DNA of 64,000 nucleotides from an uncultured Flavobacteriales bacterium (GTDB lineage: Bacteria > Bacteroidota > Bacteroidia > Flavobacteriales_D > Sanyastnellaceae), in the NCBI GenBank assembly GCA_937881575.1, contig CALGEI010000042.1:62001-126000 (forward strand), in the 5' to 3' direction. The notes under the pieces are model-generated. The model made no database searches. It had not been told where the DNA came from and worked only from the letters and a program-made list of their open reading frames with translations. Below, piece after piece: positions 1 through 64,000 of the stretch; the first letter of the stretch is position 1, and the number at the start of each line of letters is the position of its first letter. A program made the translations under genes and the position numbers.

Positions 1-894
1 GTCTTTCCCAGCGAAACCGGTCGATTTCCAGGCTGTTTGCAGCGCAATAATCTTGGTCGTGGCAGCCTGCCATCCGGCATGACTCGCCTCAACCTCTTCC
101 GCGACCACTTCCCTCAACTGTTCAATCAGAACCCCTTTGGCTTCCGCATGGATTGTGAAAGAAGCGCGAAGTTCATCGAAATGTGATTTAACTTCTTCAA
201 AAATCGGTCGGATGATGCCGAAAAACTGATCAGCCAACTGTTGGTAATTCTCACGAGGCGAGGGACCAACATCGAGCCATTGCTTTTGAATGGCCCGCGC
301 CTGCTTTTCTCGTTCACGGATGCCCTCGATGCCCGTCAAAGCCTGTGCCTCGACCAACAGGGCTTCTTTTTTCTTCAAGTTGACCTTCAGGTCATGCTCC
401 TTCAGTTCCTTGTAAATGTTGATGTTGTAGAAGAACTCATCCCGAAGTCGATAGTATTGATCGTGAACGATTTTAAACTGATCTCCAGGAACATCACCAA
501 CAGCATCCCATTCGACACGGACCTCATTGAAAACGGAAAAAGCTGCGCCAATGTTTTCCTCCTCCTGAATGGTATTGCGCAAGCGCTCCAGCATGGCCAA
601 CTTCGTTTCAAGATTCGCTTTCTGTGATTCAGCAATCTGCTTGCGCCAAAGTTTTTCGCGGTCTTTAAAGGCGGCAATAGCCTCTTCGAAAACGGTTTCT
701 TCAGGACTGGGCTCGTATTCAAAAACAGCCTCAGGCTCTTTTTCAATGGTCGCCCATGCTTCTCGTTGCTTTCGCACTTCATCGTTCGTCAGCGCACGGA
801 ATTCATCCATGGCAGAACGAACATCTTGACGAATGGCTTCCAAGTCATCTTGCAGAAGCAAGGCTTGAATACGGGTAAGGATCTCGGACCGCAT
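1..894 (-). CDS. DUF349 domain-containing protein, 3' end outside window
   Basis: An open frame of 298 codons runs off the left edge, so the C-terminus is missing. The start is well fixed: an in-frame TGA lies two codons upstream of the ATG. The protein is very rich in Glu, Lys and Gln and almost wholly helical. It shows the repeated DUF349 pattern, a helix ending in W-x-x-V/I-G (for example EWDAVGDVPGD and KQWLDVGPSPREN), followed by a D-Q-F/Y-x-R-like helix. Bacteroidota DUF349 proteins usually carry several such repeats in about 600 residues, so roughly half is probably present. No enzymatic residues are visible and the molecular role is unknown. It is divergent from recX across an 85-bp gap. 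Confidence 0.8.
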   Translation of the reverse strand, partial: MRSEILTRIQALLLQDDLEAIRQDVRSAMDEFRALTNDEVRKQREAWATIEKEPEAVFEYEPSPEETVFEEAIAAFKDREKLWRKQIAESQKANLETKLAMLERLRNTIQEEENIGAAFSVFNEVRVEWDAVGDVPGDQFKIVHDQYYRLRDEFFYNINIYKELKEHDLKVNLKKKEALLVEAQALTGIEGIREREKQARAIQKQWLDVGPSPRENYQQLADQFFGIIRPIFEEVKSHFDELRASFTIHAEAKGVLIEQLREVVAEEVEASHAGWQAATTKIIALQTAWKSTGFAGKD

Positions 895-979
895 CGGTCA
901 GGGTTTAAAATTTCTAAATGCAAATATCGTTCAAAGCCTTGCTTTCAAGCTATTTTCGGGCAAATAGAAACCGCGGGAG

Positions 980-1417
980 ATGGAGGAATGGCTAGATCGA
1001 TTGAGAAAATGGTGTTCAATGCAAGAGCGGTGTGCCTTGGATGCACGGAAGAAAATTATGCAATGGGGAGGGTCTGAATCGCAGGTAGAACAGGCCGTTG
1101 AGCGGATGAAGGAGGAGAATTTCCTATCTGAGGAGCGCTTCATTGAAGCCTATGTCAGAGGGCACGTTGAACACAAGAAATGGGGTCCTCTGCGGGTCAT
1201 TGCAGGTCTACGTTCCAAAGGGATTTCGGCATCTAAGGCCCAAAGAGCAATGGAGGAAGTGCCTCGCAAGGTGATTCTGAATGGGCTGAACCATCTCGCA
1301 CAGCGGCGTGCTGCTGAATTGACGACTCACCGCGATCGGGTGATCCGATATTTAATGAACAAGGGATACAATCTTCAGGACATCTTGGATTCCCTCGCGG
1401 CATTGACCCCGCGCTGA
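980..1417 (+). CDS. recX: RecX regulatory protein
   Basis: This 145-residue protein has the three-helix RecX repeats. Visible landmarks are FLSEERFIEAYVRG near residues 48-61, the basic W-G-P-x-R-V/I stretch with L-x-x-K-G-I (about 67-83), and the last repeat RVIRYLMNKGY (about 120-130). RecX binds RecA filaments and limits recombinase activity and SOS induction; it acts in the cytoplasm. Length is at the short end of the family. The gene lies 15 bp before prfB on the same strand and may be cotranscribed with it, while recA itself is not in the window. Confidence 0.85.
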   Translation: MEEWLDRLRKWCSMQERCALDARKKIMQWGGSESQVEQAVERMKEENFLSEERFIEAYVRGHVEHKKWGPLRVIAGLRSKGISASKAQRAMEEVPRKVILNGLNHLAQRRAAELTTHRDRVIRYLMNKGYNLQDILDSLAALTPR

Positions 1418-1432
1418 TTACTTTTGTCGTGC

Positions 1433-2536
1433 ATGATATCACCAGATCAATTAAACAGGTTGCGCAAACGCGTAGAAGATTTGCGGGTCTATTTGGAGAT
1501 TGATTCCAAATTACTTGAAATCGCGGAAGAGGAAAAACGCACTCAGGATCCGGAGTTCTGGACCAATTCGAAAGAGGCAGAGGTTGTGATGAGGCGATTG
1601 CGCTCTCTCAAGACCTGGACAGAAAGCCATGCGGCCTGTTCATCATCCGTGGAGGATGTTGTTGTGCTGTATGAATTTGTGAAGGCAGGCGAAGCGGAGG
1701 CCTCCGAAGTGGATGAAGCTTGGAAGATAGCGGTTGATTCGATTGAAGATTTGGAGTTTAAGAACATGCTGAGCGCAGAAGAGGACAACCTCAATGCTGT
1801 GATGCAAATTACCTCAGGAGCCGGAGGTACGGAAAGTTGCGACTGGGCCTCCATGCTGATGCGCATGTATCGGATGTACGGAGAAAAAGCCGGTTTCAAA
1901 GTGAAGGAATTGGACTTTCAGGAAGGGGATGTTGCTGGCATCAAGCAAGTAACCTTGGAATTTGAAGGGCCGTTTGCTTTTGGCATGTTGAAAGGAGAAA
2001 ACGGTGTGCACCGATTGGTACGCATTAGTCCATTTGATAGCCAAGCAAGACGCCACACTTCCTTCGTGTCTGTGTATGTGTATCCGCTTGTGGACGACAC
2101 CATAGAAATTGAAGTGAATCCAGCGGACATTACGTGGGAGACGTTCCGATCAGGTGGAGCAGGTGGTCAGAACGTCAACAAAGTTGAGACAGGCGTTCGA
2201 GTGCGTCACGCGCCCACCGGCATTGTGATTGACAATACGGAGACGCGATCTCAGCTTGGCAACAAGGAAAAGGCGATGCAGCTCTTGAAGTCGCAACTCT
2301 ACGAGATGGAATTGGCCAAACGCCATGAGGCGCGCGCGGAGATTGAAGCAGGCAAAAAGAAAATTGAGTGGGGATCGCAGATTCGCTCGTATGTCATGCA
2401 GCCTTACAAAATGGTCAAAGATGTCCGGACCAATCACGAGACTTCCAATGTCGATGCCGTGATGAATGGGGAGATTGATGGATTTCTGAAAGCTTTTTTG
2501 ATGCAAGCCGGTTCAGGAGCAAAAGCTTCTGCATAA
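1433..2536 (+). CDS. prfB: Peptide chain release factor 2
   Basis: RF2 recognises UGA and UAA stop codons and triggers peptide release on the ribosome. The 367-residue product has the SPF tripeptide that reads the stop codon (residues 199-201) and the catalytic GGQ motif (244-246) with the surrounding RSGGAGGQNVNK signature. I start at the ATG at 1433; a TTG three codons upstream is in frame but adds nothing recognisable. Unlike many bacterial prfB genes, the frame is continuous through the N-terminal LRVYLEID segment, where the autoregulatory +1 frameshift and in-frame UGA usually sit, so there is no sign of that control. It sits between recX and fumC, with short gaps. Confidence 0.95.
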   Translation: MISPDQLNRLRKRVEDLRVYLEIDSKLLEIAEEEKRTQDPEFWTNSKEAEVVMRRLRSLKTWTESHAACSSSVEDVVVLYEFVKAGEAEASEVDEAWKIAVDSIEDLEFKNMLSAEEDNLNAVMQITSGAGGTESCDWASMLMRMYRMYGEKAGFKVKELDFQEGDVAGIKQVTLEFEGPFAFGMLKGENGVHRLVRISPFDSQARRHTSFVSVYVYPLVDDTIEIEVNPADITWETFRSGGAGGQNVNKVETGVRVRHAPTGIVIDNTETRSQLGNKEKAMQLLKSQLYEMELAKRHEARAEIEAGKKKIEWGSQIRSYVMQPYKMVKDVRTNHETSNVDAVMNGEIDGFLKAFLMQAGSGAKASA

Positions 2537-2557
2537 TGGCGCCAATGTGAAAACACC

Positions 2558-3955
2558 ATGGATGAGTTTCGAATAGAGAAGGACACGATTGGAGAAGTTA
2601 GAGTCCCATCAAATGCGCTTTGGGGCCCTCAAACAGAGCGCTCTCGGAACAATTTTAAGATTGGTCCGTCGGCTTCCATGCCCTTGGAGATCGTGCGCGC
2701 TTTTGCCTATTTGAAAAAAGCAGCAGCACTCACGAACGCCGAGTTGGGCGGACTTGCGACCGAAAAGAAGGACCTTATTGCTGCTGTCTGCGACGAAATC
2801 ATCGCCGAGAAATGGGATGATCAGTTTCCACTCGTCGTTTGGCAGACCGGTTCAGGAACGCAGTCCAACATGAATGTCAATGAAGTGGTCGCCAATCGAT
2901 CGCATGTTTTGCAAGGAGGTGTTTTAGGACAAGGAACCCGCACGGTGCACCCCAATGATGACGTGAACAAGTCGCAGTCTTCCAACGACACGTACCCAAC
3001 GGCCATGCACATTGCGGCCTACAAGATGGTGGTGGAAACAACGCTGCCAGGAGTGCAGAATCTGCGCGATGCGTTACACGGTAAGGCCCAAGCATTTGAA
3101 AGCGTAGTGAAAATTGGGCGCACACACCTGATGGACGCAACCCCTTTGACGTTGGGACAGGAATTCGGTGGGTATGTGGCTCAATTGGACTACGGAATGC
3201 GCGCCCTGCGGAACACACTGGCTCATTTGTCAGAATTGGCGCTGGGCGGCACAGCGGTAGGAACGGGAATCAATACGCCGGAGGGCTATGACGTGCGCGT
3301 CGCAGAGCACATCGCTGAGCTCACCGGTCACCCGTTCGTTACGGCTCCCAATAAATTCGAATCGTTGGCCGCACACGATGCGATTGTCGAGTCACATGGC
3401 GCTTTGAAGCAATTGGCGGTATCCCTCAATAAAATCGCCAATGACATCCGAATGATGGCCTCTGGACCACGGTCTGGGATTGGGGAGCTTCTCATCCCGG
3501 CCAATGAGCCGGGTTCATCCATTATGCCCGGCAAGGTCAACCCCACACAGTGCGAGGCATTGACCATGGTGTGTGCTCAAGTTGTTGGCAATGATGTCGC
3601 CATCACATTTGGCGGCGCTCAGGGCCATTATGAGCTCAACGTTTTCAAACCCATGATGGCTCGGAACGTGTTGGAATCAGCTCGCCTTTTGGGAGATGCG
3701 TGTACCTCATTCAGCCAACATTGTGTTGAAGGGATTGAGCCGAACTATGCGCGAATTGATCAACTTGTTGAAGGAAGTCTAATGCTCGTGACAGCCTTGA
3801 ACACGAAAATCGGTTATTATAAAGCTGCTGAAATTGCGAACAAAGCGCACCAAGAAGGCAGCACATTGCGTGAAGCTGCATTGGCAACCGGGTACCTCAC
3901 TGCTGAGGAATACGACGCGTGGGTTATCCCTTCAGAGATGACCGGAAGGAGTTAG
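2558..3955 (+). CDS. fumC: Fumarate hydratase, class II
   Basis: This 465-residue enzyme of the aspartase/fumarase superfamily interconverts fumarate and L-malate in the TCA cycle. It has full family length and carries the signature loop [13 protein letters not shown] (about 319-331), with the catalytic serine at its start. It also has the [13 protein letters not shown] substrate-binding segment near residue 100 and the [10 protein letters not shown] segment near 187. The N-terminal stretch [14 protein letters not shown] is typical of FumC rather than aspartase (AspA), and class II fumarases need no iron-sulfur cluster. The gene is 21 bp downstream of prfB and converges on the guanylyltransferase gene, with 12 bp between the stop codons. 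Confidence 0.95.
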
Positions 3956-3967
3956 CCCCCTGTCTCT

Positions 3968-5077
3968 CTATCCTTTTTTGGTTTTCATGCTTGTGACCAG
4001 TTGCTTGATCCACTGTTCTTCGGATTTCGGACAAACGAGCAAGGCGTCTTCTGTATCGACCACGATGTAATTGTCCAAGCCGCGCAATGCGACGAGCTTT
4101 TTCTGTCCAGCACCACGAGCATTGGAAACCACGACGTTTTCTTTCGAGTCGAAAGCAATCAATTCAACGCCTGAGGTGCCATTTCCGGCTGTGTCCAATT
4201 GCAGTTTCTCGTGAAGAGACCCCCATGTTCCCAGATCGCTCCAACCGAAGTCAGACAAGACGACCGATACGTTGGGCGCTTTTTCCATTAGACCGTAGTC
4301 GATGGAAATGTTTTCGCAGTCAGCATAGATTGCCGCAATCGCTGCTTTTTCCTCTGGGGTATTGAAGGCACCATCATACTCCAGGAACAACTGCTGCATT
4401 TCTGGCAGGTGCTTTTCGAAAGCCCGTGTGATGTTTTCCAAGCTCCATATAAAGATGCCGGAATTCCAATAGAAATCACCAGAAGCCAAAAACTGCTCTG
4501 CTAAATCCAATTGGGGCTTTTCGGTAAAGGTCTTAACAGAGCGAATTTTGTCATCAGCTGAGTCTGTAGCATCTTCGAACTGGATGTAACCATATCCCGT
4601 GTCAGGTCGCGACGGTCGAATGCCCAATGTGACAAGATTCTGTGTGGAGGTTGTATGCTGAATTCCAAGGTTGACAATATCGATAAAGCTGGTTTCATCG
4701 AGTATGAGGTGGTCTGCAGGAGCCACGATGATGTTGGCCTCGTTGGCCAATTTGCCTGCTTTGGCAGCGACCCAGTGGTTGGCGTAAGCGATACAAGGCG
4801 CTGTATTGCGCATGAAAGGTTCGCACAAAATATTGGCCGCAGGAATTTGAGATAGGTGCTCGCCAACAAGACCGCGATATCGTTCATTTGTTACGACCAG
4901 AATGTTTTCTGCTGGGACGAGCCGGTTCAACCGGTCGAACGTCATCTGGATGAGTGACTTGCCCGTTCCAAGAATGTCAAGAAATTGTTTCGGTTGCGTA
5001 TCACGACTCATCGGCCAGAATCGACTGCCAATTCCGCCAGCCATGATGACAGCGTAGGTTGAGTTTGAGTTGTTCAT
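3968..5077 (-). CDS. Mannose-1-phosphate guanylyltransferase
   Basis: The enzyme makes GDP-mannose from mannose-1-phosphate and GTP for polysaccharide and glycoprotein glycans. The 369-residue protein has the nucleotidyltransferase signature AGGIGSRFWPMSR near residues 12-24 and the K-Q-F lysine segment that follows. Further on it has the acceptor-sugar motif FTEKP and a W-N-S-G-I-F/I-W segment typical of ManC-type enzymes. It lacks the C-terminal isomerase domain of bifunctional ManC/AlgA, so it is the short monofunctional type. A GTG 15 codons upstream is in frame, but the ATG at 5077 sits directly before the conserved N-terminus and 2 bp after a small lipoprotein gene's stop. Confidence 0.93.
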   Translation of the reverse strand: MNNSNSTYAVIMAGGIGSRFWPMSRDTQPKQFLDILGTGKSLIQMTFDRLNRLVPAENILVVTNERYRGLVGEHLSQIPAANILCEPFMRNTAPCIAYANHWVAAKAGKLANEANIIVAPADHLILDETSFIDIVNLGIQHTTSTQNLVTLGIRPSRPDTGYGYIQFEDATDSADDKIRSVKTFTEKPQLDLAEQFLASGDFYWNSGIFIWSLENITRAFEKHLPEMQQLFLEYDGAFNTPEEKAAIAAIYADCENISIDYGLMEKAPNVSVVLSDFGWSDLGTWGSLHEKLQLDTAGNGTSGVELIAFDSKENVVVSNARGAGQKKLVALRGLDNYIVVDTEDALLVCPKSEEQWIKQLVTSMKTKKG

Positions 5078-5081
5078 AGAA

Positions 5082-5234
5082 TCAGGGGTGAGTTTGAACA
5101 ATCGCGTCATCAGCCGAAACACCTAAGTTGGACCATTGAGGACAGTTGCAGTTTTGGTGGGCTTTGTTCGATTGACATGAGGAAAACCCCAGGATTGCGA
5201 ACCACACCAATGCGAATGCTTTTCGAAGCGTCAT
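5082..5234 (-). CDS. Small putative lipoprotein
   Basis: A 50-residue frame begins MTLRKAF, has a hydrophobic segment and then a lipobox-like ILGFSSC, followed by a short mature part with a CNCPQWS motif. These features suggest an exported, lipid-anchored peptide of about 30 residues after processing. Its stop lies four bases before the guanylyltransferase start, as expected for a two-gene operon. Alternative in-frame ATGs at 5246 and 5264 only lengthen the n-region. No function is recognised. The main doubt is its length; a chance open frame with a signal-like stretch is possible, but the lipobox and the tight spacing argue for a gene. Confidence 0.5.
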   Translation of the reverse strand: MTLRKAFALVWFAILGFSSCQSNKAHQNCNCPQWSNLGVSADDAIVQTHP

Positions 5235-5300
5235 TGTTCTTGCCATGCTGCTGCAAAAATACATCGAAAATCAAGCGAAGCAGGGTCGCGCGCTAAACCT

Positions 5301-5308
5301 TACCTTCG
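5301..5308 (+). promoter_or_regulatory. Candidate -7 promoter element of mlaE
   Basis: TACCTTCG resembles the Bacteroidota -7 element TAnnTTTG and lies only four bases before the mlaE ATG. If real, the transcript would be leaderless or nearly so. No clear -33 TTG box is visible at the expected distance. Related octamers precede several other starts in the window. Confidence 0.35.
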
Positions 5309-5312
5309 TGGC

Positions 5313-6050
5313 ATGCGCTGGTTGTTTCACATCGGAAGGTATATGCAGCTCCTGTTAGCTAGCTTTAGACAGCCTGAGAAGGGGCGTGTCTTTCGAGCCC
5401 TGCTTATTCGTGAGTTGGATGCGATTGGCACGCAATCCATTGGGATTGTGGCACTGCTGAGCCTTTTCATGGGCGCTGTCATATGCCTTCAAACGGCGCA
5501 CCAAATTGGCGGTTGGATCCCGGTTTATACCATTGGGTTTACCGTCCGTCAAACCATGATTTTGGAATTCTCTCCGACGCTCATCCCTGTAATTTTAGCT
5601 GGAAAAGTCGGATCCAATATTGCTTCTCAAATTGGAACGATGCGGGTTACAGAGCAAATTGATGCCTTGGAAATCATGGGGGTGAACAGTGCCGGATATT
5701 TGATTTTACCCAAAATCATTGCCGGCCTGATCATTGTGCCATTCCTCGTCATTTTAAGCATGTTCATGGGCATCGGTGCCGGAGCTTGGGTAGGTGTTGC
5801 CACCGGAGTGAGCTCATTGGCAGATTTTGAATACGGCATGCAGGTAGACTTCCATGTTTTTGACGTCATCTATGCCTTAACGAAGACCGTGGCCTTTGGA
5901 TTCATCCTCACCAGCGTTTCGGCTTATCACGGTTATTATGCCTCTGGAGGGGCACTGGAAGTTGGACGGTCAAGCACTCGTGCGGTGGTATGGAGTGTTG
6001 TCATCATCATGGTGGCCAATTTGATTTTAACTCAAATGCTCCTCAATTGA
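5313..6050 (+). CDS. mlaE: MlaE-type ABC transporter permease
   Basis: This 245-residue inner-membrane protein has about five hydrophobic segments and belongs to the MlaE/Ttg2B permease family, which moves phospholipids between the inner membrane and the periplasm. Diagnostic stretches are the E-L-D-A-I-G-like element near the start of the first core helix, AGKVGSNIASQIGTMRVTEQ (about 95-114), and DALEIMGVNS. These form the cytoplasmic coupling region conserved in the family. The ATP-binding partner follows 7 bp downstream. The MCE-domain component (MlaD) that normally completes the system is not adjacent. Confidence 0.9.
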   Translation: MRWLFHIGRYMQLLLASFRQPEKGRVFRALLIRELDAIGTQSIGIVALLSLFMGAVICLQTAHQIGGWIPVYTIGFTVRQTMILEFSPTLIPVILAGKVGSNIASQIGTMRVTEQIDALEIMGVNSAGYLILPKIIAGLIIVPFLVILSMFMGIGAGAWVGVATGVSSLADFEYGMQVDFHVFDVIYALTKTVAFGFILTSVSAYHGYYASGGALEVGRSSTRAVVWSVVIIMVANLILTQMLLN

Positions 6051-6057
6051 AGCTATT

Positions 6058-6816
6058 TTGATCGAACTGCATCACATATCCAAGTCATTCGGTGACCATG
6101 ACGTCCTCAAGGATGTGCAGGCGACTTTTGAACGGGGACAGGTCAATTTTGTCATTGGGCGCAGTGGGAGCGGCAAGAGTGTTTTGACCAAATGCACGGT
6201 CGGATTGATCGAGCCGGATCAGGGCCACGTTTCTTTTGACGGGAGGAACTTCACGGCGCTTTCTCGCCGAGATCGTAAAGAGATTCGTCAAGAGATTGGG
6301 ATGCTATTTCAAGGGGCTGCTTTGTTCGATAGCATGACCGTTTTAGAAAATGTAAGTTTTCCTTTGACGATGTTCAGCGACATGACCGCATCTGAAATTA
6401 CCAAAAGAGCAGAGGAGTGCTTGGAGCGAGTGGAATTGGGAGATGCAGGCAAGCGATATCCTGCAGAATGCAGTGGTGGAATGCAAAAACGTGTGGGCAT
6501 TGCGCGGGCCATCGCCATGAATCCGAAGTATTTGTTTTGTGACGAGCCGAATTCAGGATTGGATCCCCAAACGGCCATCGTAATCGATCAATTGATTTTG
6601 GAAATCACACGCGAATACAACATGACGACCGTGGTGATTTCTCACGACATGAATAGCGTTATGGAGGCAAGCGACACCATTCACTTTGTTCATGAAGGCC
6701 GGATATTGTGGAGAGGCAATCGAACGGGGTTGCTCGCAGGGGGTGTTCCTGAATTGGAAGAGTTTGTCTTTGCATCTGATTTAATGCGACGTATTCGAAA
6801 AGCCGGACAGATATGA
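6058..6816 (+). CDS. mlaF: MlaF-type ABC transporter ATP-binding protein
   Basis: This 252-residue ATPase is expected to energise MlaE. It has the Walker A motif GRSGSGKS (about 34-41), a Q-loop (MLFQGAALFDSMTV), the ABC signature CSGGMQKRV, Walker B LFCDEPNSGLDP, and the switch histidine in VISHDM. The Q-loop wording F-Q-x-x-A-L-F-D-S-x-T-V is typical of MlaF. Translation must begin at the TTG at 6058: no ATG precedes the conserved MIELHHISKSFG N-terminus after the mlaE stop. Its last bases overlap the start of the next gene (ATGA), so the three genes form one operon. Confidence 0.92.
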   Translation: MIELHHISKSFGDHDVLKDVQATFERGQVNFVIGRSGSGKSVLTKCTVGLIEPDQGHVSFDGRNFTALSRRDRKEIRQEIGMLFQGAALFDSMTVLENVSFPLTMFSDMTASEITKRAEECLERVELGDAGKRYPAECSGGMQKRVGIARAIAMNPKYLFCDEPNSGLDPQTAIVIDQLILEITREYNMTTVVISHDMNSVMEASDTIHFVHEGRILWRGNRTGLLAGGVPELEEFVFASDLMRRIRKAGQI

Positions 6817-7493
6817 GCGCGTCGGAATCTCACCATATTCCGCTTGAATTCGATCGTTTGAGCGAAGAGGAGATGTTGGAGAGAGCCGATTCTATGTTGC
6901 TTCGGATGCAGGGAAGAAGATCCGTTCGTCATTTCGATACAACGCCGGTGCCACTCGATGTAATTCGACGCTGCATCGCTGCAGCAGGAACAGCTCCTTC
7001 CGGAGCACACAAGCAACCGTGGACTTTTTGCTTGGTGACGAACGCTGAAGTCAAACGAGCAATTCGTGAGGCCGCTGAGAAAGAGGAATATGAAAACTAT
7101 CACGGGCGTATGTCAAATCGCTGGTTGGAAGATTTGAAAGTCTTTGACACGAATCACTTCAAGGCGCATTTAGAGGAAGCGCCGGCTGTGATTGTTGTTT
7201 TTAGACAAGTATGGACTGTTTCTGAAAGCACAGAAGGACCGAAGCAACAGAACTATTATGTGCAGGAATCAGTAGGCATTGCCTGTGGAATGCTGATCAA
7301 TGCATTGCATGAATCAGGTTTGGTATCTTTGACGCATACGCCTTCTCCCATGGAATTTTTGACGGAAATTTTGAAACGACCATCGAATGAGCGGGCTTTT
7401 CTTCTCATTCCTGTCGGTTATCCGGCTGAAGACTGCACCGTTCCACACTTAGAGAGGAAACCTTTGGGTGAGATAATGGTGGAAATCCATTGA
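6813..7493 (+). CDS. Iodotyrosine deiodinase-like flavoprotein (nitroreductase superfamily)
   Basis: This 226-residue FMN protein matches the iodotyrosine deiodinase (IYD) branch of the nitroreductase superfamily more closely than ordinary NfsB-type enzymes. FMN-binding RRSVR lies at 35-39 and the GTAPSGAHKQPWTF segment at 59-72. The IYD lid residues that clamp the amino-acid zwitterion of halotyrosine are all present in the right spacing: Glu92, Tyr96 and Lys117. The C-terminal LIPVGYPAEDCTVPHLERKP also matches the family. The expected reaction is reductive dehalogenation of halotyrosines. The physiological substrate is an inference, since related bacterial flavoproteins can have other roles. 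It overlaps mlaF by 4 bp. Confidence 0.85.
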   Translation: MSASESHHIPLEFDRLSEEEMLERADSMLLRMQGRRSVRHFDTTPVPLDVIRRCIAAAGTAPSGAHKQPWTFCLVTNAEVKRAIREAAEKEEYENYHGRMSNRWLEDLKVFDTNHFKAHLEEAPAVIVVFRQVWTVSESTEGPKQQNYYVQESVGIACGMLINALHESGLVSLTHTPSPMEFLTEILKRPSNERAFLLIPVGYPAEDCTVPHLERKPLGEIMVEIH

Positions 7494-7563
7494 TTCGTCG
7501 AGGGATTTTCAAAGAGAATAAGAAAAGTTGACCGAAACGTTAGATGGTTCAAATTGTAATTGG

Positions 7564-7571
7564 TTACTTTG
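7564..7571 (+). promoter_or_regulatory. Candidate -7 promoter element of acpP
   Basis: TTACTTTG ends in the TTTG of the Bacteroidota -7 consensus and lies 22 bases before the acpP ATG, inside the 100-bp gap after the deiodinase gene. A convincing -33 box is not evident. Confidence 0.3.
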
Positions 7572-7593
7572 CGCCCCGAAAAACAGCTAAGCT

Positions 7594-7830
7594 ATGTCTG
7601 AGATTCAAGAAAAAGTAACGGCGATTATCGTCGATAAGTTGGGAGTAGATGCTGGAGAAGTCAACTTGGAAGCAAGTTTCACCAATGACCTTGGTGCTGA
7701 CTCCTTGGATACAGTAGAACTCATCATGGAGTTTGAAAAAGAATTCAATATTGCCATTCCTGACGATCAGGCTGAAAAAATCAGCACGGTAGGTCAGGCT
7801 GTCGAATACATTTCCGGAACGGTTAAGTAA
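7594..7830 (+). CDS. acpP: Acyl carrier protein
   Basis: This is a 78-residue acidic four-helix carrier of growing fatty acyl chains. The 4'-phosphopantetheine attachment serine is Ser37 in the G-A-D-S-L-D-T motif, followed by the recognition helix [11 protein letters not shown]. Length and composition are standard. The gene lies 12 bp upstream of fabF, giving the usual acpP-fabF pair, and is preceded by a 100-bp gap that probably holds the promoter for the run acpP-fabF-rnc. Confidence 0.97.
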
Positions 7831-7842
7831 ATCCTGCTCTGC

Positions 7843-9102
7843 ATGGAGCTCAAAAGGGTAGTGGTTACAGGTCTAGGGGCAGTGACGCCTCTAGGAAATG
7901 ATGTGCAATCGTATTGGCAAGGATTGGTTGATGGCAAAAGTGGAGCCGCAGGCATCACTAAATTTGATGCCACCAACTTCAAAACACAATTTGCTTGCGA
8001 AGTCAAAGGATTCGACGTCTCTCAGTTTCTTGACCGCAAAGAATCGCGAAAAATGGACTTGTTCGCTCAGTATGCCATTGCATGCACGGACGAGGCATTG
8101 GAGGATGCAGGACTTGCCGGAGAGAACCCGCCATTGGATCATGACCGGGTCGGTGTCATCTGGGGTTCGGGTATTGGAGGTTTCCAAACCTTCATGAATG
8201 AAGCGTTGAACTTCCACGAAAACAAAGGCATTCCACGATTCAGTCCGTTTTTCATCCCGATGATGATTTCGGATATTGCGGCGGGACACATTAGTATCCG
8301 TCATGGATTTCGCGGGCCTAATTTTTGCACGGTATCCGCTTGTGCGAGTGGTACGAATGCGATGATTGACGCATTCAACTACATCCGGCTGGGCAAAGCT
8401 GAAGTGATGGTGACAGGGGGTTCAGAAGCGGCTGTTACAGAGGGTGGCATAGGAGGTTTCAATGCCTTGAAAGCGCTCTCGACACGCAATGATGATCCTG
8501 CTCGAGCCTCTCGGCCGTTTGACTCAACGCGAGATGGGTTCGTGTTGGGTGAAGGTGGTGGCGCCATCATCCTCGAGGAATATGAGCATGCTGTAGCGCG
8601 TGGAGCTCAGATTTATTGCGAAATGGTGGGCGGTGGCATGAGTGCAGATGCGCATCACATTACGGCCCCTCATCCGCAAGGACTGGGCGCCCGGAATGTA
8701 ATGAAGGCTGCATTGGACGATGCTGAAATGTCACCTTCAGACGTCGACTATGTGAATGTACACGGTACATCAACTCCTTTAGGAGACATAGCCGAAACAT
8801 TAGCCATTCAAGGAGTTTTTGGTGAACACGCCTATGATTTGAACATCAGTTCAACGAAGTCAATGACGGGGCACCTTTTGGGTGCTGCGGGCGCGATTGA
8901 AGGCATCGCCTGTATTCTGGCCATTCAACACGGCGTCATTCCACCAACAATTAACTTCGAGTTTCCGGATGAAGGTCTGGATCAAAAGCTCGACTTCACT
9001 TTGAACAAAGCAAAGCATCGGAAGGTGCGGGCAGCGTTGTCCAATACCTTTGGTTTTGGAGGTCACAATGCCTCTGTTTTATTTAAGGAGTTCCAAGCTT
9101 AA
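7843..9102 (+). CDS. fabF: Beta-ketoacyl-ACP synthase II
   Basis: The enzyme condenses malonyl-ACP with acyl-ACP in fatty acid elongation. This 419-residue thiolase-fold protein has the nucleophile Cys167 in VSACASG, the first catalytic histidine in NVHGTSTPLGD (near 305), and the second in KSMTGHLLGAAG (near 342). That Cys-His-His triad is the KAS I/II type. The C-terminal NTFGFGGHNAS motif is also present. It follows acpP closely and is followed after 3 bp by rnc, an order common in Bacteroidota. Confidence 0.97.
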   Translation: MELKRVVVTGLGAVTPLGNDVQSYWQGLVDGKSGAAGITKFDATNFKTQFACEVKGFDVSQFLDRKESRKMDLFAQYAIACTDEALEDAGLAGENPPLDHDRVGVIWGSGIGGFQTFMNEALNFHENKGIPRFSPFFIPMMISDIAAGHISIRHGFRGPNFCTVSACASGTNAMIDAFNYIRLGKAEVMVTGGSEAAVTEGGIGGFNALKALSTRNDDPARASRPFDSTRDGFVLGEGGGAIILEEYEHAVARGAQIYCEMVGGGMSADAHHITAPHPQGLGARNVMKAALDDAEMSPSDVDYVNVHGTSTPLGDIAETLAIQGVFGEHAYDLNISSTKSMTGHLLGAAGAIEGIACILAIQHGVIPPTINFEFPDEGLDQKLDFTLNKAKHRKVRAALSNTFGFGGHNASVLFKEFQA

Positions 9103-9105
9103 TGG

Positions 9106-9975
9106 ATGAGCGATAGGCCGTCCAATGGGTTGAATCGATTGATTTTCTGGAAAAAATCGCCTCTGAGTATCCAACAATTGGTGCGGAGAGAGTTTGGATT
9201 GCGTATCCGTAAAATTGAATTTTACAATGAAGCGTTGACCCATTCATCAATGTTGGATGGAGATACGACGGGTCTGCGAAGTAATGAGCGCCTGGAGTTC
9301 TTGGGAGACACCGCGTTGGATTTGGTAGTCGCGTCCTTTTTGTACGAATCGTTTCCAGAGGAACAGGAAGGAGGGTTGACACAACGGAAATCCAAAATGG
9401 TCAACCGTGAAACTCTAAACTTGGTTGGTGCCAATATGGAGTTGCGGTCATTGATTCGCACCAAGATGAGGGAAACGGACGTGCATTCCACTGTCGTTGG
9501 GAACGCTTTGGAGGCCCTTATTGGCGCGATTTATTTGGATCACGGCTATCTAAAAACGAGCAAAGCGGTGATGCGCATGCTCAAAAAACACGGAGCTGAT
9601 CACAAAGTGCATGAAACGGTCGATTTCAAATCGAAACTGCACCATTGGGCTCAAAGAGAAAAGGTTTCGCTCTCATTTGAAGTGAAACGAGAATACCATG
9701 TTAAGGGCAAGACGCGGTATGATGTGGACGCACTGATTGAAGGAATTAAGCGCGGTTCTGGAACGGGGAGTTCAAAGAAGTCCGCAGAACAGCGCGCGGC
9801 ACGCGGGGCGTGGAGGTCAGTTTTTGAAACGACCAAAACATCCCAAAGGAAGGAGGAGAGCGATCAGCCGGCTCAGACTGAAACACCGGAGTCAAAGAGT
9901 TCTCAGAAGCCAAGTCAGACCAAAAATCATCGGAGGCGGTCATCGAATTCTGGTCGGTCAGCTGAAAAACGATAG
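9106..9975 (+). CDS. rnc: Ribonuclease III with extended basic tail
   Basis: RNase III cleaves double-stranded RNA in rRNA maturation and mRNA control. The catalytic signature NERLEFLGDTALDL (about 65-78) and the second acidic cluster GNALEALIGAIYLD are present. A double-stranded RNA-binding domain follows (about 165-238), with the K-K-x-A-E-Q-x-A-A helix at its end. At 289 residues it is longer than the usual 225-245 because of a roughly 50-residue Lys/Ser/Gln-rich, probably disordered C-terminal tail. The only workable start after the fabF stop is the ATG at 9106. Confidence 0.95.
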   Translation: MSDRPSNGLNRLIFWKKSPLSIQQLVRREFGLRIRKIEFYNEALTHSSMLDGDTTGLRSNERLEFLGDTALDLVVASFLYESFPEEQEGGLTQRKSKMVNRETLNLVGANMELRSLIRTKMRETDVHSTVVGNALEALIGAIYLDHGYLKTSKAVMRMLKKHGADHKVHETVDFKSKLHHWAQREKVSLSFEVKREYHVKGKTRYDVDALIEGIKRGSGTGSSKKSAEQRAARGAWRSVFETTKTSQRKEESDQPAQTETPESKSSQKPSQTKNHRRRSSNSGRSAEKR

Positions 9976-10018
9976 ACTGGGTTAAGGGAACTGGTGGACT
10001 CGAGGTATCTTAGCTGCA

Positions 10019-10489
10019 ATGCAGTGGCTAGAATCGGATTTTGCGGATGCATGTGATTTTGAGTTGATTGGCTTAGGCAGCCATTTATCACCGCACCGTT
10101 TGACGTGGGAGTTGAATGGGTTGCTTGGTTGGAATTTGGAATTTTTCAAGGTCTTGAACGTTCCTCAACGAAAGGAATCGACCGATCACATGGTGTATAG
10201 CTGTGTGGACGAATCCCAATCGCAAGCGATTTCGGTGGCCTTGATTGAAAACAGGACTCCAACGGGAGTGCTTGCACGTTTTCAAGGTGCGGCCCAACTG
10301 GATTACTTGATTAAAATCGGTGAAGGTGGAGCTCCTGGCAGAGATTGGTTGGCGCGCTTGAAGGCGAGTGCATCGATCTCCTATGCGCAGATGCTTGACC
10401 CTTTAAATTCAGGAGCAATAGAGCACCTGGCATTGCTTGATTTGGCTGCAACGAACAGCCTGCATTTGGAAGGAAACGAAGAACAATGA
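10019..10489 (+). CDS. IPExxxVDY family protein
   Basis: This 156-residue protein lies between rnc and pyk, the position where Bacteroidota carry IPExxxVDY-family proteins. The visible likeness is the N-terminal CDFELIGLGSHLSPHRLTW stretch (family pattern F-x-L-I-x-I-x-x-x-x-x-x-Y-R-L-x-x) and LDYLIKI near residue 97 (family V/I-D-Y-x-L-K-I). The naming IPE residues are not clearly conserved. The function is unknown and the product should be cytoplasmic. Its end overlaps the pyk start by 4 bp (ATGA), so translation of the two is probably coupled. Confidence 0.65.
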   Translation: MQWLESDFADACDFELIGLGSHLSPHRLTWELNGLLGWNLEFFKVLNVPQRKESTDHMVYSCVDESQSQAISVALIENRTPTGVLARFQGAAQLDYLIKIGEGGAPGRDWLARLKASASISYAQMLDPLNSGAIEHLALLDLAATNSLHLEGNEEQ

Positions 10490-11904
10490 AACGAACGAAA
10501 ATAGTGGCAACCTTGGGTCCGGCATCTTCATCGGAAGAGGTATTAACGGAATTGATTGAGGCGGGAATGAACGTGGCGAGACTGAATTTTTCTCACGGGG
10601 CTTATGAGGTGCATGGAGCGACGGCTGCAGCCGTTCGAGCTGTTGACAAGAAGTTGGGCACGCATACCGCTTTGCTTGCGGATCTGCAGGGGCCTAAACT
10701 CCGTGTAGGGGATATTGAAGGAGGTGCGATGGAGTTGGTGGTCGGCGAGACCGTGACCATTCGAACAGGGGATGGCAAAGGTTCAGGAAATGAGGTGTTC
10801 ACCAATTATATGGAGTTTGCTCGGGATGTTCAGGCTGGTGAACCAGTGCTGTTGGACGATGGAAAGCTCCGCATGCACGTGTTGGAAACCAATGAAAAGG
10901 ATGCGGTCAAGTGTGAGGTCATTTACGGGGGAACCTTGAAGCCAAGAAAGGGCATTAATCTGCCGTCAACGGTCATTTCGTTGCCGTGTATTACGCCAAA
11001 AGATGCGCTGGATCTGCAATTTGCATTGGACCAGGACGTCGATTGGATTGGTTTGTCCTTTGTGCGAAAAGCTTCTGACATTCATGAGCTCAGGGAATTG
11101 ATAGCGAAGTCGGGGAAACACGCGCGCATTGTTGCTAAAATTGAAAAGCCGGAGGCACTTGAGGATTTGGACGCCATCCTTGAAGCAACGGATGCCGTGA
11201 TGGTCGCTCGGGGCGATCTTGGAGTGGAAATTCCAATGCAAGATGTGCCCATGGTACAAAAGGACATCATTCGTCGTTGTATGGCCATCGGAAGGCCCGT
11301 CATTGTTGCAACACAGATGATGGAGTCGATGATTGAAAATGCAGTTCCAACACGGGCTGAAGTCAATGATGTCGCCAATGCAGTTCTCGACGGTGCAGAT
11401 GCCGTCATGTTGAGTGCAGAAACGTCCGTAGGAGCGTACCCCGTTCAAGCGGTGTCAGCGATGACATTGATCCTGAAATCCATGGAGGTTCATGATAGCA
11501 TGTACTACTACGAAAGGCCGCCTCTCAGTCAGTCAGACAAGCGATATGTAAGTGATAGCATGTGTTACAATGCATGTCGTTTGGCGAAACGAGTACAAGC
11601 GAAAGCCATCGTGACGATGACTTTTAGTGGCTACACGGCAGTTCAAGTTTCAAGTCAACGACCGAAAGCGCACATCTACATGTTTACAGCGAACAAGAAG
11701 ATATTGGGTCAAATGGCGCTCGTCTGGGGCGTGACAGCTTATCCGTATCAAAAGATGGTGAGCACGGATCATACGATTGCCGACATCAAGTTTGAATTGA
11801 CCAAACTAGGTTGCGTTGAATCTGGAGATATGGTGGTCCATTTGGCGAGCATGCCCATTGCTGAATCGGGTATGACAAACATGGTGAAATTGAGCCAGGT
11901 ATAA
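10486..11904 (+). CDS. pyk: Pyruvate kinase
   Basis: This glycolytic enzyme makes pyruvate and ATP from phosphoenolpyruvate and ADP. The 472-residue product begins KRTKIVATLGPASSS and has the N-F-S-H-G segment near residue 34. The active-site lysine and metal ligands are in IVAKIEKPEAL and MVARGDLGVEIP, and the signature T-Q-M-M-E-S-M precedes PTRAEVNDVANAV and DAVMLSAETSVG. A and C domains are complete, with the B domain inserted at about residues 70-170. It overlaps the upstream IPExxxVDY gene and is followed by an 83-bp gap with an ileS promoter candidate. Confidence 0.97.
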   Translation: MKRTKIVATLGPASSSEEVLTELIEAGMNVARLNFSHGAYEVHGATAAAVRAVDKKLGTHTALLADLQGPKLRVGDIEGGAMELVVGETVTIRTGDGKGSGNEVFTNYMEFARDVQAGEPVLLDDGKLRMHVLETNEKDAVKCEVIYGGTLKPRKGINLPSTVISLPCITPKDALDLQFALDQDVDWIGLSFVRKASDIHELRELIAKSGKHARIVAKIEKPEALEDLDAILEATDAVMVARGDLGVEIPMQDVPMVQKDIIRRCMAIGRPVIVATQMMESMIENAVPTRAEVNDVANAVLDGADAVMLSAETSVGAYPVQAVSAMTLILKSMEVHDSMYYYERPPLSQSDKRYVSDSMCYNACRLAKRVQAKAIVTMTFSGYTAVQVSSQRPKAHIYMFTANKKILGQMALVWGVTAYPYQKMVSTDHTIADIKFELTKLGCVESGDMVVHLASMPIAESGMTNMVKLSQV

Positions 11905-11921
11905 GCGAAAGTCTTCATTCG

Positions 11922-11949
11922 TTTGGCAGCTTTTGCCGTGTTATCTTCG
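11922..11949 (+). promoter_or_regulatory. Candidate ileS promoter (TTTG - 16 bp - TATCTTCG)
   Basis: A TTTG box (11922-11925) and a TATCTTCG element (11942-11949) are separated by 16 bp, close to the -33/-7 layout of Bacteroidota promoters. It lies in the gap between pyk and ileS, upstream of a short hairpin in the presumed leader. Confidence 0.45.
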
Positions 11950-11952
11950 CGG

Positions 11953-11968
11953 CACCTGAATGCAGGTG
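11953..11968 (+). repeat. Small hairpin in ileS leader
   Basis: A perfect 6-bp inverted repeat (CACCTG, loop AATG, CAGGTG) lies just downstream of the candidate promoter and 19 bases before the ileS start. It has no T-tract, so it is not a terminator. It could stabilise the message end or be a protein-binding palindrome. Confidence 0.4.
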
Positions 11969-11987
11969 TTATCGAATAGCGCATCCC

Positions 11988-14900
11988 ATGTCCAAGTCTT
12001 TCCATCCGAATTCTTTTCCCGAACGGGGCAGTTTGAACTTGCCTGAAATTGCTCATGGTATTTTGGGTCAATGGGAACGTGAGAATACATTTCAGAAAAG
12101 CATCGATTCTCGACCTGCTGATCGGCCGTATGTTTTCTTCGAAGGCCCCCCTTCGGCCAACGGGAGGCCGGGGATTCACCACGTTATGGCGCGGGCTATT
12201 AAGGATATTTTTTGTCGATTCCATACCCTCAAGGGGTATCGAGTTGAGCGCAAGGCGGGGTGGGATACGCACGGACTGCCGGTGGAGCTAGGAGTCGAAA
12301 AGGAGCTCGGTATTACAAAAGAAGACATCGGGGTGAAGCTCTCCGTTGAAGAGTACAATGAAGCGTGTCGTGAGGCGGTCATGCGCTACACCGATATCTG
12401 GAACGAATTGACCCGAAAAATGGGATACTGGGTGGACATGGAGTCGCCTTATGTGACCTATGAAAACAAATACATTGAGAGTGTTTGGTGGTTGATCAAA
12501 CAGCTGAGCGACAAGGGTTTGCTTTACAAGGGCTACACGGTGCAGCCGTATAGTCCTGCTGCAGGAACAGGGCTGAGCACACACGAATTGAATCAACCAG
12601 GCGCCTATCGGGATGTCAAGGACACAACAGTGGTTGCGCAGTTCAGGGCGTTGCCTGAGTCGGCAAATCAGATGCGGCAGCGGATCGCGCCTGAAAGGAT
12701 CAAGGAGTTTGACGAGTTACCCGTTGATTTCCTGGCCTGGACGACGACGCCATGGACCTTGCCTTCGAATACAGCTTTGACCGTTGGGGCGAACATCTCT
12801 TACGTTTTGGTGTCAACAACCAACCGGTACACCGAAAGCAAAGGCTTGGTCGTTTTAGCCGAGGCACTTGTGTCCAAACAATTTGCAGGGAAAAATGCGC
12901 CAAAACACGAGGTTTTGGCACGATTCGAAGGCAAAGAGCTCTGCGGTGCTCGCTACGAACCCCTGTTTGACTGGGCAGAACCGATGGACGGCATCGAAGG
13001 GGCTTACCAGGTCATCCCTGGGGACTTTGTGACCACAGAAGATGGCACCGGAATCGTCCATACGGCGCCCACATTCGGTGCTGATGACGCCCGCGTTGCA
13101 AAAGCGGCCGGTGTACCGCCGATGCTCATTGATGATGGAACTGGACACGGAGTCCCGTTGGTGGATATGCAGGGTCGCATACGTGATGGCATTGGACCTT
13201 TGGCTGGGCGTTACGTAAAACAAGAGTTTTACGCGGAAGGGACGGCACCCGAACGGTCTGTCGACGTTGAAATCGCCATCCTACTCAAAGGGCGGGGCCA
13301 GGCCTTTTTCGTCGAAAAATACGAGCACAATTACCCGCATTGTTGGAGGACAGATAAGCCGATTTTGTACTACCCGCTTGATAGTTGGTTTATTCGGTCC
13401 ACCGCGGCGAAGGTCCGGATGCAGGAGTTGAATGACACCATCCGGTGGAAACCGGCAAGCACGGGTTCAGGCCGCTTCGGTAAGTGGTTGGAGAACTTGA
13501 ACGATTGGAATCTCAGTCGATCTCGATTCTGGGGCATTCCCATTCCAATTTGGAGCACAGAAGATGGATTGGAGCAAGTGTGCATCGGTTCCATCGAAGA
13601 ACTCAAAGTGCTTTGCGACGAAAGTGTTTCTGCCGGTTTGATGAAGTCCAACCCCTTGGCTGAGTTTGTCGCGGGCGATTTTTCGACATCGAATTACAAC
13701 GTATTTGATTTGCACAAGCACGCCGTTGACAAGGTGGTGCTCAAGAGTGCGAATGGACGTCCGATGCGACGGGAATCCGACTTGATTGACGTGTGGTTTG
13801 ATAGCGGATCAATGCCTTACGCACAGTGGCATTATCCTTTCGAGAACAAAGAGAAAATTGACCAAGGAACAGCATTTCCTGCGGACTTCATTGCAGAGGG
13901 AGTGGACCAAACCCGGGGTTGGTTTTACACCTTGCACGCGATTGCCACCATGGTGTTCGACTCTGTCGCTTACAAAAGCGTCGTGAGCAATGGCTTGGTA
14001 TTGGATAAAAATGGACTTAAAATGTCCAAGCGACTGGGCAATGGAGTGGACCCATTTGCGACACTCGAGCAGTATGGACCTGACGCGACCCGTTGGTATA
14101 TGATCTCGAATGCCCAGCCTTGGGACAATTTGAAATTCGACGAGAACGGCATTGGCGAGGTGCAGCGGAAGTTCTTTGGGACGCTGCACAACACCTACAA
14201 TTTCTTGGTGTTGTATGCCAATATTGATGGGTACAATGGATCGGAAGAAGCCATTGCGTATGATCAACGCCCTGAAATTGACCGTTGGATTTTATCACGT
14301 TTGCATTCATTGATCGCGGAAGTTGACCAGGCTTACCAGGACCTAGAGCCCACCAAAGCTGCCCGTGCAATTCAATCGTTCACCATTGACGAATTGTCCA
14401 ATTGGCATGTGCGCTTGTCACGCCGAAGGTTCTGGAAAGGCGAGTTGACGGAGGATAAGATGAGTGCTTATCAAACCTTGGTTGAATGCTTGCAAACCGT
14501 GGCCATTTTAGGGTCGCCCATTGCGCCGTTCTATTTGGATCGGTTGTTCCGCGATTTGCAAGAAGGGCTTGGCCGTATGAGTGACATGGAGTCCGTCCAC
14601 CTCACGACATTCCCGGAAGTTAAAACGCATTGGATTGATTTGGAGTTGGAGGCGCGCATGGCACTTGCCCAGCAACTTTCGTCTCAGGTGCTATCGCTTC
14701 GAAAGCGGGAAAAGTTGCGTGTTCGACAACCGTTGCGAAGAATATTGGTACCCGTATTGAACGCTGATATGGAACGTCGATTGAGGGCCGTAGAGTCTTT
14801 GATTTTGAGTGAGGTGAACGTCAAAGAATTGCAAATTCTTCGGGACGGAGCAGAATCAGACGTCACCATTGTGAAACGCATCAAGGCGGATTTCAAGCAA

Positions 14901-15404
14901 TTGGGACCTCGTTTTGGTAAGCGGATGAAATCGTTGGCAGCAGCCGTAGCCACCTTGGGGGCCGTAGCCATCCAACGGTTAGAGTCCAATGGAAGCATCG
15001 AGGTGCACCCTGCGGATGGATTGGGAGCCGCAGAAGTATTGCTGTCGGATGTAGAAATTGCGACGGAAGACATCCCGGGATGGTTGGTTTCGAGCACTGC
15101 TGGGGTGACCGTAGCGTTGGACATTGTTTTGGACGAGAGCTTACGCTCAGAAGGAATTGCGCGCGAATTGGTCAACCGCATCCAAACGATGCGAAAGGAG
15201 TCGGGATTCGAGGTCACGGATCGGATTGAAGTCCAGTTGAAAGCGGAAAAGTCCATCCGGCAGGCGATTGCATTGAATTTGGATTATATTCGGGCCGAGA
15301 CGTTGGCCGACGAGATTCATTGGAATGAAGTGGACTCGAAGGAAGAGGTGATATTAGACGATGGTCAATCCATTTGGATGACCTTGAAAAAAGTGAACAG
15401 ATAA
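11988..15404 (+). CDS. ileS: Isoleucyl-tRNA synthetase, long form with GXHH signature
   Basis: This class I synthetase charges tRNA-Ile and edits valine. It has 1138 residues, well beyond the ~940 of E. coli-type IleRS, and lacks an obvious C-terminal zinc finger, both of which fit the type 2 (eukaryote-like) IleRS. The HIGH element reads G-I-H-H at 62-65 instead of HxGH. The second signature is KMSKR at 678-682. The CP1 editing domain is marked by WTTTPWTLPSNTAL (about 252-265) and the class-typical GWDTHGLPVE lies at about 89-98. The GXHH form has been reported to give some IleRS2 enzymes very strong mupirocin resistance. It is transcribed separately from pyk. Confidence 0.95.
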   Translation: MSKSFHPNSFPERGSLNLPEIAHGILGQWERENTFQKSIDSRPADRPYVFFEGPPSANGRPGIHHVMARAIKDIFCRFHTLKGYRVERKAGWDTHGLPVELGVEKELGITKEDIGVKLSVEEYNEACREAVMRYTDIWNELTRKMGYWVDMESPYVTYENKYIESVWWLIKQLSDKGLLYKGYTVQPYSPAAGTGLSTHELNQPGAYRDVKDTTVVAQFRALPESANQMRQRIAPERIKEFDELPVDFLAWTTTPWTLPSNTALTVGANISYVLVSTTNRYTESKGLVVLAEALVSKQFAGKNAPKHEVLARFEGKELCGARYEPLFDWAEPMDGIEGAYQVIPGDFVTTEDGTGIVHTAPTFGADDARVAKAAGVPPMLIDDGTGHGVPLVDMQGRIRDGIGPLAGRYVKQEFYAEGTAPERSVDVEIAILLKGRGQAFFVEKYEHNYPHCWRTDKPILYYPLDSWFIRSTAAKVRMQELNDTIRWKPASTGSGRFGKWLENLNDWNLSRSRFWGIPIPIWSTEDGLEQVCIGSIEELKVLCDESVSAGLMKSNPLAEFVAGDFSTSNYNVFDLHKHAVDKVVLKSANGRPMRRESDLIDVWFDSGSMPYAQWHYPFENKEKIDQGTAFPADFIAEGVDQTRGWFYTLHAIATMVFDSVAYKSVVSNGLVLDKNGLKMSKRLGNGVDPFATLEQYGPDATRWYMISNAQPWDNLKFDENGIGEVQRKFFGTLHNTYNFLVLYANIDGYNGSEEAIAYDQRPEIDRWILSRLHSLIAEVDQAYQDLEPTKAARAIQSFTIDELSNWHVRLSRRRFWKGELTEDKMSAYQTLVECLQTVAILGSPIAPFYLDRLFRDLQEGLGRMSDMESVHLTTFPEVKTHWIDLELEARMALAQQLSSQVLSLRKREKLRVRQPLRRILVPVLNADMERRLRAVESLILSEVNVKELQILRDGAESDVTIVKRIKADFKQLGPRFGKRMKSLAAAVATLGAVAIQRLESNGSIEVHPADGLGAAEVLLSDVEIATEDIPGWLVSSTAGVTVALDIVLDESLRSEGIARELVNRIQTMRKESGFEVTDRIEVQLKAEKSIRQAIALNLDYIRAETLADEIHWNEVDSKEEVILDDGQSIWMTLKKVNR

Positions 15405-15411
15405 TACCTTC

Positions 15412-15783
15412 ATGGCAGAAACACGCTACACGGACAAAGACCTTCAAGAATTTGAGGCTTTGATTCAAGAGAAATTGCAAGTTGCACGGGAGAATTATGA
15501 TGAGTTGCAACGAGCGCTGTCGCATCAAGATGACAACACAACGGATGATACGTCGCCGACCTTCAAAATGATGGAGGATGGTTCGGAGACCATGAGTCGG
15601 GAAGAGACCGCTCAACTGGCATCACGTCAGGAGAAGTTCATCCGAAACTTGGAGAATGCACTGCTCCGAATTAAAAACAAGACGTTCGGCATTTGCCGAG
15701 TAACGGGCAAGCTGATTCCGAAGGCAAGGCTGCGTTTGGTCCCTCATGCGACCATGTCCATTGAAGCAAAGAATCAGCAATAA
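15412..15783 (+). CDS. DksA/TraR-family protein with degenerate zinc finger
   Basis: This 123-residue protein has an N-terminal coiled coil (about 8-45), then a linker, then GICRVTGKLIPKARLRLVP, which aligns with the DksA/TraR C-terminal finger. Only one of the four metal-binding cysteines remains, so zinc binding is unlikely. This form is common in Bacteroidota. DksA relatives bind the RNA polymerase secondary channel and tune rRNA and stress transcription; whether this member does so is an inference. It is packed between ileS (7-bp gap) and lspA (3-bp gap), so the three are probably cotranscribed. Confidence 0.88.
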   Translation: MAETRYTDKDLQEFEALIQEKLQVARENYDELQRALSHQDDNTTDDTSPTFKMMEDGSETMSREETAQLASRQEKFIRNLENALLRIKNKTFGICRVTGKLIPKARLRLVPHATMSIEAKNQQ

Positions 15784-15786
15784 CCG

Positions 15787-16449
15787 TTGACACGCATTCA
15801 ATCATTGGGAGGATGGTTTCTGGTCATCGTGATGCCTTTGTTGGTGGCTGATCAGGTGGTCAAGATTTGGATCAAACTATCTTATGCGGTTGGTCAACAA
15901 ACGACCTTGATTCCAGGCTTGATTGAATTGCAGTTTATTGAAAACGAAGGAATGGCGTTTGGCTGGGCCCTTCCGGGTGCTGCAGGGAAGCTATTGCTGA
16001 CTTCATTCCGTTTGGTGGCTGCTGTGGGGTTGGGTTTCTATCTCAACAAATTGCTGAAAGAAGGAGCGCACCGAGGGTTATTGGCCTGCATCGCGCTCAT
16101 TTGGGCCGGTGCGATTGGCAACATCATTGATAGCGCCGTATACGGTGTATTGTTTTCCCGAAGTTCTTGGGGACTGGTTGCTCAGTTCCTATCGGAAGAG
16201 GGAGGCTATGCGCCAATTTTAATGGGCAATGTGGTGGACATGTTTCATTTCACAGCGCGGTGGCCTGCATGGTGGCCCATTGATGGCATGCGGTCTCATG
16301 AGATATTCCCGCCGATTTGGAATTTAGCCGATGCAGCCATCTCGATTGGCGTCATCACGCTGTTATTCGCGCAACGAAAGTTTTTTGCGGATGCTTCAGA
16401 AATTGAGGTGTCTAAGACTGCCACCTCGTCTGGCGGCACGGAAGCTTAA
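15787..16449 (+). CDS. lspA: Lipoprotein signal peptidase (signal peptidase II)
   Basis: This inner-membrane aspartyl protease removes signal peptides from prolipoproteins. The 220-residue product has four hydrophobic segments. The catalytic aspartates are visible in GAIGNIIDS (near 118) and in IWNLADAAI (near 182), and the N-terminal ENEGMAFGW segment is conserved. It is somewhat longer than E. coli LspA (164), owing to an insert between the third and fourth helices and a C-terminal tail. Translation appears to start at TTG 15787, three bases after the preceding stop, as no ATG is available. Its stop overlaps the ispG stop on the opposite strand. Confidence 0.93.
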   Translation: MTRIQSLGGWFLVIVMPLLVADQVVKIWIKLSYAVGQQTTLIPGLIELQFIENEGMAFGWALPGAAGKLLLTSFRLVAAVGLGFYLNKLLKEGAHRGLLACIALIWAGAIGNIIDSAVYGVLFSRSSWGLVAQFLSEEGGYAPILMGNVVDMFHFTARWPAWWPIDGMRSHEIFPPIWNLADAAISIGVITLLFAQRKFFADASEIEVSKTATSSGGTEA

Positions 16450-18401
16450 TGTGAAGCAATCACGGGTTCAACCCAGTCCCCATGCGTTCGAATCAATTCG
16501 ACTAGTGCTTCCACAGCCTCGGCTTCCGGGACGTTTCGTTGAATGACTTCCTTTTCCTTGTACAAGGTGATTTTGCCCGGCCCGGTCCCAACATAGCCGT
16601 AATCGGCATCGGCCATTTCTCCAGGACCATTGACGATGCAGCCCATAATCCCAATCTTCACCCCCTTCAAATGCGAGGTGACTTCACGAATTTTTGCTGT
16701 GGTCTCTTGAAGGTCAAAAAGAGTTCTTCCGCAGCTAGGACAGCTGATGTACTCCGTTTTCGAAATCCGTGTTCGTGTGGCTTGAAGGATCCCGAATGCC
16801 GTAGAGTTCCGCCATTGCAATGGAACGTCTGTGCCGCCTAACCAGATGCCATCTCCAAAGCCGTCTAGAAGCGGTCCACCGAGATCCGTAGCGGCATGCA
16901 ATTGGTAAGTTTCGGTTTCTGTCACCTCAGGATGCCGATGAAACACCACAGGAACACGGCATTTCGCTTCATCCAATCGCATGCACATGGCGCGCAATGA
17001 AGCCATCGCATGGGCGTGGGATGTCGTCAGGACCAAAACCACGTTGTTTTGCGAATTCACCCAATCAATGAAGGCATCCGTTAGGTGGCACCGCTCAACT
17101 TTTACGAAGTGAATGGCGGCTTCAATGCGAGCAGTGGATGGTGCTGTCGTCCAGGCATGAGCGTCCCACAATGGGAAGTGTCGGGTGCCCCCGGCAAAAA
17201 CGTCAGCATTTTGAATTACACCGAGCGTGCCGGGCAATTCAAAGTCGACCGTTTGATCACCAGCATAGATGAAATCACAGGCAAAGTCATCCAGGTTCCA
17301 TTTGTCCAAAGGCACAGAATACCGGTAGCCACAACCGAACAGTCTCGCAGGTGTAATCGGCTGATTGCTCAGGTCATGCACAACGACGGGGACGTGACGT
17401 TGTCCGATGTTGGCGACCTCATGAGTCGCTCTGCGCTGGTATGAAAATGGATCAAAACTCAGCGGAACGGCAGGAATGTCCTCGAGGTTCTTGCGCCCTT
17501 CGTAACGTTCAACCAACTTTCGTGCAACGGGCATCTCAGCCTCCGGAGCTTCCGTGAGCGAAACCCGGACGGTATCACCTAAGCCGTCTTCGAGCAACGT
17601 TCCGATGCCCACAGCGCTTTTGATGCGACCATCTTCCCCGTCTCCCGCTTCAGTCACTCCTAAGTGCAAAGGATAGTCCATGCCTTCCTGGTCCATGTGA
17701 GAGACCAGAAGTCGATAGGCTTGCACCATGACTTGCGGATTGGAGGCCTTCATCGAAATGACCACGTCGTGGTAATCGTGCTGACGACAGATCCGCAAAA
17801 ACTCCAAAGCACTTTCGACCATGCCCATGGGCGTGTCGCCATATCGACCCAGAATGCGGTCAGACAAAGAGCCGTGGTTCGTGCCAATGCGCATCGCCCG
17901 TCCCAAGGCTTTGCACTTGAGCACGAGCGGAGTGAATCGGGATTCAATGCGCTTCAGCTCATCCGCATACGTTGCATCGGAATAGGTCAGCTCTTCAAAT
18001 TTCTTCTTATCCGCATAGTTGCCTGGATTGACACGAATCTTCTCCACGTAATCGGCGGCGACTTCCGCTGCATTGGGCGTGAAATGAATGTCTGCGACCA
18101 ACGGCACATCATGACCCAACGCCCGCAAAGAATTCGCAATCTCGTTCAGCGCTTCCGCCTCTTTTTTGGAAGGCGCGGTGATGCGTACGAGCTCACACCC
18201 CGCCTCGATCATGCGCACGCTTTCAGCGACAGTCAACGGCACATCTAGGGTGTCCGCTGTGGTCATCGATTGAACCCGAATGGGTGCATCGCCGCCCATA
18301 CTCAATGACCCAATCATCATATCACGCGATTTTCTTCGGCGGTAATTGAAGAGGTTCGCCCCAAAATCTGAGGTTTCTTGCGAATGCGTGTTGTTTTCCA
18401 T
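16446..18401 (-). CDS. ispG: 4-hydroxy-3-methylbut-2-enyl diphosphate synthase, long form
   Basis: IspG (GcpE) carries out the penultimate reductive step of the MEP isoprenoid pathway using a [4Fe-4S] cluster. The 651-residue protein is the long type also seen in plants and Chlamydiae, with a large central insert (about 300-510) separating the TIM barrel from the C-terminal domain. Cluster ligands are visible in CPSCGRTLFD and MGCIVNGPGEM. The N-terminal SMGGDAPIRVQSMTTADT motif is standard. The gene converges on lspA and starts at the ATG at 18401. The pathway's first gene, dxs, also lies in this window. Confidence 0.96.
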   Translation of the reverse strand: MENNTHSQETSDFGANLFNYRRRKSRDMMIGSLSMGGDAPIRVQSMTTADTLDVPLTVAESVRMIEAGCELVRITAPSKKEAEALNEIANSLRALGHDVPLVADIHFTPNAAEVAADYVEKIRVNPGNYADKKKFEELTYSDATYADELKRIESRFTPLVLKCKALGRAMRIGTNHGSLSDRILGRYGDTPMGMVESALEFLRICRQHDYHDVVISMKASNPQVMVQAYRLLVSHMDQEGMDYPLHLGVTEAGDGEDGRIKSAVGIGTLLEDGLGDTVRVSLTEAPEAEMPVARKLVERYEGRKNLEDIPAVPLSFDPFSYQRRATHEVANIGQRHVPVVVHDLSNQPITPARLFGCGYRYSVPLDKWNLDDFACDFIYAGDQTVDFELPGTLGVIQNADVFAGGTRHFPLWDAHAWTTAPSTARIEAAIHFVKVERCHLTDAFIDWVNSQNNVVLVLTTSHAHAMASLRAMCMRLDEAKCRVPVVFHRHPEVTETETYQLHAATDLGGPLLDGFGDGIWLGGTDVPLQWRNSTAFGILQATRTRISKTEYISCPSCGRTLFDLQETTAKIREVTSHLKGVKIGIMGCIVNGPGEMADADYGYVGTGPGKITLYKEKEVIQRNVPEAEAVEALVELIRTHGDWVEPVIASH

Positions 18402-18496
18402 GGACGAGAACTGAGTTCGCTAAATTAACCCCTCAAGAGGTTGGTTTGTTGACCGGATGTGGTCCGTTTGCGTCCGCGGGTCCCTAACTTCCCATC

Positions 18497-19228
18497 ATGG
18501 GTTCCATTTCAATTGACCAAGACCGGGTCATTGTGCTGTCATCAACGGCACACGGTGATCAAACTCGGGTTATTCGTGTCTTGAGTCGGGAACTGGGTGT
18601 GGTCCCCTTGTGGGTTCGATTGGGAACGGGCAAAAAACGCCAGGCTGGACTGTGGCATCCGGGGGCTCTATTGGAAGTCAGCGGATTGAAACGAAAAGGA
18701 TCTGAAGGCTTATTCCGTTACAGCGAAGCGCATCGAGCGGTGATGTTTGAACAGTTGATCTCCGACGTGCGCAGAAGTTCGGTGGCTTTCTTCCTTGCAG
18801 AGGTGGTGCTTAAAACATTGCCCGAGGAGTCAGCGCATCCGGAAGTATTCGACTTGTTTTGGGACACGTTGGAGCAACTCGAAACCATCCCGCAAACAGG
18901 CTGGATGCACGTTCAGTTTTTAGGCCAGTTGATCGCGTTGTTGGGTTTAGCACCCACTTTGGAACCGCAAGGGAGGAAGGGGTTGGATTTGCAAACAGGC
19001 GAATGGATGGACGAAGTGTATGAAGATGATGATCACTTAGGGCCTCACTTGGCGTCTTTGTTCGTCCATTGGTCGAGTCCTGAGGCCTCCATGGATGCTC
19101 CGCAAAAACTCAGCCTGACTGACCGGCGTCATCTCGTGTTGGGTCAGGTCCGATATTTGCAACATCACTTGAGCGGTCCAAAAACCATCCAGAGTTATGA
19201 TGTCTTGGAATCCATATTTTCCGTTTAA
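18497..19228 (+). CDS. recO: DNA repair protein RecO
   Basis: RecO loads RecA at gaps coated with single-strand binding protein and anneals strands in the RecFOR pathway. The 243-residue protein has the N-terminal OB-fold pattern (V-I-V-L-S-S-T-A-H-G-D-Q-T-R-V-I-R-V), then the L-E-V-S-G-L-K-R strand, and a helical C-terminal domain with LAEVVLKTLPEE. It contains no cysteine, so there is no zinc finger. ATG 18497 is a few bases after a TAACTTCC promoter-like element. The TonB receptor gene follows directly. Confidence 0.88.
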   Translation: MGSISIDQDRVIVLSSTAHGDQTRVIRVLSRELGVVPLWVRLGTGKKRQAGLWHPGALLEVSGLKRKGSEGLFRYSEAHRAVMFEQLISDVRRSSVAFFLAEVVLKTLPEESAHPEVFDLFWDTLEQLETIPQTGWMHVQFLGQLIALLGLAPTLEPQGRKGLDLQTGEWMDEVYEDDDHLGPHLASLFVHWSSPEASMDAPQKLSLTDRRHLVLGQVRYLQHHLSGPKTIQSYDVLESIFSV

Positions 19229-19268
19229 TTTCATGCACGTTGGCTCAATTCTTGCTAATCGCCTAGGC

Positions 19269-21839
19269 ATGCGCAGACACACAAGGCTCATCATAAGAAT
19301 GAACGGAAGAACGATCGCTTTGGGCTTCAGTTGCATGCTACTTGGATTGGGTGTTGCGCGGGGTCAATCAGATTCGAGCGGAATGGAGACTCAGCAAAGT
19401 GAGATTCAAATGAAGAGTACACCAAAAGCCCTAGAAGACGCACCGGCTATTTCGAGGGCTTTGAATGGGATTGCCTCCAAGGAAAGCAACCAAATTCAAA
19501 CGGTTGGTTCCGATGGTTTGACACCCATTCCCTTTGCGGTGGTATTCAATAAGAACTCAGGACAAAGTGTGATGACGGATGTCAGCGGTAATGCCACCGT
19601 TTTAAGAACATCCATGTCGGACACTTTGGTGTTTCGCAGCATTGGTTTCATGGACATGGTCGTGTATCCGGGAGACCCTGTTCCCCAAAAAATACGCATG
19701 GTCGAAGACCTGATCAGTTTGGAAACAGCTGAAGTAGTGAGCCAGGGATTGGTGGGTGCACAGGACGCTTCTCTTTCCATGCGAGTGGAACGCATGGCGA
19801 GCATAGCCCGAACGGTTGAGCCATTGGAAGTCCCACAGAATTCGGCAGAACTTCTTTGGGCAACGGGGTCTGTCATGGTTCAACAGAGTCAACAAGGTGG
19901 GGGTTCGCCCATCTTGAGAGGGTTTGAGGCGAATCGGATTTTGCTTGTGGTGGACGGCGTGAGGATGAACAATGCCATCTACCGCAGTGGTCATTTGCAA
20001 AATGCGATCACTATTGACCCGCAGGTTTTGGAGCGTACGGATGTTCTGCTCGGTCCAAATAGTATCTTGTTTGGCAGTGATGCTCTGGGCGGAGTCATTC
20101 ATTACCACACACGTACGCCAAAACTGGGGGTGAGGAATTTCGGTGTTCGAAGTTCAATGGCTTTTCGGACTCCCAATTCCAGTTGGACGGGTCATGTGGA
20201 CGTCGAGGTTTCGCGTCCTGGCTGGGCCAGCTTAACCAGTGTAAGCCGATCAGATTACGGTGATTTACGGATGGGACGCTGGAGACGACATGGCGATGCC
20301 ACATGGGGATTGGATTCGCTCTATGCTGAGCGCGTGAACGGCGTGGATTCGATGCTCGTCAACACCTCTCCTGAAATTCAAAAAGGTTCAGGGTATCAAC
20401 AGACGGATCTGTTGCAGAAATTCCGCATTCAGGCTGGCCCGGGCGTGGTGGATTTGAATTTCCAATACAGTACGAGCACCAACGTACCGCGCTATGACGT
20501 TTCGGGCGATTGGAGCAATGGCCAATTGAAATGGGCAGAGTGGGATTATGGCCCGCAAAGGCGCGCTTTGGGCTCTGCGAAGTACGCGCGTCAACTCCAG
20601 CGATGGGATGTGTCTTGGGAATCTCAGGTGGCGATTCAACGCATCGAGGAGTCGCGCATCAAACGGCGTTTTGGAGACGATTGGCTCGAAACCCAAACGG
20701 AGACAGTGCAAGTGTTGAATGGATATTCAACCTTCCATAAACGGTGGTATTCCGGCTTGAATATTACGGGGGGAGTGAGTGCATCATGGGATGCCGTTAC
20801 CTCAGTGGCGCAACAAACCCACGTGATGGATGCGGACAGCATTCAACCCGCACTAACCCGCTATCCCAATGGTGGAAGTGGTTTGACGACTCAAGGAATT
20901 TTTGCTACAGCCCAATGGCCCTGGCGGCAACATCGTCTTGCGGCGGGAATCCGCTGGAGTCAGTCCCAATTGAATGCCCAATTCAATCCGAATTCGAGTT
21001 TTGTGCTTCCCTTTGATGCATTGAATATGAAAAACGGTGCTTTAACGGGCGGGGTTTCTAGCCAATGGATGAGCATGGGAGCGTGGAGCGCCATGAGTTC
21101 GTTGTCCACCGGCTTCCGAAACCCGAATGTCGATGACGTAGGGAAAGTCCGTGAGAAGGGTGGATTCGTCTTGCTTCCCAATGATTCTCTGAAGCCAGAA
21201 TACCTCACCAGTTTGGAGCAAGGTGTCACTTGGAATCTGCAAAATCGAAATGTCCTCTCGTGTACTTTGACGGGATTCGCAAGCTTCTTGGATGATGCGA
21301 TTGTGCCTCAAAATGTGACATTGGATGGAGCCTCGATGTTCTGGATTGATGGTGATTCAGCCCAAATCCAGACGCATGTCAATGCTGACCAAGCCCTGAT
21401 TGTCGGAGGACGTTTTGAAATCAAATCACAACTGACTGAAAAATGTGGATTTGAAGGGGCTGTTAACTGGACGCGCGGCAGGCAAGAGGCCAAAGGCGAC
21501 GAAACGACGCGGCCGATGGCCCACATTCCGCCTGTTTTTGGAAGGGTGGCCTTGGATTATGAGCACCGCTGGTTCAGCGTGGAAGGCCATGTGTTGTTCA
21601 GTGCGAAAAAGCAGATTGCAGATTTCGGAGACTATGCTACGGATAATTTGGATTTGATGCTTCCTTCAGGAGCACCATCATGGTGGTCTTTCAATGTTGA
21701 GAGCGAAGTGCAGTTGCATCCTGCTTTGAAACTAAGACTGGGCATGCGCAATGTCTTTGATCTACACTATCGGGTTTTTGCCAGCGGAATCAGTGCAGCA
21801 GGCCGCGGGTTCTACACGTCTTTGCATGCCTCGTTCTAG
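19269..21839 (+). CDS. TonB-dependent outer-membrane receptor, heme/hemoglobin type
   Basis: This 856-residue outer-membrane protein begins with a basic region and a signal peptide ending near GVARGQ. A CarboxypepD-like beta domain follows (about 75-150), then a plug domain with SPILRGFEANRILLVVDGVR and NAIYRSGHLQNAITIDP, wording typical of the TonB heme/hemoglobin receptor group. The plug ends with LLGPNSILFGSDALGGVIHY, and a 22-strand barrel closes with an aromatic C-terminus (LHASF). It should import a bound ligand with TonB energy; heme is an inference. An upstream in-frame start at 19197 would overlap recO and is not preferred; 19299 is another option. Confidence 0.9.
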   Translation: MRRHTRLIIRMNGRTIALGFSCMLLGLGVARGQSDSSGMETQQSEIQMKSTPKALEDAPAISRALNGIASKESNQIQTVGSDGLTPIPFAVVFNKNSGQSVMTDVSGNATVLRTSMSDTLVFRSIGFMDMVVYPGDPVPQKIRMVEDLISLETAEVVSQGLVGAQDASLSMRVERMASIARTVEPLEVPQNSAELLWATGSVMVQQSQQGGGSPILRGFEANRILLVVDGVRMNNAIYRSGHLQNAITIDPQVLERTDVLLGPNSILFGSDALGGVIHYHTRTPKLGVRNFGVRSSMAFRTPNSSWTGHVDVEVSRPGWASLTSVSRSDYGDLRMGRWRRHGDATWGLDSLYAERVNGVDSMLVNTSPEIQKGSGYQQTDLLQKFRIQAGPGVVDLNFQYSTSTNVPRYDVSGDWSNGQLKWAEWDYGPQRRALGSAKYARQLQRWDVSWESQVAIQRIEESRIKRRFGDDWLETQTETVQVLNGYSTFHKRWYSGLNITGGVSASWDAVTSVAQQTHVMDADSIQPALTRYPNGGSGLTTQGIFATAQWPWRQHRLAAGIRWSQSQLNAQFNPNSSFVLPFDALNMKNGALTGGVSSQWMSMGAWSAMSSLSTGFRNPNVDDVGKVREKGGFVLLPNDSLKPEYLTSLEQGVTWNLQNRNVLSCTLTGFASFLDDAIVPQNVTLDGASMFWIDGDSAQIQTHVNADQALIVGGRFEIKSQLTEKCGFEGAVNWTRGRQEAKGDETTRPMAHIPPVFGRVALDYEHRWFSVEGHVLFSAKKQIADFGDYATDNLDLMLPSGAPSWWSFNVESEVQLHPALKLRLGMRNVFDLHYRVFASGISAAGRGFYTSLHASF

Positions 21840-21850
21840 CGGGCAATCGC

Positions 21851-21858
21851 TACCTTCG
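21851..21858 (+). promoter_or_regulatory. Candidate -7 promoter element of holB
   Basis: TACCTTCG lies four bases upstream of the holB ATG, the same arrangement as at mlaE. It would give an almost leaderless transcript. Confidence 0.35.
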
Positions 21859-21862
21859 CAAC

Positions 21863-22990
21863 ATGCGTTTTGCAGAGGTTATAGGTCATTCAGAAATCGG
21901 TGCGCGGTTGCGCAAAGGTGTCCAATCCAATCGGGTAGCGCATGCGCAGTTGTTCGATGGTCCTGAGGGGTCGGGTGCACTGGCTCTAGCCTTGGCCTAT
22001 GCGAGGTACTTGCATTGCAATGAACGCACAGAAGCGGACTCGTGTGGTCAGTGTTCATCCTGTAGGTCCTATGATTCCTTGCAGCATCCGGATTTGCATT
22101 GGGCCTTTCCATTTTTCAAAAAGGACGGCGGTGAACAGGCAACATCTCAGCCATTCCAGGCGGCCTGGAGACTGCGGATGTTGGCAGGGCCATATTTCGG
22201 TCAATCCGAATGGTTGGATGTGATCGGGGCCGATAAAAAACAGCTTTTTATCAGCGTTCATGAGGCATTGGAAATCAATCGAAAGCTTGGCTTAAAGTCA
22301 TTTCAAGGAGGCTGGAAAGTTTTGATTTGCTGGTTGCCAGAAACCATGCGCGTCGATACGGCCAACAAGATGCTCAAACTGATTGAAGAGCCTACAGATC
22401 GCACGGTGATGCTGTTTGTCAGCGAACACTTTGACCAACTTCTGGCGACCATTCGATCGAGGGTCCAAGCAATCCGAGTCCCACGTCTGTCTGATGCAGA
22501 GGCGGCTTCAGGTTTAATCGAGAAATTCAATGTGGATGCCTCCTTGGCGGCACAGTGGACGCAAGTAGTTGAGGGCAATGTAGCGGCTGCATTGAGGCTG
22601 CAACAGAGTGATGGAGCCGGATCGGATTATGGCTTGTTTGTGCGGTGGATGCGTGCTTGTTACGGACAAGATTCGCCGGCGATGGTCGAGTTGGCCGAGG
22701 AAGTTTCGAAGATGGGGCGCGAGGCGATGAAGCGCTTCTTCGTCTACTCCATGCACATGGTCAGGCAATGCATTGTGGGCAATTACGGGGCCATGGAATT
22801 GGTGCGATTAACAGACGAGGAAAGAGGTTTTGCAGAAAAATTCGCCCCTTTTATTCACCATGACAATGTGCTCGGACTCCAGGATTTGCTAGAAAAAGCC
22901 CATCGGGACATTGCGGGAAATGTCAATGGTCGTTTGGTCTTCCTTGATTTGAGTGTACAAGTCAACATCTTGCTGCGGAAGACGGCCTAA
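21863..22990 (+). CDS. holB: DNA polymerase III subunit delta'
   Basis: Delta' is part of the clamp loader that places the sliding clamp on DNA. The 375-residue protein has the AAA+ start FAEVIGHSEIGARL, a degenerate P-loop GPEGSGALALALAYA (about 34-48) and the four-cysteine zinc module C-x-n-C-G-Q-C-S-S-C (about 53-70). The sensor region has NKMLKLIEEPTDRTVMLFVSE and TIRSRVQAIRVP. Loss of a normal Walker A lysine is expected for delta', which does not hydrolyse ATP. It leads the conserved trio holB-ricT-gldH. Confidence 0.93.
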   Translation: MRFAEVIGHSEIGARLRKGVQSNRVAHAQLFDGPEGSGALALALAYARYLHCNERTEADSCGQCSSCRSYDSLQHPDLHWAFPFFKKDGGEQATSQPFQAAWRLRMLAGPYFGQSEWLDVIGADKKQLFISVHEALEINRKLGLKSFQGGWKVLICWLPETMRVDTANKMLKLIEEPTDRTVMLFVSEHFDQLLATIRSRVQAIRVPRLSDAEAASGLIEKFNVDASLAAQWTQVVEGNVAAALRLQQSDGAGSDYGLFVRWMRACYGQDSPAMVELAEEVSKMGREAMKRFFVYSMHMVRQCIVGNYGAMELVRLTDEERGFAEKFAPFIHHDNVLGLQDLLEKAHRDIAGNVNGRLVFLDLSVQVNILLRKTA

Positions 22991-22997
22991 GCAAGCG

Positions 22998-23005
22998 TAT
23001 CTTCG
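22998..23005 (+). promoter_or_regulatory. Candidate -7 promoter element of ricT
   Basis: TATCTTCG overlaps the region just after the holB stop and precedes the ricT ATG by seven bases, another instance of the recurring octamer. Confidence 0.3.
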
Positions 23006-23012
23006 CTATACT

Positions 23013-24353
23013 ATGAGCTGTAGCAATTGCAAAAAAGGAGAGGACGGAAATCCGAGAGGATGTAAGAGCAATGGAAATTGCGGAACAGGGGGGTGTGGAC
23101 CGATGACGGTGTTTGACTGGTTGGAAGGCGTGGCGCTTCCAACAGGGCAGTCCGCTTTCGACGTGGTCGAAGTTCGCTTCAAAGCCAATCGTAAAGCATT
23201 CTTCCGACGTTCTGGAGGATTGGATGTACAAGTGGGTGATGTGATCTCTGTAGAAGCTGAACGCGGTCACGACATCGGCGTAGTTAGTCTGCGCGGAGAA
23301 TTGGTTCGGGCTCAGATGAGCGCCAAAAAAGTACGAGACGATCACGAACTCAAAAAGGTTCTTCGGAAGGCAAGCCAAGACGACATAGACCTCTGGCAAA
23401 AAGCCCGAATGCGTGAAGGTGAAACCATGACGAAAAGTCGTGAAATCATTCAACGTTTGGGGTTGCGGATGAAATTGTCAGATGTCGAATTTCAAGGTGA
23501 TGGTAAGAAGGCCACGTATTACTACACATCAGAGGATCGAGTTGATTTCCGAGATTTGGTGCGCGAATTGGCCGGAGCGTTTGCTGTTCGGGTCGAAATG
23601 CGGCAAATTGGAGCACGGCAAGAAGCGGCGCGGGTTGGTGGAATCGGTGTTTGCGGACGGGAATTGTGTTGCGCTAGCTGGTTGACTGACTTCCGCAGCG
23701 TCAGCACCTCAGCCGCACGTTACCAGCAAATGTCTTTGAACCCGCAGAAGTTGGCGGGTCAATGTGGAAAATTGAAGTGTTGTCTGAATTTTGAGTTGGA
23801 CCAGTATGTGGAATCTGTCAAAGAATTCCCTTCACCCAATGCCAAGATTAAAATGAAGGAAGGCCGCGCGGTCGTCTTCAAAATGGACATCTTCAAGAAG
23901 CTCGTCTATTTGCTTCATCTCGATGCTCCGGCAGCGGGCCCCGTACCGGTTTCACTAGATGATATGAAGGAATTGATGGCGATGAATGAGCGCGGAGAAT
24001 ATCCCCATTCGTTGTCTGAATTCGCATTGCAAGAGGAGCCCGATGAAGTGGATTCGGTTTATTCGAATGTTGTCGGTCAGGACAGTTTGACTCGATTCGA
24101 CGAACAGCGTCAGAAGCGAAGAAAGAAGGGAGGAGGACGACCTGATCCTGGAGGCAAGCCAAAACGCACGGGAGGTCAAACCAACCGTGGACGGAGTAAG
24201 GATGCCCCGAAGTCTGCAGCACCGGACTCAGAAAGACGTTCCGGAGACGCTCAACTCAAAGCAACTTCAGGAAGCGGTCAAAACAAAGGGCGAGGACGAG
24301 GCAAAGGAGGTCCTGCCCCAAGCACGAATAACAACCAGAAAAAGGAAGGATGA
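23013..24353 (+). CDS. ricT: PSP1-domain protein RicT (YaaT-like)
   Basis: RicT is a subunit of the iron-sulfur Ric (Y) complex that guides RNA processing in Bacillus. The role in Bacteroidota is untested. The 446-residue protein starts with a cysteine-rich head (Cys3, 6, 17, 23, 28). The PSP1 core follows, with the paired-cysteine segments VCGRELCCASWL and GQCGKLKCCLNFE (about 212-255). The tail (about 370-446) is Gly/Lys/Arg-rich and probably disordered. An upstream start would overlap holB; the ATG at 23013 opens the cysteine-rich head and is preferred. Its stop overlaps the gldH start (ATGA). Confidence 0.9.
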   Translation: MSCSNCKKGEDGNPRGCKSNGNCGTGGCGPMTVFDWLEGVALPTGQSAFDVVEVRFKANRKAFFRRSGGLDVQVGDVISVEAERGHDIGVVSLRGELVRAQMSAKKVRDDHELKKVLRKASQDDIDLWQKARMREGETMTKSREIIQRLGLRMKLSDVEFQGDGKKATYYYTSEDRVDFRDLVRELAGAFAVRVEMRQIGARQEAARVGGIGVCGRELCCASWLTDFRSVSTSAARYQQMSLNPQKLAGQCGKLKCCLNFELDQYVESVKEFPSPNAKIKMKEGRAVVFKMDIFKKLVYLLHLDAPAAGPVPVSLDDMKELMAMNERGEYPHSLSEFALQEEPDEVDSVYSNVVGQDSLTRFDEQRQKRRKKGGGRPDPGGKPKRTGGQTNRGRSKDAPKSAAPDSERRSGDAQLKATSGSGQNKGRGRGKGGPAPSTNNNQKKEG

Positions 24354-24829
24354 CCGGACGAATCCACATGATCGGATGGTGGGTGATTCTTTCGTTTCAA
24401 TGGGCATCTTGCGGAACGGATGCGGCATTTTCTGGACATGTAGCTTTGCCTTCAAGCGGTTGGGAAGCTGAGGAATCTGCCACGTTTGAATGGCAGGTTC
24501 AAGATTCACTTGACCGTCATGACTTCTTCATTGATTTGAGGCACGACCAGACATATCCATTCAGCAACATCTACCTATTTGTAGATTTCACTTTTCCCAA
24601 TGGAAAGTCACTTCGAGATACAGTAACGTGCACATTGGCTGACGAACGCGGCCGTTGGCTCGGTTCAGGCTGGGGAAATTTGGTCGATCACCGCATTGGT
24701 TTCAAACGGAATACGGCATTCCCGATTGCGGGCGATTACTCCATTAGAATCGCTCATGGTATGCGTGAAGACCCACTCCCCGGTATGCGGGATGTAGGAT
24801 TTCGTTTGGAAAATTCGAAGACCCCTTGA
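24350..24829 (+). CDS. gldH: Gliding motility lipoprotein GldH
   Basis: GldH is a lipoprotein required for gliding in Flavobacterium; its biochemical role is unclear. This 159-residue protein has a short hydrophobic leader and a cysteine (WASC, about residue 21) as the likely lipid site. The family pattern follows: L-R-H-D-Q-T-Y-P-F-S-N-I-Y-L-F-V, F-P-N-G-K, D-E-R-G-R-W-L-G-S-G-W-G and R-D-V-G-F-R-L-E. The holB-ricT-gldH order supports the call. An internal ATG at 24368 is an alternative start. Presence of gldH suggests, but does not prove, gliding or T9SS-linked motility. Confidence 0.9.
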   Translation: MTGRIHMIGWWVILSFQWASCGTDAAFSGHVALPSSGWEAEESATFEWQVQDSLDRHDFFIDLRHDQTYPFSNIYLFVDFTFPNGKSLRDTVTCTLADERGRWLGSGWGNLVDHRIGFKRNTAFPIAGDYSIRIAHGMREDPLPGMRDVGFRLENSKTP

Positions 24830-24842
24830 AGGCGTTAATGCT

Positions 24843-25292
24843 TCAATGAGGGAGGACAATGGGTTCACTGAAGGTCACTGGATTCCCTGCCTCAAGCCAG
24901 GCTTCCATTCCTCCGGTTAGATCGATGATGTGTGGATGTCCGATGATGCGCAGCTCTTCTGTGATAACACCACTCCGTCCCCCGGCTTCGCAATACACCA
25001 TGACGGGACGATCAGTCGGAAGTTGCTTCAAAGGCTCCAAGCGGTGATCCCAATCAAATGAAATGAAACCGGCTTGTTCCAAATGCCCCAAGTTCCACTC
25101 CTGATCTGACCGCACATCAATGAGGAGGGCATGGGGGTAAAGGGCTTGAAGCGAGTCCAGATTCAAGATGGAGATTTCACTGACTTGCGGATGATCAGCT
25201 TTATGCGCCGTTTGTGTCGCCGTGCTGCCGCTGCAGTTGGCAAGCAATACCAGTGCAGAAACGGCGGTCCATTCTAAAAAAAGATGCTTCAT
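24843..25292 (-). CDS. Exported rhodanese-like domain protein
   Basis: This 149-residue protein begins MKHLFLEW, with a hydrophobic leader ending LLANC, so it is probably a lipoprotein or periplasmic. A single rhodanese domain follows (about 45-140): LLIDVRSDQEWNLGH, then the active-site loop with catalytic cysteine in VYCEAGGRSG, then DLTGGMEAWLEAG. It may transfer sulfane sulfur or handle cyanide or thiols in the envelope; the substrate is unknown. A 20-codon upstream extension is possible in frame but would precede the signal peptide, so I reject it. It converges on gldH across a 13-bp gap. Confidence 0.85.
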   Translation of the reverse strand: MKHLFLEWTAVSALVLLANCSGSTATQTAHKADHPQVSEISILNLDSLQALYPHALLIDVRSDQEWNLGHLEQAGFISFDWDHRLEPLKQLPTDRPVMVYCEAGGRSGVITEELRIIGHPHIIDLTGGMEAWLEAGNPVTFSEPIVLPH

Positions 25293-25352
25293 GTGACCAA
25301 AGTAAAGCTTGTTCCGGTCTCCTAGAAAAATGCAGGCAGGGTTAAGTACCAC

Positions 25353-25379
25353 TTTGGGCTAAATTTTATGGTAAATTGC
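25353..25379 (+). promoter_or_regulatory. Candidate promoter of M43 protease gene
   Basis: TTTG (25353-25356) and TAAATTGC (25372-25379) are spaced 15 bp apart, 19 bases before the ATG at 25399. The elements loosely fit the Bacteroidota -33/-7 pattern, with a slightly short spacer. Confidence 0.3.
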
Positions 25380-25398
25380 GAATCGCAAGTATGAAACC

Positions 25399-27549
25399 AT
25401 GTTGGATATAAAAGGTGCAATTGCACTAAACTACCGAGCGCTTCAATTATTTTTATTGGGTTTGAGCGCCTTATTCATGGCTCCACTTTGGAGTCAGTCA
25501 GATCAACTTCCCTCTGGGGCGCCTTCCACTGCGGATGTGAAATTCTGTGGTCAATGGCAGATGTCAGAGGCCTTCTTTGAGGCCCATCCGGAATTGCGCC
25601 TCGAAGCTCAGCAGGCGGATGAAAAGTTGGAAAAGGAGACGGCAGATTTCTCGGACGTCAACCGAGACGAACTCATTGTCATTCCTGTCGTCTTTCATGT
25701 CATCCATTACAATGGGCCTGAAAACGTCAGTGATGACCAAATACACAGTGCCATTGCGGTCATGAACCGGGACTTTAGAAAGTTGAATGAGGATGTCACG
25801 GATGTCATCGCGGCATTCGAGGATATCGCGAATGACGTTGAAATTGAATTTCGCTTAGCACAGCGTGACCCGAATGGCAACTGCCACATAGGGATTAACC
25901 GCTTGCTGAGCCCCTTGACTTATGAGGGCGGCGGTGAGGTGAAAGATTTGATTCAATGGCCGCGCAACAGTTACTTGAACATTTGGGTCGTTGAAAATGC
26001 GGCGGGAGCAGCGGGTTATAGTTTGTATCCCAGTTCGGTGAACGGAAATCAGGGAGCGGGCAACGACGGCATTGTGGTCGCCCACGATTACACCGGAAAC
26101 ATGGGGACGAGCAACAATTACCGATCACGCACACTGACCCATGAAGCGGGACATTGGATGAATCTGAGGCACACTTGGGGCAATAGCAACAATCCGGGGC
26201 AAGCTGACAATTGCGATGAGGATGACAACGTAGACGACACGCCATTGACGAGTGGATGGACCTCTTGCAATGTGAATGGGGAGACGTGTGGTTCACTGGA
26301 CAATGTCCAGAATTACATGGAGTATTCGTATTGTGGTCGCATGTTCTCTGCAGGCCAAGGGACGCGAATGCGCGCAGCGATGTACAGCAACGTGGCGCAG
26401 CGCAATCAATTGTGGACACCCGAGAATTTAGAGGAAACCGGCGTTCTGGAAGGGTCGATTCTTTGTGAGGCACGTTTCTCAGCATCGCGCCAAACCATTT
26501 GCGCTGGCGATTCCGTGCAGTTTTTCGACAACAGCTACCACGGCGTGACGAATTGGAACTGGTCATTTGGCGATGGTCAAACATCGGAAGGTCCCAGTCC
26601 CTGGAATCAATTCATGGAACCGGGTATGTATGATGTGATGCTGACGGCCTCGAATGGCACGGATGAAGTCAGCTTGACATTGGCGTCCTTTATCCAAGTG
26701 CTGCCTTCAGGAGCGTTGCCGTTGCCATTTGCGGATGATTTTGAAGAAGCCGAACTCTCTGAAGATTGGTTTATGGTAGATTTGGGAGCGGACGGAGAGG
26801 GTTGGGAATTGACATCTGCCGCGGCGATTTCTGGCTCCCAATCCATGAAAATTCAAAACTGGTCCAATTTTGTTGAATTCAATTCAGACCAGTTGGTGAG
26901 CAGCTCGATGGACATGTCGGATGCCGAAGAAATTCAAATTTCTTACAAGTGGGCATACAGCTATAAAGGCACGGATGAAGACGAGGACGAAACAGACGAT
27001 CGACTCAAGATTTATGTTTCACCAGATTGTGGCGAAACATGGAGTTTGCGTCGCATGCACCGGGGGTATACGGATTTGCCGTCTGCGCCACCGCACCCAT
27101 TTTCATTCACGCCATCAGGTCAGGATGAATGGAATTCGTACACGCTGGTCCTTCCTTACGAGCAATTTTTCACGGAGAACTTCCGGATGATGTTTGAGTT
27201 TGAGAGCCGATTGGGAAACAACATTTTCCTGGATGACATCAACATTCAAGTACTCACGGCTTCTGATCTGTTGGAGCGAGAGCGTTTGCAAGGCATCCCA
27301 TTAGAAGTGTATCCCAACCCCAGTGCAGGCGAAGCCTGGCTTGAGTTCCAAACATGGATGGACCATGAGCAGGTCACCGTTGAATTGCGCGATATGACAG
27401 GCCGCTTGGTAGAAACTGTTTATGCTGGTCAACTGGCTCCAGGCTTGCAACGTCTATCGCTAGGAACGGCCAATCCAAGAGCGGGTGTATACCTTGTAAC
27501 GGTTGAACTGGATGGCATTTCAAGCGCGACACGGGTCATTTTTGAATGA
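25399..27549 (+). CDS. Secreted M43-family zinc metalloprotease with PKD and T9SS sorting domains
   Basis: This 716-residue exoprotein begins with a signal peptide ending near PLWSQ. The M43 (pappalysin-type) catalytic domain has the zinc site THEAGHWMNLRH (near 246-257) and the Met-turn in NYMEYSYCGRMFS. Paired cysteines around it fit the family. A PKD-like domain follows with NWNWSFGDGQTSEG (about 385-398), then a jelly-roll-like region. A C-terminal domain starts VYPNPSAGEAWLEF and ends GVYLVTVELDG, the type IX secretion sorting module. It should be secreted across the outer membrane and degrade proteins. It is a single gene, ended by a strong hairpin terminator. Confidence 0.93.
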   Translation: MLDIKGAIALNYRALQLFLLGLSALFMAPLWSQSDQLPSGAPSTADVKFCGQWQMSEAFFEAHPELRLEAQQADEKLEKETADFSDVNRDELIVIPVVFHVIHYNGPENVSDDQIHSAIAVMNRDFRKLNEDVTDVIAAFEDIANDVEIEFRLAQRDPNGNCHIGINRLLSPLTYEGGGEVKDLIQWPRNSYLNIWVVENAAGAAGYSLYPSSVNGNQGAGNDGIVVAHDYTGNMGTSNNYRSRTLTHEAGHWMNLRHTWGNSNNPGQADNCDEDDNVDDTPLTSGWTSCNVNGETCGSLDNVQNYMEYSYCGRMFSAGQGTRMRAAMYSNVAQRNQLWTPENLEETGVLEGSILCEARFSASRQTICAGDSVQFFDNSYHGVTNWNWSFGDGQTSEGPSPWNQFMEPGMYDVMLTASNGTDEVSLTLASFIQVLPSGALPLPFADDFEEAELSEDWFMVDLGADGEGWELTSAAAISGSQSMKIQNWSNFVEFNSDQLVSSSMDMSDAEEIQISYKWAYSYKGTDEDEDETDDRLKIYVSPDCGETWSLRRMHRGYTDLPSAPPHPFSFTPSGQDEWNSYTLVLPYEQFFTENFRMMFEFESRLGNNIFLDDINIQVLTASDLLERERLQGIPLEVYPNPSAGEAWLEFQTWMDHEQVTVELRDMTGRLVETVYAGQLAPGLQRLSLGTANPRAGVYLVTVELDGISSATRVIFE

Positions 27550-27585
27550 GTCCTCTGAGGTCTAGGTCAAAAAGCTGACGAAACG

Positions 27586-27624
27586 AAAACGACCGCGATG
27601 GACTAAGTCCGTCGCGGTCGTTTT
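27586..27624. terminator. Bidirectional intrinsic terminator
   Basis: A long, nearly perfect inverted repeat: AAAACGACCGCGA pairs with TCGCGGTCGTTTT, with an inner GGAC/GTCC stem and a TAA loop. A-tract on the left and T-tract on the right let it work on both strands. It lies between the convergent protease gene and the minus-strand secreted protein gene. Confidence 0.9.
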
Positions 27625-27651
27625 GTGTTCCGTTCATGGAACGGACCTCGA

Positions 27652-28077
27652 TTAGCTCTTAGAGCCCATTAGCACGGTCACACAACCTTCATGCATGATG
27701 GCTGTTTCTGATGGTGGAACTTGAACTTTCACTTGAAGTTGCTGTGTGGTCTCCACCTTGAAGTCTACATGCGTTTCATTGGGTTCTCCTTTCCGGCTAT
27801 CAAAAAGATTCTTCCCTCGGCCATCGAAAATTTCGTAAGTCACATCGCCGAGAACGGGATGGCTGCAAACGACCAAACGGTAGTCTTGACCAGCAAGAAA
27901 AGTCAACATCAATTCAGCTTCATCACCAGGAATGAGAATGGCACTGTTGTAATTGTCATTTTGAATGTAACCATCCAAAGCGGTCATACAGTTTTTCTTG
28001 GTAAATGCGCGGCATTGCGCTTGCGCAGTTGTTGCCAAGAGGCCAAAGGCCAGGAGGAGTATAAGGGTATGCTTCAT
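27652..28077 (-). CDS. Exported protein of unknown function
   Basis: This 141-residue protein starts MKHTLILLL with a clear signal peptide ending ATTAQAQ. The mature part has a short N-terminal cysteine pair and a beta-rich body (YRLVVCSHPVLGDVTYEIFDG, QQLQVKVQVP), with a further cysteine near the C-terminus. I do not recognise the family. Disulfides are likely, as the cysteines are all in the exported part. The start at 28077 avoids overlap with the upstream lipoprotein gene, whose stop is 14 bp away, and the pair probably forms an operon. It ends at the shared terminator. Confidence 0.7.
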   Translation of the reverse strand: MKHTLILLLAFGLLATTAQAQCRAFTKKNCMTALDGYIQNDNYNSAILIPGDEAELMLTFLAGQDYRLVVCSHPVLGDVTYEIFDGRGKNLFDSRKGEPNETHVDFKVETTQQLQVKVQVPPSETAIMHEGCVTVLMGSKS

Positions 28078-28091
28078 CTTACTACGTGACA

Positions 28092-29009
28092 TTATTGGAT
28101 GCATGCGTTCCGCACAGAGGCGACGGAAGCGGCAATGGCTTGAATGGTGGCATCATCAGCCGAAAAGGTGGGGCCTCCACCGATGACGAATGATCCGGAC
28201 TCTTCTCGGTTGGTGGTGCTTTCTCCCTCTTCTGTATTGACTTGAGCAAAGGCAGCTTCAATTGGCGCCATTGCATTGAGTAAGCCAGTTAATTCAGCGG
28301 TTTGTTCGTAGCTGCGGCAAAGGCGCATCACATCATCCAACGTGAGCTTTTGCTCGGCGATGCGTTTCTTCAACTCGACGGGAGCCTCGTCCAAATGACG
28401 GGTGGCTAGGTACATCCCTTCAATCCAACCCGAGGCGACAACCAAACCCGCAAGGTCTTCTTGCCCATTGAACTTGAGACGTTCGTTGAGGTCGTAGAAC
28501 GTCTCTGATACAATGCGGATGAGTGCTTGACGATCGTTTCGATTCTCCTCAACGGATCCCATCACATCGTCACTTAAAACATCGTTCACACCCAAGGAGG
28601 TGCTCAAAGATTGAATGGCTTCGAGGTAGTCAATGCTGGTTGAGTTTTCTTCGAAAATGGTAGCATAACTCAGGTCGGCTCCGTAAATCCCTAGATTGAT
28701 GGCTTGACGATCGCTGGTGGTGTATTGCGCAGATTGACCGGCTGGATTTAAAGCGTCGGAATGAAAGTGTGCTCCGCTCCGCTTAATCAACGAGGCCGTT
28801 TCCATAGGAGATGGAGCCGCGTGGAAAATCTTGGTCAATGTCGATTGTCTCTTGGTTACAGACATCCCTTCAGAATCCATGACGGATTCTTGTGCGACTG
28901 GGTCTTGATTGCCTTGGCTGCTTTCGGCGGATTCTCCGCATCCTATCACAAGGATGACACCCAGTCCGAGGACTGCAATCGAGGTTCGTGTTCGTTGAAT
29001 GAAACGCAT
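28092..29009 (-). CDS. Putative lipoprotein of unknown function
   Basis: This 305-residue protein has a hydrophobic leader with a lipobox at VILVIGC and a Ser/Glu/Gln-rich linker after the lipidated cysteine. The remainder is predicted helical, with a repeated pattern around SETFYDLNERLKFNGQEDL and GLVVASGWIEGMYLATRHL. No enzymatic motif is visible and I cannot assign a family. It is cotranscribed with the downstream exported 141-residue protein gene. A 108-bp gap separates it from the 3' end of polA and should hold its promoter. Confidence 0.75.
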   Translation of the reverse strand: MRFIQRTRTSIAVLGLGVILVIGCGESAESSQGNQDPVAQESVMDSEGMSVTKRQSTLTKIFHAAPSPMETASLIKRSGAHFHSDALNPAGQSAQYTTSDRQAINLGIYGADLSYATIFEENSTSIDYLEAIQSLSTSLGVNDVLSDDVMGSVEENRNDRQALIRIVSETFYDLNERLKFNGQEDLAGLVVASGWIEGMYLATRHLDEAPVELKKRIAEQKLTLDDVMRLCRSYEQTAELTGLLNAMAPIEAAFAQVNTEEGESTTNREESGSFVIGGGPTFSADDATIQAIAASVASVRNACIQ

Positions 29010-29117
29010 GATATTATAGCTGGATATTGAAGCACAATTTGCCTCTCACCGCAGTCGTATACGGCAGTGTCCCTAAAAAGTTCCACACACTGCGTTGTTC
29101 AGGAAGAAAACAAGGAA

Positions 29118-31976
29118 TCAATGCGCTTCCAACCAGTCTTTTCCTGTGGACATATCGACGACGAGCGGCACGGCGATTTCAACCGCCTCAACCATGGACT
29201 GTCTCACCATTTCCTGCACGGCGTCGACTTCCTCTATGGGCACATCGAAAACCAATTCGTCGTGCACTTGCATGATCATACGCGATTTCAATCCAGCCGA
29301 TTGAATGGCCTTGTCCACACGGACCATTGCGACTTTGATGATGTCGGCTGCGGACCCTTGAATTGGAGCATTCACAGCATTCCGTTCAGCGAAAGCACGG
29401 ACCGTGGCATTGTTGGATTGAATATCCGGTAAATAGCGCCGCCGTCCCATCACGGTCTCAGCGTATCCCTTTTCACGGACGCTCTCAACGCACCGTGCTG
29501 TGAATTGTTTGAGGTCTTTGAATTGTTCGAAATAGGCGTCGATGATTTGCTTGGCTTCTCTCCGAGGAATGCCCAAGTTCTGAGCCAAACCGAAGGCACC
29601 TTGACCATACAAAATGCCGAAATTCACGGCTTTTGCCTTGCTCCGCATGGCACGGTCGACCTCCTCAACAGCGACATTGAATACTTTGGCAGCAGTGGCG
29701 GTGTGGATGTCGAGGCCTTGGATAAACGCTTCCACGAGCCCGGGATCTTGCGACAATGCTGCAGCAATTCGCAATTCTACTTGGCTGTAGTCAGCGGCTA
29801 GAAGGACATGTCCATCGCTGGCAGGTATGAACGCCTTGCGAATTGCGCGACCCTCGGGTGTGCGAATCGGAATGTTTTGCAGATTCGGATCTTTTGAACT
29901 CAATCGACCCGTTGCCGCTACAGTTTGTTGGTAGTTGGTATGCACCCTGCCAGTATCGGAATGGACCAATTTGGGCAAGGGCTCAACATAGGTCGTCAGC
30001 AGTTTTTTGAGCTTGCGGTACGCGAGAATGTCGCCGACAATCGGGTGAGCATCCTGAAGTTTTGACAAGACCTCTTCGCCTGTTGGGTATTGTCCCGTCT
30101 TCGTCTTCTTGACTTGAGCCGGGATGCTCAGTTTTTCAAAGAGGATGTTGCCAAGTTGCTTTGGACTATCAATATTGAAAGGCTCTCCTGCAACTTCATG
30201 GATATTGGCAGTCAGTTGCTCTAGTCGTTCCGACAGCTCTACGCTATAAGTCTGCAATTCTGCTACGTCGATGCGAACTCCTTCTAGCTCCATCTCAGCC
30301 AAAATTCGGACAAGGGGCATTTCCACTGACTCGAACAAATCGGTGGCTACTACATCGAGCATTTGAGGGATAAAGCGCTCTCTCAATTGCCAGGTGATGT
30401 CCACGTCTTCGCAGGCGTAATCAGTAATGGTAGCGACATCTAAGTCGGCCATCGTTCGCTGGTCCTTTCCCGCTTTGCCGATGAGGTCCGTAATCGGCAC
30501 TGTGGTGTAATTCAGCTCTACTTCTGCCAGGCGATCCAATTTGTGAGATCCTTCCGGTTGGATGAGGTAATGTGCGACCATGGTGTCGAACAACTTGTTT
30601 TGAATCTTCACGCCTCTTCGCGCGAGCATTTTGTAATCAAATTTAAAATGGTGCGCAACGACTTCCTTCGCGGGGTCCGAGAACACAGGGGCTAGCAACT
30701 CTAGAAGGGTTTTTTCAGTCCAGTCCTGACTGGCTACGGGTACCCAAAAAGCTTCACCGGACTGGACGCAGAATGACATGCCCACCAAGTCAGCGTCCAT
30801 GGTGTTCAGCCCCGAAGTCTCGGTGTCAAATGCATAAACGGGAGCTTTTTGAAGACGTTCTACTAAACCGTCAAGCTCGGCACGCTTCTGAACCAAATGG
30901 TATTCATGGGGCACATTCTGAAGGGAATTGCCATCGTTTGTGTCGTTCGACTGTGTCGTGAAATGCGCTGAAACCGTGGTCCCAGAAGCCCCTGCGGGTG
31001 TTCCGAACAAATCGAGTTGGGAGCCTTCGGTGTCAATGGGTGCCTGCTCTGCAACGCTGACTGCTGGCTTGGTCGATTCGCTCGGTCCGGCGTCTCCGAG
31101 GATGCGTTTGGCCAATGTCCGAAACTCCAACTCTTCCAAGGTCTCTCTCAATTCCTTTGGTTTGGGCGTTTCCATTGCCATGGCATCCAAGTCAATTTCC
31201 ATGGGAATATCCAGGCATATCGTCGCTAACTCCTTCGAGAGTATGGCCTGTTCCCGATTTTCTTCAACCCGTTCTTTCAGCTTGCCTTTGAGTTCATGGC
31301 TGTTCTCCAAAATGCTTTCCATGCTGCCATATTGCAGGAGCAGCTTGGAGGCGGTTTTGGCCCCAACTCCGGGTACTCCCGGGATGTTGTCTGCGCTATC
31401 TCCCATGAGCCCAAGGAGATCAATCACCTGTTTGGGGTGGTCTACACCGAATTTCTCGCAGATCTCGGGTGGCCCCCAAACTTCGGCAGGACCTCCACCT
31501 TTCGCTGGTCGAAACATGCGAACCTTCTCCGTAACGAGTTGCCCAAAATCTTTGTCGGGCGTCATCATGTAGACATCAAATCCAGCCACTTCGGCTTGCT
31601 GAGCAATGAAGCCAATCACATCGTCTGCTTCATAGCCTACTTTGCTAATCTGGGGAATGTTGAGCCCTTCCAAAATCTGAAAAATCCAAGGAACAGAACG
31701 CTTAATGTCCTCAGGTGTTTCGTCTCGGTTGGCCTTGTATTCCGGATATTGGACGTTTCGAAAGGATCCTCCGGGAGAATCGAAAACGACTGCCAAGTGG
31801 GTGGGCTTTTCGTTGCGAATAATCTCCAAAACCGCGTTGGTAAACCCAAAAACAGCGCTGGTGTTCAGGCCTTTGGAGTTGATTCTTGGGTTTTTTATGA
31901 ATGCGTAATAAGCCCGGAAAATTAAGGCATAGGCATCAATGAGAAAGAGCTTTTTATCTGAGCTTGCTGTGATCAT
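29118..31976 (-). CDS. polA: DNA polymerase I
   Basis: This repair and Okazaki-fragment polymerase is complete at 952 residues with three domains. The 5'-3' exonuclease domain (about 1-300) has LIDAYALIFRAYYAF and DADDVIG-like acidic clusters. The 3'-5' proofreading domain keeps the metal-binding D-x-E in VYAFDTETSGLN (near 380), so proofreading should be active. The polymerase domain has motif A LAADYSQVELRIAA, motif B RSKAKAVNFGILYG and motif C MQVHDELVFD. A TAACTTCG promoter-like element lies 31 bp before the ATG. It is separated from the downstream lipoprotein gene by 108 bp. Confidence 0.97.
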   Translation of the reverse strand: MITASSDKKLFLIDAYALIFRAYYAFIKNPRINSKGLNTSAVFGFTNAVLEIIRNEKPTHLAVVFDSPGGSFRNVQYPEYKANRDETPEDIKRSVPWIFQILEGLNIPQISKVGYEADDVIGFIAQQAEVAGFDVYMMTPDKDFGQLVTEKVRMFRPAKGGGPAEVWGPPEICEKFGVDHPKQVIDLLGLMGDSADNIPGVPGVGAKTASKLLLQYGSMESILENSHELKGKLKERVEENREQAILSKELATICLDIPMEIDLDAMAMETPKPKELRETLEELEFRTLAKRILGDAGPSESTKPAVSVAEQAPIDTEGSQLDLFGTPAGASGTTVSAHFTTQSNDTNDGNSLQNVPHEYHLVQKRAELDGLVERLQKAPVYAFDTETSGLNTMDADLVGMSFCVQSGEAFWVPVASQDWTEKTLLELLAPVFSDPAKEVVAHHFKFDYKMLARRGVKIQNKLFDTMVAHYLIQPEGSHKLDRLAEVELNYTTVPITDLIGKAGKDQRTMADLDVATITDYACEDVDITWQLRERFIPQMLDVVATDLFESVEMPLVRILAEMELEGVRIDVAELQTYSVELSERLEQLTANIHEVAGEPFNIDSPKQLGNILFEKLSIPAQVKKTKTGQYPTGEEVLSKLQDAHPIVGDILAYRKLKKLLTTYVEPLPKLVHSDTGRVHTNYQQTVAATGRLSSKDPNLQNIPIRTPEGRAIRKAFIPASDGHVLLAADYSQVELRIAAALSQDPGLVEAFIQGLDIHTATAAKVFNVAVEEVDRAMRSKAKAVNFGILYGQGAFGLAQNLGIPRREAKQIIDAYFEQFKDLKQFTARCVESVREKGYAETVMGRRRYLPDIQSNNATVRAFAERNAVNAPIQGSAADIIKVAMVRVDKAIQSAGLKSRMIMQVHDELVFDVPIEEVDAVQEMVRQSMVEAVEIAVPLVVDMSTGKDWLEAH

Positions 31977-32007
31977 GTGGTCAGGACATCTTCAATGGAT
32001 GTTCCTC

Positions 32008-32015
32008 CGAAGTTA
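32008..32015 (-). promoter_or_regulatory. Candidate -7 promoter element of polA
   Basis: Read on the minus strand, TAACTTCG lies 31 bases upstream of the polA ATG, in the 70-bp gap after the DUF2480 gene. It is one of the recurring TAnCTTCG octamers. Confidence 0.3.
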
Positions 32016-32046
32016 CCGCAGATGTTGGAATTCTGACGGGTCTAAC

Positions 32047-32556
32047 TCAAGCTTTTGGCTGCTTATAAATTGGAACCGTAGAGCAAGGCTCTCCGTACAT
32101 GATGGATCGGGCTACGGGCTGTAATTTTCGGATGACATGCCCCAAGGCATGGGGACCTCCCGCTTCTGAACAACCTTTGATGACGATACGGGCATCGGTG
32201 AATGGAGCCGGATCCATGGCTTCGATATTGGCAATCAAGATTTGGGATTTCACCTCTTCGGTATTTCCAATCCAAACCAGGGCATGAAGTTGAGTCAATT
32301 GTGAGGTGACGAGCATCCAGGCCCAGTCAGGAATGACAGCTTCGGAAGAACAGAAAAGGGCAACAGTACGTCCTCGAAAGTCTGATTCTTGGAGCGATTT
32401 CAGAGATTCTCGAAATGGCTTTTCACGCAAAATAAGACCCTCCCAGAGATAATCATGAAGATCGAATGTGACCAGGGCGCTGTGTGGGAACAAGTCTCCT
32501 AAGTCAAGCGAGACAAGTCCGCTTTCATCCACGCGATTGCGAATTTCGTCTGACAT
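32047..32556 (-). CDS. DUF2480 family protein
   Basis: This 169-residue cytoplasmic protein matches the Bacteroidota DUF2480 family over its full length. It starts EIRNRVDESGLVSLDLGD, continues with DYLWEGLILREKPFRE and the central VALFCSSEAVIPDWAW, and ends with VIKGCSEAGG and RSIMYGEPCSTVPIYK. The conserved cysteines in the central and final motifs suggest a metal or redox role, but no function has been established. It lies 8 bp downstream of dxs on the same strand, so it is probably cotranscribed with the isoprenoid gene. Confidence 0.9.
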   Translation of the reverse strand: MSDEIRNRVDESGLVSLDLGDLFPHSALVTFDLHDYLWEGLILREKPFRESLKSLQESDFRGRTVALFCSSEAVIPDWAWMLVTSQLTQLHALVWIGNTEEVKSQILIANIEAMDPAPFTDARIVIKGCSEAGGPHALGHVIRKLQPVARSIMYGEPCSTVPIYKQPKA

Positions 32557-32564
32557 AATTCAGT

Positions 32565-34514
32565 TTATCCGGCGCTTTGGACGGAAGTGAGCCGGTTGTT
32601 TTTCTGCTCCATCATGAGCACGGCCGTTTCAATGATGCTGGCGTCGTCGTATCCATTCTCAGCATACAATTCTTGCTGGGTACCATGTTCCACGTAGCGA
32701 TCAGGCAGCCCCAAACGCTTGACACGTGCTTGGTAACCATTGTCTGCCATGAATTCAATCACGGCACTGCCAAATCCACCAACGATGCAACCATCTTCAA
32801 CGATGATCACATCTTCGAATGAGCTAAATACCTCATGCAAGAGCATTTCATCCAAAGGCTTGACAAATCGCATGTCGTAATGCGCTGCTGAGATCGCGCG
32901 ATTTTTCAACGTAGGGATGGCTTGGGTGACTTGTGTTCCTATGGCACCGATGCTCAATATGGCGATGTCTTCGCCAGCGTGTAATTTTCGTCCTGACCCC
33001 AAGCGGATGGCCTCGAAAGGTTGACGCCAGTCCACAATGGAACCGGCTCCACGAGGATATCGAATAGAAAATGGACCTTGGTGCTTTTGAGTCGCGGTGT
33101 ACATCAAGTTGCGCAAATCCACTTCATCCATGGGAGCAGACACCACCATGTTGGGAATGCATCGCATGTAGGCCATATCATAGGCTCCGTGATGCGTGGG
33201 CCCATCGGCTCCGGCAACGCCACCGCGGTCTAAGCAAAAAACGACGTGCAAATTTTGGATAGCGACATCATGAATGACTTGGTCGTAAGCCCGTTGCATG
33301 AAGCTGGAATAGATGTTGCAGAACGGCACTTTGCCTTGAGTGGCCATGCCCGCGCTAAACGTCACAGCATGTTGCTCGGCGATTCCAACATCAAAAGCGC
33401 GTTCAGGCATTTCTTCCAACATGAACTTCAACGAGGAACCTGATGGCATGGCAGGTGTGACACCGACAATGCGCGCATCCATCTTGGCCAATTCGATGAT
33501 GGAGTGCCCGAAAACATCCTGAAATTTGGGCGGTTGTGGTGTTGTTTTGGCAGTTCGGACGATTTCACCGGTCTCTTTATTGAACAACCCGGGAGCATGC
33601 CAAGTCGTTGGACTTCCGGCTTCTGCAGGAGCATAACCTTTCCCTTTTGTGGTGACGCAGTGGAGCAATTTAGGGCCGGGAATGTGCTTGATGTCCTCCA
33701 TGATTTGGGCCAAATGCTCCACGTCATGGCCGTCTACTGGACCGAAATAGCGAAAATTGAGGGACTCAAAAAGATTGGACTGATTCAAAAGTGCTGACTT
33801 GACAGCGGCCTCAACTTTTTGGGCAATCACTTGTGCATTCGGTCCAAATTTTGAAATGCGTCCAAGCAGATGCCACACCTCATCTTTGACCTTGTTGTAG
33901 GTTTTCGAGGTGGTGATATCGGTGAGGTAATCCTTGAGGGCACCGACATTCGGATCGATGGACATGCAGTTATCATTCAAAACAACCAGGAGATTGGTGT
34001 CTTCAGATCCGCCATGATTCAACCCCTCAAAGGCGAGACCGGCAGTCATGGCGCCGTCGCCGATCACGGCTATGTGTTGTTTTTTATGATCACCGTTGAT
34101 TTTGCTGGCCATGGCCATTCCAAGGGCTGCAGAAATGGAAGTGGAACTGTGGCCAACACCGAAGGTGTCGTAAACACTTTCGGAGCGTTTCGGAAATCCT
34201 GAAAGTCCCTTATAAACTCGATTTGTATGAAAATCCTCTCGTCTACCCGTCAAGATTTTATGGCCATACGCTTGGTGTCCCACGTCCCAGACCAACTGAT
34301 CCTCTGGGGTATTGAAGACATAGTGCAAGGCAACGGTCAATTCTACGACACCCAAACTTGCACCGAAGTGGCCCCCTTTCTCTGACACAACGTCAACGAT
34401 AAATTGACGCAAATCCTCGCATACATCAGGTAAGTCTGATTGCTCGAATAGACGTCGCAAGTCAGAAGGGCTGTTGATTTTGGATAGGTGCGGACCTGCT
34501 GGGAAGGAATTCAT
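32565..34514 (-). CDS. dxs: 1-deoxy-D-xylulose-5-phosphate synthase
   Basis: The first enzyme of the MEP isoprenoid pathway condenses pyruvate and glyceraldehyde 3-phosphate with thiamine diphosphate. The 649-residue protein has GGHFGASLGVVELTVALHY (about 48-66), the DVGHQAYGHKILTGR histidine segment, and the ThDP motif GDGAMTAGLAFEGLNH ending in DNCMSIDPN. The transketolase pyrimidine domain is marked by GIAEQHAVTFSAGMA, and DRGGVAGADGPTHHG also fits DXS. All domains are complete. With ispG it shows that this organism uses the MEP route. It leads a two-gene operon with DUF2480. Confidence 0.97.
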   Translation of the reverse strand: MNSFPAGPHLSKINSPSDLRRLFEQSDLPDVCEDLRQFIVDVVSEKGGHFGASLGVVELTVALHYVFNTPEDQLVWDVGHQAYGHKILTGRREDFHTNRVYKGLSGFPKRSESVYDTFGVGHSSTSISAALGMAMASKINGDHKKQHIAVIGDGAMTAGLAFEGLNHGGSEDTNLLVVLNDNCMSIDPNVGALKDYLTDITTSKTYNKVKDEVWHLLGRISKFGPNAQVIAQKVEAAVKSALLNQSNLFESLNFRYFGPVDGHDVEHLAQIMEDIKHIPGPKLLHCVTTKGKGYAPAEAGSPTTWHAPGLFNKETGEIVRTAKTTPQPPKFQDVFGHSIIELAKMDARIVGVTPAMPSGSSLKFMLEEMPERAFDVGIAEQHAVTFSAGMATQGKVPFCNIYSSFMQRAYDQVIHDVAIQNLHVVFCLDRGGVAGADGPTHHGAYDMAYMRCIPNMVVSAPMDEVDLRNLMYTATQKHQGPFSIRYPRGAGSIVDWRQPFEAIRLGSGRKLHAGEDIAILSIGAIGTQVTQAIPTLKNRAISAAHYDMRFVKPLDEMLLHEVFSSFEDVIIVEDGCIVGGFGSAVIEFMADNGYQARVKRLGLPDRYVEHGTQQELYAENGYDDASIIETAVLMMEQKNNRLTSVQSAG

Positions 34515-34548
34515 GGCTTCAGAAGCGGAGATATATATCCGATCACAA

Positions 34549-34556
34549 CAAATCTA
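34549..34556 (-). promoter_or_regulatory. Candidate -7 promoter element of dxs
   Basis: On the minus strand TAGATTTG is an exact match to the Bacteroidota TAnnTTTG consensus, 34 bases upstream of the dxs ATG. An 8-bp inverted repeat lies just upstream of it. Confidence 0.4.
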
Positions 34557-34563
34557 AGGGGTT

Positions 34564-34590
34564 CTTGTTCGGTCTGCATCAGCGAACAAG
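34564..34590. repeat. Inverted repeat upstream of dxs
   Basis: CTTGTTCG and CGAACAAG form a perfect 8-bp inverted repeat around an 11-base centre. It lies between the purQ stop and the dxs promoter candidate. No T-tract follows on either strand at the usual spacing, so an operator-like site or a weak transcription barrier after purQ are both possible. Confidence 0.45.
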
Positions 34591-34620
34591 CCCATTTTCC
34601 CAACAAAAAACCCGAACTCT

Positions 34621-35313
34621 TTAGGCTTCTGCGAGCGCAACCAATCCCTCCAAGATTGAGGCGCCATCCGTATTGCCTAAATCTTCGCTGGCAGCTCTTT
34701 CAGGATGTGGCATCATACCAAATACATTCATGTCCTTATTGGCCACACCTGCAATGTGATGAATGGATCCATTGGGATTGGACCACGGGTTGACCTTGCC
34801 GCGCTCGTCGCAGTACTGAAACAAGACCTGATCGCCGTCTTCAAGCGCTTTCAGGCCATCTGAATCAATGTGGTAATTTCCTTCGCCATGCGCAATGGGA
34901 ATCATGAGTGGGCTATCCGCGTCAAGATTGGAAGTAATGGATGCCTTGCGTGAGACGGGCTTCAAATGGACATTGCGGCAAATGAACTTCTGGCTTTCGT
35001 TGTGCAAAAGCGCTCCAGGCAAAAGCCCCGCTTCACACAGAATTTGAAAACCATTGCATACTCCCAATACGCGTCCGCCTTTTTTCGCGTGTGCGACAAC
35101 GGATTCCATGATCGCTGAAAACCGGGCTATCGCGCCACTGCGCAAGTAGTCACCGTAGCTGAAGCCACCGGGAAGCACAATGACATCTGCGCCTTGCAAA
35201 TCACGGTCCTTGTGCCAAAGTTGAACGACTTCGAATTCTAAGTCATGCTCCAAGGCATGGACCATGTCCATGTCGCAATTGGATCCGGGGAAAGTAACGA
35301 CGCCAAATTTCAT
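34621..35313 (-). CDS. purQ: Phosphoribosylformylglycinamidine synthase subunit PurQ
   Basis: PurQ is the glutaminase subunit that feeds ammonia to PurL in purine synthesis. The 230-residue class I amidotransferase has the start MKFGVVTFPGSNCDMDM, the nucleophilic cysteine in RVLGVCNGFQILCEAGLLPG (near 90), and the catalytic His/Glu in MMPHPERAA near the C-terminus. A separate PurQ implies the small PurL/PurS form of the complex, rather than the fused large PurL found in many Bacteroidota. The start at 35313 matches the conserved N-terminus; an in-frame start 9 codons upstream adds nothing. It follows a membrane protein gene on the same strand. Confidence 0.95.
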   Translation of the reverse strand: MKFGVVTFPGSNCDMDMVHALEHDLEFEVVQLWHKDRDLQGADVIVLPGGFSYGDYLRSGAIARFSAIMESVVAHAKKGGRVLGVCNGFQILCEAGLLPGALLHNESQKFICRNVHLKPVSRKASITSNLDADSPLMIPIAHGEGNYHIDSDGLKALEDGDQVLFQYCDERGKVNPWSNPNGSIHHIAGVANKDMNVFGMMPHPERAASEDLGNTDGASILEGLVALAEA

Positions 35314-35347
35314 TGAGCGAAGTTCGGGAAAGAGAGGCATTCGGCCT

Positions 35348-36325
35348 TCAAAAGAGGGGCATAAAAAGAATCAACAGGCTCCCGAGAATCACGAACATGC
35401 GGAGCGCGCCCTTTTTTTCGGTTGCACCCTGTCGTCTTTGCGATATGGGGATGCTCCCGACCATTCCAAAGGCAACACCAATGGCCAACAATTTGTCAAG
35501 GCCTCCGAATTGGTTGGGGGGGAACGCATGCGCAACGAGTCGATCCAATGTTGGAAGAATGAGGATGGCAAAGAGAATCGTGAGACTAAAAAGCAAGAGT
35601 AAATGCCAGCGAGTCGTTTGAGCCCTCAAGCTAATCTTGGATTTTTCTCGGAACATCAAAACCACCCCCCATACGGCTAAGATGCAGAGCCAAAGCCGAG
35701 TGAATCGAGGCGCAATCCAACGCGGACTGCTTGGAGAAGCGAGTGGGGACATGTGGTCGCTTTCAAAAAAAAGAGTGGCGAGTTCAGGATAAAATGTCTT
35801 GAAAGTAAAAACAAGAATAAAAATCCAACCTCCCCCGAGTGCCATCATTGCCCACTCTCTGAATATGAATGGTCTCGAGATACCTAAAACAATGACCATC
35901 GCTGCGATTAGTCCAATGTGTAAAGGTTCGAGGAATACGGATAAAGCAGCGAGCGCCGCGGCTCGAAATTGTAAACCGCTGGCAGAGGCTTGGCGGTGGA
36001 CTTGGAGAATTTGATCGGCGGCGGCCAAAAAAAAGAACAAAGCAGTCCAAGAACGAAGGGCCAGTCCAAAAGTTTCTAGCGGCATTAAGAGCAGCAGCAG
36101 AACCATGCTGATCCAGGCAAGCGCCGGATCTCCGCGCTCCACAAAGCCATATCTCACATAGATTCGATGCGCCAATGCGGCAACGATCAGTCCCCCTACA
36201 GCTTGCGTTACGAGCTGTCCCAGCGTGTGGTCGGTGATCCAAAGGGAAAGAAAAAACCACAACAAACCGCTCACGGGAACGATGAGCCAAGCAATCGGTT
36301 GGTTTGAACGAAGGATGGATACCAC
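35348..36325 (-). CDS. Polytopic membrane protein, DUF6427-like
   Basis: This 325-residue protein has about nine to ten hydrophobic segments spread over its whole length and few charged loops, so it is an inner-membrane protein. Size and layout resemble the DUF6427 proteins that Flavobacteriia keep near purine and uracil genes. The N-terminal pattern (LRSNQPIAWLIVPVSGLLWF) also fits, but I recognise no functional motif. It lies 34 bp upstream of purQ on the same strand and is divergent from a small single-span protein gene. Function unknown. Confidence 0.7.
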   Translation of the reverse strand: MVSILRSNQPIAWLIVPVSGLLWFFLSLWITDHTLGQLVTQAVGGLIVAALAHRIYVRYGFVERGDPALAWISMVLLLLLMPLETFGLALRSWTALFFFLAAADQILQVHRQASASGLQFRAAALAALSVFLEPLHIGLIAAMVIVLGISRPFIFREWAMMALGGGWIFILVFTFKTFYPELATLFFESDHMSPLASPSSPRWIAPRFTRLWLCILAVWGVVLMFREKSKISLRAQTTRWHLLLLFSLTILFAILILPTLDRLVAHAFPPNQFGGLDKLLAIGVAFGMVGSIPISQRRQGATEKKGALRMFVILGSLLILFMPLF

Positions 36326-36357
36326 GGGATGCTTATTTTTGTACCGAATTGATTACC

Positions 36358-36546
36358 ATGAACACGCAAGAAATCATCACCCCCGTAGCGAAATTCATCG
36401 AATGGACCTTTGAAACCGTATTGGTTCCATTGAGCGATCCGTTCAATTCCGGTGTCATCCTCTTAGGGTTCATTGGTTTGGCTTTTTGGATGCGTTTGCA
36501 GAAAAAGTATACCGAGAAGGCAAAGCGAGAAGGAGGCATGGTTTAA
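36358..36546 (+). CDS. Small single-span membrane protein, DUF6341-like
   Basis: This 62-residue protein starts MNTQEIITPVAKFIEWTF, has one hydrophobic helix (GVILLGFIGLAFWM) and ends in a charged tail with LQKKYTEKAKREGG. The form, a single helix before a short basic tail, resembles the small DUF6341 proteins that accompany DUF6427 genes in Flavobacteriia, and the divergent neighbour is DUF6427-like. I chose the ATG at 36358; the longer frame from 36304 would run into the divergent promoter region. Function unknown. Confidence 0.65.
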   Translation: MNTQEIITPVAKFIEWTFETVLVPLSDPFNSGVILLGFIGLAFWMRLQKKYTEKAKREGGMV

Positions 36547-36577
36547 AGGTCGTGTAGACCTGAAATCCCAATGAATT

Positions 36578-37861
36578 CTATTCTGTGAGGGCATCTTGAC
36601 CGATATCGGTTCTAGAAAAACCTCCTTCGAATTCAATGCAATTTTTGAGTGCGTAGCTATTTTTAATGGCTTCTTTTAGATCGTTCCCTCTTCCGGTAAG
36701 AGCCAAAACGCGTCCCCCGTTCGTCCAGACTTTCTTCCTGCTTTCGCGCGTTCCTGAATGGAAGATGTGACCATCGATTTCTTGGATCTCATCAGAGAAT
36801 TTGATCTCCTTCCCTTTCTCATAGCCTCCAGGATATCCTTCACTGGCAACGATCAGGGTACTGGCTGCACGATCATCAACGACCAAGTCGTATTCAGAAA
36901 GCAGCCCGGAACAAAGGCTATCGAAAAGATGGAGAAGGTCACTCTTAATCCGTGGTAAAATGACCTCGGTTTCGGGATCTCCTAGCCGACAGTTGTATTC
37001 CACTACGAAGGGTTCACTGCCTACTTTCATCAATCCAAAGAACAGAAACCCGACATAGGGAATCCCGTCTTTTTCCAATCCTTTGATGGTAGGGATAATC
37101 ACTTGATTGAGGGCCTTCTCTTGAAACTCTTCGGTTAAAAAAGGGACGGGAGAGATCGCACCCATGCCACCGGTGTTGGGCCCGGTGTCTCCATCACCCG
37201 CGCGTTTGTAATCTTTCGCTGAGGGGAGCAATTGGAATCTTCGCCCATCTGTCACAGCAAACATGCTGACTTCCTTGCCGTCTAAAAAAGCCTCAATGAC
37301 CACCTCGCTTCCAGCCCCATCGAATGCCCCATCGACTAGCATGGAACGCAACGTATCCTCAGCCTCCTGCTTTGAGGATGTGATAATGACTCCTTTTCCC
37401 GCAGCCAGTCCGTCTGCTTTCAAGACGTAAGGAGGTGAGAAAGTATCTAGATAGGCGATGGCTTTGTCGAGTTCATCGGCTTTAAAACTGGCGTACTGCG
37501 CTGTTGGAATGGAGTGGCGATTCATGAACTCCTTTGCGAAGCGCTTGCTCCCTTCGAGCATGGCGCCGGCTTTGCGCGGTCCGACCACCTTGACGTTCAC
37601 CTTTTTGCTGTCCTCGAGATAATCGGCTATGCCATTGACCAAGGGTGCTTCAGGTCCTACAACGACCAATTCAATTTGATTTTTACGGATATAGCGTTCA
37701 ATGCTAGGAAAATCCAGCAAATCTAAATCCGCGGAAGTTCCTAAGTGACCCGTTCCACCATTGCCTGGGGCAATGTGCAACGAGCGCAACAAAGAAGATT
37801 GACTTAATTTCCAAGCGATGGCATGCTCTCGGCCACCATTTCCCAACAGAAGGACATTCAT
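36578..37861 (-). CDS. purD: Phosphoribosylamine-glycine ligase
   Basis: PurD (GARS) joins glycine to phosphoribosylamine with ATP in purine synthesis. The 427-residue ATP-grasp enzyme starts MNVLLLGNGGREHAIAWKL and has the ATP-binding stretch PPYVLKADGLAAGKGVII. The signature RLGDPETEVILPR (near 290) and the preceding GPNTGGMGAISPVP are also present. The length is normal and the domains are complete. It lies near purQ but on its own, with a 92-bp gap to the divergent glycosyltransferase gene. Confidence 0.97.
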   Translation of the reverse strand: MNVLLLGNGGREHAIAWKLSQSSLLRSLHIAPGNGGTGHLGTSADLDLLDFPSIERYIRKNQIELVVVGPEAPLVNGIADYLEDSKKVNVKVVGPRKAGAMLEGSKRFAKEFMNRHSIPTAQYASFKADELDKAIAYLDTFSPPYVLKADGLAAGKGVIITSSKQEAEDTLRSMLVDGAFDGAGSEVVIEAFLDGKEVSMFAVTDGRRFQLLPSAKDYKRAGDGDTGPNTGGMGAISPVPFLTEEFQEKALNQVIIPTIKGLEKDGIPYVGFLFFGLMKVGSEPFVVEYNCRLGDPETEVILPRIKSDLLHLFDSLCSGLLSEYDLVVDDRAASTLIVASEGYPGGYEKGKEIKFSDEIQEIDGHIFHSGTRESRKKVWTNGGRVLALTGRGNDLKEAIKNSYALKNCIEFEGGFSRTDIGQDALTE

Positions 37862-37952
37862 GGTGTAAAATTAAGCGCTCAATTTGTGGCTGCAAGGGAG
37901 ACGTTGGAAACTTCATGGGTTCAGCGCAGTAACTTGCAATGGCATATTGAAC

Positions 37953-39752
37953 ATGAAGCATCCCCATCTCTCAGCGGTCATTATTGCGTTCAACGAAGAA
38001 CAGAACATCGGACGATGTCTTGATTCGTTGGTCGGCGTGGCAGATGAGATTGTTGTAGTCGATTCGGGTTCAACGGATGCCACGTTGTCTTTGTGTTCGG
38101 AGCGAGGAGTCCAGGTTATTTTTCATGCATTCGAAGGCCATGTCGAGCAGAAGAATTGGGCCTGGAAGCAAACCCGAGGTTCTTGGATTTTGTCTTTGGA
38201 TGCGGACGAATCTTTAAGTGAGAAGCTGAAAGAATCGCTGCTGGCCTGGAAGGCAATTGCACAGCCAGATCACTCGGCTTTTGCAGTCAATCGGTTAACT
38301 TCTTATTGCGGGCAATGGGTGCGACACAGTGGTTGGTACCCTGATCGCAAACTTAGACTTTGGAAGCGGCATGAGGCCGTTTGGTCGGGGGAGAATCCGC
38401 ACGATCGATTGATGTTGCTTCAATCAGGAAAGGAAGGGCATTTGAAGGGAGATTTACTTCATCACTCGTATCACACACCGGAAGATCACTATCGTCAAAT
38501 TGCTTATTTCTCTGACATTGCGGCGCATTCGTATACCGGCGGCGGATGGGTATCGTGGCTTGGGATTCGCTTGGTGAAGTCAGGCTTTCAATGGGTGAAG
38601 ACGGGGATCATCAAGGGCGGCTGGCGGGACGGTAGAACCGGTTGGACGATTGCAGCGATGAGCGCGTTGGCAACTTGGGAGAAGTATCGAAAAGTAAATG
38701 GGGCCATTCGGAGTCAAGCATTGTTAGGAAGGGCGAATAAAAAGAAGGTTCAGCGTCTATTGATCGCTCGAACAGACGCTATTGGAGACTTGGTACTGAC
38801 GATTCCATTGGCCGGTTGGCTCAAACAAACAGCGCCGGAAATCGAAGTAACATTTTTAGTCCGATCGTATTCGGCTCCGGTGGCTCGATGCGCTGTTTCT
38901 GTGGATGCCGTGCTGATTTGGAATCCGGACGAGCCTCCTGCTTTGACCGGATTTGATGCGATCGTTTTGGCCTTTCCAGACCCCGCTGTAGCGCGGGCAG
39001 CTCATCGGGCCCATGTTCCAATCCGCATTGGAACAGGAAGGCGATTAGCGTCGTTCCGATTCCTCACCCATCGTGTTTGGCAATCAAGAAAAAGTTCGGG
39101 ACGTCACGAAACATGGCATGGGCTTGAATTGCTGTATCGTCTGCATTTGGGAACCGGTTGGTTCAAGCCTGGATTGCGCGTTCCCCAAGACCCTCAAGAG
39201 TGGGCGGCAGCATGTCAATGGCAGGTTCGTTCATGGGAGGAAACGCAACAAAAGATTGAAGGCGCTTCGGAATGGCTGCAGTCGGGCAAGCCCAGTGTTA
39301 TTTTTCATCCGGGGTCAAAGGGTAGCGCAAACAATTGGTCGATTGATCGTTACGAGGAAGCTGCGAGGTGGTTTCTGGATCGAGGCTGTCGCGTTTTACT
39401 GACAGGTACTGCTCATGAAGCCAGTTCCATGGGGTCACTTCGCTCTCTAAAACATCAGGATTTTGTTGACACAACGGGCCAACTTGAATTGGAACAACTC
39501 ATGTCACTCATTCACGCATCGAAAGGGTTGCTTGCTTCGAGCACGGGACCTTTGCATCTTGCCGCCACCTTGGGAACCCCGTGCGTAGGACTTTATGGAA
39601 ATGAGGCCCCCGTATGGCCGGAACGTTGGCACCCTGTTGGGGCCAAAGCCCGCTGGTTAGTGGCAAAAGATGAAGACGAGAACGGCGGGTTGGACATTCC
39701 CATTGCCGCAGTTTGGGAGGCATTTCGAATGCTTTGGAAGGTTCCGGTCTAA
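37953..39752 (+). CDS. Fused GT2-GT9 glycosyltransferase
   Basis: The 599-residue protein joins two glycosyltransferase domains. The N-terminal GT2 domain (about 5-250) has LSAVIIAFNEEQNIGRCLDS, the DxD-like LDADESLSE and HSGWYPDRKLRLW, as in KdtX/WaaE enzymes that decorate the LPS inner core. The C-terminal GT9 heptosyltransferase-like domain (about 265-595) has IARTDAIGDLVLTIP, IFHPGSKGSANNWS and SSTGPLHLAATLGTPCVGLYG. Both should act at the cytoplasmic face of the inner membrane on lipid A-core. The convergent neighbour is an O-antigen ligase, which supports a role in LPS assembly. The ATG at 37953 is used; upstream codons lack homology. Confidence 0.9.
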   Translation: MKHPHLSAVIIAFNEEQNIGRCLDSLVGVADEIVVVDSGSTDATLSLCSERGVQVIFHAFEGHVEQKNWAWKQTRGSWILSLDADESLSEKLKESLLAWKAIAQPDHSAFAVNRLTSYCGQWVRHSGWYPDRKLRLWKRHEAVWSGENPHDRLMLLQSGKEGHLKGDLLHHSYHTPEDHYRQIAYFSDIAAHSYTGGGWVSWLGIRLVKSGFQWVKTGIIKGGWRDGRTGWTIAAMSALATWEKYRKVNGAIRSQALLGRANKKKVQRLLIARTDAIGDLVLTIPLAGWLKQTAPEIEVTFLVRSYSAPVARCAVSVDAVLIWNPDEPPALTGFDAIVLAFPDPAVARAAHRAHVPIRIGTGRRLASFRFLTHRVWQSRKSSGRHETWHGLELLYRLHLGTGWFKPGLRVPQDPQEWAAACQWQVRSWEETQQKIEGASEWLQSGKPSVIFHPGSKGSANNWSIDRYEEAARWFLDRGCRVLLTGTAHEASSMGSLRSLKHQDFVDTTGQLELEQLMSLIHASKGLLASSTGPLHLAATLGTPCVGLYGNEAPVWPERWHPVGAKARWLVAKDEDENGGLDIPIAAVWEAFRMLWKVPV

Positions 39753-39755
39753 TGT

Positions 39756-41372
39756 TCAATCAGAAGCCCGTGGGCTTGGAATTTTGCGCTGCATCCGACG
39801 ACCGAACAAACCGATGAAGAATCCGGCAAAGGTGACACCCGCCTGAGTCTCGAGTGTGTCTTCGGAAAGGCAAGAAAGGCAGAGGATGAGAAGAAATAAA
39901 AGGGCCGCCCCTCGCTCGGGGATAGCCGTTGTGGAGGAATAGAAAGCAATCAATACGGCAAGCCATAGGACCAAAGCGATGGGGCCTCCTGAAATCAAAT
40001 ACGTAAGATATTGGTTGTGGGCGCGAAGTCGAAATGGAAGTTGAAGGGGAGAGTCAATGGCTTCGTAAGCGGCAGCGAATTCACGATTCAAGTCGCCTGT
40101 TCCGACGCCGAAGACCGGGTGGGCATGGTAAATGTGAAAGGCGGCATTCAAAAACGCAAAGCGTTGAACCAGCGAATGCCCACTTGGGTCTCCTCCGTCG
40201 AGCCAATTCGCAATTTCGAATTGTACAATGTCCCATCTTCTTCGAAGTCCGTGATGCTGCAACTCCAGAATGGAAGGAATTCCGGACTCAACGAGTTGAA
40301 TTTCGGCTGCTTTTAATGAATGGACTCCGGCGGCATCTTTGGTGAGTCCTTTGGACGCAAGAAATCGGATCAGGGTCATCTTTAATTCTTGGTTTCGGCC
40401 ATCAGGTCCTCTAAAAGGAATTGCACTGATGGCATCCCAACTGGACTCCATTTCGCCCCAAGCGATATTCACCCACACGGGCGTGCCGTTCTCACGCAAG
40501 CATCGTGTCGGAAAATGCTGGTATGTTTCACCTAGGTCTGTGGCATGCAACATCTCAAAATCAGCAGGGGGTGTGGGTCTGAGGTTCCATGCCCCAATGC
40601 CCATGCTGATGACCGCTAAGATCCCGATGACCTTCAAACTGGCTCTGACCTTCGGAATTTGAGGCGATGGGCCGCCGAGACCTTCCATCCAAAGAACGAA
40701 TGCGCCGGCAATTGGAATCATCAAGAGTCCTGTGATGGCGGCAGTTTTCCAAATCACCCAACCCCCAAAAACAGTGAGAGCGGCCCAAGTCCATGCTGCA
40801 GAAGTTGAGCGGTTCCGGATGAATCGCCAAAACCACCAAGCCCAGGTCAAAGCGATCATTAAGCTAAATCGGATGTGCGAAATAAATGGGGACCATTCTC
40901 TTGCATGCAGCGGGTCATCATGCTGGTATCCCGTCCAAAGCACCGCGATACAGGCGGCGATGATCGAAATGGCCAGGGCAGAACGCACGAGACGAACGCC
41001 GTGCTCGAAATTCCATCGCCCGGTAATCAGCACCAATGGAAATGCCAAAAGGGGAAGTTGAATGCGAAGGGCGTTCCATCCGTTGGACAAATCTGTGGTC
41101 CAAAGTTGTCCCATTAAAAGCCATGAGAACAAGGCGAGGACAGCCCAAAAGGTGAGCTGAGACTGCCAAAACTTCCAGCCCCGATTTCGGAATATGGGGC
41201 CGTTTTTCCATCGATCCAATGTCCATGCGAGGAGCATGAAAAAAGCGCCTTGGCTCATTAAAAAATTGGAGAAGGGAAGCGCAATGACGGTGAGCACGAG
41301 CGCGGCGTCATAGGCACGTTGCACAAGAGGATTCGTGGTCCCAGCGGATTCGTATCTTCTTGTTTCAGCCAT
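39756..41372 (-). CDS. O-antigen ligase family protein
   Basis: This 538-residue protein has about eleven hydrophobic segments and one large periplasmic loop (about 280-440), the layout of WaaL/Wzy_C ligases. The loop has RFLASKGLTKDAAGVHSL and the conserved His-containing RLRAHNQYLTYLISGG near its end, both usual in Bacteroidota members. It should attach O-polysaccharide to lipid A-core at the periplasmic face, although polymerases share the fold. It is the last gene of the operon DUF4271-hemD-rnpA-S41 protease, 4 bp after the protease gene, and converges on the GT2-GT9 gene. Confidence 0.85.
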   Translation of the reverse strand: MAETRRYESAGTTNPLVQRAYDAALVLTVIALPFSNFLMSQGAFFMLLAWTLDRWKNGPIFRNRGWKFWQSQLTFWAVLALFSWLLMGQLWTTDLSNGWNALRIQLPLLAFPLVLITGRWNFEHGVRLVRSALAISIIAACIAVLWTGYQHDDPLHAREWSPFISHIRFSLMIALTWAWWFWRFIRNRSTSAAWTWAALTVFGGWVIWKTAAITGLLMIPIAGAFVLWMEGLGGPSPQIPKVRASLKVIGILAVISMGIGAWNLRPTPPADFEMLHATDLGETYQHFPTRCLRENGTPVWVNIAWGEMESSWDAISAIPFRGPDGRNQELKMTLIRFLASKGLTKDAAGVHSLKAAEIQLVESGIPSILELQHHGLRRRWDIVQFEIANWLDGGDPSGHSLVQRFAFLNAAFHIYHAHPVFGVGTGDLNREFAAAYEAIDSPLQLPFRLRAHNQYLTYLISGGPIALVLWLAVLIAFYSSTTAIPERGAALLFLLILCLSCLSEDTLETQAGVTFAGFFIGLFGRRMQRKIPSPRASD

Positions 41373-41376
41373 GAAC

Positions 41377-43086
41377 TTAAGGGTTCAGAGGTCCCAGCAA
41401 CAGCTGTTGAGCTTCTCCTGAGGAGAGCAAATCAATGGATTGTTGGAGCACAGAATCTTGGGGGATCATCCAATTGATGACGCCATCCTGGAGGTAATAG
41501 CGCAGAATAATCTCCTCCTCCAGAGCGGTTTCAATTTCTGTGCGAAAGCGATTCAAATCCCGTTTCGTGTTGGGGGCCAGCACACTTGAAAAACCCTCGA
41601 ATGCTTCACGTTCATCTTCGATGTAGTGCTCATAATCGGCGGCTTTGAGCAATTCTTCCCAAATCAATGAGCTCTCTGATTCGTAAATAACTCCGTCCTT
41701 TTTCTCAGCGAATGCGACAAATTCCTTCCAATGTGCGTCTGAAAAAGAAAACTCCAAAGGAGGGGCAATGCTGTCTCGTTCGGATACCCAGCCATTGGCA
41801 AAGTCGAATAGCACTCCGTTGGAATAAAGCCCTTCTAAAACGTAACTCATGTAAGGAATGTCCACATGGATGTCCGGTTGGATGCCCTTTCCGTCAACAA
41901 CGGGGCGACCATTTTGGGTGTAAAAGACTTGAATCGCGGAATCAGCAACGGCGAGGGCGGACCCATCGATTGATCGCTCACCGCCATAATCTAAACGCTG
42001 TATACAACGCCCGCTGGCCGTGTAGTATTTCGCTACGGTTACCTTCAATCGAGTCCCGTAGGCGAGTTGTTTCGTTTGCTGAACCAATCCTTTTCCAAAA
42101 CTTTCCTGACCAATCACAATGGCACGATCTAGATCCTGCAAGGTGCCCGCCACAATTTCGGATGCGGAAGCAGATTGCTCATCGATGAGGATGGCAAGGG
42201 GCAAGTCCGGCGCAAGGGGTTCACCTCGAGTCGTATAGGATTTCAACCATTCTTCATTTTTTCCACGGGTACTGACGACCTCTTGTCCCTTTTCAACAAA
42301 GAGATTCACGATGCTGATGGATTCCTGCAATAGCCCGCCTCCATTGCCTCTCAAATCCAATACGAGTTGGTTGATGCCAACGCTATCTTGAAGGAAACGC
42401 AACGCCTGCCTTACTTCAAATGATGAGCCGCGGGTAAAGGCTGAGAGAATGATGTAGCCCGTGCTGTCGCGGACAACAGATCGAAATGGAACCGCGGGGA
42501 GTTTGATTTTTTCACGTGTCAAGACGAGGTCCACAGGCAGCTCCCAACCATAGCGCGTATAGGAGAGATTGACTTCAGATCCACTCGCCCCTTGCAACAT
42601 TTCAGGAACCAAAGCTTCATCCACGTCCGGGAGGACATTTCCATTGACGGACAATAAAACATCGCCAATTTTCAATCCGCTTTTGTCAGCAGGAAAGCCC
42701 GGCAAGACATCCACGAGCGTGTGCTGCCCATTCATGAATTGGACGCTCGCTCCAATGCCTCCGTATTCTCCGGTCGTCATGAAACGTAAATCTTCTACGC
42801 GCGATTCAGGATAATAGACGGTGTAAGGATCGAGGCTCTTGACCATCGCGTCAATTCCAGACTCCATCAACTGGCCTGGCTGAAGTTCGTCGACATAATA
42901 AATGTTCAACTCACGGAACAGAGCCGTCATGATCTCGAGCTGCTTTGACATCTCGAAATAATTCTCCCTCAAAGGCGCTGCTGCAAAGGCGAACAAAACG
43001 ACGGGTAGAAGAATCCAGAGTCGTCGCATGCGAGCAGGATTTGTATTCCCCTTGCGCTGGGTTTGTTCAGGACGTAGCTTCTTCAT
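41377..43086 (-). CDS. S41 family C-terminal processing peptidase
   Basis: This 569-residue protease has an N-terminal signal anchor (RRLWILLPVVLFAFA) and a PDZ domain (about 85-170; GGIGASVQF, GFPADKSGLKIGDVLLSVNG). The catalytic domain has the Ser in DEQSASASEIVAG and the Lys in QESFGKGLVQQ, forming the Ser-Lys dyad. A long C-terminal region (about 400-569) is typical of Bacteroidota members. It acts in the periplasm, trimming the C-termini of exported proteins. I start at the ATG at 43086, which overlaps the rnpA 3' end by 20 bp; an internal ATG at 43029 is the alternative. Confidence 0.92.
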   Translation of the reverse strand: MKKLRPEQTQRKGNTNPARMRRLWILLPVVLFAFAAAPLRENYFEMSKQLEIMTALFRELNIYYVDELQPGQLMESGIDAMVKSLDPYTVYYPESRVEDLRFMTTGEYGGIGASVQFMNGQHTLVDVLPGFPADKSGLKIGDVLLSVNGNVLPDVDEALVPEMLQGASGSEVNLSYTRYGWELPVDLVLTREKIKLPAVPFRSVVRDSTGYIILSAFTRGSSFEVRQALRFLQDSVGINQLVLDLRGNGGGLLQESISIVNLFVEKGQEVVSTRGKNEEWLKSYTTRGEPLAPDLPLAILIDEQSASASEIVAGTLQDLDRAIVIGQESFGKGLVQQTKQLAYGTRLKVTVAKYYTASGRCIQRLDYGGERSIDGSALAVADSAIQVFYTQNGRPVVDGKGIQPDIHVDIPYMSYVLEGLYSNGVLFDFANGWVSERDSIAPPLEFSFSDAHWKEFVAFAEKKDGVIYESESSLIWEELLKAADYEHYIEDEREAFEGFSSVLAPNTKRDLNRFRTEIETALEEEIILRYYLQDGVINWMIPQDSVLQQSIDLLSSGEAQQLLLGPLNP

Positions 43087-43492
43087 TTTCAAGAGAATCG
43101 GAGGGAAGTGGCATCTTTTTTAACGCGGATTGCACACAAAGTCGAATGACATCAAAGGTGGGCAATTCATTCCCCACAAAGATGAAAACGATCGCCCGTT
43201 GTTTTCCTTGTTCATGCAAGGCTTTTTCTACGGGAACTTTTTCAAGCCGCCATGCTTCACGCAACAACCGTTTGATTCGATTGCGATCAACTGCCCGCTT
43301 GAAACGCTTCTTGCTCACGCTCACGGCCGCTTGGCAAGGCACATTCTCTGGCAAGGGTGTGTCGATGTAATGCAACATGACAGGCCATGCCTTGACCTTA
43401 TTTCCTTGCTCGAAGACAATGTTTAGAACGTCCCTAGATTTTAGTCGGAAGGGACGTGCGAACGAGTGATTTTCCTGATAGGAAGTTGACAA
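43067..43492 (-). CDS. rnpA: Ribonuclease P protein component
   Basis: RnpA assists the RNase P RNA in maturing tRNA 5' ends. The 141-residue basic protein starts near SFARPFRLKSRD and has the diagnostic RNR box in KKRFKRAVDRNRIKRLLREAWR (about 60-81; quoted in part as KKRFKRAVDRNRIKR). The strand ending AIVFIFVGNE follows. A TTG at 43492 is the likely start codon, eight bases after the hemD stop, since no ATG lies upstream in frame. The usual rnpA-rpmH pair is absent; the gene sits in the hemD operon, as in other Bacteroidota. Confidence 0.92.
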   Translation of the reverse strand: MSTSYQENHSFARPFRLKSRDVLNIVFEQGNKVKAWPVMLHYIDTPLPENVPCQAAVSVSKKRFKRAVDRNRIKRLLREAWRLEKVPVEKALHEQGKQRAIVFIFVGNELPTFDVIRLCVQSALKKMPLPSDSLENEEATS

Positions 43493-43500
43493 GGGCGACT

Positions 43501-44244
43501 TTATTTGCCCAAAATGTAATGCTCAATCGCCATGGTCATAGAGGGAGCCGTTGGCGTTGGCGCAGTAATATCCACACGAAGATTGGCGTCTTTGGCTGCT
43601 TTCACAGTGGTTGGTCCGAAGGTTGCGATGTGCGTATCGCCTTGAACAAACTTCGGGAAGTTCTTAAGGAGACTTTCGATGCCACTAGGGCTGTAAAACA
43701 CCAAAACATCATATTTCACATCGCTCAAGTCGCTCAAATCAGAACAAACAGTGCGATACATCATGGCTTTGCTATAATTGACCCCTGCTTCATCCAAGAA
43801 CTTTGGAATCGAAGGCTTCATCAAATCACTGCAAGGCAAAATGTAGGATTCAGTTTTGTGTTTTTTGATGTGCTCCATCAAGTCTTGAAAGCTTTGCTTA
43901 CCGAAGAAGATTTTGCGCTTCCGATAGACGACATACTTCTGTAGATAGAAAGCTGTTGCTTCACTGATACAGAAGTATTTCATGGTATCAGGGACTTCGT
44001 AACGCAGTTCTTCCGCCAGACGAAAAAAGTGATCGATGGCGTTTCTGCTCGTCAAAATGACAGCTGTGTGCTCTGCAAAGGCAACCCTTTGCTGACGAAA
44101 CTCCTGCCCGTCTACGCCTTCCACATGAATGAAAGGACGGAAATCGATGGTGAGTTTTTGACGTTCAGCTAGGTCAAAGTAGGGAGATTTCTCAGTCGTT
44201 GGTCGGGGCTGCGAAATCAGAATGGTCTTGAGCTTTTGCGCCAT
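43501..44244 (-). CDS. hemD: Uroporphyrinogen-III synthase
   Basis: HemD cyclises hydroxymethylbilane to uroporphyrinogen III for heme and siroheme. Primary sequence in this family is poorly conserved. This 247-residue protein shows the two-domain pattern: TILISQPRP at the start, ILTSRNAIDHFF (about 64-75), the FCISEATAFYLQK segment, and VLVFYSPSGIESLLKNFP with THIATFGPTTVKAAKDA in the second half. It is followed after eight bases by rnpA and preceded by the DUF4271 gene, an order common in Bacteroidota that supports the call. Confidence 0.88.
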   Translation of the reverse strand: MAQKLKTILISQPRPTTEKSPYFDLAERQKLTIDFRPFIHVEGVDGQEFRQQRVAFAEHTAVILTSRNAIDHFFRLAEELRYEVPDTMKYFCISEATAFYLQKYVVYRKRKIFFGKQSFQDLMEHIKKHKTESYILPCSDLMKPSIPKFLDEAGVNYSKAMMYRTVCSDLSDLSDVKYDVLVFYSPSGIESLLKNFPKFVQGDTHIATFGPTTVKAAKDANLRVDITAPTPTAPSMTMAIEHYILGK

Positions 44245-44267
44245 ATCGGGGTCTTGGTTGCTCGAAC

Positions 44268-44954
44268 TTACGAGCCCAAGAATTCAAAGTAAAGAATCCA
44301 AGTGGGTCCGATTTCGAAGGTGCAAATGTACGCAATTCCCCACCCAAAATGAACTGATGCTCGAACAACCGCCTGCAGTTGACGAAGCCATTTCAACACA
44401 ATCCAAATCCACCAAAGCTGTGTCATTGTCTGAAGAGGACTGCAATCAATCGTAAATCCGGGATTTTGTACGAGATAAAGAAAGAAGACAGTTAATAGTC
44501 CCCAAAGTAGCCAGTTGCGCATGTGTCGATCGATCTCAAGCCCACGCATAACAGCTTTTTTTTCTAGCGTGACCCAAGCTCCGATCCAAGCTCCCGCTGT
44601 GCGCGTTATCAACGCCAGCAATCCCAATAACGCCCCGGCTGCACACCCGGTCCAAGCGGGGAATCCACCATCTGGAAGTTCGGAATGTTGAGCGACGGCC
44701 CAAACGCCACCGCACAAACTCCATGCAATAATGCCGATGCTATGACTTGTGATGGTGCCGCCAGTACTGGCAGATTCATCGGCGAGACGCTTCCAAACAC
44801 GCTTGATTCGATAGGCTGTCCACAAGGTCAAGTTCCATTCGCGATCGAATCGTATGCGTAAGATTATGGTGGCAAGCATTCCTAGTGTCCACATCAAAAG
44901 GACGGGGCCAAAAACCACATGAGAGGGGATGAGTATGGATTGACCTTCAAACAC
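44268..44954 (-). CDS. DUF4271 family membrane protein
   Basis: This 228-residue protein has six to seven hydrophobic helices and ends FGWGIAYICTFEIGPTWILY, the pattern of the DUF4271 C-terminus (Y-x-x-x-L-C-A-L-E-I-L-P). The position directly upstream of hemD (23-bp gap) is conserved in Bacteroidota. Start is a GTG at 44954, with an AATCTTCG element four bases before it, so the transcript leader would be very short. Function unknown; the link to heme synthesis is by neighbourhood only. Confidence 0.82.
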   Translation of the reverse strand: MFEGQSILIPSHVVFGPVLLMWTLGMLATIILRIRFDREWNLTLWTAYRIKRVWKRLADESASTGGTITSHSIGIIAWSLCGGVWAVAQHSELPDGGFPAWTGCAAGALLGLLALITRTAGAWIGAWVTLEKKAVMRGLEIDRHMRNWLLWGLLTVFFLYLVQNPGFTIDCSPLQTMTQLWWIWIVLKWLRQLQAVVRASVHFGWGIAYICTFEIGPTWILYFEFLGS

Positions 44955-44958
44955 GCTG

Positions 44959-44966
44959 CGAAGATT
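44959..44966 (-). promoter_or_regulatory. Candidate -7 promoter element of the DUF4271-hemD operon
   Basis: On the minus strand AATCTTCG lies four bases upstream of the GTG start, matching the recurring octamer except for its first base. It would give an almost leaderless transcript. Confidence 0.3.
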
Positions 44967-45014
44967 GGAAAGAATCCTTGATTTGTTTTGTCATTCTTCT
45001 CAGAATCGAAGGAC

Positions 45015-48000
45015 TTAATAAGCAGGAGCTACATGCACAGGGGCCACGCGCTGAATGCGAAGTCCGCTTCCTGCCATTTCGAAAATGACTTGCAGCAGGT
45101 AACTTCCTGGAGCGGCTAAAATGCCATGTTCATTTCGCCCGTCCCATGCGCCTATCAAAGTTTGTTGACCGGGGGCAATCCAGGGGCTATTTGGAAGGCG
45201 ACAAATGGCTTGTCCCGAGACCGATAGTATGGCCACGTGAGCCTGCCAAACAGTTGACTGCGCTCCCGGGCGAAGTGCATAAAGGACCGCGCCTGGCATG
45301 GAGTTGTGGCTCGACCTTGACCACGTGCTTTGAATGAGTTCGATGGAAGGGAAATTGGACGTCTGTGCCGCTTCGAGTCGAACGTTCCAGCTGTTTCGCT
45401 CACCCGGAGTCGAGCCACTGGGGTGAGAGCTCGATTGCCATTGAGACAGATCACTGGATTGCATCCGTTCCAAAGAGGTTACCCTGGAAGTTGACCAGGG
45501 GGCATCCAAATCGGGATGCAGAGAAACCGTTTCGATTGCCAACGAAGGTGATTGTAAATGAACCTGCTTCCGGCCGAACAAGCTGGGCAACGAAACCGCA
45601 ATAGCGTGCGGTGTATTCAAACGGTTTGGGCAAGCCGCCAAAGCCCATGGTTGATGTGGGGGTATTTGCCAACTCACCCCTGTAGCCAAAGGAATCCAGT
45701 CCGATGGAAACGGAATTTCTTCTGTGGATATGAACCAGTTGGCGGTGCCAACTGCGGTCGATGCAGTGTGCGAAATTTCGATAAATGGCTCCCCAAAAGC
45801 ATCGGCGTCGAGCACCTCGTTGAGGAAGAGTTTTGGTGCGGATGCGGGTTCGTTTGTATTGGACTCGGATGGTGAAGTTTGGAACCATTCGAGTTGACCA
45901 CGAACGTCCATTGCCAGGATGGAATCGGGTATGGATTGTGCAGATGATTGTGCCCACAGGGTATTCACGTTGGCATATTCGAACCCTGAAATGGATTCTT
46001 GTAGAGCAGGGATGTGGAACCTCAGCGAGTCGAGCCAAACCGGTCGGCTGAATAGAAAGTATGTCTCATCCGCGGAGATTCCGTGCATCAAAAGGTGTCC
46101 ATCGAAGTCCGTGTCGATGGGTTCATCAGACCATGAGTCGAGATGTTCAGCCGGATCGGTTGTGCCCGGGCTAGCCCCGAACACATTTCCGCTTGACGTC
46201 CAGTTTCTGCTGTTTTGAGCAGGGCCATTGACATCCACACGGACGAGACTGAAACCCGATTCTGCTTGCTTTCGATTGGGATGCCAACAGGCGGAGTAAT
46301 GCACTTCATCCAAGACCTTCCCCGATGCATTCTTGAGGACAACATTGCCTGTCTCATTGGGTAAATTTCCGGGAAAGACCACCCAACGCTCACCCACTTG
46401 AAGAATGCGCCGTTCTTGGCAAACGTAATCGCCACATTGGACGCCCCCGATCTCAATGGCCAGGGAGTCGTTCCGATTAAAGATTTCAATAAACTCTCCC
46501 CAGACGGCGGAACTTCCTAGTGGGCTGGGAGAGATTTCGGCAATCACCAAGTCTTTGGGTTCCGGAAACTTGGCCGTTTTGAGTTTGACCTTAAAGCTGA
46601 AACGGTTCATTGAAGACCAATCCGAATAACAGGATTTTACATCCAATACTTGGAATTGAATGTCTTGATCTGGAGTGGAAATGTGTTGACTCCAATGCAT
46701 TCTCTCTGGAAACGCATCATCAAGGGAACACGTGATGCTTCCCTTTGGGAGGCATTCCCAAGAAGAGAGCGGATCGACCGCCGCATTGAATTCAATGAAT
46801 CCCGTGTTGGAGGAAGTTGGAACGATTTGCGCAATCATCAAGGAATCATTTGGAAGCGCTGCGAAATTTTCTTGTTCGCTGGCGAACCCCGGTGAACATC
46901 CATCGGGATCTTGGCTCCCGGTCCAATTGACATGAGCAGCGCAGGCTCCCGGTTGTAAATTTTGAAGAGAGACGCCTCCATTTTCCCCATTCCACCAGGA
47001 TTGACGATAATGAATGGCATCCAAAAGCGATCCGTCCCAGCGCAGCAGACCCAATCCATCGCCTGCGTCATTGAATGCGGCAGCTCCATCAATGAACGCT
47101 TCATGCGTGGCCCCGTCTACAATCGGTTCCTCACAGCCTGAAATAAGGAATCGTTCACCGGGAATTAGAATACCATCCCATGGTGGTCGCGGGGCGAGTG
47201 GAATGATTTCGTTCGCACCCTCGTCCCACCAGAACCAGTGTTTTATCTGAAAATGGCGATCGGATCGATTCAAAACTTCGGCCCATTCGCACGCAGGTAA
47301 ATAAGCATGTGGTGTCGGGTCAGCCATGATCTCAGTCAATACAATGTCTCCTTGATGGGCCGTGTTGGGAGGATTCCACACGACTTGAACCGTGGTGTCA
47401 ATTAAGATGTTGCCAACCAAATCGGTGAAATGGGCGAGGTCAAAAAATCGCGGGTGTCCTGCGATCCAATGGGTGTCGGCGTTTGATCGGAAAGTTTTGG
47501 TCGAGCCTTCGAACTCAGGGAAGTGAACCAAGGATCCCATGTTGAAGGTCACCTGGCCCAATTCGGAACGCACAGGTTCGTTGAAGTGCCAAAGCAAGAC
47601 AGAGTCGCCTTCCCACGTGATATGGCTCAATTTAGGAGAGCATGTGTCAGGAATGAACGGACTGAATTGTTCCAACTCGAATTCAATGGCATCGATGTTG
47701 GAGGTGGTGAACTGAGTCGAGAGGCCGATGCAGGTCGGGATGGCGTGGGTCACTCCATATGAAGCAGTTGGAGCGCCATTTTCAAGGATGGATTCGATTG
47801 ATAGGGTGGCCACCGTGTCGCCTGGCAATTGAGTCCATGTCAACCAAGCATCCATGCTTTCTGCGAACAATCCGGGTTGGAGTTCAAGCAGCACGGGAAA
47901 GAGCTCCCCATCAGGCATGGACTCAAGAACACGCCTCCATTCAATTGCGTCTTGATTGCCATTGCTTCCTAAATGCAAGAAGCTTCCAGGAGCCATCGGC

Positions 48001-48350
48001 TCGCTATTTGCCGTCCAGCCTGAAACGGGTATCGGGGGTTCGTTTGCGCCTTCGATCGGCGAGAAAAAATGCAAGCGGCTGAAGTTGTTGATTGAACTTG
48101 CAAAGTCAGCAGACCAGCGGACGCGTACAGTACGTCCCAGAGAATCAGGAGATTGTTCAGCGGAATTCAAACAGGCATAAACCCAAGCTTGCCCTGCTCC
48201 TGTGGCATCCAGCTGCCATAGCGTGTCGGCTTGATTCCATTGACCCGATGAATGGTGCCAGATCAGCTGTTCTGTCGGCTGAGCGAATAAATTCTCCCCG
48301 GCCCAAAATAACAAGGCTACACAACCGGCCCATTTGATGACTCTCCCCAT
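45015..48350 (-). CDS. Large exported protein with lamin-tail domains
   Basis: This 1111-residue protein has a signal peptide (MGRVIKWAGCVALLFWAGENLFAQ region, about 1-24). At least three lamin-tail (LTD) domains follow, beginning near 332 (DIVLTEIMADPTPHAYLPAC), 597 (DLVIAEISPSPLGSSAVWGE) and 839 (LFLNEVLDADAFGEPFIEI). A bacterial Ig-like region lies near 270. The C-terminus (about 1045-1105) reads like a FlgD Ig-like domain ending GSYLLQVIFEMAGSG. LTD proteins in Bacteroidota are usually surface or periplasmic and sometimes bind nucleic acid or glycans; no catalytic motif is visible. The long frame extends upstream to 48623 over asd, but the signal peptide fixes the start at 48350. Confidence 0.85.
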   Translation of the reverse strand: MGRVIKWAGCVALLFWAGENLFAQPTEQLIWHHSSGQWNQADTLWQLDATGAGQAWVYACLNSAEQSPDSLGRTVRVRWSADFASSINNFSRLHFFSPIEGANEPPIPVSGWTANSEPMAPGSFLHLGSNGNQDAIEWRRVLESMPDGELFPVLLELQPGLFAESMDAWLTWTQLPGDTVATLSIESILENGAPTASYGVTHAIPTCIGLSTQFTTSNIDAIEFELEQFSPFIPDTCSPKLSHITWEGDSVLLWHFNEPVRSELGQVTFNMGSLVHFPEFEGSTKTFRSNADTHWIAGHPRFFDLAHFTDLVGNILIDTTVQVVWNPPNTAHQGDIVLTEIMADPTPHAYLPACEWAEVLNRSDRHFQIKHWFWWDEGANEIIPLAPRPPWDGILIPGERFLISGCEEPIVDGATHEAFIDGAAAFNDAGDGLGLLRWDGSLLDAIHYRQSWWNGENGGVSLQNLQPGACAAHVNWTGSQDPDGCSPGFASEQENFAALPNDSLMIAQIVPTSSNTGFIEFNAAVDPLSSWECLPKGSITCSLDDAFPERMHWSQHISTPDQDIQFQVLDVKSCYSDWSSMNRFSFKVKLKTAKFPEPKDLVIAEISPSPLGSSAVWGEFIEIFNRNDSLAIEIGGVQCGDYVCQERRILQVGERWVVFPGNLPNETGNVVLKNASGKVLDEVHYSACWHPNRKQAESGFSLVRVDVNGPAQNSRNWTSSGNVFGASPGTTDPAEHLDSWSDEPIDTDFDGHLLMHGISADETYFLFSRPVWLDSLRFHIPALQESISGFEYANVNTLWAQSSAQSIPDSILAMDVRGQLEWFQTSPSESNTNEPASAPKLFLNEVLDADAFGEPFIEISHTASTAVGTANWFISTEEIPFPSDWIPLATGVSWQIPPHQPWALAACPNRLNTPHAIAVSLPSLFGRKQVHLQSPSLAIETVSLHPDLDAPWSTSRVTSLERMQSSDLSQWQSSSHPSGSTPGERNSWNVRLEAAQTSNFPSIELIQSTWSRSSHNSMPGAVLYALRPGAQSTVWQAHVAILSVSGQAICRLPNSPWIAPGQQTLIGAWDGRNEHGILAAPGSYLLQVIFEMAGSGLRIQRVAPVHVAPAY

Positions 48351-48440
48351 CCTCTTTCCTTCAACTATGATGCGGCAAAGTTCCGGTTTTTGGCAGAAAT
48401 TCGGCGTGTCAAGTATCAATTCAAAGACGACGAATATCAA

Positions 48441-49475
48441 ATGGGTTTCAATAAGAAAAGCGAAGAAAACGGCCTTGTCGTAGCAGTAATTGGGGCAACA
48501 GGACTGGTCGGAGGCACCATGCTCAAGGTGCTGGAAGAATTGAGTTTCCCTGTGCGGACTCTGTTGCCAGTGGGCAGTGAGCGCAGTGTCGGAAAAGAAG
48601 TTGTTTTTCAAGGGGAGTCCCACCGTGTTATTGGAATGGAAGATTCTCTTCGGGCGGCTCCGCAGCTTGCCTTGTTCAGTGCTGGCGGATCAGTGAGCCT
48701 GGAGTGGGCTCCGCGCTTCGCAGCCCAGGGTTGCACCGTCATTGACAACAGCAGTGCATGGCGCATGGACCCGAAGTGCCCTTTGGTCGTTCCCGAAGTC
48801 AATGGATTGGACATTGCGCCCCATCACTTGATCATTGCCAACCCCAATTGCACCACCATGCAACTCGTCATGGCACTGAAGCCTCTGCACGATGCGTTTA
48901 CAATTGAGCGGGGCATTGTCAGCACCTACCAAAGCATCACCGGAACGGGGCAGGCCGCGATGGCTCAGCTGCAAGCAGAACGTGCGGGAAAAACAGCGAC
49001 AGGGGTATATCCGCATCCCATTGACATGAATGTCATTCCACATTGCGATGTGTTCGAAGAGAATGGATACACGCGGGAGGAGATGAAAGTGTGGAATGAA
49101 ACCAAGAAAATATTAGACGATGATACCGTCCACATGACGTGCACGGCGGTGCGAGTGCCGGTGATGGGTGGGCACAGCGAAAGCGTTTACCTCGAATTGG
49201 CCCGAGACTTTGAAATGGATGACGTGTTTCAACTGTTGCGCGATTTTGACGGTGTTGAAGTCATTGATGATCCGGCGAATAATGTATATCCGATGCCGCT
49301 GCAAGCTGCCGGAAAAAACGAAGTGTTTGTCGGGCGAATTCGCAGAGATCTTGCGCATGATCGCGGGTTGCATCTTTGGATTGTGGCGGACAATTTACGC
49401 AAAGGAGCAGCCACCAACACGGTCCAAATCGCGGAATACTTATGGAAACAAGGACGTTGGACCGGGGCTTCCTGA
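48441..49475 (+). CDS. asd: Aspartate-semialdehyde dehydrogenase
   Basis: The enzyme reduces aspartyl phosphate to the semialdehyde, the branch point for lysine/diaminopimelate, threonine and methionine synthesis. The 344-residue protein has the NADP-binding AVIGATGLVGGTML (about 14-27), the nucleophilic cysteine in IANPNCTTMQL (near 136), and the catalytic His in GGHSESVYLE (near 245). The ATG at 48441 is chosen; an in-frame TTG 17 codons earlier has no homology. It is divergent from the lamin-tail gene, with 90 bp between starts, and 57 bp upstream of a TonB receptor gene. Confidence 0.95.
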   Translation: MGFNKKSEENGLVVAVIGATGLVGGTMLKVLEELSFPVRTLLPVGSERSVGKEVVFQGESHRVIGMEDSLRAAPQLALFSAGGSVSLEWAPRFAAQGCTVIDNSSAWRMDPKCPLVVPEVNGLDIAPHHLIIANPNCTTMQLVMALKPLHDAFTIERGIVSTYQSITGTGQAAMAQLQAERAGKTATGVYPHPIDMNVIPHCDVFEENGYTREEMKVWNETKKILDDDTVHMTCTAVRVPVMGGHSESVYLELARDFEMDDVFQLLRDFDGVEVIDDPANNVYPMPLQAAGKNEVFVGRIRRDLAHDRGLHLWIVADNLRKGAATNTVQIAEYLWKQGRWTGAS

Positions 49476-49532
49476 AATCCTCTTAACTTGCGTGCACCTC
49501 GGATTTCGAGGGAATCGATTGCATCTGTTCTC

Positions 49533-52418
49533 ATGACCCATTCGCACCCTTCAGCCTTGCGTTCGCTTGTTTTGATCGCGACTGCCTTTCTCTTCATTTC
49601 AAACGTCAACGCCCAAACCCAGATATCGGGTCGGGTGCTCGATCAAGTGACGGGAGAATCTCTGGTCGGAGCGTCGGTTTATTTGGAGGAATATGCCACC
49701 GGAGGCATGACGGACTTTGATGGGAATTTTCGTTTCAGTACCCGGCAAACGGGCGAGGCACATTTAGTCGTGAGCATGATTGGCTATGAAGCTTTGCGCT
49801 CGTACATCCAGCTTCCAGCTCGCCAAGGGGGCAATCTCGGAATGGCAGGGATTGATATGGGGCTGCTCGTTATGAAAAGTTCGACGATTGGTTTGGCTGA
49901 GGCGAATATCATTGCGTCTGTTGCCATCGACCGCGAGACTCCGATCGCTGTATCCACGTTGGATGCACGTACCATTGAAGAACAAATGGGGGACAAAGAA
50001 TTGGTGGAAACCTTGAACATCACACCCGGTGTTTATGCCACCAAAAGTGGCGGTGGATTTGGGGATAGCCGCATCAATATTCGCGGGTTTGACCAGCGCA
50101 ACGTGGCCGTTTTAATCAACGGAATTCCGGTCAATGATATGGAAAGCGGTTGGGTGTACTGGTCGAATTGGGCGGGATTGGGTGACGCGGTGAATACCAT
50201 GCAAGTGCAGCGGGGGCTAGGCGCGTCGAAGTTGGCCATCAATTCTGTTGGAGGAACACTCAACATCATCACCAAGGCGACGGACATGAATCGTGGAGGG
50301 AGTTTTATGCAGAGTATGACGGATTATGGCCGTTACAAATCGATGCTCTCCCTAAGTTCTGGCATTCTACCGAGTGGCTGGGCTGTGAGCGCTGTGGGCA
50401 GTCGCACTGCGGGCAACGCTTATGTGGACGCCACCTTCATCGATGCCTGGAGTTATTTCTTAACAGCAGCCAAAGATTTTGGGGCCCACCGGTTGGTTTT
50501 CACTGCGATTGGCGCTCCGCAAACCCACGGCCAACGACGTGGTCAATTGACTGTTGATCGCTTCAATGACCTCAATGCGCTGGGGTATGAAGCCCACCGA
50601 TGGAATGAGGATTGGGGGTATCTCAACCGCGGAGATTATGAGAATGCCACGTTCAATTCTCGCACCAATGGCTATCACAAGCCACAATTTGCACTCAACC
50701 ATTATTTTCAATTGAGTGAGCGTGCCAACGTCGCCACGAGTTATTACATCAGCACAGGCCAGGGATATGGTTCTCGTTATGATGGCACAAGCACGCCACG
50801 TTTGAGTGAATCGTATGTGGATGAGGCAGGGGTTTCCCGCACCGTGAAAACCACGCTCAATTGGGATTACCTCTACGATTCCAATGCATCCAACAACCAA
50901 ATGACGACCTATGCGGCCGATGCGATTGCTTTCAATGAAAGTGCCCAGGCTTGGATTGACACGGTTCATGCCTTTGGCGATCCGGTGGTCATGGAGGGCG
51001 ACACCCTTGTCGGAGGGCGCAGCCGGAGCTTGATTGAAAATGCGCACAACGAGCATTTTTGGACCGGTGCCTTGTCCACCTTAAGAGTGGATCTCAGTGA
51101 CCGTTTGCAACTCATGGCAGGCATTGATGCCCGGTATTACGCGGGCAAGCACTTCACCAAAGTGGACAACCTCCTCGGGGGGGATTATTACCTCCAGTCC
51201 TTCGGCAGTTCAGATGGATACGGGGTGAACCCTGAGTACAATTTGCTCGCGCAACCCGGAGATGTCGTGGACTACGATGATATCGGAAAAGTGAGCTATG
51301 GTGGCGGTTTTGCCCAAATGGAATACAAAGACGACCGGTTCAGTCTGTTCGCAGCGGGAACCTTGAGCTACACGCAGTACCGTCGAATCGATCCTTACAA
51401 GTATTTCCGCTACGAAGAGACGGGCATGCAGAACGTCACGGAAGTCGATCCTGAAACGGGCGAGCTGGTCACCTCTGAGCAATTTATGTACGGGATTAAG
51501 TCCGAAAAGGCGAGCAGCTGGGGATACAATGCCAAGGCCGGCGGAAGCGTGCGGTTGGGCGAAACGAGCCACCTCTATGTCAATGGCGGCGTGTACTCGA
51601 GAGCTCCCTTCATTCGTTACGTGTTCACCAACTATTCGAATGTCTTGAGCAACGATCGGTTGACCAATGAAAAAGTGGCGGCATTGGAAGCGGGTTACCG
51701 TTTTCGCTGGCGCGGGATTTCATTTGATGTCAATGCCTACCACACCCAATGGCGTGATAAGAGCATCATGAGCAGTCCGTTGCTGCGTCCTGATGGCACC
51801 GAATACCGAGCGTTCATTACGGGATTGACCCAGACGCATGAAGGACTTGAGTTTGAGTGGAAGGCGCGTCCATTCCGTTTCTTGGAAATTGGCGGCATGG
51901 CGTCCTTCGGCAACTGGCGCTGGGAGAATGATGTGAATGCAGAGATCATCAGTGAAGAAGGCGGCGAAGTGTTGGAATCCCTCTTCATCTATTCTGCCGG
52001 CCTCAAAGTCAGCGATGCGCCACAGCAGCAAATTGGATTTTTGAGCAGCTTCAACTTCGGAAAGGGCTGGCGTTTTGGAGCGAATTATGTTCACAACAGC
52101 AAGTTGTACGCTCGATTCGAAGTGGATGCCGACCGAACGGATCCCGAACGTGCGGGTCTGCAACCGGTGATGCTTCCGTCTTTTGGCTACTTGGATTTGA
52201 GAGGGAGCTATTCATTTGACCTTGCAGGCGTGTCCTGGAGGGCCAGTGTCAATGTGCAGAATGCCTTGAACAATATCTACATTTCCGATGGATTTGAGAC
52301 GTTCGTCACGAATCCACAAACAGGGGAGAAGGAGCAAGGCACCGTGGAGAATGGGAGACTCGAGGGTTATTGGGCGTACGGAAGAACGATCAGCGCTTCG
52401 CTGAAGATGATGTTCTGA
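49533..52418 (+). CDS. TonB-dependent outer-membrane receptor
   Basis: This 961-residue receptor has a signal peptide ending SNVNAQ and a CarboxypepD-like domain (ISGRVLDQVTGESLVGASVY, about 26-110). The plug domain has NIRGFDQRNVAVLINGIPVN and GASKLAINSVGGTLNIITK, and the beta-barrel ends SASLKMMF. The domain order is that of SusC-like or metallophore receptors, but no SusD partner is adjacent, so a substrate cannot be named. A TAACTTGC promoter-like element lies at 49494. The start used is the ATG at 49533; the frame extends 15 codons further upstream. Confidence 0.93.
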   Translation: MTHSHPSALRSLVLIATAFLFISNVNAQTQISGRVLDQVTGESLVGASVYLEEYATGGMTDFDGNFRFSTRQTGEAHLVVSMIGYEALRSYIQLPARQGGNLGMAGIDMGLLVMKSSTIGLAEANIIASVAIDRETPIAVSTLDARTIEEQMGDKELVETLNITPGVYATKSGGGFGDSRINIRGFDQRNVAVLINGIPVNDMESGWVYWSNWAGLGDAVNTMQVQRGLGASKLAINSVGGTLNIITKATDMNRGGSFMQSMTDYGRYKSMLSLSSGILPSGWAVSAVGSRTAGNAYVDATFIDAWSYFLTAAKDFGAHRLVFTAIGAPQTHGQRRGQLTVDRFNDLNALGYEAHRWNEDWGYLNRGDYENATFNSRTNGYHKPQFALNHYFQLSERANVATSYYISTGQGYGSRYDGTSTPRLSESYVDEAGVSRTVKTTLNWDYLYDSNASNNQMTTYAADAIAFNESAQAWIDTVHAFGDPVVMEGDTLVGGRSRSLIENAHNEHFWTGALSTLRVDLSDRLQLMAGIDARYYAGKHFTKVDNLLGGDYYLQSFGSSDGYGVNPEYNLLAQPGDVVDYDDIGKVSYGGGFAQMEYKDDRFSLFAAGTLSYTQYRRIDPYKYFRYEETGMQNVTEVDPETGELVTSEQFMYGIKSEKASSWGYNAKAGGSVRLGETSHLYVNGGVYSRAPFIRYVFTNYSNVLSNDRLTNEKVAALEAGYRFRWRGISFDVNAYHTQWRDKSIMSSPLLRPDGTEYRAFITGLTQTHEGLEFEWKARPFRFLEIGGMASFGNWRWENDVNAEIISEEGGEVLESLFIYSAGLKVSDAPQQQIGFLSSFNFGKGWRFGANYVHNSKLYARFEVDADRTDPERAGLQPVMLPSFGYLDLRGSYSFDLAGVSWRASVNVQNALNNIYISDGFETFVTNPQTGEKEQGTVENGRLEGYWAYGRTISASLKMMF

Positions 52419-52442
52419 CGGCTGTTTCAATCAATTGAAGTC

Positions 52443-52476
52443 AAAAAAACCGCCTGCCCCCGAAGGGACAAGCGGT
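52443..52476 (-). terminator. Intrinsic terminator after tRNA-Thr
   Basis: On the minus strand a 12-bp stem (ACCGC...GCGGT) closed by a TTCG tetraloop is followed directly by a run of T (52443-52448). This is a strong intrinsic terminator, placed 12 bases beyond the tRNA-Thr gene. The plus strand has no T-run after it, so it serves the minus strand. Confidence 0.9.
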
Positions 52477-52487
52477 AAAAAAAAGCG

Positions 52488-52560
<73 letters not shown>

Positions 52561-52627
52561 ATGGGAGGGGATACGAACGACCTCAAACGGAGGTTACACT
52601 CTCACCCGAATTCTTGCTCCATGAGAG

Positions 52628-54712
52628 TTAGCTGATGACGTCTCCTGCCGCGGTTCCTTCTTCTGGTGTGACAAAGCGCAAGCCGCCGTCGGCGGTTGAA
52701 GCCATGAGTACCATGCCTTGGCTTTCAATGCCACGCATGGTGCGCGGAGCGAGGTTGACCAAAACCGTGACGCGCCGACCTACCACTTGTTCGGGTTCAA
52801 AATGCTCGGCAATTCCACTCAAGACAGTGCGCTCATCGAGTCCTGTTCGAATGGTTAGATTGAGCAACTTGTTGGCCTTGGGCACCCGTTCGCAGGCGAT
52901 TACTTCGCCAACCCGAAGGTCGAGCTTTTGAAAATCATCAAATGTCATTTCCTCTTTGATTGGTTGAACACTGGTTTCTGTTTTGGCGCGGCTTGCTTGC
53001 AATTTCTCCAATTGCGTTTGGACCACTGATTCCTCTACTTTTTCGAATAAAATGGGCAGTGGATTGAGTGTTCTCCCCGCTGGAATCATGTTAGCTGCAG
53101 CAGATGACCAGGTGGTGCTTTCAACACCGAATGCGCCTTGAATCTTTTGGGCCGTCCGTGGAATGAAGGGCTCGAGCACCACGGAACACATTCCGGCGAC
53201 TTGGATGCAGTGGTGTAAGATCACCGCGGTCCGTTCTGGATTGGTTTTCTGCACCTTCCAAGGCTCCTGCTCCGTCATGTATTTGTTGCCCAAGCGGGCG
53301 ACGCCCATGGCTTCGTGCAGGGCTTCACGGAATCGGTTTCTTTGAATCAAAGCGCCGATGCGCTCGGGAGCCGTTTGCAACGCCTCGATGATGGCGTCAT
53401 CAGCGGATTCGCTTGCGGACACCATGGCTTCGGGCACCTGGCCTTGATAGTATTTCTGCGTCAGTACCAAGACCCGGTTGATGAAGTTGCCCAATACATC
53501 CGCCAATTCATTGTTAATGCGCTCCCGGTAATCGGCCCAGGTGAACTCACTGTCCTTTTGTTCGGGCATGATGCTCGCCAGCACATAGCGCATCTCATCG
53601 CTCTTTCCAGGGAATTGCTCGAGGTACTCACTGACCCAAACCGCCCAGTTGCGCGATGTTGAGATTTTGTCGCCTTCCAAATTCATGAAAGCATTGGCGG
53701 GAACATTGGTCGGTAAGTTGTAGCCACCGTGCTCCCGCAATAGAATGGGGAAAATCAGGCAATGGAAAACGATGTTGTCCTTTCCAATGTAGTGCACCAA
53801 ATCGGCGTCCTTCGATTGCCAGTAATCCCGCCAATCTTGCCCGTTTTGCTCAGCCCACTCCATGGTGGCAGTGATGTATCCGATCGGTGCGTCTAGCCAG
53901 ACATAAAGCACTTTGCCATCCGCTCCGTCGACAGGAACAGGCACGCCCCAGTCCAAGTCTCGTGTCATGGCGCGGCTTTGCAATCCACCGTCAATCCAAC
54001 TGCGGCATTGGCCGGTCACATGTGCTTTCCATGTTTTGGGATCGTGGTGTGATTCCCCTTCAAACAGACCTTGATCAATGTATTCCTTCAGCCAAGATTC
54101 ATGCCGACCCATGGGCAAATACCACAAGGTCGTATCCTTCAATACCGGCGTCGCGCCGCTCAATGTCGACTTGGGTTGGATGAGGTCAGTTGGTGATAGG
54201 GCACTGCCACACTTCTCACACTGGTCGCCATAAGCGCCGTCGGCGTCACATTTCGGACACGTGCCGATGATGTAACGATCTGCAAGGAATTGTTGGGCTT
54301 CGGGGTCGTAAAATTGTGCTTCAGTCTTGACTTCGAAGCTGCCTTTATCGAGCAGCGTTTTGAAAAAGTCTTGAGCATTTTGGTGGTGACGGGGACTGCT
54401 GGTTCGGCTGTAATGATCAAACGAAAGATCCAAACCTTGAAACGCTGCTTGCATTTCTTCATGATACCGATCGACGATGTCGCGTGGTGTCAAGCCGTCC
54501 TTTTTGGCGCGCAAGGTGATGGCCGCTCCATGCTCATCGCTGCCGCAAACCCACAGCACCTCGTTGCCCGCCATGCGCTCATATCGGGCTCGAATGTCAC
54601 CGGGCAAATACGCTCCGGCAACGTGTCCGATGTGGATGGGGCCGTTGGCATATGGCAATGCCGATGTCATCATCAAGCGTCGGGGAGAGGAGGAGGATTG
54701 CGGATTGGCCAT
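52628..54712 (-). CDS. metG: Methionyl-tRNA synthetase with C-terminal tRNA-binding domain
   Basis: This class I synthetase charges initiator and elongator tRNA-Met. The 694-residue protein has the HIGH motif in ANGPIHIGHVAG (near 24-34), a zinc knuckle (CPKCDADGAYGDQCEKCGS, near 145-165), and the KMSKS loop as KISTSRNW. A C-terminal EMAP/Trbp111-like domain (about 590-694) has LDLRVGEVIACERVP and the VLVNLAPRTMRGIESQGM segment. The reading frame is open a further 88 codons upstream, across the divergent ldcA start, but homology begins at MANPQS, so 54712 is used. Confidence 0.96.
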   Translation of the reverse strand: MANPQSSSSPRRLMMTSALPYANGPIHIGHVAGAYLPGDIRARYERMAGNEVLWVCGSDEHGAAITLRAKKDGLTPRDIVDRYHEEMQAAFQGLDLSFDHYSRTSSPRHHQNAQDFFKTLLDKGSFEVKTEAQFYDPEAQQFLADRYIIGTCPKCDADGAYGDQCEKCGSALSPTDLIQPKSTLSGATPVLKDTTLWYLPMGRHESWLKEYIDQGLFEGESHHDPKTWKAHVTGQCRSWIDGGLQSRAMTRDLDWGVPVPVDGADGKVLYVWLDAPIGYITATMEWAEQNGQDWRDYWQSKDADLVHYIGKDNIVFHCLIFPILLREHGGYNLPTNVPANAFMNLEGDKISTSRNWAVWVSEYLEQFPGKSDEMRYVLASIMPEQKDSEFTWADYRERINNELADVLGNFINRVLVLTQKYYQGQVPEAMVSASESADDAIIEALQTAPERIGALIQRNRFREALHEAMGVARLGNKYMTEQEPWKVQKTNPERTAVILHHCIQVAGMCSVVLEPFIPRTAQKIQGAFGVESTTWSSAAANMIPAGRTLNPLPILFEKVEESVVQTQLEKLQASRAKTETSVQPIKEEMTFDDFQKLDLRVGEVIACERVPKANKLLNLTIRTGLDERTVLSGIAEHFEPEQVVGRRVTVLVNLAPRTMRGIESQGMVLMASTADGGLRFVTPEEGTAAGDVIS

Positions 54713-54804
54713 GTAAAATGCGTTCAAAAAGGTGCTGCGAATTTCGCTCAAATTCGGTGATGCATGACCATATTGCGTGGATGCATCTTGTTCAACCCCG
54801 AAGA

Positions 54805-55656
54805 ATGCCTGCTCCTCTGAAGCCAGGTGATCAAATCTTGTTGGCTGCTCCTGCGCGATTTGTTCTTGCTGATCAGGTGTTGAAGGCCCGAGAAACCATT
54901 GAGCGTGCAGGTTTTGTTGCAGTCGTTCCGCCGAGCCTCGAAGCACGTGATGGCCAATTTGGTGGAACCGACGCACAGCGGGCGGAGCTGTTGAATGAAG
55001 GATTTAGAGACCCGAGCATTCGCGCAATTTGGGTCATGAGAGGAGGCTATGGATGTGCCCGCGTTTTACCGCTATTGAATTCTGAATCCTTCCAATCGGA
55101 TCCCACTTGGATCATCGGCTTCAGCGATGTAACAGCGTTGCACGCCTGGTCGGACTGCCAAGGGGTCGGATCGATGCATGCCCCGGTCGCCAATGCGATT
55201 GATTCCACCCTCCCGGAGCACACGGCTTTGTTGTGGAAGCGGCTAATGGAAGGCGGCAGCCCGGATGGGACACCAGTGGTCGGCGGGAACCTGAGCGTGT
55301 TGTACAGTCTGTTGGGCACGCCCTATTTCCCCCATGTAGAGGGATGCTGGATTTTGTTGGAAGATTTGGACGAGTATCTGTATCACATCGATCGCATGCT
55401 GTTGGCTTTTAAATTGGCTGGAGTCTTCGATCGCATGCACGGTTTGCTCATGGGAACTTTCAGCGATTTGCACGACAACACGCCGGCTAGTGGCCAGTCA
55501 GTGGACAATCCTTTTGGGCGTACAGTGCGACAAATGGTGGAGGAACACGTGCCGAGCGCCAAACCGGTGCATTGGGACCTTCCTGTCGGCCATGGGCAGC
55601 TGAACAAGCCGATCATCTTGGGAGCCGATCTCGGTCCTGCGAGCCGTTGGAAATGA
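54805..55656 (+). CDS. ldcA: LD-carboxypeptidase (S66 family)
   Basis: This cytoplasmic serine peptidase trims the terminal D-alanine from L,D-linked muropeptides in peptidoglycan recycling. The 283-residue product begins APLKPGDQILLAAPAR. It has MRGGYGCARVLPLL, the nucleophilic Ser in IIGFSDVTALHAW (near 106), the catalytic Glu in ILLEDLDEYLY and the His in LPVGHGQLNKP near the C-terminus, giving the Ser-Glu-His triad. In-frame ATGs at 54760 and 54781 are possible starts; 54805 best fits the family N-terminus. It is divergent from metG and followed by kbl after 62 bp. Confidence 0.9.
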   Translation: MPAPLKPGDQILLAAPARFVLADQVLKARETIERAGFVAVVPPSLEARDGQFGGTDAQRAELLNEGFRDPSIRAIWVMRGGYGCARVLPLLNSESFQSDPTWIIGFSDVTALHAWSDCQGVGSMHAPVANAIDSTLPEHTALLWKRLMEGGSPDGTPVVGGNLSVLYSLLGTPYFPHVEGCWILLEDLDEYLYHIDRMLLAFKLAGVFDRMHGLLMGTFSDLHDNTPASGQSVDNPFGRTVRQMVEEHVPSAKPVHWDLPVGHGQLNKPIILGADLGPASRWK

Positions 55657-55718
55657 CTTAATTTCGCGGCAACGTCGTGCGGGATGAATGCACAGTACTT
55701 TCATTTTAAATTGAAAAT

Positions 55719-56924
55719 ATGTACGGAAAAATAGAAGAGTTTTTGAAGCGGGAGTTGAGTGAAATAGAATCCGCGGGTTTATTCAAAAGTGAGCGTGTAA
55801 TTGCAGGCAAGCAGGATGCTGAAATTGAATTGACAGACGGATCTCGGGTACTCAATTTCTGTTCAAACAATTACTTGGGTTTGAGCAGCCATCCTCGTGT
55901 ATTGGAGGCAGCAAAAAGCGCCATTGATTCGCATGGTTTTGGCATGTCGAGTGTCCGCTTTATCTGCGGAACGCAGGACATTCACAAGGAGCTAGAAGCC
56001 CGGATTGCGAGTTTTCATCACACGGAGGACACCATCTTGTATGCAGCGGCATTTGATGCGAATGGCGGGGTGTTTGAACCTTTGCTAGGGAAGGAGGATG
56101 CCATCATTTCGGATTCGTTGAATCATGCCAGTATCATTGACGGTGTTCGCTTGTGCAAGGCCGCGCGATACCGCTATGCGAACAATGACATGGTGGACCT
56201 GGAAACCCAACTGAAGGCTGCCGTGGCGGCCAACCATCGGTTCAAAATCATTGTCACCGATGGTGTGTTTTCGATGGACGGTTATGTCGCTCAGATTGAC
56301 AAGATCTGTGACTTAGCGGACCAATACGATGCGCTCGTCCTGGTGGATGAATGCCATGCTACGGGATTTATCGGCGCAACGGGACGCGGCAGCATTGAGC
56401 TGCGCGGAGCGCTGGGCCGAGTCGACATCATAACGGGGACATTGGGCAAGGCGATGGGCGGTGCGATGGGCGGATTCACGACCGGACGCAAGGAGATCAT
56501 CGAATTGTTGCGTCAGCGTTCACGGCCGTATTTGTTCTCCAACAGTTTGGCACCGAGCATTGTCGGAGCTTCATTGGAAGTGTTCAACATATTGGACGAA
56601 TCGACAGCCCTGCGTGATCAATTGGAAGCCAACACGAATTATTTCAAAGCTGGAATGCGCCGGGTGGGCTTGCCCATCAAGGACGGTGAGTCGGCGATTG
56701 TTCCTGTGATGCTGGGCGATGCGAAATTGTCGCAAACCATGGCGAATCGGTTGTTGGAAGAGGGCATTTACGTGATTGGATTCTTCTACCCGGTCGTACC
56801 GAAAGACGCAGCGCGCATTCGCGTTCAACTGTCTGCTGCGCACACCAAAGAACACCTAGACCATGCGATTGCTGCTTTTGAAAAGGTGGGACGCGAGTTG
56901 GGGGTTCTGGAGCAGATACAATAG
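55719..56924 (+). CDS. kbl: Glycine C-acetyltransferase (2-amino-3-ketobutyrate CoA ligase)
   Basis: This PLP enzyme cleaves 2-amino-3-ketobutyrate with CoA into glycine and acetyl-CoA in threonine degradation. The 401-residue protein has [16 protein letters not shown] (about 46-61), [31 protein letters not shown] and the PLP-binding Lys244 in [14 protein letters not shown]. Length and motifs match Kbl rather than BioF. Threonine dehydrogenase (tdh) is not adjacent. It is followed by an FAD oxidoreductase gene 10 bp downstream, suggesting an amino-acid catabolism unit. Confidence 0.95.
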
Positions 56925-56934
56925 ACTGCGCAGC

Positions 56935-57987
56935 ATGAGCGACAAACGTATTTTGATTGTAGGGGATGGTCTTGCGGGGACGTTGGTGGCTTGGGAGTTG
57001 TTGGAACAGGGTGTTGACTTTGTGGTTTGGGGCGATGGGTCTCCAGCCGCTTCGGACGTGGCAGCGGGTATGTTCAATCCTGTTTCGTTTCGACGAATCT
57101 TGCCTGTGTGGCACGCTCAAGAACATTTGGATTCAGCGCGCACGCGCTACGCTGCTTGCGAAAGCCATCTTGGGGTGAAGCTCTGGCATGATGTGGCGCT
57201 TTTGCGAATCTTTCCGGATGCGGCTTACGCAGCACAATGGGATGAGCGCATTGCCGAGCAGCATCCGGTGTCCGCGTTTATTGAGCGATGCGATGATGGA
57301 AATTGGCATGAGTCCATTTCTGCGCCATACGGAGCGGGTCGAATTCGGGAAGCGGGCTGGGTTGACGTGCAAACATTGGTGAAAAAAAGCCGGGAGTTTT
57401 GGCAGCAGCGGCAGGCGTGGTCTCCAACGCGATGGAACATAGATGATGGCCTTCCGGAGGGGTTTGATGCGGTGGTTGATTGCCGCGGTGTGGGAGCGAA
57501 GTCAGATTTGCTGCGCTATGGGTTGGAGGTTCGTCCCAACCAAGGAGAAGTGCTGACGCTTCAAGTTCCTTCAGCCGTTGGTGTTGAAACGGTCAACAAT
57601 GTCACTTGGGCGATGCCGATTGCTGGAGGTCAGGTGCGCATTGGGTCGACCTACCGATGGGATTTCATGGAGCCAACAGTCTTAGATGCGAGTCAATCCG
57701 TTTTGTTGGACAAAGCCAATGCGGCCCGGGAAAACAAGTTGTTTTCAAGAGATCAAATTACAGAGCATCGCGCGGGGTTGCGCCCTGCGAGTCCGGATCG
57801 CCGGCCATTGGTCGGACGAGTGGCCGATGCTATTCCTTGGTATATCGTTTGCAATGGCTGGGGTACGCGAGGCGTCTTGATTGGGCCGCGAACGGCGGCA
57901 TGGACCATTCAATCGGTGCTCGATGCGTCGTGGGAAGTGCCGGCTGAGGTTCGTCCAAATAGATTCCGTACTTTCACAAATAATTGA
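56935..57987 (+). CDS. FAD-dependent amino-acid oxidoreductase (DAO family)
   Basis: This 350-residue protein has the FAD-binding GxGxxG-like motif ILIVGDGLAGTLVAWELL (about 6-23), SDVAAGMFNPVSFRR (about 40-54) and the D-amino-acid-oxidase family C-terminal stretch EHRAGLRPASPDRRPLVG with NGWGTRGVLIGP. It should oxidise an amine or amino acid. The position just after kbl makes glycine or a related product a plausible substrate, which is inference; it lacks the MnmC methyltransferase half. The ATG at 56935 is 10 bp after the kbl stop. An upstream frame to 56863 would overlap kbl and is rejected. Confidence 0.85.
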   Translation: MSDKRILIVGDGLAGTLVAWELLEQGVDFVVWGDGSPAASDVAAGMFNPVSFRRILPVWHAQEHLDSARTRYAACESHLGVKLWHDVALLRIFPDAAYAAQWDERIAEQHPVSAFIERCDDGNWHESISAPYGAGRIREAGWVDVQTLVKKSREFWQQRQAWSPTRWNIDDGLPEGFDAVVDCRGVGAKSDLLRYGLEVRPNQGEVLTLQVPSAVGVETVNNVTWAMPIAGGQVRIGSTYRWDFMEPTVLDASQSVLLDKANAARENKLFSRDQITEHRAGLRPASPDRRPLVGRVADAIPWYIVCNGWGTRGVLIGPRTAAWTIQSVLDASWEVPAEVRPNRFRTFTNN

Positions 57988-58000
57988 AAGTAAATCCGTT

Positions 58001-58534
58001 TTGAAGACGAAGCAAACCATTGTTTGGGATACGGTCCAAGAGGAGTTTATCCAGAAGTGGCGTGAGCTGGGCACGGCTTGGGGCATTCCGCCGGCTATGG
58101 CCGCCATCCATGGGCTCTTATTGAGCCAGCAACACCCCTTGATCACCGATGAGGTGATGTCGACGTTGTCTTTGAGTCGTGGAAGTGCGCACACACAATT
58201 GCAAGCCTTGGTGGACTGGGGATTGGTTTATCCGGTCAGAACATTGGGCACACGACAGAGGCGATATGTCGCCGAAAAGGATGCCTGGCAAATGATGGCT
58301 TGCATCGCTCGGCAACGAAAAAAACGTGAATTGGATCCGCTACTCGAACTGGAAGGATGGAAGGAGTCACAATCAGCCGGCCTAAGTGATTCGGCACCGG
58401 CACAGGCGTTGGACAAGACTTTGGATGGGATTCTCACGCAAGCGCGCGCTGTAAATGGCGTCTTTGATCGGCTGATATCAGAAGATGAGCGGTGGTGGGA
58501 GCAGTGGTTGATTCGGGGTTTGCGAAGAAATTGA
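58001..58534 (+). CDS. GbsR/MarR-like transcriptional regulator
   Basis: This 177-residue protein has a winged helix-turn-helix (about 50-100; DEVMSTLSLSRGSAHTQL then LVDWGLVYPVRTLGTRQRRY), with the basic wing typical of the GbsR group of MarR-like repressors. A helical C-terminal part probably mediates dimerisation. It follows the FAD oxidoreductase gene by 13 bp and may control the kbl operon or its own cluster; the effector is unknown. Start appears to be a TTG at 58001; the frame also runs upstream inside the previous gene but has no homology there. Confidence 0.75.
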   Translation: MKTKQTIVWDTVQEEFIQKWRELGTAWGIPPAMAAIHGLLLSQQHPLITDEVMSTLSLSRGSAHTQLQALVDWGLVYPVRTLGTRQRRYVAEKDAWQMMACIARQRKKRELDPLLELEGWKESQSAGLSDSAPAQALDKTLDGILTQARAVNGVFDRLISEDERWWEQWLIRGLRRN

Positions 58535-58588
58535 AAAGGCGTGCAGCGAAATCGTTGAACCCTTAACTTGGTCTCAAAATGTCTTGAT

Positions 58589-59092
58589 ATGCTCCACGAA
58601 CAAATTGCCTCAGCGCTCAACGAACAGATTAAACTGGAAGCGCAAAGTTCCCACACGTACTTAGCCATGGCTGTTTGGGCTGAAACCAATGGATATGATG
58701 GCACCGCCTCCTTTCTATACGAACACGCTGAAGAGGAGCGGATGCACATGCTGAAGCTCATGCGTTTTGTCAATGAACGTGGAGGAGTAGCGGCGGTTCC
58801 ACCCTTGACCGCCCCCGCATTGGATTACGCGGGTTTAGAAGTGATTTTCCAGTCCATTCTAGAACATGAAACACAGGTCACAGCGAGTATCAATGCGGTG
58901 GTAGACCAATGCTTGAGCCTCAAGGATTACACGACACACAATTTTATGCAGTGGTACGTGGCGGAGCAAATTGAGGAAGAGGCGATGGCGCGTAAAGTCT
59001 TGGATAAGTTGGCTTTAGTCGGCGGTGATCGGGGAGCCTTGTATCTCTTCGATCGGGATATACTCAGTTTAGCTGGCACATCCGGCGCTTGA
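58589..59092 (+). CDS. Ferritin
   Basis: This 167-residue four-helix iron-storage protein oxidises and stores Fe(II) as a 24-mer in the cytoplasm. Ferroxidase ligands are visible as Glu17-type in LNEQIKLEAQSSHTY, the E-x-x-H pair in HAEEERMHMLKL (near 48-59), the central glutamates in ILEHETQVTASI, and QIEEEAMARKVL near 129. The heme-binding methionine typical of bacterioferritin is not evident. The start at 58589 (MLHEQIASALNEQ) matches the family; a TAACTTGG promoter-like element lies 17 bases upstream. Confidence 0.93.
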   Translation: MLHEQIASALNEQIKLEAQSSHTYLAMAVWAETNGYDGTASFLYEHAEEERMHMLKLMRFVNERGGVAAVPPLTAPALDYAGLEVIFQSILEHETQVTASINAVVDQCLSLKDYTTHNFMQWYVAEQIEEEAMARKVLDKLALVGGDRGALYLFDRDILSLAGTSGA

Positions 59093-59108
59093 TAATTTCA
59101 CTTTTTCA

Positions 59109-59708
59109 ATGCTCAAAGCAACCGGCTCAATGAACTTGAATCGCAACATGCAATCGCGAAAGGTGTGGTGGGTCCTCCCGCTGCTTTTCATCGCATCAAT
59201 TGCAGCGATCATCAGTCCGGTGATCCAGGGCGATGAACTGGACAATGCGGACACGCAGGCCATCATGAAGGCGAACTTTTTGTTTCATTTTGCGGCTTCA
59301 AATGAGTGGCCTGCAGAAACGAAATCAGGCCCATTCCGCATCGCTGTGGTCGGGAATGAACGCTTGTTTCAAGAGCTGATAGATAAATACGCATTGAAGT
59401 CCATTGGCATTCAGTCGCTCGAGGTTGTTTATTTTGAAAAGGATCATGAGATCAGTGATTCGCAGCAGCCACACCTGATTTATTCAGAATCTTCTGACGA
59501 GGCTTTGGACGCCTTGGCGGCTCACTGGAAAGACGAGCCCGTCTTGTTGGTCACGGATTCAGAGAAGGCTTTAGAACGTGGTTCTCTCATCAATTTTGTT
59601 TCGATTGATCGACGAATGCGCTACGAAATCAATGCAAAAGAAGCGTCCAAGAAGGGGGTGTTAATTGGAAATCGAATTCTCTCATGGGCAGTAAATTCAG
59701 GCAAATGA
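59109..59708 (+). CDS. YfiR-like periplasmic protein (DUF4154)
   Basis: This 199-residue protein has an N-terminal signal or anchor helix (KVWWVLPLLFIASIAAII) and the YfiR pattern: KANFLFHFAASNEWP (about 54-68), PFRIAVVGNERLFQEL, then LIYSES, VLLVTDSEKA and LINFVSIDRRMRYEINAKEA. In Pseudomonas, YfiR is a periplasmic repressor of the diguanylate cyclase YfiN. Here it is the first gene of an operon with a TPR protein and a HAMP-phosphatase, so it may control that phosphatase; this is inference. Internal ATGs at 59130 and 59148 are alternative starts. Confidence 0.82.
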   Translation: MLKATGSMNLNRNMQSRKVWWVLPLLFIASIAAIISPVIQGDELDNADTQAIMKANFLFHFAASNEWPAETKSGPFRIAVVGNERLFQELIDKYALKSIGIQSLEVVYFEKDHEISDSQQPHLIYSESSDEALDALAAHWKDEPVLLVTDSEKALERGSLINFVSIDRRMRYEINAKEASKKGVLIGNRILSWAVNSGK

Positions 59709-60631
59709 AAATAGCCCCAATCCGAGCTGGACGAGTCGCTGCATGTTGGATGATTTCAATGTGCATCATGACGGGTGCATGGGGACAAGCTGTTGTTGAG
59801 CGAGCCGCTGCGCTGGGTCAGCAAGGCAATTGGGAGGACGCATTGGAAGTGTTGCTTCCAGCCATGGACGGCGTTTCACTGCAGTCAGACGCTCACACAT
59901 GGTACGTACTGGGTTACATCCAGAAGGAATTGTACAAAACGAAACAGGTCAACGATGTAGATAGCCCTCGTCGATTGGAGGCGGTTTACAGTCTGCAGCG
60001 GGCTGCAGAATTGGGGGCTACTGTTGAAGATGCGCGACTGATTGAGGCGGCACTGGATTTCTTAGCTCGGAGCTATTTGCGGGATGCCATCGGTCGTGTG
60101 GAAGGCTTTACAGTAGGTTCAGATGATGAAGTGTTGATGCTTTTTGGACGCTATGAGGCCATCCAGAAAGCGATTGATCCCAGCGCAGACGTGACGGTGC
60201 AAAAAGCAGATGTTTATCGCTATTTGGGGCGAGCGAATGGTCAATTGTTGGCAAACTCGTTGGGGGCGAATCAGGAGCAGGACCAGCGTTTATTTGATGG
60301 TTCTGTAGCGCATTATGAAGCGGCATTGAAGTTGATGCCCGGCAACTATCCGGGGCTCTATAATTTGGCCATTACGCTTTACAACCAAGGTGTTCGACAA
60401 CTGAAGAGAATTGACCATGAGACGTCGATGTTTGAGTTGATGGAGATCCAAGATGCCTGTGTTGTGCTATTTGAGCGATCGCTGTCGCCAATGGAAGCGG
60501 CACACCAGTCCCAGCCCGACCGATTTGAAACGTTGAAGGGTTTGATGACCATTCATTATGCTTTGAATCAACCAGAGGCGTCGGAGCGCTACCGGAAAAT
60601 GATCGAGGGGTTGAATGGAAATCGGCCTTAA
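59705..60631 (+). CDS. Exported TPR-repeat protein
   Basis: This 308-residue protein starts with a signal peptide (GRVAACWMISMCIMTGAWGQ) and then a series of TPR-like helix pairs, among them ALGQQGNWEDALEVLLPAM, ALDFLARSYLRDAIGRV and GSVAHYEAALKLMPGNYPGL. TPRs bind partner proteins. Its start overlaps the YfiR stop by 4 bp (ATGA), so the two are translationally coupled, and the phosphatase gene follows after 42 bp. A scaffold or ligand-sensing role in this operon is plausible but unproven. Confidence 0.75.
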   Translation: MKIAPIRAGRVAACWMISMCIMTGAWGQAVVERAAALGQQGNWEDALEVLLPAMDGVSLQSDAHTWYVLGYIQKELYKTKQVNDVDSPRRLEAVYSLQRAAELGATVEDARLIEAALDFLARSYLRDAIGRVEGFTVGSDDEVLMLFGRYEAIQKAIDPSADVTVQKADVYRYLGRANGQLLANSLGANQEQDQRLFDGSVAHYEAALKLMPGNYPGLYNLAITLYNQGVRQLKRIDHETSMFELMEIQDACVVLFERSLSPMEAAHQSQPDRFETLKGLMTIHYALNQPEASERYRKMIEGLNGNRP

Positions 60632-60673
60632 AAGAGGCGTGGTCTCATGACCATATCGCGTTAAATTGCCGGC

Positions 60674-62497
60674 ATGATTCGCAACCATCGGTCGGACGCT
60701 TCCCAGAAGTCGGTCCGTCAACATTATAAGTGGGGCATAGGCTGGCGGATTTCGCTTGGCTTTGGCCTATTCGGCGTTGCGGTAGGTGTTTTGGTTTTGT
60801 TGACTCGAAACACGTTGCAGGAGAGCCGGGAGTTGAACCGCCGAATTGACGGTGTCTTGGCACCAAGCATTCGATCGTTGGAAGCGCTGGATCGATCGAT
60901 CGCGGAAACGAGGGTGTTCATCAATCATTGGTTGTCGGTTCAATCGGGGGCGTCGAGCCCTGAAAAAGAATCTTTGAGAGGTTTGATTCAATCGGATGTT
61001 CCGAGACAAGTGATGGAGCTAAAGCACCTCGTTCCATTCTGGCCCTCACACCATCAAACAGGATTTGATTCCCTCGAACGGGATGTAGAACACTTGTTTC
61101 TGGCCTATGGAGAGATCATGCGATTGCTGCCAGACTTTCAATCTTACGACGACCCGTTGGTTCGGATGGACGCAGAGTACTATGCATTGGATGGTTCCAG
61201 CATTCCAAGATTCACCGAGGCCATTCGTTCTCAAATGGATGTTCTTTCGAAAGCCCAGACAGACGCCTTGTCAGAATCAACGGCTCGGATGGAGGCTTTG
61301 GGCGATCAGTTGCAATTCTATGCGGGACAAGTGGCTTTGGGAGTGTTGATCCTCGGAATTTTGATTGCTTGGGCTGTTACCCGTTCCATTGTGGGTCCCA
61401 TTCAGGAGTTGAAAAAGGCGCTGCTCTACCTCGGTCGTGGGGTTCCTTTGGAGCATGAAATCCCGGTCTCATCAGATGAAATTGGTGAAATGGCAAGTGC
61501 AGTGAACCGCTTGGCCAATGGTTTGGATCGCACCCGGGCTTTTTCACTGGAGGTAGGGGCTGGACATTTCTCGGCACCGTATGTTCCATTAAGTCCGGAG
61601 GATGCCTTGGGCCATGCCATCATGAAAATGCGGGATGAGTTGGAGTCCAACGAGCTTGAACTGGAGGGCAAGGTTCGCAGCCGAACGGCGGAAGTTCAGG
61701 AACAAAAGGCGCGCATCGAGGCGCTGTACGGCGACCTAAGAGATAGCATCAATTATGCAGAGCGCATCCAACAGGCCATTCTTCCGTCACAGCGGGAGCG
61801 GTCCATGGTTTTTGAGAATGCAGCTGTCTTTTATCGACCTCGGGACGTCGTTTCGGGAGATTTTTATTGGTTTCACAAGGTCGGACCAGCGTGTATGTTT
61901 TCGGCTGTAGACTGCACAGGCCATGGAGTTCCCGGGGCATTCATGAGCTTGATTGGTCACCATGCACTCGAGCATGTTACCAAGGTGTATACCCAACCAG
62001 ATAAAGTGCTGGACCAACTGAATCGTGCCTCCTGTGAACTGCTTCATCCGGATGGGTTTGGGGAGCAAAGCGCTGAGGGCGTGACCATGCAGGATGGCAT
62101 GGATTTGGCCATGGTCTGCATTGATCGTGAACGCATGGAGTTGCAATACAGCGGGGCGAATTGCCCACTGTATTTGGTGCGCAAGGGAATGCTGCAAGAA
62201 CTCAAGCCGGATAAAATGGCGATTGCCTCGTTTGAACCGGGAACAAAACACTACTCCATGCAAACGCTTCCGTTGGTTCAGGGCGACGTTATTTTCGCCG
62301 CGACCGACGGGTTTGCCGACCAGTTTGGCGGTGCCAATGGCAAGAAGTTTATGCGAAAGCGGTTCCGCGAGTTGCTCGTTCAAGCTGCACCGCTTCCTGC
62401 GCTCAAAATGGAACAAGCTTTGATGACGGCCTTTGACGATTGGCGCGGTGAAGAAGACCAGGTAGACGATGTCCTCGTGATTGGAGTGCGCGTCTAA
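60674..62497 (+). CDS. Membrane HAMP-SpoIIE (PP2C) phosphatase
   Basis: This 607-residue transmembrane signal protein has a first membrane helix at about 24-44, a periplasmic sensor of about 170 residues, and a second helix at about 218-236. A HAMP domain (about 237-290) and a coiled coil (about 315-365, with EGKVRSRTAEVQEQKARIE) follow. The C-terminal SpoIIE-type phosphatase has DVVSGDFYWF (391-400), DCTGHGVPGAF (413-423), FAATDGFADQFGG and VDDVLVIGV, retaining the metal-binding aspartates. It should dephosphorylate Ser/Thr on a regulator such as an anti-anti-sigma factor. It lies downstream of YfiR and TPR genes. Confidence 0.9.
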   Translation: MIRNHRSDASQKSVRQHYKWGIGWRISLGFGLFGVAVGVLVLLTRNTLQESRELNRRIDGVLAPSIRSLEALDRSIAETRVFINHWLSVQSGASSPEKESLRGLIQSDVPRQVMELKHLVPFWPSHHQTGFDSLERDVEHLFLAYGEIMRLLPDFQSYDDPLVRMDAEYYALDGSSIPRFTEAIRSQMDVLSKAQTDALSESTARMEALGDQLQFYAGQVALGVLILGILIAWAVTRSIVGPIQELKKALLYLGRGVPLEHEIPVSSDEIGEMASAVNRLANGLDRTRAFSLEVGAGHFSAPYVPLSPEDALGHAIMKMRDELESNELELEGKVRSRTAEVQEQKARIEALYGDLRDSINYAERIQQAILPSQRERSMVFENAAVFYRPRDVVSGDFYWFHKVGPACMFSAVDCTGHGVPGAFMSLIGHHALEHVTKVYTQPDKVLDQLNRASCELLHPDGFGEQSAEGVTMQDGMDLAMVCIDRERMELQYSGANCPLYLVRKGMLQELKPDKMAIASFEPGTKHYSMQTLPLVQGDVIFAATDGFADQFGGANGKKFMRKRFRELLVQAAPLPALKMEQALMTAFDDWRGEEDQVDDVLVIGVRV

Positions 62498-62503
62498 AAA
62501 GAC

Positions 62504-63337
62504 TTACTGAGCAAAAACAGATCCGCGGATTACGCGTGTGGCAATGGGATTGATGACCAAAACGGGGATTTGGGCTTCGTTGGTGATGATCTGCTGCTCA
62601 TAACTGTGGCCCAATATGCCCATGAGGCTCTTTTCATGCAGATTCATAATGCCAATCAAATCGGCATCAATGGAAGCAGCGTACCGAATGACGTCTTTGA
62701 CGAATGCGCTGGCACTGTGCTCGGAAATCTTGACGGTGTAATCAATTCCTTTTTCGCTGAAGTATTCCTTGGCGTACTCGATGTTACGAAGTAGCTGGTT
62801 TTTCAAGAACTCATCTGTCTCCCCCGGACTAATGATGTGCACGCGGCCCTCAAAATATTGAGCCATTTCGGCAACAATGGTCAATTTCTGCTTTGTATCC
62901 TGATGCAAATCCAAAGGAACGATGATGTCGTCATAACCGTTCTCCTTGATGGAACGTTCTTGCGTGATGATAAACGGCGTGGAGCTATTCGTAACGATGC
63001 GCAACGCGCGCCCACCGGTCAAGAATTGCATTCCTTTTAGACCGTGGGTTCCCATAATGACCAAGGTCGCGTCCTGCTCAACGGCCACGTCATCAATGTC
63101 TTCAAAAATGCTCCCGATGCGAATGGCGGTCTGCATTTTGTGCGGATAGGATGCAGCATGACGATCAACCATAGAGCTCATGCGCTCGCGGGCTTCCGGC
63201 ATTTCCTTTTTGTTGGCAATGATGTGCAACAAGAGAATTTCGCTATCGAATGCCTTTCCGACGACGCAAGCATGTTCTAACGCAATGTCACTAACGGGAG
63301 TAAAGTCCATTGGGACGAGGATGCGATGTTGGCCCAT
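62504..63337 (-). CDS. Tandem universal stress protein
   Basis: This 277-residue protein has two UspA domains. The first starts RILVPMDFTPVSDIALEHA and has the ATP-binding GTHGLKGMQFLTGGRA (about 103-118, the G-2x-G-9x-G pattern followed by a Thr/Ser position). The second starts about residue 150 and has a variant MNLHEKSLMGILGHSYEQQ loop. UspA proteins bind ATP or AMP and support survival under stress; the first half is more likely to bind nucleotide. It is convergent with the phosphatase gene, 6 bp apart, and divergent from the ClC gene. Confidence 0.9.
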   Translation of the reverse strand: MGQHRILVPMDFTPVSDIALEHACVVGKAFDSEILLLHIIANKKEMPEARERMSSMVDRHAASYPHKMQTAIRIGSIFEDIDDVAVEQDATLVIMGTHGLKGMQFLTGGRALRIVTNSSTPFIITQERSIKENGYDDIIVPLDLHQDTKQKLTIVAEMAQYFEGRVHIISPGETDEFLKNQLLRNIEYAKEYFSEKGIDYTVKISEHSASAFVKDVIRYAASIDADLIGIMNLHEKSLMGILGHSYEQQIITNEAQIPVLVINPIATRVIRGSVFAQ

Positions 63338-63402
63338 GAGATTTGTTCATCAATTTAATGCGAAGGTAAAACCATTGGAACAAATCCAACGAAATTTGTA
63401 GC

Positions 63403-64000
63403 ATGCTTCAGCGGTTTATGATACGTCGGATAAGACCTCAGTTTGAGCGATGGAAGCAATCGGATCGGTCTATTTTAGGTTGGGCTGTTTTGACGGGATT
63501 TTTTGCGGGACTCATGGCCGTCCTTCTGAAACGTGCTGTATTTGGATTGCACGAAGGAATGTTCGGTTTGGGGCGTTGGATTGGAGGCGCTTGGGTCCTT
63601 GGGCTCGGCCCGCTCTTTGGGTTGTTGGCAACCCGTTATGTCATTCGTAAATGGTTGGGTGGTGAACACCCGGGGCCGGGAGTTCCGAGCATCTTGCACG
63701 CCATGTCACAGCGTCGTGGAAGGATCAAACGAATGTGGATGTTTTCACCACTCATCACCAGTGCGCTGTCTGTAGGGCTTGGTGGTTCTGGCGGATTGGA
63801 GGCACCCGCCTTACAATCAGCTGCAGCCGTGGGGTCTGAAATCGGTCGGCAAACAAAGCGCACATTCAAGCGTCGCATGTTGCTCATCGGCTGCGCTGCG
63901 GCGGCCTCATTGGCGGCCCTATTCAAAGCACCTGTGGCTGCGATCATCTTTGCCGTGGAGGTCATCATGATTGATTTGACGGCAGCGAGCTTGGTTCCGT
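63403..64000 (+). CDS. ClC-type chloride channel/antiporter, 3' end outside window
   Basis: The first 199 codons are present. After a charged N-terminus come the hydrophobic helices of a ClC transporter (GWAVLTGFFAGLMAVLL and WVLGLGPLFGLLA). The signature GLGGSGGLEAPALQ (about 125-138) is the second of the anion-selectivity motifs. The helix GCAAAASLAALFKAPVAAI (about 163-181) with FAVEV matches the conserved N-G-F-x-A-P-x-A-G-x-x-F-x-x-E region. Channel or H+/Cl- exchanger cannot be decided: the gating glutamate appears retained at GLEAP but the second half is missing. It is divergent from the UspA gene with 65 bp between starts. Confidence 0.9.
   Translation, partial: MLQRFMIRRIRPQFERWKQSDRSILGWAVLTGFFAGLMAVLLKRAVFGLHEGMFGLGRWIGGAWVLGLGPLFGLLATRYVIRKWLGGEHPGPGVPSILHAMSQRRGRIKRMWMFSPLITSALSVGLGGSGGLEAPALQSAAAVGSEIGRQTKRTFKRRMLLIGCAAAASLAALFKAPVAAIIFAVEVIMIDLTAASLVP

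Follow-up and report, generated by a model that had tools for sequence, protein, structure and literature searches.

In iodotyrosine deiodinases (IYDs) binding of a halotyrosine closes an active-site lid, the zwitterion of the substrate contacts FMN, and the reduced flavin donates its electrons singly and thereby expels halide. Bacterial IYDs are already known and the gene described here is an ordinary one that adds no chemistry of its own. In the mouse enzyme the residues R96, R97, S98, R100, P123, S124, T235 and R275 are FMN contacts (PMC3930498), on which the mouse numbering used below is anchored. The orthologue SUP-18 of Caenorhabditis elegans regulates a K+ channel and its substrate is unknown (PMC3930498), so IYD orthologues can have other roles.

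Here, we describe an IYD gene in a window (the whole analysed stretch of DNA) of 64,000 nucleotides from an uncultured Flavobacteriales bacterium. The gene (iyd, positions 6813 to 7493, forward strand) starts with ATG and encodes 226 amino acids that are assigned, from sequence, tree and model, to an IYD homologue with the fold of the nitroreductase superfamily. Searched against the PDB, its product matches nearly over the full length the IYDs of Haliscomenobacter hydrossis (5ko7, E 3.2e-75), mouse (3gb5, E 2.4e-57) and human (4ttb, E 8e-57), followed among the IYDs by 6pz0 (E 1.3e-21), with the top non-IYD matches at E 1e-14 or weaker. Such values (3e-75 to 8e-57) are far past chance and uphold the first-pass annotation, which had read this ORF as a bacterial IYD homologue. 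Pairwise identity amounts to 55.6% with H. hydrossis, 46.6% with mouse and 45.2% with human IYD, and the Pfam family PF00881 (Nitroreductase) is found with 79.5 bits against a cut-off of 23.5. The nonsynonymous distance to locus L004 is 0.14 with synonymous change being saturated (NG86), which indicates purifying selection on iyd.

The active-site lid is encoded by codons E92 to K117 (7086 to 7163, forward strand). Its residues Glu92, Tyr96 and Lys117 align with mouse E153, Y157 and K178 at identical spacing (+4, +25) and show, together with T113 and T176, no variation in 106 aligned IYD sequences. This means that the three residues were rightly recognised earlier as the zwitterion-binding triad of the mammalian enzymes (exact spacing, each invariant in 106/106), and that a complete lid is borne out by sequence, tree and model. 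The eight residues in touch with FMN in the mouse enzyme all find an identical counterpart (R35, R36, S37, R39, P62, S63, T176 and R215; 8/8). They include the segment RRSVR (codons R35 to R39, 6915 to 6929), which aligns with mouse R96, R97, S98 and R100, and the segment PSGAH (codons P62 to H66, 6996 to 7010), in which P62 and S63 align with mouse P123 and S124 and which forms a turn at the flavin, both on the forward strand. T176 (7338 to 7340, forward strand), the FMN contact aligned with mouse T235, presumably donates a hydrogen bond to flavin N5. Among the 106 sequences R35, R36 and R39 are invariant or nearly so, and position 37 is occupied by Ser or Thr.

In a maximum-likelihood tree of 53 rows (6PZ0 left out) one branch, supported at 98/99, has on its one side the window protein, all its relatives and the IYDs of Haliscomenobacter, mouse and human, and on its other side BluB, FbiB, NOX, YdjA, a Geobacter nitroreductase and the two other nitroreductases of the same genome. 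The outgroup branches are long and we rely on this split between IYDs and non-IYDs alone. The phylogeny that the first-pass annotation had proposed thus groups the protein with characterised IYDs, apart from BluB and nitroreductases. An alignment-based AlphaFold2 model (pLDDT 90.1; a single-sequence prediction with pLDDT 40 was discarded) has as top PDB match chain B of 5ko8, in which FMN and iodotyrosine are bound to H. hydrossis IYD (Z 28.1, rmsd 1.3, 218 residues). IYDs take up the first 12 rows of fold matches, after which Z is 19.1 at best; substrate-bound IYDs reach Z 27-28 compared with about 19 or less for nitroreductases or BluB, and the longest matches are substrate-bound IYD forms with an ordered lid. 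With sequence, tree and model in agreement we regard the ORF as a full-length, authentic bacterial IYD with a probability of roughly 85%, its activity being predicted.

Most likely the predicted function is FMN-dependent reductive dehalogenation of halotyrosines. As a member of the nitroreductase superfamily the protein would form a homodimer and use FMN, with an L-halotyrosine (3-iodo-, bromo- or chlorotyrosine) bound above the flavin. Glu92, Tyr96 and Lys117 would grip the amino-acid group of this substrate and shut the lid, Thr176 would tune the flavin for one-electron chemistry, and reduced FMN could then expel the halogen as halide to yield tyrosine, possibly in the service of salvage or detoxification. 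That fold and lid were kept for a different natural substrate, zwitterionic or phenolic (e.g., nitrotyrosine or a halophenol), or that the enzyme is mainly a flavin reductase, is unlikely, since none of the residues that bind the amino-acid portion of halotyrosine varies (106 sequences), which is unexpected for a substrate without that part, and the closest structure binds iodotyrosine. This alternative draws on the existence of IYD orthologues with undefined substrates (PMC3930498), on a Haliscomenobacter IYD complex with 2-iodophenol in the PDB (5krd) and on the patchy spread of the gene in soil, freshwater and marine lineages, where the source of halotyrosine is not evident. Inside the cell there is likewise no evident source, because a search of the genome for a flavin-dependent halogenase of the tryptophan type (PF04820) gave no match. 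As a possible partner in tyrosine breakdown HPPD was considered; it is present in the host genome and in 238/245 genomes of the order (IYD in 100/245), and being near-universal it has no discriminating power and gives no evidence for a link with IYD, whose patchy occurrence does not follow tyrosine degradation.

In the window iyd belongs to a series of genes in the order manC-like (reverse strand), mlaE, mlaF, iyd, acpP, fabF and rnc-like (all forward). The first of its upstream partners is an mlaE-like permease (5313 to 6050; PF02405, 3e-62; TIGR00056 under its cut-off) and the second an mlaF-like ATPase of a lipid ABC transporter (6058 to 6816; PF00005 above cut-off, NCBIfam MlaF among the top matches though below the equivalog cut-off). 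According to the ORF coordinates, the mlaF stop and the iyd start share the tetranucleotide ATGA (6813 to 6816). The translational coupling claimed at first sight is real as far as this 4-nt overlap goes, but the overlap recurs in just 10 of 29 family relatives (L085-L113, automatic start calls), 25 of which have a spacing within 9 nt, and in the nearest relatives (about 70-80% identical) mlaF and iyd are 24-49 nt apart. The sole MlaD/MCE-domain match in the genome (G000:C199:32149-32382) is unlinked to mlaEF. Downstream follow acpP (7594 to 7830; 78 amino acids), named by resemblance to acyl carrier proteins and conserved in syntenic relatives, and a fabF-like 3-oxoacyl-ACP synthase gene (7843 to 9102), an ORF of conserved position. 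Between iyd and acpP the forward strand carries TTACTTTG (7564 to 7571), which fits the motif T[AT]nnTTTG and which, from the known Bacteroidota consensus, we take to be the -7-like promoter element of acpP. Of 107 loci, some of them representing the same genome twice, 106 have the motif 5' of acpP, as against about 12 expected after shuffling. Therefore, transcription of acpP probably begins anew downstream of iyd. The gene iyd itself is probably the final one of an mlaE-mlaF-iyd transcript, with acpP-fabF served by a promoter of their own.

Within the family of the window this arrangement is fixed. The order mlaE-mlaF-iyd-acpP-fabF is conserved, and mlaF is the nearest recognised gene upstream of iyd on the same strand in 56/56 family genomes (the window, L085-L113 and L136-L161). 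The other families of the order were sampled at 14 IYD loci, in none of which mlaEF adjoins IYD; the usual order there is purN (divergent), IYD, acpP and fabF, a divergent purN preceding IYD at 10 of these loci and acpP-fabF following it at 9. Judged from this spread, the slot upstream of acpP is probably the older IYD arrangement and mlaEF a family-specific upstream neighbour. The mlaF setting that had appeared unexpected to the first-pass annotation is thus real and conserved in the family, but is explained by the widespread IYD slot before acpP-fabF, and the mlaEF-IYD order, constant in all 56 family genomes, is missing from 14/14 loci elsewhere in the order. A second kind of proximity is seen in Saprospiraceae and relatives (L015, L033, L055, L057, L065, L079, L081), where mlaEF is encoded on the opposite strand and lies upstream of IYD at a distance of 1.6-4 kb, a gap that in most of these loci contains one or two short-chain dehydrogenase genes. 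A third recurrent context occurs in other Bacteroidota (L027, L030, L032, L038, L053), where IYD is followed by a biotin-lipoyl domain protein. PadR and PspC genes come before IYD in all of these but L032, in which it lies near the end of its contig.

At E below 1e-40, 88 of the 296 Bacteroidota genomes in the sample (about 30%) have a close homologue, and in the order the gene is patchily present in 100 of 245 genomes, one copy each. Homologues also occur in Haliscomenobacter, Pontibacter, Ignavibacteriota, Streptomyces and Deinococcus. It is an ordinary gene in Bacteroidota that is not confined to marine organisms, and the halide-rich habitat invoked earlier is unneeded in view of the homologues in Haliscomenobacter, Pontibacter, Streptomyces and Deinococcus. 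Three contigs labelled Euryarchaeota, Verrucomicrobia and Rickettsiales (L010, L013, L044) carry Bacteroidota-like IYDs, L010 even with the whole family operon; they are probably mis-binned MAG contigs. In the family of the window two IYD-less genomes (L163, L169) have mlaF directly followed by acpP, and L162, from the same genus, contains between both genes a decayed IYD with many stops (2242-2979; local protein score 65, shuffled maximum 46), apparently a loss in progress. Other IYD-less family genomes have mlaEF away from acpP. Outside the family purN-acpP-fabF occurs without IYD in six loci (L180, L181, L182, L184, L185, L186) and with a decayed IYD fragment in L183. Hence the neighbour genes persist without IYD, as mlaF-acpP and purN-acpP-fabF are intact in IYD-less genomes.

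These losses bear on the possibility of a functional link of IYD to the MlaEF lipid transporter or to fatty acid synthesis, in which the substrate would be related to membranes or lipids or halogenated membrane components would be repaired. The fixed mlaE-mlaF-iyd order in 56/56 family genomes and the several Saprospiraceae loci with mlaEF at a distance of 1.6-4 kb on the opposite strand, mostly beside short-chain dehydrogenase genes, speak for it, but mlaEF adjoins IYD in 0/14 other-family loci of the order, runs directly into acpP with no trace of IYD in two family genomes and flanks a decayed IYD in one, acpP carries its own promoter element and mlaD is found elsewhere in the genome, so that we hold such a link to be very improbable. 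A component of the Mla system would be expected to accompany mlaEF constantly across genomes, but the association is limited to one family, and mlaEF persists without iyd. The fixed operon together with the differently arranged proximity in Saprospiraceae also suggests, as an equally remote speculation, that the family IYD was recruited to work with MlaEF, e.g., in dehalogenating tyrosine- or phenol-containing envelope compounds. Because the coupling to mlaF is family-restricted, Mla is kept without IYD and acpP has its own promoter, we regard this coupling as a local operon arrangement that lends little weight to a lipid-linked role; the neighbour genes most likely reflect operon history and not a shared pathway. 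With its conserved slot across Flavobacteriales and its repeated losses, the gene provides natural presence/absence pairs for testing the purpose of bacterial IYD.

The chance that the protein is a BluB or a general nitroreductase instead of an IYD is negligible, for although the superfamily is shared, the Pfam label reads merely "Nitroreductase" and the NCBIfam BluB model gives 72.6 bits, this score is far below the curated cut-off of 150 and such an identity is contradicted by the alignment to IYDs, the residue invariance, the tree and the fold matches.

Compared with known systems, the window IYD has the nitroreductase fold and FMN in common with BluB (PDB 2ISJ), from which it is set apart by an identity of 19-20% in the fold alignment, by a score below the BluB cut-off and by its separate clade. 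The L-tyrosine-bound IYD of PDB 6PZ0 appears both in the sequence search (1e-21) and among the fold matches (Z 23.9), but identity is only about 30-32% and its N terminus is shorter. With mammalian IYD/DEHAL1 (human 4TTC, mouse 3GFD/3GH8) the protein shares 45-47% identity, the Glu/Tyr/Lys triad, the FMN contacts and the lid, whereas it is devoid of the N-terminal membrane anchor and has Thr-His-Thr-Pro-Ser near the flavin in place of Thr-Thr-Thr-Pro-Leu-Asn. Closest is H. hydrossis IYD (PDB 5KO7, 5KO8, 5KRD) from the same phylum, with 55.6% identity and a common substrate triad, length and fold (Z 28.1). The FMN contacts of both enzymes are the same except for one exchange (Ser37 in the window protein, Thr in H. 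hydrossis); the window protein differs in a loop near residues 137-140 that is two residues longer, and its gene stands in the mlaEF-iyd-acpP context of its own family.
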